This document shows, one piece after another, positions 1 to 44,035 of a stretch of DNA of 44,035 nt (the stretch's first letter is position 1; each line of letters starts with the position of its first letter). The notes under the pieces were generated by a model. That model did no database searches, had not been told where the DNA came from, and saw only the letters and a program-made list of their open reading frames with translations. The position numbers and the translations under genes are program-made. Source of the DNA: Rhodospirillaceae bacterium (GTDB lineage: Bacteria; Pseudomonadota; Alphaproteobacteria; Rhodospirillales; Casp-alpha2); the NCBI GenBank assembly GCA_018698795.1, contig JABIPG010000039.1:1-44035 (forward strand). The letters are read 5' to 3'.

Positions 1-1
1 C

Positions 2-2323
2 AGCGATTTCCGACGCGCCAACGGCAAAGGTTACGGCTGAGCCGAGACCGGAATAGTCCAAGGTGTCGGTACCGTCACCACCGTCAAAAGCATTCGATCC
101 GGTTGCGACCGTGACTTCGAATGTGTCATTGCCAATGCCGCCGTAAATCGAGTCGCCGCCACTGGCGCTGCCTTTGCCATCCAGCGTGTCATCACCCGCG
201 CCGCCATACATCACCTGATCGGTTGTGTTGCCGGTCAAGGTGTCGTTGCCGCCCTTGCCGAACACCAGCGCACCGACGGCATTGGTGTCTGAAATCGTCA
301 TGGTGTCGTCGGAGGTGCTGCCGGCGATGATATACGCCGTTTCAGAGCCGGTGAGGTCCATGGCGTTCTTCACGATGATGCCGGAATCAAGGTTGGCTAA
401 TGCATCGACAGAACCTTGGATGTCTTCAACGCTGTCGTCGATTTGAATATAGGTGAGGACCGTCGATAGGCTCGAAGTATTGGCGAACTCGCTGTAGATA
501 TGGAAGTCCATGAACCCGGCTGTTGATGAGACATTCATCTTGATGCCGACGCTGTCCAGGCTCTCGAAGGTCAGGCGGTCGGCGTCACCGCCAGCATCGG
601 TGATGATATCTTGGTCATAAGGCGACGACAGTCCAAAGACGCCCCCACCCGACGCCGAAACCGTGCCGTCATTGGTTTGGTCGTATACGTATTCGGTGTT
701 TTCCGTATTGCCGGAAAACGTATCGTCTTCTGAGGTGTTGTAGAACGTCTCGCCGAAAATTACGTCATCGTCGGCAACGGATGAGATGTTTTCGTCCGGC
801 GGGTCGAAAAACGGATCACCGAATTCGTCGATGAAATTATCTGATGCGAACGGGTCGAAAAACTCGTCTCCGGCATGAATCGGATCGAAGAACGGATCTC
901 CGAACGGGTCTCCAAATGGATCTCCAAATGGATCTCCGAAAATGTCGCCGCCAAAGATATCTCCGCCGAAAATATCACCTCCGAAGATGTCACCGCCAAA
1001 ATTGCCACCGCCTTGGTTGCCGCTATCACCACCACCGTCGCCACTTCCACTTTGACCGGGAGCCTGTCCAAAGGGGCCGGGGCCGCCGCCGATGGGGCCG
1101 GGGCCACCGGGGCCACCGGGGCCGAACGCGCCTTGCTGTTGGGCTTGTTGAATGGCTTGATCAAATTGCACGGCGGCCTGCACACCGGCGGCTTCGCCAG
1201 CGGACATGGCTGCGTCAAAAGCATCGTCCAAGCTGCCACCGCCGGCCAAGGCATCTTGGAAAGCCCCCGAGCCGGCTTGAATCTCTGCATCGGAAATTCC
1301 GTTGGCGCGTGCTTCGGCAATGGCCGCTGACAGCGCCGCTTCACCCGCCACTTGGGCAAGATCGCCGACATCGCCACCACCGGCGAGTGCTTGTTCGACC
1401 GCTTGGTCCGCAGCCAGCCGTGCTGCGGCTTCGATATTATCGCCTTCGGGTCCTTCTACCGGCAAGCCTTCGCCTTCCACCGGCGGGCCGCCTTCCAACT
1501 GGGCTTGGCCTTCCAATTGTTGTTCGGCCTGGGCGCCGGCTTCGCCTTCGGCACCTTGCTCTGCTTCGCCCTCGGCAGTTTGCGCGCCGCCCTCGCCTTG
1601 TGCCTGGCCTTGTTCGCCACCTTCGCCTTGGTTGTCACCGCCTTGCTGATTTTGGTTGCCAGTGGGCGGCGGCGGCGCAGCGGCAATGGCCGACCCATAA
1701 AATTGGTTCACGGCCGAAGCCGGCATGATCACCGGTTTCGACGGCAGCGCGAATTTGGAAACGATGCGGGTTGTCTGGTTGGGCGTGCTTAGTGTTGCCG
1801 AGCCCACCTGAGTGGAAATCGTCATTTCGCCAGTGGTGCCGCCGGCATCCTCAAACAGCGAGAACGTATCGCCCTTGGTCGGTGAAGATTTACCGCCGCC
1901 GGATGTGCCGCGAATGCCGATGGTGGCGGTCGGTGTGTTGACAACCATGGCATTGACGGCGGTTTTCGCAATCTCGCCTGAGACGAAGGTAAAGACGCCC
2001 TGCGCGACCGAAAGTGCGGCGCTGCCTTCTTGGCCGCCGGGATCGTAGACCATCTCATCGATGGTCATTTGACCGGCCTCGGCCAAGGAAAATGTGGAAT
2101 CGTCGGCGAATACAATACCCACCGCACCGTTGGCATCGGTCTCGACCACATCGCCTTGAAAAATGTCCTGGCCGCTTTCGCCCTTGACCTTGGTGCCATC
2201 GATCCGGGTGATGAAAACGTTGCCTTTGATGGTATCGACACGACCGACAGCTTCCTGAGCAGCCGCTTGCGCGAGTTCAATGTCGCCGTTATCCGCCTGG
2301 ACCGGAATGTGACTGCCGTCCAT
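2..2323 (-). CDS. Large FecR-domain / RTX (hemolysin-type Ca-binding) secreted protein, N-terminal part; truncated by the left window edge
   Basis: Hand translation of the minus strand from ATG at 2323 stays open to the window edge (about 774 codons). N-term FecR-like (TIKGNVFITRIDGTKVKGESGQDIFQGDVVETDANGAVGIVFADDSTFSLAE...), Q/G/E-rich linker, DIFGG/GDPF repeats, then RTX-like GKGGNDTLTG / GGAGDDTLDG / GGIGNDTFEV. Not listed in the ORF track because it has no stop in the window. Confidence 0.85.
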   Translation of the reverse strand, partial: MDGSHIPVQADNGDIELAQAAAQEAVGRVDTIKGNVFITRIDGTKVKGESGQDIFQGDVVETDANGAVGIVFADDSTFSLAEAGQMTIDEMVYDPGGQEGSAALSVAQGVFTFVSGEIAKTAVNAMVVNTPTATIGIRGTSGGGKSSPTKGDTFSLFEDAGGTTGEMTISTQVGSATLSTPNQTTRIVSKFALPSKPVIMPASAVNQFYGSAIAAAPPPPTGNQNQQGGDNQGEGGEQGQAQGEGGAQTAEGEAEQGAEGEAGAQAEQQLEGQAQLEGGPPVEGEGLPVEGPEGDNIEAAARLAADQAVEQALAGGGDVGDLAQVAGEAALSAAIAEARANGISDAEIQAGSGAFQDALAGGGSLDDAFDAAMSAGEAAGVQAAVQFDQAIQQAQQQGAFGPGGPGGPGPIGGGPGPFGQAPGQSGSGDGGGDSGNQGGGNFGGDIFGGDIFGGDIFGGDIFGDPFGDPFGDPFGDPFFDPIHAGDEFFDPFASDNFIDEFGDPFFDPPDENISSVADDDVIFGETFYNTSEDDTFSGNTENTEYVYDQTNDGTVSASGGGVFGLSSPYDQDIITDAGGDADRLTFESLDSVGIKMNVSSTAGFMDFHIYSEFANTSSLSTVLTYIQIDDSVEDIQGSVDALANLDSGIIVKNAMDLTGSETAYIIAGSTSDDTMTISDTNAVGALVFGKGGNDTLTGNTTDQVMYGGAGDDTLDGKGSASGGDSIYGGIGNDTFEVTVATGSNAFDGGDGTDTLDYSGLGSAVTFAVGASEIA
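890..1010 (-). repeat. In-frame short tandem repeats (GGDIF x4 then GDPF x4) inside the RTX protein
   Basis: Repeated tctccgaa/ggatctccaaat and gccgaaaatatc-type units; the minus strand encodes GGDIFGGDIFGGDIFGGDIFGDPFGDPFGDPFGDPFFDP. Confidence 0.85.
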
Positions 2324-2420
2324 GGTTCACCTTTTCACCCAAATCAGGCTCTTATTATAACGGGTGAAAGCTGACGAGTCTGTGACGAACATCATACTTA
2401 GCCGTTCGGAATTTAGGGTG

Positions 2421-3719
2421 TTACTGAAGAATGCGCGGATCCAATTGGCCCATCACCGTGAGCAATGTGAACACGGCAATGGCCACGTCCGTATCTGCCG
2501 AGGCGGCGTCTGAGGACGCGTTGATGAGCGCCGTTTCGCCAGCCAATACGTCGATCAGCGAGCGATTACCCAATTGCCGCTCGCGCCGCGCCAGTTCCAG
2601 GAACTCGGCCGCGATGTCGGCTTGGTTGTGCAGCAGGACGGCGTTGGTTTGCGCCGTCTGTAAATTGTCCCATGCGTTGCGGGTCTGCTCTTCCGTCTGG
2701 TCGCGGGTGTCGCCGAAACGGTTTACGGTGGCCACATGACCTTGTTGGGATGCCTTGAGCGTGTTGATGGCCGTCAGACCCAAATTCAGATCGTAGGTGG
2801 CTTCCAGCTTGATCAGGCGTTCTTGCTGTGAGCCCACCGTGCCGCCATTGTCTTCTTTGACCTTTTGTTCTGCGCTGAGCTCGAAACTCGGCAGGAACTG
2901 ATCAACGCGGGTTTTGATGACCGATTCACGCGCCACCTGGGCGCCGGTGCGGGCGGCCTTCAGTTGCGGGTTGTTTTTGATCGAATTCTGAAGCGCCTCA
3001 TCAAGAGATTTCGGCAGCAATTCCAGCGGTAGCCGCGGGTCACTCATCTTTTCGATATCCGCCGGCGGGCTGCCGAATACAGCGCGGTAACGGTTGATGG
3101 TTGTCTTGCGTGTGCCCTGTGCCTGGATCAGGCGGGCCTGGGCGCCGGCCAGTTGCGTTTTCGCTTGCAAAACATCGGTTGAAAATCCCGAGCCGCGTTG
3201 CACGCGGGCGTCTTCCAATTCCGCTTGGCGTTTAATGTTGTCGACGGCGCCCGAAGAAAAACTCACGAGCTTGTTGCTGCGTACGACGTTGAGATAGGCC
3301 GACAGGCCTTCCAGCAACAACGCTTGTTTGGCTTCATCGCGGTTTTCGTGGGACTGCCTGAGTGCCAGTCGCGATGACCGGATGGCCGAATTGGTGGAGC
3401 CGAAATCCCAGACCTTTTGCGTGATCGTGGTCTCGACGTTGCGCGGCACCATGGCGGTGTCGTCGGAACCCGTCGGTTTTTCCTGTTTTTCGTGGCCGAT
3501 GTTCGCGGTAACGGAGAGGTTCGGGTACCAATCGCCCCAGGTGACCTCAAGCTGCTGGTTCGCTGCCCGGACGTCGGCATTGGCGGCGAGCATGCGCTTG
3601 TGGGTCTTGACCAGCGCGGTCAAGGTGTCTTGCAGGGATTGGGCCTGCGACAAGGCCGGGGTGGATACGATGGAAAGCGCCATCAACCCGGCAAAAATAT
3701 CAGATAAGCGAACAGTCAT
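2421..3719 (-). CDS. TolC-family outer membrane efflux / type I secretion protein
   Basis: ORF 2421..3752; likely start MTVRLSDIFAG with signal peptide; SLQDTLTALVKTHKRMLAANADVRAANQQLEVTWGDWYPNLSV is TolC-like. Confidence 0.88.
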   Translation of the reverse strand: MTVRLSDIFAGLMALSIVSTPALSQAQSLQDTLTALVKTHKRMLAANADVRAANQQLEVTWGDWYPNLSVTANIGHEKQEKPTGSDDTAMVPRNVETTITQKVWDFGSTNSAIRSSRLALRQSHENRDEAKQALLLEGLSAYLNVVRSNKLVSFSSGAVDNIKRQAELEDARVQRGSGFSTDVLQAKTQLAGAQARLIQAQGTRKTTINRYRAVFGSPPADIEKMSDPRLPLELLPKSLDEALQNSIKNNPQLKAARTGAQVARESVIKTRVDQFLPSFELSAEQKVKEDNGGTVGSQQERLIKLEATYDLNLGLTAINTLKASQQGHVATVNRFGDTRDQTEEQTRNAWDNLQTAQTNAVLLHNQADIAAEFLELARRERQLGNRSLIDVLAGETALINASSDAASADTDVAIAVFTLLTVMGQLDPRILQ

Positions 3720-4018
3720 TCTCGATTGCGCTTCTTTTTGCCCCACAAACACTCTTCCTGCACGTTCGCCACCGTCGATGGGTAGCTAAACGCGATGCGT
3801 AATCCTATCGAATCGGCAGCCTAAACGATGCCAATCGCGGCCACCAGAACTATCTTTGCAACACGGGTAGTGGATGAAGAGTGGTGCGTTAGCAGATTTC
3901 GGGGGGCGGCGCCTTCGATCACCGTTATTCACGTATTTCATTTTCGGGTTATTGGCATGATGTTTGCTTTAGCTATGGGTAAGTCAACATACCAAGTTGA
4001 CCTGGAACGGAGAAAATC

Positions 4019-4207
4019 ATGTTGATGCACGAAAACCCCTACGCTTTTACCGATGACCTCGCGGTTATGGATGGCGCGGAAGACCTATTCAAAGCCGCAC
4101 TTCATCAAACCCTTGGCGATGGTTATCGTTGCCTGGAAACGCTTGGCGACGACCTGTCGCTTGAAGACACACGGCTGGTGGATATGGACGACCTGCTGGT
4201 GAGCTGA
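4019..4207 (+). CDS. Small acidic hypothetical protein (62 aa)
   Basis: ORF preceded by a purine-rich cggagaaa segment; no recognised family. Confidence 0.4.
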   Translation: MLMHENPYAFTDDLAVMDGAEDLFKAALHQTLGDGYRCLETLGDDLSLEDTRLVDMDDLLVS

Positions 4208-4274
4208 TTTCCTATGACGCGGTAGGAATTGCCTAGGCGGTCTCAGTGTTAGGTCGCGAGGTTAGATCGCAATG

Positions 4275-6566
4275 CTAGATCAGACGGCCCTGCTCTTCAC
4301 GCGACTGGGCATCGACCACCGCCAGCGCGCTCATGTTGACCAAGCCTCTGGCCGACACCGACGGGGTCAGGATATGCGCCGGTTTCGCGGCGCCCAACAA
4401 GAACGGACCGATCGCCAAGCCGTCACCCGCAGATTTCAGTAAGTTGAAGGCACTGTTGGCGGCGTCCAGTGACGGAAATACCAGGAAGTTGGCCGGCCCT
4501 TGCAGGCGCGAATTGGGAAAAATAAATCCCCTATAGTTCGAATCCAGGGCGGCGTCCGGATGCATTTCTCCTTCCACCTCCAGGTCGGGCTCACGTTCGC
4601 GCAGAAGCTCCACAGCTTGGCGCATTTTCAGCGCACTCGGTGTATCCGCATTGCCGAAATTCGAATGCGAGATCAGTGCCACCTTTGGCTCTGTGCCGAA
4701 GCGCCGGATGGCCTCGGCGCCCAGGCGCGTCATCTCGACAATCTCCTCGGAACTGGGGTCGAGGGTGACCTGGGTGTCGCACATGAAATAGGTGCCTTTG
4801 TTGACGATCAGGCCGCTGAGTGCTGATACGTCGCACACGTTCTTTGCTTTGCCGATGACATCGATAATGTGTTTGAGGTGCCAGTTGTACTGGCCATAAG
4901 TGCCACAGATCATGGCGTCTGCCTCGCCCCGCTGGACCATCAACGAGGCAATGACGGTGGTGTTGGTGCGCACGATGGTGCGCGCCAGATCCGGAGATAC
5001 GCCGTGGCGCTGCATGATCTCGTGGTAGAGCGTCCAATACTCCTCGTAACGGGGATCGCTTTCCGGATTGGTGATCGAGAAGTCGCGCCCATCCGCGAGG
5101 CGCAGCCCAAGCCGTTCGATCCGCCGTGCGATGACTTCGGGGCGGCCCACCAATATGGGATCGGCGGTGCCTTCATCCACCACCACCTGCACGGCGCGCA
5201 GCACGCGATCGTCTTCGCCTTCGGCATAAACCAGTCGCCGTTTGTCGCGCTTTGCGCGCTCGAACACCGGTTTCATCAACATCCCGGATCGGAACACGAA
5301 CCGATTGAGCTTCTCGCGGTAAACGTCCATATCTTTGAGCGGTTTGGTTGCGACGCCTGAATCCATGGCGGCCTGGGCGACCGCCGAGGCGACCTCGACC
5401 ATCAGTCTCAAGTCGAACGGTTTTGGGATCAAGTATTCAGGCCCGAATTTAAGGGCTTCGCCTCGGTAAGCGTTGGCCACCACCTCGGAACTTTCAACCA
5501 TGGCCAGATCAGCGATTGCCTTGACCGCGGCAAGCTTCATTTCCTCGTTGATGGTTGTCGCACCGACATCCAAAGCGCCCCGGAAGATGAACGGAAAACA
5601 CAGCACGTTGTTGACCTGGTTGGGGTAATCCGAGCGTCCGGTCGCGATGACGGCGTTCGGGTTGGCGGCCTTGGCGTCGTCGGGGTTGATCTCAGGTGTT
5701 GGATTGGCGAGAGCCAGGATCAACGGCTTGGCGGACATGGTTCTCACCATGTCGCCGGTCAGGATGCCGCCCGCCGACAGCCCCAAAAAGGCATCGGCGT
5801 CAACAATCACATCGGCCAGCGTGCGGGCGTCGGTATCTTGGGCGAATGATGCCTTGTGCGGGTTCATCTCTTCGGTGCGGCCCTCATAGATGAGGCCCAG
5901 ATGATCGACCAGCCAGATATTTTCACGTTTCACACCCATGGACACCAGCAGGTTCAAGCACGCAATGCCGGCCGCGCCGCCGCCGGTGGAGACCAGTTTG
6001 ATATCGGCCAACGCCTTGCCGGTGACGCGCAGCCCGTTGAGGAATGCCGCAGCGGTGACGATGGCAGTGCCGTGTTGGTCGTCGTGGAACACCGGGATGT
6101 TCATGCGTTCGCGGCATTTCTGTTCAATGACGAAGCATTCCGGCGCTTTGATATCTTCCAAGTTGATGGCGCCGAATGTCGGCTCCAGGGCGCAAACGAT
6201 ATCGACAATCTTGTCGGGATCGAGTTCGTCCAACTCGATATCGAACACATCAATGGCAGCGAACTTCTTGAACAATACCGCCTTGCCTTCCATGACCGGC
6301 TTTGATGCCAGCGGCCCGATGGCACCAAGGCCCAGCACGGCTGTGCCGTTGGTTATGACGGCGACTAGGTTTTGGCGCGCCGTCAGGTTGGCGGCCTCGG
6401 CCGGATCATCGACGATGGCTTCGCAGGCTGCGGCTACGCCCGGCGAATAGGCGAGCGCCAAGTCACGCTGGTTGGCCAGTGGCTTGGTCGGTGCGATGGA
6501 AAGCTTGCCGGGCACCGGCAGGCGATGATACTCCAAGGCCATGCGCTTCAGATCTTCATCAGACAT
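4275..6566 (-). CDS. maeB: NADP-dependent malic enzyme with C-terminal phosphotransacetylase-like domain
   Basis: 763 aa; malic N-terminal (LALAYSPGVAAACEAI), NAD-binding (LVSTGGGAAGIACLNLLV) and PTA-like C-terminal domain (YAEGEDDRVLRAVQVVVDEG). Confidence 0.95.
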   Translation of the reverse strand: MSDEDLKRMALEYHRLPVPGKLSIAPTKPLANQRDLALAYSPGVAAACEAIVDDPAEAANLTARQNLVAVITNGTAVLGLGAIGPLASKPVMEGKAVLFKKFAAIDVFDIELDELDPDKIVDIVCALEPTFGAINLEDIKAPECFVIEQKCRERMNIPVFHDDQHGTAIVTAAAFLNGLRVTGKALADIKLVSTGGGAAGIACLNLLVSMGVKRENIWLVDHLGLIYEGRTEEMNPHKASFAQDTDARTLADVIVDADAFLGLSAGGILTGDMVRTMSAKPLILALANPTPEINPDDAKAANPNAVIATGRSDYPNQVNNVLCFPFIFRGALDVGATTINEEMKLAAVKAIADLAMVESSEVVANAYRGEALKFGPEYLIPKPFDLRLMVEVASAVAQAAMDSGVATKPLKDMDVYREKLNRFVFRSGMLMKPVFERAKRDKRRLVYAEGEDDRVLRAVQVVVDEGTADPILVGRPEVIARRIERLGLRLADGRDFSITNPESDPRYEEYWTLYHEIMQRHGVSPDLARTIVRTNTTVIASLMVQRGEADAMICGTYGQYNWHLKHIIDVIGKAKNVCDVSALSGLIVNKGTYFMCDTQVTLDPSSEEIVEMTRLGAEAIRRFGTEPKVALISHSNFGNADTPSALKMRQAVELLREREPDLEVEGEMHPDAALDSNYRGFIFPNSRLQGPANFLVFPSLDAANSAFNLLKSAGDGLAIGPFLLGAAKPAHILTPSVSARGLVNMSALAVVDAQSREEQGRLI

Positions 6567-6664
6567 GTTGTTACCTTTGTGCCAGGTTCATCAGGGTGGT
6601 TTTAAGTTGAAGATTTATATTGTCTCGCGCAACCGGTTTTCCGCGCACGGTGGGGGCAAATAAC

Positions 6665-7393
6665 ATGGTTGTGACCGAAGTCCCTCGTGTGATTGGCCAC
6701 CGCGGTGCTGCCGGTCACGCACCGGAAAATACCCTTGTTTCCATTCAAAAAGCTTTCGATCTGGGCGCGCGTTGGGTCGAAGTGGATGTCAAATTGTCGA
6801 GCGACGGCGTGCCGATACTGATGCACGATGACCGCCTGGAGCGCACCACCAACGGCAGCGGCCTAGCCGCCGAGGCTTCATTGGCGGAACTGGAGCGGCT
6901 TGATGCCGGGCGATGGTTCGGCGCCGAGTTCGCCGGTGCGCATATTCCGACCCTGGCAGAATTGGTCGGGCTGTTGGCCGAGCTTGGCATGGGGCTGAAT
7001 TTGGAACTGAAGCCAAGCCCACGCCAAGAAGATGAAACAGGCCGGGTGGTCGCCGAGGTGTTTTCAGACCTCTGGGGACCGGGCCTGCCCGCGCCCGTGA
7101 TCTCGAGCTTTACGCCGGCATCGCTTTCGGCTTTTGCTGATGTCGCGCCGGAATTCGAGCGCGCGATGCTGTTCGGGCGTTTGCCATCCGATTGGCACGC
7201 CCAGGTGCAAACCGTTGGGGCCCAGGCCGTCCATTGTGGCGTTAAGTACATCAAACGCCACGATGTCGCCGACATTAACGCGGTCGGGTTGCCGGTGCGT
7301 TGTTATACGGTCAACGATGGCGAAACGGCGGGGCGTTTGTTCCATTGGGGTGTGGAAGCGGTATTTTCAGATTATCCGGAATGTGTGCCGTGA
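6665..7393 (+). CDS. ugpQ: Glycerophosphodiester phosphodiesterase
   Basis: [48 protein letters not shown] is a GDPD signature. Confidence 0.92.
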
Positions 7394-8868
7394 ACGCTGA
7401 TGCGCGGATTCTCGCTATCGACCAAGGCACGACCTCAACGCGCGCTATGGTATTTGATGCTGCGGGCCAGGTGTTGGTTCAAGCGCAACACGAACTGCCA
7501 CAAATCTATCCACAAGACGGTTGGGTCGAGCACAACGCAGAAGAGATTTGGCGCGCCACTGTCGAAGTTTGCGCCACGGTGATTGAACAAATCGGCCCCG
7601 AAACCGTTACGGCTATGGGCATCACCAACCAGCGCGAAACCGCTGTCATATGGGACCGTGACACCGGCGCGCCGATCCACAATGCCATTGTCTGGCAAGA
7701 CCGGCGCACCGCTAGCATGTGCCGCTCCATCCGCGAACGTGGGCTTGAGGCAGAGATTGCGGCCCGCACCGGGCTGGTGGTCGACCCGTATTTCTCGGCC
7801 ACCAAGATCAGTTGGCTGTTGGACAACGTACAAGGTGCGCGGGCCGCAGCCGAGGCCGGGCGCTTGGCGTTCGGCACCATCGATAGCTTTTTGCTCTGGC
7901 GGTTAACCGGCGGAAAGGTCCATGCCTCGGATGCCACGAATGCGGCGCGGACCCAGTTGTTCGATATTCATGCCCAGGTTTGGAACGACTCTCTGTTGGA
8001 GATTTTCCAGGTGCCGCGAGCGCTCTTGCCCGAGGTGCACGATTGTGCCGGAGAATTCGGCGTCTGTGATCCGGCGCTGTTCGGTCGCGCCATCCCGATC
8101 ACTGGTATTGCCGGCGATCAGCATGCGGCGCTCGTGGGGCAGGCCTGCCTTCATCCGGGCATGGTCAAAAGCACATACGGCACGGGGGGCTTCTCCATGT
8201 TGAATACGGGAGGTAAGGCGGTGCCGTCCGACAACCGTCTGTTGACTACCGTTGCCTATCGCCTGAACGGCAAGACGACCTACGCCCTGGAGGGCAGTAT
8301 CTTCGTTGCAGGCGCGGCCATTCAATGGTTGCGTGATGGATTGGGATTGATTGACCAATCCCCGCAATCGGAAGATCACGCGCGCGCCGTTGCCGGAACG
8401 GAAGGTGTGTATATGGTGCCAGCCTTCACGGGGCTCGGCGCGCCTTATTGGGACGCCGACGCGCGCGGCGCTATTGTTGGCCTGTCGCGCGACACCGGCG
8501 TATCACATATCGTCCGTGCGGCATTGGAAGCGGTCTGCTTCCAAACCCTTGATCTGTTTCAGGCGAAAGCCGCCGATGGCGTTGTTCTGGATACCGTGCG
8601 CGTCGATGGGGGCATGGCGGAGAATGATTGGCTGATGCAGTTCTTGGCAGATATTTTGGATTTGCGCGTCGAGCGACCGGCCATGACAGAGACCACGGCG
8701 CTAGGGGTCGCCAACTTGGCGGCATTGGGTGCGGGCGTATTCTCGTCCCTTGACGATGTTTCTACGCGCTGGCGATCCGATCGGGATTTCGAACCGGCGA
8801 TGGCGGCAGAAGACCGCGAACAGCTCTATGCTGGATGGCAAAAAGCCGTCGAACGGGTCCGGGGTTAG
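7390..8868 (+). CDS. glpK: Glycerol kinase
   Basis: [66 protein letters not shown] start at 7390 overlaps the ugpQ stop (alternative ATG 7381). Confidence 0.95.
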
Positions 8869-8875
8869 ACCCGCA

Positions 8876-9421
8876 TCATTCGTATGAAATCTTGACGACC
8901 TCGATCTCTTCGGGGCCGTTTGGCGTGCGGATGGTCACGACGTCGCCTTCCCAGGCTTTCATCAATGCCCGTGCGATCGGCGACACCCAACTGACCTCAC
9001 CTTCGTCGAACCTTGCCTCATCGACGCCGACAATCCGCACCGTTTTTTCGTCATCGTTCTCGTTGGCGTAGGTCACACTGGCACCGAAAAATACCTGATC
9101 TCGGTTCTTCTGCAGCGTTTGATCGACGACCTCAGCGATTTCCAGCCGCTTCATCAAGAACCGCATGCGACGGTCGATCTCGCGCAGGCGTTTCTTGCCG
9201 TAGATATAGTCGCCGTTTTCCGAGCGATCGCCATTGCCCGCCGCCCAAGACACGGTCTCCACGACCTTCGGCCGCTCCACACTCCGCAGGTGTTTAAGCT
9301 CCGCATGCATGCGCGCCAAGCCCACAGGCGTGATGTAATTCTTGAACCCCGCCGGCAGGCTGTCGGCCTCTTCGATGTCGAGATCTTCGGCCTCGGATTC
9401 CTTGGTGAAGGCTTTGCTCAT
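8876..9421 (-). CDS. greB: Transcription elongation factor GreB/GreA family
   Basis: MSKAFTKE...ITPVGLARMHAELKHLRSVERPKVVETVSWAAGNGDRSENGDYIYGKKRLREIDRRMRFL. Confidence 0.9.
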   Translation of the reverse strand: MSKAFTKESEAEDLDIEEADSLPAGFKNYITPVGLARMHAELKHLRSVERPKVVETVSWAAGNGDRSENGDYIYGKKRLREIDRRMRFLMKRLEIAEVVDQTLQKNRDQVFFGASVTYANENDDEKTVRIVGVDEARFDEGEVSWVSPIARALMKAWEGDVVTIRTPNGPEEIEVVKISYE

Positions 9422-9436
9422 CGTCCAACGATAGCG

Positions 9437-9480
9437 CAAACTAGGAATTCTGGCGAGGCAAACCAGGAATTCTGGCGAGG
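9437..9480. repeat. 22-bp tandem direct repeat, two copies with one mismatch
   Basis: CAAACTAGGAATTCTGGCGAGG (9437-9458) followed directly by CAAACCAGGAATTCTGGCGAGG (9459-9480). Confidence 0.95.
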
Positions 9481-9538
9481 AACGAACGGCTCGTCATTGG
9501 GGCTGCAATGGACACGAAGATGCCCTAAACTTTCGGCC

Positions 9539-10639
9539 ATGACCGATGACCCCCAGATCGACCGCCTCATGCTGTATCGTGTGCAAGTTCCGCTCACGAT
9601 ACCGTACAAATTGGCGTTCGGTCCGGTTGAGGCGTTCGACATGGTCTTGGTCGAGGCGGTGTTGGGAAATGGGGAGACGGGCTGGGGCGAGGCCACGGTG
9701 CTGACCGGTTATACGGAAGAGACCATTGCTCAAGCTTGGGTGACGGCGAATGACATTGCCGCCAAGGTGGTTGGCCGTGACTTTAGTGACACCAAATCCG
9801 CCGCCATGCGCTGTCATGCGGATGCCCCATTTACCACGACGGCGTTCGTGACGGCCATGGAAATGGCCACCCGCCACCCGGTATTAGCCACCGACAATGA
9901 GCGGCGAACGCCGTTGTTGGCAATAATCAATGCGACGGAAACCGGCGCATTGACCGATGAAATTGAAGCTCGCATTGCCGACGGATACGCGACGCTGAAG
10001 ATCAAGGTGGGGTTTGATCTGGCCGCTGACATGAAACGCCTGGAGTTTATTCAAGACCGAACGGCGGCGCGCGTGGCGCTGCGGGTCGATGCCAATCAAG
10101 GCTATACCCAAGCCGAAGGGGCCACGTTTGTTGGGGGCATTGACCCGACCGGTATTGAGTTGGTGGAACAACCCTGCTCGGCGGGAGATTGGGAGGCGGC
10201 TGTTGCGGTTGCGCAGGTGGCGCGCGGAAACGGCGTGCCGTTTATGCTCGACGAATCGATCTATGGTCTGGACGACGTGGACCGTGCCGCCGATCTGAAG
10301 TGCGCCGATATCATCAAACTCAAACTCATGAAGGCTGGCGGGCTTGATGCTTTGGCATCGGGGATTGGCCATATCCGCTCGCGCGGCATGCAGCCCGTAT
10401 TGGGAAACGGCGTCGCCGGCGACATCGGGTGCTGGATGGAGGCCTGCGTGGGCGCCGAGATGGTCGATAACGCCGGCGAAATGAATGGCTTTTTGAAACC
10501 TGTCCAACGGCTGTTTGAGGTGCCCATGCGCCTGGACAGCGGTGAGTTGGTGTTGGAAGCTGATGGCGAGGTGGTGCCGGACCGGGATGCCATTGCCGCC
10601 CATACCCAGGAGACGCGGGAATACAATCGGCATGAATGA
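9539..10639 (+). CDS. Enolase-superfamily enzyme, muconate lactonizing / dipeptide-epimerase-like subgroup
   Basis: TLKIKVGF (KxK), RVDANQGY, ELVEQP, MLDESIYG, IKLKLMKAGGL catalytic motifs; ATG at 9539 (the longer ORF from 9119 overlaps greB). Confidence 0.88.
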   Translation: MTDDPQIDRLMLYRVQVPLTIPYKLAFGPVEAFDMVLVEAVLGNGETGWGEATVLTGYTEETIAQAWVTANDIAAKVVGRDFSDTKSAAMRCHADAPFTTTAFVTAMEMATRHPVLATDNERRTPLLAIINATETGALTDEIEARIADGYATLKIKVGFDLAADMKRLEFIQDRTAARVALRVDANQGYTQAEGATFVGGIDPTGIELVEQPCSAGDWEAAVAVAQVARGNGVPFMLDESIYGLDDVDRAADLKCADIIKLKLMKAGGLDALASGIGHIRSRGMQPVLGNGVAGDIGCWMEACVGAEMVDNAGEMNGFLKPVQRLFEVPMRLDSGELVLEADGEVVPDRDAIAAHTQETREYNRHE

Positions 10640-11075
10640 TACAAATAAGGGGACTTTGGTCACCGGTGTGATTGGTTCCGACACGCACATTGTCGGTAAT
10701 CGGATACTCTCTCGCGCCTTGGAAGAGGCCGGCTTCAGCGTCGTGGCGCTGGGTGCGTTAACGCCGGCAAGCGAGTTTGTCGACGCCGCCATCGAGACCG
10801 CCGCCGATGCCATCTTGGTATCTTCGTTGTACGGCCAGGGCGAACTCGATTGCCGAGGATTTCGCGATCTCTGCACCGAAGCCGGTTTGGACGATATCTT
10901 GCTTTATGCGGGTGGGTATTTGGTGGTCGGCGATCAGCCCTGGGAAAGCGTTGAGCAGCGATTTGTCGATATGGGATTCGATCGCGTATTTCCGCCCGGC
11001 ACGCGCCCCGGAGATGTGACCGGGCCGTTGGCCGAAGATATCGCAGCCAGGCGCACCAGCCAGTCAAAGAGCTAA
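10632..11075 (+). CDS. glmS: Methylaspartate (glutamate) mutase sigma subunit, B12-binding
   Basis: Cobalamin-binding DxHxxG in VIGSDTHIVGNRIL; SSLYGQGELDCRG; LYAGGYLVVG. Confidence 0.9.
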   Translation: MNDTNKGTLVTGVIGSDTHIVGNRILSRALEEAGFSVVALGALTPASEFVDAAIETAADAILVSSLYGQGELDCRGFRDLCTEAGLDDILLYAGGYLVVGDQPWESVEQRFVDMGFDRVFPPGTRPGDVTGPLAEDIAARRTSQSKS

Positions 11076-11079
11076 TCGC

Positions 11080-12510
11080 ATGCCGCATGCCTTACTTATC
11101 GATTTTGGCTCAACCTATACAAAGCTGCGCGCCGTTGACCTGGATGCTGCAAGCGTTGTCGGCACCGCGCAAGGGCCATCAACGGTCACCACCGATGTGA
11201 CGCGGGGATTGGGCGCAGCGTTAGCGAAACTTGATGCCGACATGGGTGGGTTGCCAACGTTCGAGCACCGGCTGGCATCAAGCAGTGCGGCGGGTGGCTT
11301 GCGCATGGTGACGGTCGGCTTGGTGCCGGAACTGACTGCCAAGGCTGCGCGCATGGCGGCACTTGGCGCCGGTGCCAAGTTAACGGGAACCTACGCGTTT
11401 GAGCTGACGGGCGGGGACGTGGCCGCGATTGTTGCCAGTGCGCCGGATATGATTTTGCTCTCGGGCGGCACCGACGGCGGTAATCGCAAGGTGATTGAGC
11501 ACAACGCAGCGATGTTGGCCGAGAGTGGGGTATCGTGCCCCATTGTCATCGCCGGCAACCGCACGGCGAGCGACGCGGTTGCTGCCATGCTGGGGCTTGC
11601 CGGTAAATCGACGATCATCACCGAAAATGTCATGCCTCGGCATTTGGAACTCAATATCGAGCCGGCGCGCGAAGCCATCCGCCAAGTGTTTATCAACCAT
11701 ATCGTCCATGCCAAGGGGATCGACAAGGCGGGAGAACAGTTGGACGGGGTGTTGATGCCGACGCCGGCGGCCGTGCTGAAAGGCGCCAAGCTGTTGGCTG
11801 ATGGGGTCGGGGATAAGCCCGGTTTGGGGCCGTTGCTGGTTGTCGATATCGGTGGTGCGACCACCGATGTGCATTCCGCCTGCGACGGTGCACCCAGTGA
11901 AAGCGGTGTGGTTTACCATGGCCTTCCCGAACCTTATGCCAAGCGGACGGTGGAGGGTGATTTGGGCATGCGTCACACGGCACGCCATGTTGTCGAGGCC
12001 GTTGGTGCCGATGTGTTTGCCGCCGATGCGGGACTTGATGATCCGGCGCTGGAAGCCTTGCTGGCACGGACGGAAGCCGACGTGGAGTGGCTGCCGGCCA
12101 CTGACCGAGAGCAGGCGTTCGACCTGGCGCTGGCGCGAGCTGCGACCCGGCTTTCGGTCACTCGCCATGCCGGCACGCTGGAAACCGTTTATACGGCGAC
12201 CGGCCCGGTGACCATGCAACGCGGCAAGGATTTATCGACGGTTGGACTGGTGATTGGCACAGGTGGGGTGCTTGTGCATACAGCCGACCCACTGGCCGTT
12301 TTGTCAGGTGCGCTTGCGCATGGCGGGGCGCCCGTGGCCTTGTGTCCGCGCGATCCGCGTTTGATGATAGATGCTGATTACGGCCTCTATGCTTGCGGCC
12401 TGTTGGTGGATATCGCGCCCGAAGCTGCGCTGGCGCTCGGACGCCGGAGCTTGTGTGAGCCGAAGAAACTTGAGGGAACTGCCGACCATGGCGCTACCAC
12501 CGCTCAGTGA
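11080..12510 (+). CDS. glmL: Methylaspartate mutase accessory protein GlmL/MutL (reactivase-like ASKHA ATPase)
   Basis: LLIDFGSTYTKLRAVD; MILLSGGTDGGN; LLVVDIGGATTDVHS. Confidence 0.9.
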   Translation: MPHALLIDFGSTYTKLRAVDLDAASVVGTAQGPSTVTTDVTRGLGAALAKLDADMGGLPTFEHRLASSSAAGGLRMVTVGLVPELTAKAARMAALGAGAKLTGTYAFELTGGDVAAIVASAPDMILLSGGTDGGNRKVIEHNAAMLAESGVSCPIVIAGNRTASDAVAAMLGLAGKSTIITENVMPRHLELNIEPAREAIRQVFINHIVHAKGIDKAGEQLDGVLMPTPAAVLKGAKLLADGVGDKPGLGPLLVVDIGGATTDVHSACDGAPSESGVVYHGLPEPYAKRTVEGDLGMRHTARHVVEAVGADVFAADAGLDDPALEALLARTEADVEWLPATDREQAFDLALARAATRLSVTRHAGTLETVYTATGPVTMQRGKDLSTVGLVIGTGGVLVHTADPLAVLSGALAHGGAPVALCPRDPRLMIDADYGLYACGLLVDIAPEAALALGRRSLCEPKKLEGTADHGATTAQ

Positions 12511-13960
12511 AGGCCGAATACCCGACGATGCGTTTGACGCGATGCGCCGTGAGAATCTGGCGCGTTGGCCCACGGGTTCGGGTGTCGATATGGATGAGGC
12601 TGCCGACTACTTGAGACAATTGCCGGCACACAAAAACCTGGCTCGGGTGATGTGTGAAGCTGTAGCGCAAGGCCGCTGTTTGACGCAGCCGCGCGGCGGT
12701 TTCGGCACGTTCGATATGCATAAGGATTTACTGGTCACGTTGGATCAGGAGGGCCTCGCCGATGTGGTGCCGACGACCACGGACAGCTATACCCGCAACG
12801 AGCGTTTCGCCGAGGCGCAGCGGGGATCGGATGAGTCTGAGGAGCGCGGTCGCTCCATGCTTAACGGTTTTCCGGTGGTCAATGCCGGTGTCGACAAAAT
12901 CCGGGAACTGACGGCGGCGGTGAATAAGCCCGTCATTGCGCTCACCGGCACGTCGTTCCCGCGATTGACGGGCGAGATTTGTTACGCTGGCGGATTCACG
13001 GGGTATCTCGGCTCGGGGATCGCCTATACCACCTCCTATACCAAGGAGACGTCGGTGGCGGAGGGCATCCGGAATTATCAATATCTTGATCGTCTGGTGG
13101 CGCGGTATGGCGAAATGGGCGTTGCGTTGCATCGGCGTCAGCCCGGATTTTTGACAGGGACCAACATTCCGCCATGCGTGGCGATCGCCATTTGCATTGC
13201 CGACGCGCTGTTGGCGGCGGCGCAAGGTGTGAAACAATATGGCTTGGAACTGGGGCAGTGTCTGCACCTTGTGCAAGATGCCGTTGCCATCGACGTTTGC
13301 CAGGACCTGACCCAATCGTACCTCAGGGCGAAGGGATACGAAGACGTTTTTACGTCGGTGACCTCTCTGCATTGGATGGGGGCTTGGCCGACGGACCGGG
13401 CGCAATCGTTTGGCCTGATGGTATATGGCGGGTTTGCGGGCGCTGTCGGAGGTGCTGTCAGCGTCACGACCAAAAGCGTTGCGGAAGCCATGGGCATTCC
13501 GACACCGGAAGAGAACGCCGAAGGGCTTCGCGCCACCCGCATGGGTATTTATCTGGCGCGCAATGTCTGTTTGCGTGATCTACCTGAATACTTGCGTGAG
13601 AAGGAAGTCTTGGAAACCGAAGTGCGGGCCATCGTCGATACAGTGCTTGAGGCGGGGGACGGTGACGTCGCCGTCGGCACTATGCGGGCGCTGGAAGCGG
13701 GGCTTTTGGATGTGCCTTGGTCACCGAACCGAGAATGCAAAAGCGCCTTGATGCCGGCGCGCGATGGCGATGGCTATTTGCGAATGGTCGATACCGGTGC
13801 ATTGCCGTTGCCCGATGAGGTCAAGCAATATCATCGCGACCGATTGCAAACTGGAGCAGCCAACGCCGGCAAAACTTATGGGCCGGACCTCGCCATCGAT
13901 AGTGTCTATGAGATATCAGAAGAAATCAGCACCTTGATGCCAAATCTTACGGTGAAATAA
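12488..13960 (+). CDS. glmE: Methylaspartate (glutamate) mutase epsilon subunit
   Basis: CLTQPRGGFGTFDMHKDLL, YTTSYTKETSVAEGIRNYQYLDRL; ATG 12488 overlaps the end of glmL. Confidence 0.92.
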   Translation: MALPPLSEGRIPDDAFDAMRRENLARWPTGSGVDMDEAADYLRQLPAHKNLARVMCEAVAQGRCLTQPRGGFGTFDMHKDLLVTLDQEGLADVVPTTTDSYTRNERFAEAQRGSDESEERGRSMLNGFPVVNAGVDKIRELTAAVNKPVIALTGTSFPRLTGEICYAGGFTGYLGSGIAYTTSYTKETSVAEGIRNYQYLDRLVARYGEMGVALHRRQPGFLTGTNIPPCVAIAICIADALLAAAQGVKQYGLELGQCLHLVQDAVAIDVCQDLTQSYLRAKGYEDVFTSVTSLHWMGAWPTDRAQSFGLMVYGGFAGAVGGAVSVTTKSVAEAMGIPTPEENAEGLRATRMGIYLARNVCLRDLPEYLREKEVLETEVRAIVDTVLEAGDGDVAVGTMRALEAGLLDVPWSPNRECKSALMPARDGDGYLRMVDTGALPLPDEVKQYHRDRLQTGAANAGKTYGPDLAIDSVYEISEEISTLMPNLTVK

Positions 13961-14156
13961 TAATCGCCGTCTAGAGGCAGAAACCGCGATGATGGATCAA
14001 TAAGTCGTCCGATGGACCTATTTTTGATCAGTAATGAATACCATGGTATGGATGTCGGTCATTTTGGGGCATTTGCACTTGGGCTGCATTGTCGATTGTG
14101 CACATGTTCTATAGAAGATGTATGCATGCGATCTTTTGCGACTATGAGGCGTTGGT

Positions 14157-14327
14157 ATGATCCGTTCTGCCGTCAATCTCAATAGCGGGCCGAACAAGAG
14201 CAACCGGGGCGCCGTTGTCGATCTGATTGTTACCTACGACCTGTTTCGGAAACCCGAATTCCAGCAGGGCGTGGTGGCAAGTGTGGCGCGTGATGGCGGC
14301 GATACGGGAAAGCCGCTCCGATGTTGA
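14157..14327 (+). CDS. Possible small ORF (56 aa) overlapping the start of the sensor kinase
   Basis: Hand translation MIRSAVNLNSGPNKSNRGAVVDLIVTYDLFRKPEFQQGVVASVARDGGDTGKPLRC*; stop overlaps ATG 14321 in another frame. Confidence 0.3.
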   Translation: MIRSAVNLNSGPNKSNRGAVVDLIVTYDLFRKPEFQQGVVASVARDGGDTGKPLRC

Positions 14328-16936
14328 AAGCATCTGACTGGGAGGTCCTGTACTTCCTATCAACAGCCTATTGGCTAGGGGATGTGGTCGCGACGACCGA
14401 CGTTGCCGTGGTCAGCGGCATGTCCGAATCGTCGGCCCGTCGGTGTATTCTCCGTCTTGCCGATCTGTCGATCATTCACGTCAACCAGGACCGGGTCGAT
14501 CGACGGCGCCGAATTCTCACGCCATCGACGGCAATCGTGGCGTTTCTTGAGGAGTTCGTCGCCAATTGCAGCCGTGATTTCAGTGAGATTATTTCTTTCC
14601 ATGAAAGCAAGGCTCGCGACGACGCCGAAAGAAAGTTGCTTCGCTCCGAAACCCAAAGGCTGACCCGCGAGGCGCAACTGCGTGCCACCGATACCATCGG
14701 AGATGTGGGGCATTGGTCTCGAAGTTTGTTGAGCGGTGAGGTGCATTGGTCGGACGCGACGTATCGAATATTTGGTTTCCAGCCCGGAGAAGTTACGCCC
14801 AGCCGTGAGTTAGTCCGCTCAATGGTTCATCCTGATGACTTCGAAGCCTACGTGGCTTCCATGGATCGAGTATTGTCGCAAAACGTCGATCATGGCCGGG
14901 TTTATCGAATAGTCAGGCGCGACGGTTCGACGCGTTGGATCCGGGGGGCCGCGTCTGTGATGTTCGATTCAAAACGTCAACCGACGATCATCTCCGGCGC
15001 TTTGCGTGATGTGTCAGATGCGATCGAAATGGAAGAGGCGTTGCGTGCCAGTGAACAACGGTTTCGGGATTTCACGGAAACCGCCTCGGACTGGGTGTGG
15101 GAAACCAATGTAGATCATGAATTTACGTTTGTATCCGAACGCTTCTTTGCAGTTTTCGGTATTCCGCGCAGCGCAATCATGGGCCGAACACGGACACAGG
15201 TCGCGGGCCGCGAAACCTTATCGGAAGACGCCAAGGCATGGGCGGCACACCACGCCGACCTGGCGGCACGCCGACCTTTTCGGGATTTTCGCTATAGCGT
15301 CACCACCCGAGACGAGACCAAATTGCACCTCTGTATAAGTGGCAAACCGGTATTTGATGTCGATGGCGCGTTCATCGGCTACCGGGGTACGGGGCGAGAT
15401 GTTTCCATGGATGTAGCCAACGCGGACGCATTGAGCGCCAGTGAGGCACGGTTTCGCGATTACACTGGGACAGCCTCGGACTGGGTTTGGGAATCTGGTC
15501 CAGACCACCGCATCAGCTTTGTTTCGGGTCGTATCGAAGGAATTGCCGGGCGGCGGCCGGATGAATTCATTGGGCGTACTGGCCAAGAGATGGCCGGCGA
15601 AGAAAGTGTGGCGGCGGCGCCGGAGGCTTGGGCCGCGCATTCGAATGATCTGGACATGCACAGGCCGTTCAAGGATTTCGTTTTCCAGAGCCGAAACCCA
15701 GACGGAAAAATCGCATATTTCAGCGCCAGTGGGAAACCCATCTTCGACGCAGGTGGAGCGTTTTTGGGCCATCGCGGCACCGGGCGTGACATCACCGATA
15801 GGGTCGGGGCCGAGCAAGCGCTGAAAGAAAGCGAGGCGCGCTGGCGCACGTTATTGGACCAGCAATCCGACATGATCGTTTTTTATGAGCCTAGCCTGTT
15901 CCGAAGATTTGCAAATGCTGCATACTGTTCGTTCGTTGGTCGCGACGCATCTGAGCTCACCGATGAAATGGCTGGCGCTATCCTTGAGAAAGCGGATGCC
16001 GAGCGTTTGCGTGCCACGTTGACATCACTGAATGCCGTTAAGCCGACGGCGAGCGGCGAATATCCGATGACGCGTCATGACGGAGAGGTGCGCTGGGTGC
16101 AATGGCATCACCGTGCTGTCATATCCGATACCAATGACGTGGTCGGAATGATCTGTTCGGGCCGCGATATCACGGATCAACACACGGATAAGCGTCGCCT
16201 CGCGGACGCAAAAAAGGATGCGGAAATAGCTTCGCGCCAGAAATCGGCGTTCATGGCCACCATGAGCCATGATATTCGCACGCCGTTGAATGCAATCATC
16301 GGGTTTTCTCAACTGATTCAAAGCGAGATTGCCGGGCCGTTGGGCGCAAAGAAATACTATGAATATCTCGACCATATTACCGATGCCGGCGACTATTTGT
16401 TGGCGCTGGTCAACAATGTACTCGATCTAGCACGGATCGAGTCCGGCGAGTTCGAGCTCGATGAGGAAGAGGTAGATATCCGCGAGTTGGTCGGTTTCGT
16501 TTGCCGAAATGCCATGCCGTCAGCGGAGGACGCGGGTGTCCTTTTGAAGGTAATCGGCGAACCTTGGGATGGCCGGTTCGTCGTCGACCGAACTCGATTG
16601 ACTCAGATGGTGAGTAACCTTGTATCCAACGGCATTAAGTTTTGCCGGGCGGGCGGTGAAGTGAGCATCCAATGCCAGGAAGGGGAAAACGGTGGCGGCG
16701 TGATTTCCGTTCGCGACAATGGCATTGGCATTGAACCCGACAGCATACAATCGGTGTTCGATCCTTTCGCCCAAGGACAAATGGATGTCGCGAAAAAAAG
16801 CCAAGGTGTCGGGCTGGGCCTGGCGATCGTTAAATCTTTAGCGGAATTGCACGGGGCGAGTGTGGGTATTTCAAGCGAGCTTGGAAAAGGTACAAGCGTG
16901 CACATCAATCTGCCGGCGGAACGACGGGTTGTTTAG
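14321..16936 (+). CDS. Hybrid sensor: N-terminal MarR-like winged helix + four PAS domains + HisKA/HATPase histidine kinase
   Basis: N-term SESSARRCILRLADLSIIHVNQDRVDRRRRILTPS (wHTH with wing); PAS repeats; HisKA FMATMSHDIRTPLNAIIGFSQLI; HATPase DNGIGIEPDS, GVGLGLAIVKSLAELHG. Confidence 0.9.
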   Translation: MLKASDWEVLYFLSTAYWLGDVVATTDVAVVSGMSESSARRCILRLADLSIIHVNQDRVDRRRRILTPSTAIVAFLEEFVANCSRDFSEIISFHESKARDDAERKLLRSETQRLTREAQLRATDTIGDVGHWSRSLLSGEVHWSDATYRIFGFQPGEVTPSRELVRSMVHPDDFEAYVASMDRVLSQNVDHGRVYRIVRRDGSTRWIRGAASVMFDSKRQPTIISGALRDVSDAIEMEEALRASEQRFRDFTETASDWVWETNVDHEFTFVSERFFAVFGIPRSAIMGRTRTQVAGRETLSEDAKAWAAHHADLAARRPFRDFRYSVTTRDETKLHLCISGKPVFDVDGAFIGYRGTGRDVSMDVANADALSASEARFRDYTGTASDWVWESGPDHRISFVSGRIEGIAGRRPDEFIGRTGQEMAGEESVAAAPEAWAAHSNDLDMHRPFKDFVFQSRNPDGKIAYFSASGKPIFDAGGAFLGHRGTGRDITDRVGAEQALKESEARWRTLLDQQSDMIVFYEPSLFRRFANAAYCSFVGRDASELTDEMAGAILEKADAERLRATLTSLNAVKPTASGEYPMTRHDGEVRWVQWHHRAVISDTNDVVGMICSGRDITDQHTDKRRLADAKKDAEIASRQKSAFMATMSHDIRTPLNAIIGFSQLIQSEIAGPLGAKKYYEYLDHITDAGDYLLALVNNVLDLARIESGEFELDEEEVDIRELVGFVCRNAMPSAEDAGVLLKVIGEPWDGRFVVDRTRLTQMVSNLVSNGIKFCRAGGEVSIQCQEGENGGGVISVRDNGIGIEPDSIQSVFDPFAQGQMDVAKKSQGVGLGLAIVKSLAELHGASVGISSELGKGTSVHINLPAERRVV

Positions 16937-16942
16937 ACTTTA

Positions 16943-17662
16943 CTAGGCGGCCCGGTTATTTGCGGGTAGCGTCAAGGAAAATGCCTTGAGCCGAGATACA
17001 TCGGCGATGTGCACACGCCGCCCTCTGTTGGTTACGCCCAAATCCTGCAAATCTTTCAGTGCCCGCGAAAGACTTTCGGGCTCCATGCCGAGATAATTGG
17101 CGATCAATGCTTTCTCGTATGGCAGCACCAGCTCCGCCGAGCCATTACGTTCGTTCACCAAGCTCAATAGAAAATCCGCCAAACGCTGACTGGTGGGTTT
17201 CAGTTGAATGCGCTCCAGTTGCTGAAATGCCTCGTCCAAGTTTTGCGTCAGGACGCGGACGACGCTGGAACTCAAGGCACCGCCGTTTGCGAGTGCCGTA
17301 CGGAAAGCCTGCGCTGGAATTTCCAGCAGCCGGCACATGCCGACGGCTTCGGCTGTCATGCCATATATTCCCTGTGCCAAGCCGGCTTCGAGCGCGACCG
17401 CCGAACCCGGCAGAAACACCGAAAGAACCGCGTGCTTGCCTGCCGTCTCGCCGCGGTAAACCTGAATTTTTCCGCGCAACACGATGAAGATGAATTCCGC
17501 TGTGTGTTGTGGTCGGAATAAGATTTCACGATTTTGCAAAAGGCGCACGGAAGCCTTAGCGAGGAATGGCTCAACCACCTCATTGGAGACATCCGAAAAT
17601 AGAGCAGCACCCCGTAGGATAGCCACGTCTTCTCGTTCAAGTGCCGAAGATTCGCCAATCAT
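16943..17662 (-). CDS. Crp/Fnr-family transcriptional regulator (Dnr/NnrR-like, no Fe-S cysteines at the N-terminus)
   Basis: cNMP-binding-like fold plus HTH GMEPESLSRALKDLQDLGV; start MIGESSALE at 17662. Confidence 0.88.
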   Translation of the reverse strand: MIGESSALEREDVAILRGAALFSDVSNEVVEPFLAKASVRLLQNREILFRPQHTAEFIFIVLRGKIQVYRGETAGKHAVLSVFLPGSAVALEAGLAQGIYGMTAEAVGMCRLLEIPAQAFRTALANGGALSSSVVRVLTQNLDEAFQQLERIQLKPTSQRLADFLLSLVNERNGSAELVLPYEKALIANYLGMEPESLSRALKDLQDLGVTNRGRRVHIADVSRLKAFSLTLPANNRAA

Positions 17663-17697
17663 GATTGCGATCTTGAAGGGCAAATGCCCGGTATGCA

Positions 17698-17711
17698 TTG
17701 ATCGATATCAA
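17698..17711. promoter_or_regulatory. FNR-type box TTGAT-CGAT-ATCAA
   Basis: Perfect match to the FNR/Dnr consensus TTGAT-N4-ATCAA. Confidence 0.8.
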
Positions 17712-17746
17712 GCCACGTCGCTTGTAAATATGGAATACATCACAAC

Positions 17747-17950
17747 ATGGAAACACTTTATTTCGTTGTCGTCGGGGTCGTTCTTTATGTGGTCGCCGAC
17801 AAGCTGTTGGATATGATCGAACGCAGACGAGGTGCGAGGCTTGAGCAACGCACCATCTGGTTCTTTGGTATACTTTTGGGATTGGCGCTGGTCGTGTTCC
17901 CGCTCATTCAGCGGATCAGCGGCCAAGGCGCACCTGTCGTCGGCGGGTAG
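17747..17950 (+). CDS. Small membrane protein (67 aa), hypothetical
   Basis: METLYFVVVGVVLYVVADKLLDMIERRRGARLEQRTIWFFGILLGLALVVFPLIQRISGQ; two hydrophobic segments; ATG 36 nt from the FNR box. Confidence 0.65.
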   Translation: METLYFVVVGVVLYVVADKLLDMIERRRGARLEQRTIWFFGILLGLALVVFPLIQRISGQGAPVVGG

Positions 17951-17996
17951 GCGGGCAGTTGGCGGCGAGGCGGCGCACTTAAACGGCGCATAAAGA

Positions 17997-18027
17997 AACC
18001 GCCCGCACCCTTTCGGGTCGGGCGGTT
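17997..18027 (-). terminator. Strong hairpin, probable terminator of the cytochrome c gene
   Basis: AACCGCCCG-c-ACCC / TTTC / GGGT-CGGGCGGTT just downstream of the minus-strand stop at 18054. Confidence 0.7.
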
Positions 18028-18053
18028 CCGGAAACCTTAAACAGGGCTGGGTG

Positions 18054-18434
18054 TCAGCCGCCGTTCGCTTTCAAGTAGGCAATGACGTTTTCGCGCTGCT
18101 TTTTCTTCTTTAAGCCAGCGAAGGCCATTTTGGTCTTTTTGAGCATCTTCTTCGGCTTGGTCAGGAATTTATCAAGTGTCGCTTCATCCCAAGTGATGTC
18201 GGATTTCTTCATCGCTTTGGAATACTTGAAGCCTTTGACCATCGCTGCCTTGCGGCCAATGACACCGTTGAGGTTGGGGCCAACTTTGTTTTTGCCGCCA
18301 GCCTTAATGGTGTGACAGGCTTTGCACTTGTTAAAAACTTTTTTACCTTTTTTCGCGTCGCCGGCTTCGGCGGTGCCGATGGTCATCAGGACCGCGAGCA
18401 GGGCTGCGAAAAGCGTTGTATAGCGGAATTTCAT
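18054..18434 (-). CDS. Basic class I c-type cytochrome (periplasmic)
   Basis: Signal peptide; CKACH heme motif; [43 protein letters not shown] axial Met region. Confidence 0.9.
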
Positions 18435-18619
18435 TTGAGGTCACTCCTTCGTGTGTTCTCCGGACGAATCGCGCCGGATGGAAGTCTCCGGTTGCGGGTC
18501 CGAACGAATGCGTCGTCAGGCCCCAAAATTCAATGACAACGATCTAGCGATGCCTCCCTGAAAAGTCAAGTGACACCGGGCGTTACAGGCCGGTCAGAGA
18601 TGTAAACGGTTGTGACGAC

Positions 18620-18633
18620 TTAACCGATGTCAA
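18620..18633. promoter_or_regulatory. NNR-type box TTAAC-CGAT-GTCAA
   Basis: Imperfect palindrome upstream of the eNOR-like operon; same TTAACCGNNGTCAA pattern upstream of nirS. Confidence 0.65.
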
Positions 18634-18708
18634 GGTTGATGGGGATGGCGAAAGTTAGGGTGCGCGTACTTTTGGCATCACTTTGAGCCACGACGGAGGA
18701 ATGGGGTT

Positions 18709-18876
18709 ATGACAGACAACACACCGGAAACGGGTGGCGAGGACGAGCGCGTGCATCCCATGCAGGCGCTACTCGACAATCCATTTTTACTTCTTTTCAT
18801 TGGCGTCGCCGTACCGGCGGTGCTGTACACCATTTGGGGTGTCATGGAAGTTGCCATGATCCCGATTGCACAATAG
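18709..18876 (+). CDS. Small single-TM protein (55 aa), first gene of the eNOR-like operon
   Basis: Hand translation MTDNTPETGGEDERVHPMQALLDNPFLLLFIGVAVPAVLYTIWGVMEVAMIPIAQ*; RBS-like ggaggaatgggg; below the ORF-track length cutoff. Confidence 0.7.
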   Translation: MTDNTPETGGEDERVHPMQALLDNPFLLLFIGVAVPAVLYTIWGVMEVAMIPIAQ

Positions 18877-18889
18877 CGGGGAGGGAAAC

Positions 18890-19420
18890 ATGGCACTCAC
18901 ACCACCCGAGTCACGGCACTGGTACAAAGAGCCGTTGCATAAGATGGAGGTCGTTTGGATCACCATCGCGTTTCTTTGGGGCTTGGTGATGTTTTTCACC
19001 ATGGTCTATTGGCACATTAACGGCACGCAGAACTTGTCGAACGAGGCTTATCGGGTGATCCCCGAGGAGTACGGCGAAAAGGTCGAAGCCTTTGCCGAGA
19101 AATACAAGGTGCGTGAGGAAGCGGACATCCCCGTGGTCAAACCGCCAGCCGGTAGCGACGTCTACCTGTTGGGGCGGCTGTGGGAATGGTGGCCGATTCT
19201 GGAGCTGGAAAAGGGCAAGACCTATCGGCTTCATATGTCCTCAATGGACTGGCAGCACGGCTTCTCGTTGCAGCCCGCCAACATCAATATCCAAGTCCAT
19301 CCCAACTACGAGATGGTGTTGACCATGACGCCGGACAAGGCGGGTGAGTATGGCATCGTCTGTAACGAATATTGCGGCGTCGGCCATCATCAGATGCTCG
19401 GCAAGATATACGTGAAATGA
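18890..19420 (+). CDS. Heme-copper oxidase subunit II with CuA site (eNOR-like subunit II)
   Basis: One N-terminal TM; CuA motif CNEYCGVGHHQM (CxExCx3Hx2M); upstream His in SSMDWQHGFSL. Confidence 0.88.
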   Translation: MALTPPESRHWYKEPLHKMEVVWITIAFLWGLVMFFTMVYWHINGTQNLSNEAYRVIPEEYGEKVEAFAEKYKVREEADIPVVKPPAGSDVYLLGRLWEWWPILELEKGKTYRLHMSSMDWQHGFSLQPANINIQVHPNYEMVLTMTPDKAGEYGIVCNEYCGVGHHQMLGKIYVK

Positions 19421-19431
19421 GGGAATGACCG

Positions 19432-21132
19432 ATGGCTATTGATACCACTTATCGCGTCTGTCCCGAAACCGGTCTTAAGGTTTTCTCGCAGACGGAAAAA
19501 CTCATCAAGGTGAACGCCGTTGTGGCGATCGTCTTCCTGGCTATCGGCGGGCTGTTTGGCCTGTTGGTCGCCTTAACCCGCTGGCAGGCGGTGCATTTCC
19601 TGCCCGCTGAAATGTTTTATCTGGCGTTGACGGCGCACGGCGCTGATGTGTTGTTGTTCTGGATCCTGTTTTTCGAAATTGCGATCCTCTACTTCGCCTC
19701 ATCGGTATTGTTGAATTGCCGATTGGCGGCTCCACGGTTTGCTTGGCTGGCATTTGTTCTCATGTTGGTTGGTGCATTGATGGCCAACGTGGCGGTGTTG
19801 CAGGGCGAATCGAGCGTCATGTTTACCTCCTACGTGCCTATGAAGGCAGCGCCACACTTTTATCTAGGCCTGATCATATTTGCGGTCGGGGCGCTGATAG
19901 CGGTGTTTGTGTTCTTCGGGACACTGGTCGTTGCCAAACAGGAAAAAACCTATGAGGGCTCGGTGCCGTTGGTGACCTTCGGTGCTGTAACCGCGGCGGT
20001 GATTGCCGTTTATACAATCGCTTCCGGCGCTATTATCCTGATCCCCACATTCTTGTGGTCGGTCGGGTATATTACGAGCATCGATTCGGTGACCTACAAG
20101 TTGGTCTGGTGGGGCATGGGGCACTCCAGCCAACAGATCAACGTCGCGGCGCATGTGTCGGTCTGGTACATGATTGCGGCCCTGTTGCTGGGCGCCAAAC
20201 CGTTGAGCGAGAAAGTCAGTCGCACGGCGTTTTTGCTGTATATCCTGTTCTTGCAACTGGCGTCGGCTCACCACTTGTTGGTGGAACCGGGCATCAGTTC
20301 CGAATGGAAAGTGTTCAACACATCTTATGCCTTCTATCTGGCGGTGTTGGGCTCCATGATCCACGGCATGAGCGTTCCGGGTGCCATGGAAGCGGCACAA
20401 CGCAGGCGCGGCTATACGCAAGGGATGTTCGAGTGGCTCCGAAAGGCGCCATGGGGTAACCCTGCCTTCTCGGGTATGGCTATGTCCGTGGTGATGTTTG
20501 GCTTCTTCGGCGGCATCTCGGGTGTCGTCTTGGGGGCTGAGCAGATCAACCTGATCATGCACAACACCATCTATGTACCGGGTCACTTCCACGCGACCGT
20601 GGTTGCCGGCACAACGATGGCGTTCATGGCCGTTACCTACTTGGTGATCCCGCTGATTTTCCAAAAGGAAATCCGCTTCAAAACCATGGCTAAGTGGCAA
20701 CCGTACCTGTTCGGTATCGGTGTCGGCGGCATCTCGTTGTTCATGATGGGCGCCGGAACGTTGGGCGTATCGCGTAGGCACTGGGATATCACCTTCTCCG
20801 ACGCGGCATTGACCTTCGACTATCCGCCAGCGGCATTCCTGATGCTGGGCCTGAACGGTATCTTCGCCATCATCGCCAGCATTGGCGGCATCATGTTCAT
20901 CTTGATTGCCGTGGCTTCGGTGTTCGCCGGCAAGAACCGCGACGAAGCGGCATGCAAAGCCGATCCGTGCATCCTGACGGATGGCGGCGGTGCTGCGGTC
21001 TCCACTTATGGCGGCGAAGGCACGCTCAAGTTGCCGGGTACGGTGACGTTGGTAACGATCTTCTTCGTTTCCTTCGTGCTCTACTTCTTCGTCAACTGGA
21101 AGTATCTGTCCGAGGTTTGGCCGCTTAGTTAG
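19432..21132 (+). CDS. Heme-copper oxidase superfamily catalytic subunit, predicted eNOR-type nitric oxide reductase
   Basis: HCO features: helix-II-like LTAHGADVLLFW, WWGMGHSSQQINVAAH (Gln four residues after His where A-type oxidases have HPEVY), ASAHHLLVEPG, VPGHFHATVVAG. Confidence 0.85.
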   Translation: MAIDTTYRVCPETGLKVFSQTEKLIKVNAVVAIVFLAIGGLFGLLVALTRWQAVHFLPAEMFYLALTAHGADVLLFWILFFEIAILYFASSVLLNCRLAAPRFAWLAFVLMLVGALMANVAVLQGESSVMFTSYVPMKAAPHFYLGLIIFAVGALIAVFVFFGTLVVAKQEKTYEGSVPLVTFGAVTAAVIAVYTIASGAIILIPTFLWSVGYITSIDSVTYKLVWWGMGHSSQQINVAAHVSVWYMIAALLLGAKPLSEKVSRTAFLLYILFLQLASAHHLLVEPGISSEWKVFNTSYAFYLAVLGSMIHGMSVPGAMEAAQRRRGYTQGMFEWLRKAPWGNPAFSGMAMSVVMFGFFGGISGVVLGAEQINLIMHNTIYVPGHFHATVVAGTTMAFMAVTYLVIPLIFQKEIRFKTMAKWQPYLFGIGVGGISLFMMGAGTLGVSRRHWDITFSDAALTFDYPPAAFLMLGLNGIFAIIASIGGIMFILIAVASVFAGKNRDEAACKADPCILTDGGGAAVSTYGGEGTLKLPGTVTLVTIFFVSFVLYFFVNWKYLSEVWPLS

Positions 21133-21245
21133 CGGCATGTGGTTCGGAGCGTCGGTATTCTCCCCCCATCCGATGCCGACGTTCCGACCACGCCTTCGGG
21201 CTCATAAAGATCCCCCGGTTTTTGGATGGGGCGGGAGATCGAAAG

Positions 21246-22112
21246 ATGCGGAACGCAGCAGCCGTTCTCTATAACGTCTTCAAGATCAGGATTGGTCTGG
21301 CTATCTCCATAACGGCGGTGGCCGGTCTTGCTGTTACACAAGGGCGCGTCATCAGCGCGGCTGAGGGCTTCTATCTGGCGCTTGCCGTTCTCGGCGCCAG
21401 TGCCGCAGCCGGCGCTTTCAATCATTTGGTTGAACGCGACTTGGATGCCCGAATGAAGCGGACCCGCACCCGACCTTTTGTCACTGGTGCGTTTCGCGCA
21501 GGTTGGCCATGGGTGTTGGGGATTTTTACGCTACTCGCCGTCTCTGTGGGTTTGGCGTGGTGGACCATCAATCCCGTCGCCGCGCTGTACGTATATTTGG
21601 GCGCCGTCGTTTACGGCTATGTTTATACGGTGCTGCTGAAACGCCGCACGGTCTGGAACATTGTTATCGGTGGCCTCGCCGGCAGTTTTGCTGTGCTCGC
21701 TGGTGCTGCCGCGGTCGACCCGACACCCGGTCCGCTACCGTTGGCCTTGGCGGCGATACTGTTTCTTTGGACACCTCCACATTTTTGGAGCCTCGCCATG
21801 GCGTTGCGCGATGACTATGCGCGCGCCGGCGTGCCAATGCTGCCCGTTGTATTAGGCAATGATCGGGCGGCGCGCGTCATCCTTGCGCATACGGTGATGC
21901 TGGTTGCGGTCTCAATGACGCCGCTCGCTTTGGGGTTGGGATGGCTGTACGGTGTGTGTGCAGTGGTCGGCGGCGGCTGGTTCATTGTCACCAGTTGGAA
22001 ATTGACCCAGCGCCCGGACCGAGACACCGCCATGCGTAATTTTTTCGCCTCACTGGTGCAGTTGGTATTGGTTTTGGCCGGCTGCATAATTGAAGGATTC
22101 GGCCTTGTCTAA
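21246..22112 (+). CDS. ctaB: Protoheme IX farnesyltransferase (heme O synthase)
   Basis: UbiA-family motifs GAFNHLVERDLDARMKRTRTRPFVTG and WTPPHFWSLAMALRDDYARAGVPMLPVV. Confidence 0.92.
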   Translation: MRNAAAVLYNVFKIRIGLAISITAVAGLAVTQGRVISAAEGFYLALAVLGASAAAGAFNHLVERDLDARMKRTRTRPFVTGAFRAGWPWVLGIFTLLAVSVGLAWWTINPVAALYVYLGAVVYGYVYTVLLKRRTVWNIVIGGLAGSFAVLAGAAAVDPTPGPLPLALAAILFLWTPPHFWSLAMALRDDYARAGVPMLPVVLGNDRAARVILAHTVMLVAVSMTPLALGLGWLYGVCAVVGGGWFIVTSWKLTQRPDRDTAMRNFFASLVQLVLVLAGCIIEGFGLV

Positions 22113-22965
22113 ACTGTCGCGGTTGTTCTGCACAATTTTGCTGCTGGCGTTTGTTGCCGGCGGGGCTGATGCCGCGACACAAAACCTGAATGAAGATTCC
22201 ACTAAAGGCCTGACCAAAGGACAGGCAGACCCCGTATTCGACGGCGATGCAGCCATGGAGAAAAGCCGCCAGGCGGCTGGAAACAACGTTGCTGGGCTGC
22301 GGTTTGTCGATGCGCAAGGCAAGCGGGTCAATTTGATCGATTATCAAGGCAAGCCATTGATCATCAATATGGTTTACTCCAGCTGTGCGCATTTTTGCGG
22401 CGTCTTGGCCCGCAACCTGATCGAAGCCGTTGAATCCGCCAACGGCATATTGGGCAAGAATGCCTTCACCGTGATTTCCGTTGGTTTCGACACTAAGGTC
22501 GACACACCAAACCGTATGCGCCAATGGGGTGATAGCCAAGGCATCGATTTCGACAATTGGCACATGCTTGCCGGTGATGCATTGAATGTGCGCAAGCTTG
22601 GTGACGCCATCGGGTTTACCTGGGCGCCGTCACCAATCGGGTTCGACCATACGGCGCAGACCACGTTGGTTGATGCGGCGGGCCGCGTCGCCTACCAGGT
22701 TTACGGCAGCAATTATGACCCGCCGATTTTGGTCGAACCTTTGAAACGCATTGCGCTCGGTGAGCGCCTGTCAATGACGAGCCTCGATGGGCTCGTGAAC
22801 CGGGTGCGGCTTTTTTGTACGATATATGACCCCAAAAGTGGGCGTTATGAATTCGACTATTCGATCTTGATTTCAATCCTTATCGGCACATTAATTCTCG
22901 GCAGTGTTGGCACAATTGTGGCGCGTGCGTGGTGGCGTGAATACCGCGCTCAACACCCAGCCTGA
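22090..22965 (+). CDS. SCO1/SenC family copper chaperone with C-terminal TM
   Basis: MVYSSCAHFCGVLARNLIEAV (CxxxC), FDHTAQTTLVDAAGRV; signal peptide; C-terminal TM. Confidence 0.87.
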   Translation: MKDSALSKLSRLFCTILLLAFVAGGADAATQNLNEDSTKGLTKGQADPVFDGDAAMEKSRQAAGNNVAGLRFVDAQGKRVNLIDYQGKPLIINMVYSSCAHFCGVLARNLIEAVESANGILGKNAFTVISVGFDTKVDTPNRMRQWGDSQGIDFDNWHMLAGDALNVRKLGDAIGFTWAPSPIGFDHTAQTTLVDAAGRVAYQVYGSNYDPPILVEPLKRIALGERLSMTSLDGLVNRVRLFCTIYDPKSGRYEFDYSILISILIGTLILGSVGTIVARAWWREYRAQHPA

Positions 22966-23002
22966 CACTTAGCGAATAAGAACAAGAAAAGGAACTCGCC
23001 GC

Positions 23003-24610
23003 GTGGATATCCGTTATCCCCTAAAAATGCTTTTTATGTGGTTGGAAGGTTGGTTCGACCGCATATTTACGCCCGCCTGGAACCCGTTCTATTGTCTGGG
23101 CGCCCTTGGATATTTCTATTTCTGGGTGGTCGCTGCATCGGGGCTCTATCTCTATATCTTTTTCGACACCGGCATCCCGCAGGCCTTCGAATCGGTCGAA
23201 TATATGACCCACGATCAATGGTATCTGGCGGGTGTCATGCGCTCTTTGCATCGTTACGCGTCGGACGCCATGGTGGTGATGATGATGATGCATCTGGTGC
23301 GCGAGTTCGCCTTCGACCGCTACCGCGGCGGTCGCTGGTATTCGTGGGTGACGGGCGTGCCGATGATCTGGTTGGTATTCGCTGCCGGTATTACCGGTTA
23401 CTGGCTGGTGTGGGATGAATTGGCGCAGTACATCTCGATTGTCACCACCGAGTGGCTTGATTGGTTACCGATCTTCGGTGAGCCCATTGCACGCAACTTC
23501 ATGGCACCTAGCCACTTCGATGGGCGGTTCTTTACGCTGTTGGTGTTCTTGCACATCGCGCTACCGCTGATCTTGTTGTTCCTGATGTGGTTCCATTTGC
23601 AGCGCATCAACTATTCCAAAACTAACCCGACGCGCGGCCTTGCCGTCGGCACCATGCTGATGCTTTTGGTGTTGTCGTTGTTGGAACCCGCCGTCAGCCA
23701 TCCCATTGCGGACCTGACTAAGGTGCCGGTGGAACTCAAGCTCGATTGGTATTATCTTTGGGCTTACCCCATGATCGAAGTGCTGGGGGCGGGCTTCATG
23801 TGGTGGTTTGCCTTCGCCGGCACGATATTCTTGATGTTGATCCCGTGGTTACCGCCGCGCCGCCGCCGCGAACGCGCGGTGGTCAATCTGGAGAACTGCA
23901 ACGGATGCACGCGGTGCTACGACGATTGCCCGTTCAGTGCCATTGAGATGGTGGCACGTACCGACGGCGCATCATTCGACCGCGAGGCCAAGGTCGATTC
24001 CGAGCTTTGTGTCAGTTGCGGAATCTGTGCCGGTGCGTGCCCGACAGCGACACCGTTCCGCCGCGCCAGTGATCTGGTTCCGGGTATTGATTTGCCGGAG
24101 CACCCGATTTCTCTCGTTCGAGAGCACACCGAAGCGGCGGCCGAGGGGCTAAGCGGCACCGACAGAATCATCATCTTCGATTGCGAGCACGCGCTCAACA
24201 CCGGCAAGCTCAATCTTGCCAATACAGGTTCGGTGGAACTGCGCTGCACGGCCATGCTACCGCCCAGCTTTATCGATTTCGTGCTTAGCCGCGATATGGC
24301 GGACGGCGTGGTGCTCACGGGTTGCCGTGAAGGCCAGTGCCAGTATCGGCTCGGTAACGACTGGGTGGACGGGCGGCTGGAAGGCACGCGCGACCCGATG
24401 CTGAGAAAGCGTGTCCCGCGCGAGCGGTTGTTGAAAACCTGGGCCTCGCCCACGGATTGGCGGGCCTTTGAACGCGAGGTTGAGACGTTCCGCGAACAGC
24501 TCAAAGCGCTGCCTGAGGGTGACAAGCCCGGTGGTCCGAAGGGCGGCCTGAAGGGATTGCCCGGTGGACGCAAAGATAAACCGTCATCGACCGAGGAGAC
24601 GGCGGCATGA
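23003..24610 (+). CDS. Tri-domain fusion: membrane cytochrome b (b6-like) + 2x[4Fe-4S] ferredoxin + MvhD-like iron-sulfur domain
   Basis: His pairs SLHRYASDAMVVMMMMHLVREF and FLHIALPLILLFLMWFHLQRI; CNGCTRCYDDCP and CVSCGICAGACP; MvhD-like IIFDCEHALN...LRCTAMLPPSFIDFVLSRDMADGVVLTGCREGQCQYRLGNDWVDGRL. Confidence 0.87.
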   Translation: MDIRYPLKMLFMWLEGWFDRIFTPAWNPFYCLGALGYFYFWVVAASGLYLYIFFDTGIPQAFESVEYMTHDQWYLAGVMRSLHRYASDAMVVMMMMHLVREFAFDRYRGGRWYSWVTGVPMIWLVFAAGITGYWLVWDELAQYISIVTTEWLDWLPIFGEPIARNFMAPSHFDGRFFTLLVFLHIALPLILLFLMWFHLQRINYSKTNPTRGLAVGTMLMLLVLSLLEPAVSHPIADLTKVPVELKLDWYYLWAYPMIEVLGAGFMWWFAFAGTIFLMLIPWLPPRRRRERAVVNLENCNGCTRCYDDCPFSAIEMVARTDGASFDREAKVDSELCVSCGICAGACPTATPFRRASDLVPGIDLPEHPISLVREHTEAAAEGLSGTDRIIIFDCEHALNTGKLNLANTGSVELRCTAMLPPSFIDFVLSRDMADGVVLTGCREGQCQYRLGNDWVDGRLEGTRDPMLRKRVPRERLLKTWASPTDWRAFEREVETFREQLKALPEGDKPGGPKGGLKGLPGGRKDKPSSTEETAA

Positions 24611-25122
24611 TGGGCAAAGACATGAACGTCTTGAAACTTTTGGGCCAGGCTGTCGTATACGGTGTGTTCGCCATTGTCGTCGGCTATCTCGCGACTCGAC
24701 CGAGCTGGACCTATTCCGATGGCTCCAAGGCTCGGCTTTTGGTGAGCTTCACGCACGGCGGCAAGGCGGCCGGCGGCTGCAGAAAGCGCTCATCGAAGGA
24801 GTTGGCGAAATTGGCGCCGAACATGCGCAAGGCGACCATATGTTCGCGCGAGCGGGTATCGCTGTTGTTTGAAATGAGCATCGACGGCGAGATGGTGCAC
24901 CGCGAGACGCTGGTGCCGACGGGGATGCGGAGCGACGGCCCGTCGCGCACCTATCAGAAGTTCGCGATCTCCGCAGGCCGGCATGACTTAGAATTCAAGT
25001 TGCGTGATACGGATCGGACCGAAGGTTTTGACTATGTGCGCAAGGAAACCGTGGAGATGAAGCCTGGGCAAAATCTGGCTGTCGATTTCAAGGCTTCTCA
25101 GGGCGGTTTCAAGTTCGAATAA
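24607..25122 (+). CDS. Membrane-anchored hypothetical protein of the eNOR-like locus
   Basis: N-term TM (LLGQAVVYGVFAIVVGYLA) then soluble domain; overlaps the upstream stop. Confidence 0.75.
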   Translation: MMGKDMNVLKLLGQAVVYGVFAIVVGYLATRPSWTYSDGSKARLLVSFTHGGKAAGGCRKRSSKELAKLAPNMRKATICSRERVSLLFEMSIDGEMVHRETLVPTGMRSDGPSRTYQKFAISAGRHDLEFKLRDTDRTEGFDYVRKETVEMKPGQNLAVDFKASQGGFKFE

Positions 25123-25164
25123 AACCCGCAGGGTAACGCGTGGGACAATGAGAAAGAAAAAAAG

Positions 25165-25563
25165 ATGCCAATCATAGAATGGCGAGACGATTTCAAGACC
25201 GGCGACGCATCCGTCGATCATGAGCATCAAGAGCTGATCGAGCTGCTCAACACGCTCTACGACTCGATGGTCGAAGGACCGCCTGCGGATGACACCGTGC
25301 GCGGGTTGGGCGAAGTGTTCGTGCGCATCTCGGCGCACTTCGCGCTGGAAGAACGTGAAATGCGAGAGGCTAAGTACGCCGACTACCCAGCTCACAAGGA
25401 TGACCACGAAGATTTGCTCGACCAGATCCGCGACATCATGGATGCCTACGAGGTTGGCGTCTTCGGTGATCAACGCGATGCATTCGGCGATAATTTGCAG
25501 AACTGGTTCGTCAATCACTTCAAGACCCACGATGCCAAGCTGCATCGGGTCTTCGGGCACTAA
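25165..25563 (+). CDS. Bacteriohemerythrin
   Basis: DHEHQELIELLNTLYD, HFALEEREMREAKYADYPAHKDDHEDLL, WFVNHFKTHDAKL: canonical His/Glu/Asp diiron ligands. Confidence 0.93.
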   Translation: MPIIEWRDDFKTGDASVDHEHQELIELLNTLYDSMVEGPPADDTVRGLGEVFVRISAHFALEEREMREAKYADYPAHKDDHEDLLDQIRDIMDAYEVGVFGDQRDAFGDNLQNWFVNHFKTHDAKLHRVFGH

Positions 25564-25586
25564 AATTGTCTGACTGAAACGAACAA

Positions 25587-25611
25587 CCCTCCCCTGCATG
25601 GCAGGGGAGGG
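25587..25611 (+). terminator. Perfect hairpin between the convergent hemerythrin and hemA genes
   Basis: CCCTCCCCTGC-ATG-GCAGGGGAGGG, 11-bp perfect stem. Confidence 0.75.
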
Positions 25612-25637
25612 TGAATTCAGATCGATTTGACGGTGAA

Positions 25638-26852
25638 CTAAGCCGCTTGTTTCAGTTCCAGCCGGTTCCAGACCTCAACCAGGGCTTTCACTAGATCTTC
25701 CATCAGTTCGTCCGTGTGCAGCGGCGTCGGGGTGATGCGAAGCCGCTCCGTGCCTTTCGGGACTGTCGGATAGTTGATCGGCTGGATGTAGATATTGTAC
25801 TCCTCCAGCAGCATGTCGGTGGCCTGTTTGCACCGAACCGGGTCGCCGACCAGCACTGGCACCACGTGGGTGACGGACTCCTCCATCAAAGGCAGGCCGA
25901 TATCGCGGATCATCTGCTTGAGTTTTTCGGAGCGCTCCTGGTGTATGATACGCAGTTCGTTGTGTTCGCGCACGTAACGCACAGATGCGATGGCTGCGCC
26001 GATGATCGGCGGCGCCAAGGTGGTGGAGAAAATAAATCCTGGCGCATTTGAGCGCACCGCGTCAATCAATGCCGCCGAACCTGTGATATAGCCGCCACAA
26101 AGACCAAAGCCCTTGGCCAGCGTACCTTCGATGACCGTTAGGCGGTCGGCAAGGCCCTCGCGTTCGGTAATGCCGCCGCCGCGCTCGCCGTACAGGCCGA
26201 CAGCGTGCACTTCGTCGATGTAGGTCATGGCGTTGTATTTGTCCGCCAAATCGCAAATCTCAGCGATGGGGGAGACGTCGCCATCCATGGAATAGACTGA
26301 TTCGAACACGATCAGTTTCGGCCGATCGATATCGGTGTCTTTTAGCAGATTTTCCAGATGCACGAGATCGCAGTGGTTGTAGATTGCCCGTTCGCAGCCG
26401 GCATTGCGGACACCGGCGATCATTGACGCGTGATTCCAGGCGTCCGAGAAAATTTTGCAATCGGGGATCAGCTTGGCGATAGTTGAGATACCGGCATCAT
26501 TGGATACATAGCCAGATGTGAACAGAAGCCCCGCTTCCTTGCCATGCAGCTTGGCCAACTCTTCCTCAAGCAATACATGCAAGTGCGTGGTGCCTGCGAT
26601 ATTGCGTGTGCCGCCCGAGCCGCAGCCATAGGTGTTGGCCGCCTCAATCAGGGCATCGCGGACGATGGGGTTCTGGCCCATGCCGAGATAATCGTTTGAG
26701 CACCACACAATCACCTCTTCAGTGGCATCCGGCCGGCGATTGGTGGCGTGTGGGAAATTGCCCGCGTGGCGTTCGAGATCAGCAAAAACCCGGTAGCGGC
26801 CCTCTGCCTTGATCTGATCCACGGATTGCTTAAAATACGCCTCGTAATCCAT
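25638..26852 (-). CDS. hemA: 5-aminolevulinate synthase (C4 pathway)
   Basis: [36 protein letters not shown]..., [46 protein letters not shown]. Confidence 0.95.
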
Positions 26853-26993
26853 CGTTCGTGCTTCCTGTCGCATTTGTTTCGATGTGGGTTGCTGGGCCAA
26901 AAGTCGCCCGTTCCCTGGGGTTTCCAACCGAGCTTTGTAACCTAGCGAAAAACCCAGCCAGACACAATGAACCGCATATTGGCCATAGGCTCC

Positions 26994-27007
26994 TTGATGC
27001 AAGTCAA
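26994..27007. promoter_or_regulatory. Degenerate FNR-type box TTGAT-GCAA-GTCAA
   Basis: One mismatch to TTGAT-N4-ATCAA; 24 bp from the second, perfect box. Confidence 0.45.
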
Positions 27008-27017
27008 AAGAATGCAT

Positions 27018-27031
27018 TTGATTCACATCAA
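27018..27031. promoter_or_regulatory. FNR-type box TTGAT-TCAC-ATCAA
   Basis: Perfect consensus match in the hemA / crp-fnr divergent intergenic region. Confidence 0.8.
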
Positions 27032-27104
27032 GGCAAGCAAGATGCCTTTTCTTTAAGTCTCGACAAGATAGAGTGAGATCAAGAGTTTTGGATAGGGTGA
27101 GATA

Positions 27105-27815
27105 TTGCTTAGCGATACAGATAAGAAAATCATTCACGGACTACCCTTGTTTCAAGGATTGCCGGCGGATGTTCTAGAAGACTTGCTGGACCAGGCGGTG
27201 CCGCGGGAATACCCGAAAGGCCACGTTTTGTTTCACCGTGATGACCCGGCGGACCGGTTTTATATCCTGCTCGAGGGTTGGGTAAAGGTGTTCCGCGATA
27301 CCATCGCTGGCGACGAGGCCGTGCTGGGTGTTTTCACCAGCGGCGAAACTCTGGCCGAGGCGGCGGCGTTTTTGGATCACGGCTATCCGGCATCGGCACA
27401 GGTGGTCGAGGATGCCAGGCTGGTGCCGGTGTTTAGCTCGGTCATTCGCCGTGAAATTCATTCCAATCCGGACATTGCCATGAATATGTTGGCATCGATG
27501 TCGCGGCACATGCACCATTTCGTGGTTGAGGTCGAGCAACTCAAAACCTGTTCGGCAACGCAACGGGTGATCGATTTCCTGCTGCGCCGCTGTGCGGCGG
27601 ATGAAGGTCCGGCAGTGATCTTTTTACCCTACGACAAAACCCTGATTTCGCGCCGACTTGGCATGCAACCTGAAAGCTTGTCCAGAATTCTGTCCAAATT
27701 ACGCAAACTCGGCGTACGCACCGAGCAGAATCGGGTCATCATCAACGATGTTGGAACGCTTCTCGATTATTGCCAAACGGAACGGGCCAACGGACAAATG
27801 GTGTCCAACGGCTAA
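27105..27815 (+). CDS. Crp/Fnr-family regulator (Dnr-like, no N-terminal Fe-S cysteines)
   Basis: [55 protein letters not shown] start in the ORF track, true start uncertain. Confidence 0.87.
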
Positions 27816-29032
27816 GCGTCTCCGCTAGCCGCCGCACGCGCGCTGATCCGGGGCAATGTCAAGATCGGCCAGTACACCACCGCCACAATCGCGTAGGCGA
27901 GCATCCAAAGCCCGCCGGCTGCGACCATTCCTTCGTTATAGAACTGCGGCAGCCATGCCGGCACCGCGATGCGCGTGATGGCGCTGACACTGATGAGCAG
28001 ATAAGCCGCTGTAATCATCGGCCCGACTTTCAGCGCCCGACCTGTGTGGCCCAGCGCGGCCCGAGTCATGACCGCGAGCGTCATGGAGCCCGCTGCGCCG
28101 ACCGTAAGTGCGTGGATGGCTGTCGCTTCCGATAGCATGCCAAAATGCGCCGCCGCCTTAAACGCTAGCCCGGCCACCAACCAGGCATAGGCGAGGTGTA
28201 GAACCCACACAATCGGCTCGCCCAATGTTTGCAGGCCGCGCCACCCGGCCAATCGGATGGCGTTTGCCACGGCTGCAACAAGCGCGACGGTGCCCGCAAC
28301 AGGCCCGTGTGGTTCGATCAACTCGGCAACGATGAGTATCGCAATAGAAGCGACGGATAGAATATCCAGGGGTTTGCGCGATACGGGTAGAATCTCGTGA
28401 CCCTCGCGGCGCAATGCATTGGTGGTAAATGCCGGCACCACCCGGCCGCCGATGATTGCAATGAGCAAGACAATGGTATCCAAGGCAAGCCGATAGGCCG
28501 TGCCTGAAACCCCGTTCAACAATCCCGTCCATTGGGCGTGGGCCAGAGCGTTGGCAATGAACAGCAACGTCAAGATCGGTACAAAAACGAAATTTCTCGG
28601 CGCCCAACGCTGAAACAGCGCCTTGGCGACCAGCAGCAACAATAGCGGTATAAATGCCAGATCCAGCGCGGCCACCACGAACGCCGGCAGGTAGGCGGAA
28701 AACCAAATGGCGGCGCGTCCGATCAACCAAACCGCGGACAACAGCGCCAAGATCGGCCCGTGTACAGGTTTCGAACTGGTCCAGTTCGGCACCGCAGTCA
28801 GGAAAAATCCGGTGATTGCCGCCAGGGTGTAGCCAAACAGCATCTCGTGTGCGTGCCATTCATGCGGTGCGATGGCGATAGTTGGGCGCAGAACCTGGCC
28901 GTTCATAGCGTGCAGCCCGATCCATGCCAGCCATGCCGCCATGGACAGCGCCGCGAACGTGAAGGCAAACAGAAAAAACGGGCGGAACCCATACGAAAAG
29001 AATTCAGCCCAAGTGAAACGGCGATCAGTCAT
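27812..29032 (-). CDS. nnrS: NnrS family heme-copper membrane protein
   Basis: FFSYGFRPFFLFAF, APHEWHAHEMLFGYTLAAITGFFLTAVPNWT, polytopic, TRAALGHTGRAL. Confidence 0.93.
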   Translation of the reverse strand: MTDRRFTWAEFFSYGFRPFFLFAFTFAALSMAAWLAWIGLHAMNGQVLRPTIAIAPHEWHAHEMLFGYTLAAITGFFLTAVPNWTSSKPVHGPILALLSAVWLIGRAAIWFSAYLPAFVVAALDLAFIPLLLLLVAKALFQRWAPRNFVFVPILTLLFIANALAHAQWTGLLNGVSGTAYRLALDTIVLLIAIIGGRVVPAFTTNALRREGHEILPVSRKPLDILSVASIAILIVAELIEPHGPVAGTVALVAAVANAIRLAGWRGLQTLGEPIVWVLHLAYAWLVAGLAFKAAAHFGMLSEATAIHALTVGAAGSMTLAVMTRAALGHTGRALKVGPMITAAYLLISVSAITRIAVPAWLPQFYNEGMVAAGGLWMLAYAIVAVVYWPILTLPRISARAAASGDA

Positions 29033-29101
29033 CTTATCCCCCCATGAACGGATAAGGACATGGTGTCGTCTCCGGTAAAAAGCAAGGTTTATGGAAAAGC
29101 G

Positions 29102-29527
29102 TCACTGGGCGACCTTAACGTAGCCCCGCATGTTTTCTTGTTCCCAATGAGGTCCACAGAGATACGGGTAGGCGCCGCTTTCAGTGAAGGTGTGCTGCCA
29201 AACTTCTTCGGGGAAAAACCGTTCGGATTCCGCGATGCCGGCTTCCTTCATCCACACACTGTGGCTGGTGCGCCGGTCGACATTGATCCAACGCACCGTG
29301 GTGCCGGGTTTCACGGTCAGGTTGGCGGGGCAGAAGTTGTACTTATACAACTTCACGATCACCACGCCCGGCTCTGCTTTATAGTCCGGGAACATTTTTT
29401 CGAACCGCGCCTCCGCCTTGGCGCAGGCTTTCTTGCGCTCTTCGGTGACCTCGACCTCGCCGCCGGCGATTGCCGGCAGGGCAATTGCCGACAAAGTGGC
29501 TGCCAAAAGGCTACTTCTTAACCACAT
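29102..29527 (-). CDS. Periplasmic cupredoxin-domain protein
   Basis: Signal peptide; VKLYKYNFCPANLTVKPGTTVRWINVDRRTSHSVW...GAYPYLCGPHWEQENMRGYVKV: type 1 Cu-like ligands. Confidence 0.85.
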   Translation of the reverse strand: MWLRSSLLAATLSAIALPAIAGGEVEVTEERKKACAKAEARFEKMFPDYKAEPGVVIVKLYKYNFCPANLTVKPGTTVRWINVDRRTSHSVWMKEAGIAESERFFPEEVWQHTFTESGAYPYLCGPHWEQENMRGYVKVAQ

Positions 29528-31265
29528 TGATCTCCGCCTCCGGATTGTCCAGGGCCAGCCTGTACTCCAGCGACACGTGGTGGAAGCGCGCCGTGGTGTA
29601 ATCGTCGTGGATGGCGAAGCCGACCGTGTAGGTCTTGCCGGGCTCGAATGTTACCCCACCGGGCTGCGTGGCGGCCAGTGGGCGGGTCAGGGTGACCGTC
29701 CAGGTGCCGTTTTCCAACGAGCCGGTGCCGGTGATCTTCTGTGATGGCTGCAGTTTACGATCTGCCATCACCAAACCTTCTTCGACCGTATTGTCCTTGG
29801 ACTTGTAGCGGAACAGATCCATGTACGCGCCCTCGGCGTATTTCGCATCGAGATCAGCCTTGTCGATCAGCTTGTCCCAAGCACCGCGCGGCTTGCCGTT
29901 CTTGCCCTTGTATTCAAGCTTGGTACGGCTGCCCTTGGTGTACTTGGTGACGCCGTCCGTGAGATCAATGACTTTTGCCGCTTCGCTGGCGGATAGCACA
30001 TCGGCTTTGGGGGCGTCGGGCATGTAGCGCGAGTCATGATGGCAGGTTACCCAGCAGCCCAGTTGCTCGGCGTCTTCAACCTTGCCGTCGTCAATCATGA
30101 CGGCGAGCTTGATTTGATTATCCGGGTCCATCTTGCCGCCATCGGCGAACGGTGCCGGTGTGTGCCCACTATCGGGCCATTGGAACTTCAGCGTCATGTT
30201 GGTGCCGTCGTGTACGGCCTGCACGGCAACCTTGATGGAGCCGCGCTTACCCGGGATTGGGGCCGGTTCGACTTTTTCGCCACCGACGATCTTTTTACCC
30301 ATGTCGGACTGTTCGCCCTTGTGGCATTCCTGGCAACGGTCACCGGCGCGGCGTACTGCGCGGCCACCACCGTGGTCAGAGCCTTTGAGCACCCACTCCA
30401 ACGAAGCTTGGCCCGGATACAGCATTGTCACATCAACCGGCTCTACGCCGCTCATGTCAGGACCACCGCTGGCAGGCGCGGCCGCAACCGGTGTGGCAGC
30501 AGCTTTCGCCATTTCCGCAGCTTTGGCCGCTTCCGCGGCTTTCTTGGCGGCGGCTTCTTCTGCGGCTTTTTTCGCAGCTGCTTCGGCGACCTTTTTAGCC
30601 GCCGCGGCGTCGGCAGCTTTTTTGGCTGCGATAGCCGCTTCCTCGGCCTTCGAGATCAGGCGGCGCGAATCGGCTTTGCCGTCGTAGGGGTCATCGTCCT
30701 CGCCCAACAATTTATGTACGGCTCGATGCGCGATACCTTTGTGGCAATCGATGCAGGTCAGGCCCTCGGATTGTGCGTCCTTGTGGCGTTTGGTGGCGCG
30801 GCGTTTCTGGATGCCGGTTTTCATGGCATCCCATGAGTGGCAGTTGCGGCATTCACGCGAGTCGGTTTGCTTCATCGCCCTCCAGACGTTCTTGGCCAGC
30901 GTCAGACGTTTATCCTCGAACTTCTCCGGTGTATCGATGGTGCCGAGCGCCTTGTGCAGAAGTTCGCCTGAGGCCTGAACCTTACGGACAAGCTTGTGCA
31001 CCCACGGGTCCGGCACATGGCAATCGGAACAGGTCGCCTGCACACCGGTGCGGTTCTGGTAATGGATGGTTTCTTTGTATTCAGCGTAGACGTTTTCCTC
31101 CATCTCGTGGCACGAGATGCAGAATTCCATGGTGTTGGTGGCTTCCATAGCGGTATTGAAGCCGCCCCAGAAGATAACGCCTGCAAAAGCGCCGACTACG
31201 AAAATGGAGCCCCAGGTGTAACGAACCGTCGGCTGCCAGAACCAATTCCAAATCCGTCCAATCAT
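29511..31265 (-). CDS. NapC/NirT tetraheme-type cytochrome fused through an Ala/Lys-rich linker to a c-heme / EB_dh-like heme-binding domain
   Basis: CISCH, CSDCH, CRNCH, CIDCH (NapC/NirT); linker AEEAAIAAKKAADAAAAKK...; CQECH; CWVTCHHD (CX3CH); EB_dh-like NGTWTVTLTRPLAA...YTVGFAIHDDYTTARFHHVSLEYRLAL. Confidence 0.85.
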   Translation of the reverse strand: MIGRIWNWFWQPTVRYTWGSIFVVGAFAGVIFWGGFNTAMEATNTMEFCISCHEMEENVYAEYKETIHYQNRTGVQATCSDCHVPDPWVHKLVRKVQASGELLHKALGTIDTPEKFEDKRLTLAKNVWRAMKQTDSRECRNCHSWDAMKTGIQKRRATKRHKDAQSEGLTCIDCHKGIAHRAVHKLLGEDDDPYDGKADSRRLISKAEEAAIAAKKAADAAAAKKVAEAAAKKAAEEAAAKKAAEAAKAAEMAKAAATPVAAAPASGGPDMSGVEPVDVTMLYPGQASLEWVLKGSDHGGGRAVRRAGDRCQECHKGEQSDMGKKIVGGEKVEPAPIPGKRGSIKVAVQAVHDGTNMTLKFQWPDSGHTPAPFADGGKMDPDNQIKLAVMIDDGKVEDAEQLGCWVTCHHDSRYMPDAPKADVLSASEAAKVIDLTDGVTKYTKGSRTKLEYKGKNGKPRGAWDKLIDKADLDAKYAEGAYMDLFRYKSKDNTVEEGLVMADRKLQPSQKITGTGSLENGTWTVTLTRPLAATQPGGVTFEPGKTYTVGFAIHDDYTTARFHHVSLEYRLALDNPEAEINVVKK

Positions 31266-31367
31266 GTCCGGTGCTCTCCCTGCTTACCCGCCTGAAATTG
31301 CGGGCGTGATACCAACTAAAAAAATGTCAAAAAAAATATGCTGCGAAAAATTTGTCGACGAAGAGAA

Positions 31368-31392
31368 GAGGCGGATGGAAACCATCCGCCTC
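31368..31392 (-). terminator. Perfect hairpin in the nirS-nirT-like intercistronic gap
   Basis: GAGGCGGATGG-AAA-CCATCCGCCTC, 11-bp stem, 18 nt downstream of the nirS stop. Confidence 0.65.
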
Positions 31393-31409
31393 GCTCCTTC
31401 GTGTCAGCG

Positions 31410-33029
31410 TTAGGTCACGTGGTGGACCCGGTTGTAGACGTTGAATTTGCCGGTCGGCGTTTCCAGCCCCTTGATGCGGGCCTTCTCCTTAAGGGTTTTC
31501 GTGTCGTAGACAACGATTTCACCCTTCAACCAGTTCTTCTTGCCGCCACGAACCCAGACCGATACCCAGAACTCGCTGCCGTCCTGGTTAAATTCGGTGT
31601 GGGTGGCAAGCGCCGTTTCTTGTTCCGTGACTCGGATCGTCTTGACGATTTTGCCGGTCTTTTTGTCCAGGACCTGAATGGACTGCTGGACTTCTGGATC
31701 GGGATGTTTCGTCTGATCGAAGATCACGTAGTCGGATTTCGGATGGGTGCGGATGAACAGACCCGGACCATCTGATTCGACCGAGTAACAGGTCTTCCAG
31801 GCCATATCGGGGCGGCCTTTCGGATCGTTACCCCAGACCGTGACTTTGCCTTCGCCCAAGTGCGTGGTGCCGGCAACCGGACCACATTTTGGGTCGACCC
31901 AGTTGGCGCCCGGACCCGGGTGCGGTTTCTTGCCGGTGACCAAGGAGCCGACAGCCTTACGGGTGACGGTGTCTTGGAATTCCATCCGGTTTGAAGCGTT
32001 GGCGGCGATCTGGAAGTAGCGCTGCGACGGATCGAAGAAGCCGTCATGCAGGTACTTGTTGGTGTTGATCATTTCGATCCGCAAATTGTCGATATCGGAA
32101 TAATCGACCTGCCACATTTGGCCCAATTCCTTAACGGCGACCATCCATGTCGGTGCTTTCGGCGTGTTGTAAACAGCGGCCACGCGGGCTTCGTTCACAT
32201 ACTCACCGTCGACGTTGACGCCACGGGTGGAAACCACTTTCAGCGGCTCCATCGTCTCGGCATCAAGAATCACGAAATGCGGCGGCCAGTAGGCACCACC
32301 AATGACGTATTTGTCTTTCCACTTACCATAGTGGGAAACGGCAACGTCACGGGCATCCGATGCAATCTGTGCGGTGGCCACCACTGCCGGTGGGTTCATC
32401 CACAGATCGATCTTCGACATCAGACCATCACGGCCCTGAGTGAACCAGAAACGACCGTCGGACGATTCTTTCATCACGTGGATGGCGTAGCCGGTATTGA
32501 GCTTGGTGACGACTTCCTTGGTGTCACCGTCGATGATGCCGATCTTGCCGGCATCACGCAGGATCACCATGAAGAAGTTCATCCAATTACGGCCATGCAT
32601 GGGCTTTTTGGGATAGTCTTCAGGTTTGATGTACGTCTTCCAGCGCTGCTTCATTTCGGCGAGAGTCATCTCTGCCGGGGGGGGCACATCCATTTGGATA
32701 TACGTGGCCATCTTCTTGATCTGCGCCTTGTCAAACAGATCGTCGAAGTTGTTCATGCCACCCTCGGTGCCGATCGCGATGATCTTCTCGAGACGTTTCT
32801 GGCCGAGTTTGCGGGTGTTTTTGGGCTCTAGGTTTTTGCCCGTCGCACCTTTACGCAGCACGCCGTGGCAGCCTGCGCAACGTTGGAAGTAGAGTGTTTT
32901 CGCTTCCTCGAAATCTTTCTCAGAGAGCGTTGGCTCCTGCGCGGCAGCGCCCGACGGTATGCCCATGTAGGCGATACCGGCGGCCAAGGCCAAGACGGGG
33001 GCGGTTAGTGTAAATTTCTTCATACTCAT
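31410..33029 (-). CDS. nirS: Cytochrome cd1 nitrite reductase
   Basis: CAGCH heme c domain, GMNNFDDLFDKAQIKKMATYIQMDVPPPAE; d1 propeller; HPGPGANWVDPKCGPVAGTTHLGEGKV. Confidence 0.96.
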   Translation of the reverse strand: MSMKKFTLTAPVLALAAGIAYMGIPSGAAAQEPTLSEKDFEEAKTLYFQRCAGCHGVLRKGATGKNLEPKNTRKLGQKRLEKIIAIGTEGGMNNFDDLFDKAQIKKMATYIQMDVPPPAEMTLAEMKQRWKTYIKPEDYPKKPMHGRNWMNFFMVILRDAGKIGIIDGDTKEVVTKLNTGYAIHVMKESSDGRFWFTQGRDGLMSKIDLWMNPPAVVATAQIASDARDVAVSHYGKWKDKYVIGGAYWPPHFVILDAETMEPLKVVSTRGVNVDGEYVNEARVAAVYNTPKAPTWMVAVKELGQMWQVDYSDIDNLRIEMINTNKYLHDGFFDPSQRYFQIAANASNRMEFQDTVTRKAVGSLVTGKKPHPGPGANWVDPKCGPVAGTTHLGEGKVTVWGNDPKGRPDMAWKTCYSVESDGPGLFIRTHPKSDYVIFDQTKHPDPEVQQSIQVLDKKTGKIVKTIRVTEQETALATHTEFNQDGSEFWVSVWVRGGKKNWLKGEIVVYDTKTLKEKARIKGLETPTGKFNVYNRVHHVT

Positions 33030-33097
33030 TTGCCTCCATGAGCAATTTCCGCTGACGATATATCCCCAATAATTACTGCTGTTGCGGCTCGTCCGCC

Positions 33098-33111
33098 TTA
33101 ACCGTGGTCAA
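33098..33111. promoter_or_regulatory. NNR-type box TTAAC-CGTG-GTCAA
   Basis: Imperfect palindrome in the nirS/nirE divergent gap; matches the site upstream of the eNOR-like operon. Confidence 0.65.
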
Positions 33112-33202
33112 GAATAATTGTGCAATGGCGTGATATTTGATGAATGAAATCGCGGCCTTTGTCGTCGCACAGTATTGCTGAAACCGGATGGGGAGTCCGA
33201 GC

Positions 33203-34009
33203 ATGAAAAACCGGGATGAAAAGCCTCGTGCGGTCGTGCATCTGGTGGGCGCCGGCCCCGGCGACCCCGAACTCTTGACGCTAAAGGCGTTGCGGTTGAT
33301 CGAGGCTGCAGACGTTGTTGTTTATGACCGTTTGGTATCGCTCGAGATCATGGCTCTCGTGCCCGAAGGCGCATCGCGCATTAATGTCGGCAAGCAACCC
33401 AATTGCCATCCTGTGCCGCAAAATGAGATCAATCAGCTGCTGGCCAGTCTGGCCAAGCCGGGTCGTTTGGTCGTGCGCCTGAAGGGCGGTGACCCGTTCC
33501 TGTTCGGGCGCGGTAGCGAAGAGGCGGCTCATTTATATGCATGCGGCATCGATTACAAAGTCGTGCCAGGTGTCACGTCGGCATCGGGGTGTGCGGCGGC
33601 TGTTGGTCTGCCCTTGACCCATCGCGGTCTTTCCCGGGGTGTGCGGTTCGTCACCGGGCATTGCCGCGAGGACGCGCCGTTGGATTTCGATTGGCGCGGG
33701 CTGGCTGATCCGGAAACCACGCTGGTTGTTTATATGGGGCGCGCCAACATGGCACAGATTGCCGTGCGCCTGATCGCCGAAGGATTGGCGGCGGCAACCC
33801 CTGTGCTGGCTGTTTGTAATGGCACACAGCCTAGCCAACGCCACGTCATTGCACCCCTGGGTGAGATTTCTCAAGCCACGTCCGATGCCGACCTGGACGG
33901 CCCGGTATTGTTTGTCATCGGCGCCGTGGCCAGCCTGGCGAGTGAACTGGGTATCGATGCGGGGCTGGCGGAAATTCCGCCGCCCATACTGGAAGCCAGC
34001 CATGGTTAG
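33203..34009 (+). CDS. nirE: Uroporphyrinogen-III C-methyltransferase
   Basis: HLVGAGPGDPELLTLKALRLIEAADVVVYDRLVS; RLKGGDPFLFGRGSEEA; alternative start 33188. Confidence 0.93.
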   Translation: MKNRDEKPRAVVHLVGAGPGDPELLTLKALRLIEAADVVVYDRLVSLEIMALVPEGASRINVGKQPNCHPVPQNEINQLLASLAKPGRLVVRLKGGDPFLFGRGSEEAAHLYACGIDYKVVPGVTSASGCAAAVGLPLTHRGLSRGVRFVTGHCREDAPLDFDWRGLADPETTLVVYMGRANMAQIAVRLIAEGLAAATPVLAVCNGTQPSQRHVIAPLGEISQATSDADLDGPVLFVIGAVASLASELGIDAGLAEIPPPILEASHG

Positions 34010-34358
34010 GGCGCGCGTCAGGATGGGGATCCAAGCGTATACTGCAATCAGCGTTTTCGCGGCCATTGTTGGGCTTAGCATGGGCGCGGTTGCCACAGGT
34101 GCAGATATGGCGCCGGAACGCCGCGCCGATCTGATGAATTTGTTGGTGCAAGACTGCGGCTCATGCCACGGCCTGACGATGAAGGGCGGTTTGGGTTCGC
34201 CGTTGCTGCCCGCCAACTTGGAAGGCAAGGATGCTGACGTGCTGGCGGAAGTGATCCTCGACGGTATCCCCGATACGCCGATGCCGCCCTGGCGTGGCCA
34301 GTTGACTGAAGCAGAGGCCATTTGGATGGCTGAGCAATTGAAAAAAGGAATTAAATGA
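34002..34358 (+). CDS. nirC: Periplasmic c-type cytochrome NirC-like
   Basis: Signal peptide, CGSCHGLTMKGGLGSPLLPANL, MPPWRGQLTEAEAIWMAEQLKKG. Confidence 0.85.
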   Translation: MVRARVRMGIQAYTAISVFAAIVGLSMGAVATGADMAPERRADLMNLLVQDCGSCHGLTMKGGLGSPLLPANLEGKDADVLAEVILDGIPDTPMPPWRGQLTEAEAIWMAEQLKKGIK

Positions 34359-35554
34359 TGGGTGGTTCGATTTCTCCTATCGTTCGCATCACATTGCTCG
34401 CTCTTGTCGCATTGGCGGCTTATGTCGCCAGCCCGCGCGCCGCCGAGCTGCGCGGCAGTGGCGATCTCGGCATCATCGTTGAGCGCGCCACCGGTCGGGT
34501 GCAGGTGATTGAAACCACCAATCGGACCCGTCTCGCCACCGTGGAGGGGTTGGGTGATCTCAGCCATGCATCGGCGGTGTTTTCGCGAGATCAACGCTAC
34601 GCCTATGTGTTCGGGCGCGACGGTGGTTTGACCAAAGTGGACGTGCTGGATCCGAAAATCGTTGGCCGCGTCATCCAGGGCGGCAACTCCATCGGTGGCG
34701 CCATCTCGCAGGACGGCAAGCTGGTGGCGGTGTCCAATTATAAGCCAGGCGGCGTGAAGGTTTTCAATTCCGATACGCTGGAATTGGTCGCCGATATTCC
34801 TGCCGTTGACGCCGATGGCGTGCGTTCCAAGACAGTCGGCTTGGTGGATGCACCGGGCCAGCGGTTCGTTTTCAGCCTGTACGATGCCGGCGAGATTTGG
34901 ATCGCCGACTTCAGCGCCGGCAGCACACCGAAGATCACCAAGTTCCCGGGAATCGGCAAACTTCCCTACGATGCGCTGGTAACCGATGACGGTCGTTATT
35001 ATATCGCGGGTTTGTTTGGTGAGGACGGCATGGCGATGCTCGACTTGTGGTCGCCGGAGAAGGGCGTGACGCGCATTCTCGACGGCTACGGCAAGGGCGA
35101 GAAAAAACTTCCAGTCTACAAGATGCCGCACCTGGAAGGCTGGGCTAAGGCCGGTGATCACATTTATCTGCCGGCCATCGGACGCCACGAATTGCTGATC
35201 GTCGATCCGAGCAATTGGAAAGAAGTCGGACGGATCCAGGTGCACGGCCAGCCGGTATTTGCCGTGGCGCGTCCCGACGGTCGCCAAGTCTGGGTCAATT
35301 TCGCGCACCCCAATAACGACACTGTGCAGGTGATCGACGTTCCGAGCCAGAAGATCATCCATCAGTTCGCACCGGGCAAAGCCATCCTGCACCTGGAGTT
35401 CACGCCGAGGGGTGAGCAGGTTTGGATATCGGTGCGTGATGTCGGCAAGGTCGAGGTCTACGACACCGAGACATTCGCCAAGATCACCGAATTGCCCGCC
35501 GACAAACCAAGCGGCATTTTCCTGTCTGCCCGTGCCCACCGGACGGGGCTCTGA
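34355..35554 (+). CDS. nirF: Heme d1 biosynthesis protein NirF
   Basis: Propeller GDLGIIVERATGRVQVIETTNRTRLATVEGLGDLSHASAVFSRDQRYAYVFGRDGGL; lies between nirC and nirD. Confidence 0.93.
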   Translation: MMGGSISPIVRITLLALVALAAYVASPRAAELRGSGDLGIIVERATGRVQVIETTNRTRLATVEGLGDLSHASAVFSRDQRYAYVFGRDGGLTKVDVLDPKIVGRVIQGGNSIGGAISQDGKLVAVSNYKPGGVKVFNSDTLELVADIPAVDADGVRSKTVGLVDAPGQRFVFSLYDAGEIWIADFSAGSTPKITKFPGIGKLPYDALVTDDGRYYIAGLFGEDGMAMLDLWSPEKGVTRILDGYGKGEKKLPVYKMPHLEGWAKAGDHIYLPAIGRHELLIVDPSNWKEVGRIQVHGQPVFAVARPDGRQVWVNFAHPNNDTVQVIDVPSQKIIHQFAPGKAILHLEFTPRGEQVWISVRDVGKVEVYDTETFAKITELPADKPSGIFLSARAHRTGL

Positions 35555-35557
35555 GCC

Positions 35558-36010
35558 ATGAACCTCGACATCAACCAGATGCGGCTTTTGAATGAATTCC
35601 AGCGCGATTTTCCGTTGGAACCTCGGCCCTTCGCCCGCATTGCCGAAACACTTGGTATGAGCGAGGACGAGGTGCTGGCGGTGCTGCGTGAACTCTCAGA
35701 GGCCGGTGCTATCAGCCGCGTTGGTGCCGTGGTTCGGCCCAACTCCGTCGGTGCCAGCACACTGGCGGCCATGCGGGTGCCCGAAGAGCGATTGGAATCG
35801 GTGGCCGATCACGTGAGCGCTCGGCCCGAGGTCAACCATAACTACGAACGCGATCACGACATCAATCTCTGGTTCGTGGTTGTGGCTGAAAGCCGCGATG
35901 CGGTCTTAGCCGTATTGAGCGAAATCGAGACGGCGATGGAAATTCCCGTACTCGACTTGCCCTTGGTGACGCCGTTCCACATTGATTTGGGGTTTGATTT
36001 GCGATGCTGA
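35558..36010 (+). CDS. nirD: Siroheme decarboxylase subunit NirD-like (Lrp/AsnC type)
   Basis: LLNEFQRDFPLEPRPFARIAETLGMSEDEVL...VNHNYERDHDINLWFVV. Confidence 0.9.
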   Translation: MNLDINQMRLLNEFQRDFPLEPRPFARIAETLGMSEDEVLAVLRELSEAGAISRVGAVVRPNSVGASTLAAMRVPEERLESVADHVSARPEVNHNYERDHDINLWFVVVAESRDAVLAVLSEIETAMEIPVLDLPLVTPFHIDLGFDLRC

Positions 36011-36516
36011 TTGACGCCACCGACGAAACCTTGCTCGCAGTTATTTCCGATGGCTTGCCGTTGGTTGTCGCCCCTTACGCGGCCATTGGCGAAAGGATTG
36101 GCCTGGGCGAGGCCGAGGTGATTTCGAGGCTGCGCGCGATGATCGAAACCGGTGTGATCAAACGCTTCGGCGTCATCGTGCGCCACCACGAGTTGGGCTT
36201 TGATGCCAACGCCATGGTGGTTTGGGATATCGAAGACGCGCTGGTGGCCGCCACCGGCCAGGCCATTGCAGCCAACCCCTGCGTGACGCTTTGTTATGAG
36301 CGCCCACGCCGGTTGCCCGATTGGCCCTACAACCTGTTTGCCATGATCCATGGCCGCGACCGTGATGCGGTGCTGGAGAAGGTCGCAGAAATCAATCGCA
36401 CCGCGGAATTGGGCTCGCGCCCGAACGATGTGTTGTTCAGCCTGCGCCGGTTCAAACAACGTGGCGCACGCTATTGCCGTCCGGCAGATCCAGCACTGCA
36501 ACGAGGGGTGGCGTGA
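36004..36516 (+). CDS. nirL: Siroheme decarboxylase subunit NirL-like
   Basis: Lrp/AsnC-like AHRb fold; IKRFGVIVRHHELGFDANAMVVWDI; CYERPRRLPDWPYNLFAMIHG. Confidence 0.82.
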   Translation: MLIDATDETLLAVISDGLPLVVAPYAAIGERIGLGEAEVISRLRAMIETGVIKRFGVIVRHHELGFDANAMVVWDIEDALVAATGQAIAANPCVTLCYERPRRLPDWPYNLFAMIHGRDRDAVLEKVAEINRTAELGSRPNDVLFSLRRFKQRGARYCRPADPALQRGVA

Positions 36517-36959
36517 TGGATCAGTTGGACCGGGCTATCATCAACGAGTTCCAGGGCGGGTTTCCGATTTCGGCCAGACCCTATGCCGAGGCCGCCGAAC
36601 GCGTCGGCATCGACGAGCAAGGCTTTATCGATCGTCTGCAAGTGTTGTTGGACGACGGCGTGCTCAGCCGTTTTGGGCCTATGTATCACGCCGAGAAACT
36701 CGGCGGCGGCCTGACATTGGCGGCGCTCGCCGTGCCCGAAGCCGATTTCGACAAAGTGGCCGAGGCGGTCAATGCGTTTCCCGAGGTCGCGCACAATTAT
36801 GCCCGCGAGCATCACCTGAATATGTGGTTCGTGCTGGCCACCGAAACGCCTGAGCGCGTTGGTGAGGTCATCGGTGAGATCGAAGAGGCGACGGGCTTGC
36901 CGGTTTTTAACATGCCAAAGCAAGAAGAGTACTTTGTCGGCTTAAGGTTTGAAGCATGA
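36516..36959 (+). CDS. nirG: Siroheme decarboxylase subunit NirG-like
   Basis: MDQLDRAIINEFQGGFPISARPYAEAAERVG...VAHNYAREHHLNMWFVLATE. Confidence 0.82.
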   Translation: MDQLDRAIINEFQGGFPISARPYAEAAERVGIDEQGFIDRLQVLLDDGVLSRFGPMYHAEKLGGGLTLAALAVPEADFDKVAEAVNAFPEVAHNYAREHHLNMWFVLATETPERVGEVIGEIEEATGLPVFNMPKQEEYFVGLRFEA

Positions 36960-37441
36960 GTTACGTTTTGGATGATCTCGACCGCCGTATCATCACCGCC
37001 ACGCAGGCGGGCCTGCCGCTTTGCGCCGAACCTTACAAAGCCGTGGCTGAAGAGGTTGGTTGCACGGCTGATGAGGTCATGGCGCGGATGACGACCATGT
37101 TGGAAGCCGGTGCCATCCGACGTATCGGCGTGGTGCCGAACCACTACAAGCTCGGCTACACCGCCAACGGCATGACGGTCTGGAACGTGGCCGACGAGGA
37201 TATCCAGGCGGCGGGTCGAGAGATCGGCAATTTCGAGTTCGTCTCGCACTGCTACCACCGTCCGCGCCACCTGCCATACTGGCCGTACAATCTGTTCGCC
37301 ATGGTGCATGGGCGGACGGCAGGCGAAGTGGACGAAAAAGTGGCATTGATCGCGAAAGCATTAGGCGCGCGCGCGCGCGGGCATCAGGTGCTTCTGAGCA
37401 CCAAAATACTAAAGAAGACCGGTCTGCGATTGGCAGCCTAG
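36956..37441 (+). CDS. nirH: Siroheme decarboxylase subunit NirH-like
   Basis: DRRIITATQAGLPLCAEPYKAVAEEVG...IRRIGVVPNHYKLGYTANGMTVWNV...CYHRPRHLPYWPYNLFAMVHG. Confidence 0.82.
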   Translation: MSYVLDDLDRRIITATQAGLPLCAEPYKAVAEEVGCTADEVMARMTTMLEAGAIRRIGVVPNHYKLGYTANGMTVWNVADEDIQAAGREIGNFEFVSHCYHRPRHLPYWPYNLFAMVHGRTAGEVDEKVALIAKALGARARGHQVLLSTKILKKTGLRLAA

Positions 37442-37455
37442 GGGAGAGAGACACC

Positions 37456-38655
37456 ATGTTCCGGATTACGCAGTATATGAAAGAGGTGCTGGACCCGACG
37501 CCGATCGGGCCGACGCGCAATCCGCCGGGACCGGTGGTGATCTGGAACCTGATCCGGCGCTGCAACTTGACGTGCAAGCACTGTTACGCGATTTCCGCCG
37601 ACACGGATTTCCCGGGCGAGCTTTCCACCGACGAAGTTTTTACTGTCATGGACGACTTGAAAGGTTTTTGCGTGCCGGTGCTGATTTTGTCCGGCGGCGA
37701 GCCGTTGTTGCGTCCCGACATCTTCGAGGTCTCAAAACGTGCCAAGGATATGGGGTTCTATGTCGGGCTGTCGACCAACGGTACGCTGATCGACGAGACG
37801 AAGATCGAAGACATATCGGCCATTGGCTACGACTACGTCGGTATCTCCATCGATGGCATCGGCGCCACGCACGATAAATTCCGCCGCCTCGATGGGGCGT
37901 TTGAGAAATCCATGCACGCCGCGCGTCTTTGCCGCGAACACGGGATCAAGGTGGGGCTGCGCTTCACCATGACGCTCGATAACGTGCATGAACTGCCGGA
38001 TTTGCTTCAGCTTTCCGACGATGAGGGCATTGATAAGTTCTACCTCTCGCACCTCAACTACGCCGGGCGCGGAAACAAAAACCGTGGCGACGACGCGCAC
38101 TTCGCCGCCACCCGCCAAGCCATGGACCTGTTGTTCGAGACCTGCGAAGCGGACTTGCGGGCCGGGCGCGAGCGTGAGTTCGTCACCGGCAACAACGATG
38201 CCGACGGTGTCTACATGCTGCATTGGGTGCGCCAAAACCACCCGGACCGCGCCGAGCATATCGAAGCGAAACTCAAGCAGTGGGGCGGCAATTCGTCGGG
38301 CGTCAACGTCGCCAATATCGACAATCTGGGGCAGGTGCACCCAGACACCATGTGGTGGGATTACACGCTGGGAAACGTCAAGGATCGCCCGTTCTCAGAC
38401 ATCTGGGCCGATACTTCGGACCCGATCATGGCAGGCCTCAAGGCCCGCCCGCGCACCATCAAAGGACGCTGCGCAGATTGCTCGCACTTCGCCATTTGCG
38501 GCGGCAATACCCGGGTGCGCGCGTTGCAGGTTACCGACGATCCGTGGCAGGAAGACCCCGGTTGCTACCTCACGGACACCGAGATCGGGCTTGATCAAGC
38601 GTCGGAGCGCGTCACCGTCACCCCCTATCGGAAGAAACGCCATGCGGCTGCTTAA
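37456..38655 (+). CDS. nirJ: Radical SAM heme d1 biosynthesis protein NirJ
   Basis: RRCNLTCKHCYAISADTDFPGELSTDEVF; LSGGEPLLRPDIFE; C-term CADCSHFAICGGNTRVRAL. Confidence 0.95.
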   Translation: MFRITQYMKEVLDPTPIGPTRNPPGPVVIWNLIRRCNLTCKHCYAISADTDFPGELSTDEVFTVMDDLKGFCVPVLILSGGEPLLRPDIFEVSKRAKDMGFYVGLSTNGTLIDETKIEDISAIGYDYVGISIDGIGATHDKFRRLDGAFEKSMHAARLCREHGIKVGLRFTMTLDNVHELPDLLQLSDDEGIDKFYLSHLNYAGRGNKNRGDDAHFAATRQAMDLLFETCEADLRAGREREFVTGNNDADGVYMLHWVRQNHPDRAEHIEAKLKQWGGNSSGVNVANIDNLGQVHPDTMWWDYTLGNVKDRPFSDIWADTSDPIMAGLKARPRTIKGRCADCSHFAICGGNTRVRALQVTDDPWQEDPGCYLTDTEIGLDQASERVTVTPYRKKRHAAA

Positions 38656-40204
38656 GATCACTATCTTTTCCGCCCTGGCGGCGGTTGCCTCAACCTCGGC
38701 CAACGCCGAACCGAACGCGCAAATTCTCTACCAGCAACACTGCGCCGCATGCCATGGCGACGATCGCTTGGGGCAAATCGGCCCGGCCTTGTTGCCCGAA
38801 AACCTGCGCCGGCTGCGGAAAAAACGCGCCGCCGCCGCCATTGCCAAGGGCCGCCCGGCAACGCAAATGCCGGCGTTCGAGAAGACGCTGGCCAAGGCCG
38901 ATATCGATGCCCTTGTGACTTTTATTTTCAAGCCGTTACCCGAGGTCCCCGTTTGGGGCATGGCCCAGATCGACGCGACGCACGTCGTTCACAACAAGCT
39001 CGCCGACCTGCCCAACAAGCCTCTGCACAAGGCCGACCCGTTAAACCTGTTCACGGTGGTTGAGACCGGCGACCACCACGTAACTATCCTCGATGGTGAC
39101 AAGTTCGAGCCGATATGGCGGTTTCCGTCGCGCTTTGCCTTGCACGGCGGCGCCAAGTATTCGCCCGACGGGCGCTTCGTCTATTTCGGCTCGCGCGACG
39201 GCTGGGTCTCGAAGTACGACCTGCACAACATGAAGCCGGTGGCGGAAATCCGCGCCGGCATCAACACCCGTAACATCGCCATCTCATCGGACGGCAAATG
39301 GGTGATGGTGGGTAATTTTCTACCCCATTCGCTCATCGTCCTTCACGCCGATGACTTGCGCCCATTCCGGGTGATTGAGGTCGGTGACGGCAAGGGGACG
39401 ACGTCGAGGGTGAGCGCCGTTTACGATGCCCGCCCGCGTCGAAGTTTCGTCGCCGCCCTGAAAGATATGAAAGAAATCTGGGAGCTTTCCTACGACCCGG
39501 ACGCCGAGCCCGTTTACGGCAATTTCGTGCACAACTACCGCAAGGGCCAGGTGGAGGGCGTAGTGGTCGGCAAGCAACCCTTCGCCGTGCGTCGCATCAA
39601 GGTCGACGACTACATGGATGATTTTTTCTTCGATCCCACTTATGCCGAGGTCATGGGCGCGGGGCGCACCGCTAAAAAAGGCATCGTCTACAACCTCGAT
39701 GCCCGCAAGAAAATCGCCGAACTAGAGCTTTCGGGCATGCCGCATTTGGGCTCAGGCATTGTCTGGAAACTCGACGGCCGCATGGTGATGGCGACGCCGC
39801 ATCTGCGCGAGCCGGCAGTCAGCGTTATCGACATGGAAAGTTGGAAAACCATCAAACGTATCGAGACGTTGGGGACCGGGTTTTTCATGCGCAGCCACGA
39901 AAACTCCAACTATGCCTGGGTCGATGTGTTTTTTGGCAAACACAAAGACGTCATGCACGTCATCGACAAGCGCACGCTGGAGATCGTCAAGACGCTGAAA
40001 CCTGCGCCCGGCAAAACCGCGGCCCACGTCGAGTTCACCCGCAACGGCTCACATGCTTTGGTCAGCATCTGGGAGAAGCAAGGTGCATTGGTGATTTACG
40101 ACGCCAAAACCTTGGAAGAGGTCAAACGTATCCCGATGAAAAAACCGTCCGGCAAGTACAACGTCTATAACAAGATCAACTTGTCGGAAGGCACGTCACA
40201 TTAG
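38642..40204 (+). CDS. nirN: NirN (NirS-like c/d1 protein, dihydro-heme d1 dehydrogenase family)
   Basis: CAACHGDDRLGQIGPALLPENL; d1-type propeller; VYNKINLSEGTSH; ATG 38642 overlaps the nirJ end. Confidence 0.92.
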   Translation: MRLLKITIFSALAAVASTSANAEPNAQILYQQHCAACHGDDRLGQIGPALLPENLRRLRKKRAAAAIAKGRPATQMPAFEKTLAKADIDALVTFIFKPLPEVPVWGMAQIDATHVVHNKLADLPNKPLHKADPLNLFTVVETGDHHVTILDGDKFEPIWRFPSRFALHGGAKYSPDGRFVYFGSRDGWVSKYDLHNMKPVAEIRAGINTRNIAISSDGKWVMVGNFLPHSLIVLHADDLRPFRVIEVGDGKGTTSRVSAVYDARPRRSFVAALKDMKEIWELSYDPDAEPVYGNFVHNYRKGQVEGVVVGKQPFAVRRIKVDDYMDDFFFDPTYAEVMGAGRTAKKGIVYNLDARKKIAELELSGMPHLGSGIVWKLDGRMVMATPHLREPAVSVIDMESWKTIKRIETLGTGFFMRSHENSNYAWVDVFFGKHKDVMHVIDKRTLEIVKTLKPAPGKTAAHVEFTRNGSHALVSIWEKQGALVIYDAKTLEEVKRIPMKKPSGKYNVYNKINLSEGTSH

Positions 40205-40363
40205 GGTTTCCCAACGCGTTTGAGGAACGATTTTCAAGAGCTGAGCGGAGTAAAAACGTCCGCTGATTGAGCTGCGTGTGGTTTTTGACCACCGCTGTTG
40301 CCTATGACAAGATGCGCCGCAAATGATCACAATCGTATGTTCTTTGAGGTTTTGGAGGCTTCG

Positions 40364-41143
40364 ATGATAAGACACAGCTTCGCCATGGTTGCGGCGGTTT
40401 TTCTTTCGGTCGTCCTCTCGTTGCAAGCCAGCGATGCCGCCGCGAAAAAACCAATCACGATATGCGGCACGCCGTGGGGGAAGCTGGGTGGCGAAAACCT
40501 TCCGGGCCAAGGTTTCGTGCCGGACATCGTGATGCGTGTATTTCGTCATGCCGGCTATGAAATCAAGACCGAGTTGGTGCCTTGGCCGCGCTGCGTCGAG
40601 CACGCTAAAAAGCAAAAATATGATCTCATTGCATCGGCGTGGCAGGGGCCGAATTTCGCGCCTCACTTTGATTATTTGAACGTCATCCTGCACGACACCA
40701 TCAATTTCATCACTCTCGAAGATGCAGCACTCAAGAGCGGTTCAATGACGAGTTTTCATGGAAAAAAAGTCGGGCTCGTTCGGGAAGCCGGCGGTCTCGA
40801 GGCGCTTTTCAATGACCAGCCGAAAATTGCCGTGCACCGCGTGGCGAAACTCAAAAGTCTACCGAAGATGCTTGCCCACGGTAGGATCGACGCCATCGTC
40901 ACCGATCCGGTCAGCCTCAACGAATTCGTCAAGAAAATGGACCCGCCGTTTGGTCACAAGCTCGTGGCGCAGCAGCCCCCGTTGAAGATCAATTTCAACT
41001 CTCCGATGATCGCTAAAGGTCATCCTGACAAGAGCCAAATTATGGCTGACTTCGACCGTGCCTATAAAGATCTCAAGGGCAAAGGGCTATACCAGAACCT
41101 CATAAAAATCCACGATCTTCAGGTGCAGTATCCGAAAAAGTGA
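40364..41143 (+). CDS. Periplasmic solute-binding protein (SBP family 3-like), orphan
   Basis: Signal peptide; ITICGTPWGKLGGENLPGQGFVPDIVMRVFRHAGYEIKTELVPWPRCVEHAKKQKYDLIASA. Confidence 0.8.
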   Translation: MIRHSFAMVAAVFLSVVLSLQASDAAAKKPITICGTPWGKLGGENLPGQGFVPDIVMRVFRHAGYEIKTELVPWPRCVEHAKKQKYDLIASAWQGPNFAPHFDYLNVILHDTINFITLEDAALKSGSMTSFHGKKVGLVREAGGLEALFNDQPKIAVHRVAKLKSLPKMLAHGRIDAIVTDPVSLNEFVKKMDPPFGHKLVAQQPPLKINFNSPMIAKGHPDKSQIMADFDRAYKDLKGKGLYQNLIKIHDLQVQYPKK

Positions 41144-41192
41144 CGGCAATGCAGGCCGATTGACGTCCGTCATCGTGCTAATCGAGTCAGCT

Positions 41193-42140
41193 TTAGCTCT
41201 CAGTCGCGGGACCTGATTGCGCCAGCAAATGCGCACGAATGCTTTGCGCTTCGATGAACACGCGCTTCACTTCCGGATAGGAATCCTTGATCGCCGCCTC
41301 CAGCGCCGAGATCGCCGCTTCCACGCTCTCTGATCGGATGCCGTCGTCGAAGTCGAGGCTCAGATTGACCAAAATATCGTCAGGACCGAGGTGCATAGTC
41401 AGCAATTCGTTGACGGCCTTGACGCCGTCGCGAGCCTCGGCGATGGCGCGGATTCCGCGTACGACGGCGCTGTTGGCGGCTTCGCCCACCAACAACCCTT
41501 TGCATTCGTAGGCCAGAAATAATGCGACCACGGCCAAGATCACGCCAATGACCACCGATGCCACACCATCCAGAACCGGCAAATCGAAGTATTGCGCGGC
41601 GGCAATGCCTGCCATGGCGACGAACAGTCCCGCCAAGGCGGCGGTATCTTCGAACAACACGGTAAAAACAGCAGCGTCCTTCGAGCGCCGCACGGCCTCG
41701 AAATATCCCAAGTGCCCCTTGCGAGAGCGAAATTCTTTCAGCGCATAAAACCACGCACCACCCTCGAACAACATAGCGGCACCAAGCACGAGATAGTTCA
41801 CATAGGCATTGCCCACGGGATGGGGATGGCGAATTTTTTCGATGCCTTCGATGATCGACACGCCAGCGCCGACGCCAAAAATCAAAATCGCGACGACGAA
41901 TGTCCAGAAATAGAGCTCCATGCCGTAGCCGAACGGATGCGTTTCATCGGCGGGCTTGGCGGCGCGCTTGAGGCCGTAGAGAATCAGCGCCTGGTTGCCG
42001 GTATCGACGACCGAGTGCACCGCCTCGCTCAACATCGCCGACGAGCCCGTGTAGGCGGCGGCACCGAACTTGGTAACGGCAATCAAGCCGTTGCCCAATA
42101 GTGCCGCGATAACGACTTTTTTTGATCCGCTGGCGGCCAT
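41193..42140 (-). CDS. Cation diffusion facilitator family transporter
   Basis: SSAMLSEAVHSVVDTGNQALILYGLKRAAKPADETHPFGYGMELYFW; CDF HxxxD motifs; start among MDKNKMAAS alternatives. Confidence 0.92.
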   Translation of the reverse strand: MAASGSKKVVIAALLGNGLIAVTKFGAAAYTGSSAMLSEAVHSVVDTGNQALILYGLKRAAKPADETHPFGYGMELYFWTFVVAILIFGVGAGVSIIEGIEKIRHPHPVGNAYVNYLVLGAAMLFEGGAWFYALKEFRSRKGHLGYFEAVRRSKDAAVFTVLFEDTAALAGLFVAMAGIAAAQYFDLPVLDGVASVVIGVILAVVALFLAYECKGLLVGEAANSAVVRGIRAIAEARDGVKAVNELLTMHLGPDDILVNLSLDFDDGIRSESVEAAISALEAAIKDSYPEVKRVFIEAQSIRAHLLAQSGPATES

Positions 42141-42306
42141 TTTATTCTTATCCAATCATCGGCACGCATTGTTGCGCGCATGCTCTGTTCCGATACATCT
42201 GGCGAAATTTATTACCGTCTGATCACTATTCTGGCAAGGGTGCCAAGGTGGTAACCGGCAACGGAAACCATGATTCAGAAACGATGGACAATTGGCATAC
42301 ATGGGG

Positions 42307-42320
42307 CACACTATAGTGTG
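42307..42320. promoter_or_regulatory. 14-bp perfect palindrome CACACTATAGTGTG, possible operator
   Basis: Self-complementary, 61 nt before the PAS-protein start. Confidence 0.4.
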
Positions 42321-42380
42321 TAAGCTAAGCGACTCGCGGTATTGACGTTCGAATGCTTAGTCTTTGAAAGTGAGAGGAAA

Positions 42381-42887
42381 GTGCGGCAATACAGCTCTGT
42401 TGCGAATGATGCGACTCCCACCAACATCGATGCCGACATTCTGCCAGTGCTGGAGTATTGGCAGCAAGGCTGCAAGGGCCAATTTGCGCCCACTTGGCAG
42501 GACTTTCGGCTGGAGGAATTGCCACCACGGCTCATACCGCAATGTGCGGTTGTTGATGTCATCGATGACGGTGATGATTTTTGCTACCGGTTCTGGGGGA
42601 CCGATCGAGAAGTCCTCCAAGGTCGCGATATGACGGGAAAAAGCGTCCGTGAACTATGCCCATCGGACCTTACTGATCTGGTTTGGGAAGAGTACGCGGA
42701 AATCCTTAAGCGCAGGAACCCTATCTGGTTTGAAATCACCGCGCACATTGATGACTCGCACGAATTTCAATTTCAATACCTTCGCATGCCGCTTCGCGGA
42801 GATGGTCAAAACATCGATCGGATCTTTGGAATCTGCCGTAATCGCTATAGTCCAAGAGAGCTTGAATCGACGTTTCCGATCACCTAA
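42381..42887 (+). CDS. PAS-domain protein (PAS_5-like), alphaproteobacterial type
   Basis: LPVLEYWQQGCKGQFAPTWQDFRLEELPPRLIPQCAVVDVIDDGDDFCYRFWGTDREVLQGRDMTGKSVRE; GTG start after gagaggaaa. Confidence 0.78.
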   Translation: MRQYSSVANDATPTNIDADILPVLEYWQQGCKGQFAPTWQDFRLEELPPRLIPQCAVVDVIDDGDDFCYRFWGTDREVLQGRDMTGKSVRELCPSDLTDLVWEEYAEILKRRNPIWFEITAHIDDSHEFQFQYLRMPLRGDGQNIDRIFGICRNRYSPRELESTFPIT

Positions 42888-43003
42888 TGCGATCTCTTAG
42901 TCTTGACACCCGCTGCACAGCGGGTATGTCCATGCCTGCCCGTGCGAATACGGGAGAATTCTGGGCTAAATCCAACAATGAAAAGACCGGGTGGTTTCGG
43001 ATC

Positions 43004-43990
43004 ATGACAGCGATGATCGAACTAGAGAATTTGAGTAAACACTTCGGCGAACTGGTCGCCGTGGACGGTATCAGCCTGAACGTTTCCAAGGGCGAGGTAT
43101 TGGGTTTTCTGGGGCCGAATGGCGCGGGTAAATCCACCACCATGAAAATGATCGCCGGCTTTCTGGAGCCGACGGCGGGCGCGGCCAGGGTTGGAGGTAT
43201 CGATGTCACCGACGACCCGGTGGCGGTAAAAAGCCGCATCGGCTACCTGCCTGAAGGTGCGCCGACTTATGGCGACATGACGCCCAGGCGGTTTCTTGAT
43301 TTCATCGCCGAGATCAGAGGGTTCGACGGATCAGAACGCAAACACCGCATCGATGAAGTGGTGGAGAAAGTGATTTTGCAAAGCGTCCTGGATCAGCCGA
43401 TTGAGACGCTGTCGAAAGGTTTCAAGCGCCGCGTCGGATTGGCGCAGGCGATCGTGCATGACCCGGAAATCCTGATCCTGGATGAGCCCACCGACGGCCT
43501 GGACCCCAATCAAAAACACCACGTCCGCGAACTAATCCAAGAAATGGCGACCGAGAAGGCGATCATCGTCTCTACTCATATCCTCGAAGAGGTCGAGGCC
43601 GTCTGCTCACGCGCCGTGGTTATTGCACACGGCAGGCTATTGGCCGACGGCACGCCGGAAGAGTTGATGGCCATGTCGCCCAACCACAATACCGTGGTGA
43701 TGAGCGTCGCCACGGACGACGTGCAGAAATTCGCGGAAACCGCAATCCGTGCCGATGGCGTCAAGGGCGTCGACCATATGGAGAAATTGGACGGCATGGA
43801 CCGCTTCCGCGTATTGCCGATGCCTGGCAGAAACATTGTGCAACCGGTTACCGAGGCGCTGCGCGAGGTTAGGATCGAGGTCCGTGAGCTCTATGTGGAG
43901 CGCGGAGCCTTGGACGATGTATTCCGACAAATCACGACGGCTGATACGAAAGCGCCCGCCACCCAACCGAAGGAGGCCGCCAATGCGTAA
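43004..43990 (+). CDS. ABC transporter ATP-binding protein (GldA/ABC-2 type)
   Basis: Walker A FLGPNGAGKSTTMKMI; LSKGFKRRVGLAQAIVHDPEILILDEPTDGLDPNQ. Confidence 0.94.
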   Translation: MTAMIELENLSKHFGELVAVDGISLNVSKGEVLGFLGPNGAGKSTTMKMIAGFLEPTAGAARVGGIDVTDDPVAVKSRIGYLPEGAPTYGDMTPRRFLDFIAEIRGFDGSERKHRIDEVVEKVILQSVLDQPIETLSKGFKRRVGLAQAIVHDPEILILDEPTDGLDPNQKHHVRELIQEMATEKAIIVSTHILEEVEAVCSRAVVIAHGRLLADGTPEELMAMSPNHNTVVMSVATDDVQKFAETAIRADGVKGVDHMEKLDGMDRFRVLPMPGRNIVQPVTEALREVRIEVRELYVERGALDDVFRQITTADTKAPATQPKEAANA

Positions 43991-44035
43991 TATCGCGACC
44001 ATCTTCAAACGCGAACTGATGAGCTATTTCGCCAC
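43983..44035 (+). CDS. Start of ABC-2 type permease (truncated by the right window edge)
   Basis: ATG 43983: MRNIATIFKRELMSYFA..., overlaps the ATPase stop. Confidence 0.7.
   Translation, partial: MRNIATIFKRELMSYFA

Follow-up and report, generated by a model that had tools for sequence, protein, structure and literature searches.

A cytochrome b-[4Fe-4S]-FlpD fusion that travels with eNOR in Pseudomonadota and may link NO reduction to cytosolic electron carriers

Introduction

eNOR, an enzyme that produces N2O, was recognised only recently, and its electron supply has, to our knowledge, been little explored. The replacement of the active-site Tyr by Gln in subunit I serves as the criterion for this enzyme (PMC8756737). 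In alphaproteobacteria, it was described as a ba3-a1 enzyme with SCO (PMC6431628), and ba3-a1 has been equated with eNOR (PMC8879329).

Here we describe a fusion protein encoded next to an eNOR, whose parts resemble several known systems. The cytochrome b of b6f and bc1 complexes (PF00033, PF13631) shares with it helices A-D with two His-x13-His pairs, helices E and F, an Asp-Trp pair in the ef loop, and the fold. Unlike those cytochromes, however, the fusion has no PEWY motif, its operon contains no Rieske or c-type partner, and a predicted cytosolic Fe-S/FlpD extension is added. MvhD/FlpD proteins of solved complexes (5odc, 9sw2) correspond to the C-terminal part, where residues 407-503 align with profile positions 27-122 and the GCxxGxC region is conserved, but the first 26 profile positions are unaligned and the domain is joined to a membrane cytochrome b. 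The best NCBIfam matches are ExtP and ExtQ of the selenite/tellurite operon (fusion residues 29-204 and 217-293), which are instead two separate proteins, a b-type cytochrome and a membrane protein, and whose scores fall far under the curated cut-offs (107.6 against 290 bits and 27.9 against 150 bits).

A similar architecture is on record for a Chloroflexi ORF, RME88945.1, to which cytochrome b6, FlpD and DMSOR-beta-like Fe-S domains are assigned (PMC8756737, Table A3); compared by its table entry only, it differs from the fusion in an extra heme c domain. This entry is the single mention of a cytochrome b-FlpD fusion that we found in the literature (PMC8756737). For the combination tied to eNOR, together with the NAD(P)H-type twin presented below, we found no description in the accessible literature, and a mention in the PNAS 2024 eNOR paper is possible. 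Thus, the individual domains are known, and their combination appears, within the accessible literature, to be new.

Results

The window analysed here is the whole stretch of 44,035 nucleotides from a Rhodospirillaceae bacterium (contig JABIPG010000039.1). At 23003..24610 on the plus strand, it carries an ORF of 535 aa that starts with GTG and has no internal stop. An earlier note, made from the letters alone, had read this ORF as a tri-domain protein, and Pfam bears this out with all domains above their cut-offs. Cytochrome_B (PF00033; E 2.1e-22; 80.3 bits against a curated cut-off of 27.2) covers residues 24-203 (23072..23611, +), comprising helices A-D with the bis-heme ligands H83, H97, H184 and H198. 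Fer4 matches twice within residues 292-349 (PF00037, 1.7e-10; PF12838, 3.5e-9; both above the curated cut-offs), where two [4Fe-4S] motifs at residues 296-349 (23888..24049, +) supply C299, C302, C305 and C309, and C336, C339, C342 and C346. The C-terminal domain, on whose match to MvhD the earlier reading depended, was recovered as FlpD/MvhD (PF02662; 3.6e-13; 50.0 bits against 22.3) at residues 407-503 (24221..24511, +), and the MvhD chains of solved complexes, 9sw2_D and 5odc_D, correspond to it.

We aligned 52 homologues with the full architecture (identity 46-92%). All 52 retain the four histidines as two His-x13-His pairs, the eight Fer4 cysteines and four cysteines of the FlpD part, namely C394, C415, C441 and C446, with C394 just ahead of the Pfam match. 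The four heme-ligating histidines are likewise invariant when NAD(P)H-type relatives are added to the FlpD type (86 sequences). The four FlpD cysteines would fit one predicted [2Fe-2S] cluster. An AlphaFold model of the fusion reached a mean pLDDT of 83.6, and its best Foldseek matches are the cytochromes b of bc1 and b6f. Lys and Arg residues number 3 in the N-terminus, 3 in the B-C loop, 2 in D-E and 5 after helix F, and 0, 1 and 2 in the remaining loops. By the positive-inside rule, this distribution supports a cytosolic location of the Fe-S/FlpD arm. We also considered the heme c_n of b6f, whose ligand is Cys35; the window's protein has C31 there, but only 6 of 68 family sequences do, and the idea was dropped.

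The neighbouring genes belong to an eNOR operon. Subunit I (19432..21132, +; PF00115) reads GHSSQQ with Gln at the Tyr position, a motif present in the linked loci too, and subunit II (18866..19420, +) is a cupredoxin with the full CuA ligand set of H, C-x3-C, H and M, the real start of which may be an ATG 24 bases further in. On these two features, the neighbour, which the earlier note had called eNOR-like, holds as an eNOR by its sequence. Directly before subunit II lies a 55-aa ORF with a single TM helix (18709..18876, +). Many eNOR loci show its motif LLDNPFLLLFxGVxxPxxxYxxWG in the corresponding position, those of Thermus and Thermomicrobium in a looser form, and the ORF is probably a small eNOR subunit. 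Following subunit I, in conserved operon places, are the heme o synthase CtaB (21222..22112, +; PF01040) and a SCO/SenC copper-assembly protein (22090..22965, +; PF02630).

The gene after the fusion, which overlaps it by 4 bases, encodes a 171-aa partner protein (24607..25122, +) whose gene adjoins the cytochrome b gene in almost all loci, whichever arm type the latter carries. According to its model (pLDDT 92), the partner consists of a single N-terminal helix and a periplasmic beta domain, and alignment shows H50, C58 and C79 to be invariant. These residues suggest a disulfide or a metal site on the periplasmic side. The protein gave no Pfam match above cut-off, has no NCBIfam family, and found no convincing relative with Foldseek (best E 1.6e-3).

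This gene arrangement allows the fusion to be viewed as a maturation or repair factor, which passes cytosolic electrons to the periplasm for the reduction of Cu(II), of the CuA thiols or of a modified heme while eNOR is assembled, with SCO and the 171-aa protein as its periplasmic partners. CtaB and SCO, with which the fusion is grouped, are both assembly genes, the partner offers an invariant His and two Cys, and eNOR has a CuA site that needs assembly. A parallel exists in the polyferredoxin CcoG/FixG, which serves cbb3 oxidase. Among 46 related loci, the order eNOR II-eNOR I-CtaB-SCO-fusion-171-aa protein is shared by alphaproteobacteria, gammaproteobacteria and one locus of Magnetococcales; it is also seen on a plasmid of Defluviimonas, the only one among the plasmid records to carry the full fusion. 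This conserved order speaks for the fusion as a part of the eNOR system. Other aspects of the distribution speak against a maturation role. In four Magnetococcales genomes, an iscS/nir region holds the genes of the fusion and of its 171-aa partner, and eNOR lies elsewhere in the genome in all four; CtaB and SCO stay beside eNOR, away from the gene whose product would be their companion. In addition, the eNOR loci of Thermus and Thermomicrobium, which have the Gln, hold no fusion gene nearby, which counts both against a general maturation role and against the fusion as the dedicated electron arm of the enzyme. The fusion is thus not a universal eNOR subunit and looks like an addition made in Pseudomonadota. 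Of the matches on Haloarcula plasmids, the one that was aligned (GH36) carries Tyr and is therefore an oxygen reductase of the ba3 type.

Within Pseudomonadota, the association is tight. Among 281 genomes of the order, the fusion occurs in 61, eNOR subunit I in 59 and both in 57, in 56 cases on one contig; among 398 genomes of the phylum, the corresponding numbers are 20, 20 and 19. The two exceptions in the phylum survey concern a contig that ends directly after SCO (G362) and one that is just 5.3 kb long (G402). Fisher tests gave p values of 4e-52 for the order and 3e-30 for the phylum, which are descriptive because kinship among the genomes is ignored. Stronger evidence comes from the genomes in which the genes are unlinked and from the exchange of the cytosolic arm described below. 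Homologues usually separated from eNOR or denitrification genes had been named in advance as an outcome that would count against the link to NO reduction, and in both surveys the homologues occur almost always with eNOR. The proposal that the fusion transfers electrons in the membrane and is linked to NO reduction thereby gains support, and we consider it almost certain that the fusion belongs functionally with eNOR in Pseudomonadota.

The eNOR operon of G599 contains two cytochrome b fusions, one of the FlpD type and one carrying Fer2, FAD_binding_6 and NAD_binding_1 domains. The cytochrome b core of this second type (P0003, L122) is 45-53% identical to that of the FlpD type, and it shares the operon place and the 171-aa partner, whereas an NAD(P)H reductase arm replaces the two [4Fe-4S] motifs and FlpD. 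In the order of G599, the second one surveyed (250 genomes), the complete NAD(P)H-type fusion was found in 18 genomes, eNOR in 18 and both in 17. At 13 of the 18 NAD(P)H-type loci, the fusion lies within or next to the eNOR operon, mostly together with the 171-aa neighbour; for two others (G713, G784), the contig also carries eNOR and a FlpD-type fusion, and the contigs of the remaining three are short. One genome (G691) has the FlpD type only. Conversely, G699, a single contig with 99% completeness, has eNOR and the NAD(P)H type only, with no FlpD domain anywhere, and G767 shows the same pattern at 87% completeness. In a tree of the cytochrome b cores, one change of arm suffices, with modest support (73/68), and repeated swapping, which we had considered, is not required.

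This natural exchange of arms supports the view that cytosolic carriers supply the b-hemes with electrons for eNOR. In this family, NAD(P)H-FAD-[2Fe-2S] modules usually act as electron donors, which favours that direction, but such reductase modules are in principle able to work both ways, which weakens the case for the fusion as an electron arm. The NAD(P)H version lends weight to the cytosolic donor of the earlier note. Operons that hold two parallel versions with different donors are also better suited to electron supply than to assembly, and taken with the distribution above this leaves a maturation or repair role rather improbable in our view. A second, divergent heme-copper subunit I-like protein of ~460 aa, 24-28% identical to eNOR subunit I, was seen directly after the cytochrome b and 171-aa genes in the order of G599 and in several gammaproteobacterial loci. 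Its sites include L122:5127-6650 (-), L055:12055-13461 (+), L059, L061, L047 and the Magnetococcales loci L086-L089, and its His pair of helix VII looks degenerate.

Discussion

The earlier note saw no PEWY Qo motif in the fusion, which is literally correct. The protein nevertheless has helices E and F with an ef loop, and the PEWY position is occupied by LDWY (residues 247-250; 23741..23752, +), with LDW(Y/F) as the family motif. In a profile alignment, this motif falls on the PDWY of a Rieske-linked cytochrome b, and the Asp248-Trp249 pair is found in 86 of 86 sequences across both arm types. A quinone site may therefore be retained at the Asp-Trp pair, and such a site would permit electron flow in the reverse direction, a point that counts against a one-way electron arm. 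No Rieske protein and no cytochrome c1 or f was found among the scanned operon genes. The end opposite the cytosolic donor could be eNOR itself, a periplasmic protein or the quinone pool that the earlier note had proposed.

If it were the pool, the fusion would be a quinone reductase or valve that feeds electrons from NAD(P)H or Fe-S in the cytosol into the quinones, and its link with eNOR would reflect co-regulation in denitrification only. The cytochrome b/b6 fold with Asp-Trp at the Qo position and the cytosolic donor arm are what such an enzyme would have. A tie to one type of NO reductase in alpha-, beta-like and gammaproteobacteria and in Magnetococcales, persisting even where the genes are unlinked, nonetheless exceeds what a pool enzyme would need, and complex I already fills this role in such organisms. 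We judge this explanation unlikely. Alternatively, quinol might be oxidised at the Qo-like LDW(Y/F) site without a Rieske protein. eNOR would receive one electron, and the second would travel via the b-hemes into the cytosolic arm, where NAD(P)+ or a low-potential carrier would be reduced. NO reduction would then drive reverse electron transport, and cytochrome b and the NO reductase would form one machine. The acid in the ef loop is invariant, the cd region GYWLVWD is b6-like, and it is mainly in bifurcating systems that FlpD domains are known. On the other side stand an operon with no Rieske protein and the missing HdrA partner. RuBisCO, which we examined as a rationale for reverse flow, is not significantly associated (11 of 20 genomes against 5 of 20, p=0.11), and we dropped it. 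Reverse or bifurcating flow of this kind seems quite improbable to us.

We favour, tentatively and at slightly less than an even chance for the mechanism as a whole, a role of the fusion in Pseudomonadota as a transmembrane subunit dedicated to electron transfer in the eNOR system. In this mechanism, a soluble cytosolic reductant would give electrons to the FlpD [2Fe-2S] site, from which they would pass over the two [4Fe-4S] clusters to the heme b near the cytosolic face and then to the heme b on the periplasmic side. The latter would feed NO reduction by eNOR, either directly or via the CuA subunit, the 171-aa partner or a quinone bound to the cytochrome b. We infer the direction of flow, the order of cofactors, any involvement of quinone, the contact with eNOR and the place of eNOR as final acceptor. 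The full CuA site in eNOR subunit II weighs against the proposal, since a cytochrome c could serve the enzyme without the fusion.

A further point against the proposal is that the FlpD arm yielded no cytosolic partner: no HdrA, hydrogenase or formate dehydrogenase for it was found, in line with the earlier note. The HdrA flavoprotein region, sought in 10 genomes, occurs in one (G020, with one HdrA-like gene) and is absent from the other nine, including the window's own, which is 84% complete and has no second FlpD. FlpD therefore seems to work here as an Fe-S wire outside the classical HdrA complex. If an electron-transfer role is true, NO reduction in many proteobacteria, including magnetotactic ones, is wired to cytosolic redox carriers besides cytochrome c, and energy-yield estimates for eNOR denitrifiers change. 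The genes would also serve as markers for eNOR operons that annotation pipelines label as cytochrome oxidase. The pair of FlpD and NAD(P)H arms makes the question of the donor directly testable, because the donor type of the NAD(P)H version is known.

The surroundings of the operon bear on one more possibility, that the protein is a membrane sensor of redox state or NO. A bacteriohemerythrin (25165..25563, +; HHE, PF01814) follows the 171-aa gene and is the conserved next gene in most alphaproteobacterial loci, and Crp/Fnr regulators are also neighbours. The fusion, however, has no signalling output domain, every ligand needed for electron transfer is invariant, and its paralogue has all parts of an NAD(P)H reductase. 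The redox-sensing role that the earlier note had allowed for thus found no support, and we regard it as very improbable. Perfect TTGAT-N4-ATCAA boxes of the FNR/NNR type lie at 17698-17711 and 27018-27031, each at the start of a Crp/Fnr-type regulator gene or close to it; ahead of the eNOR operon, no FNR-type box was found within two mismatches. The opposite part of the window carries nirS, a NapC/NirT-like cytochrome, NnrS and nirF/nirJ-like genes. At 29511-31265 (-), adjoining a cupredoxin and nirS, a NapC/NirT tetraheme domain is joined to an ethylbenzene-dehydrogenase-like heme b domain (PF09459). Finally, an ORF of 738 aa at 37988-40204 (+) combines cytochrome c and cytochrome d1 domains (NirN/NirS-like) and adds another d1-type protein to nirS and nirF.
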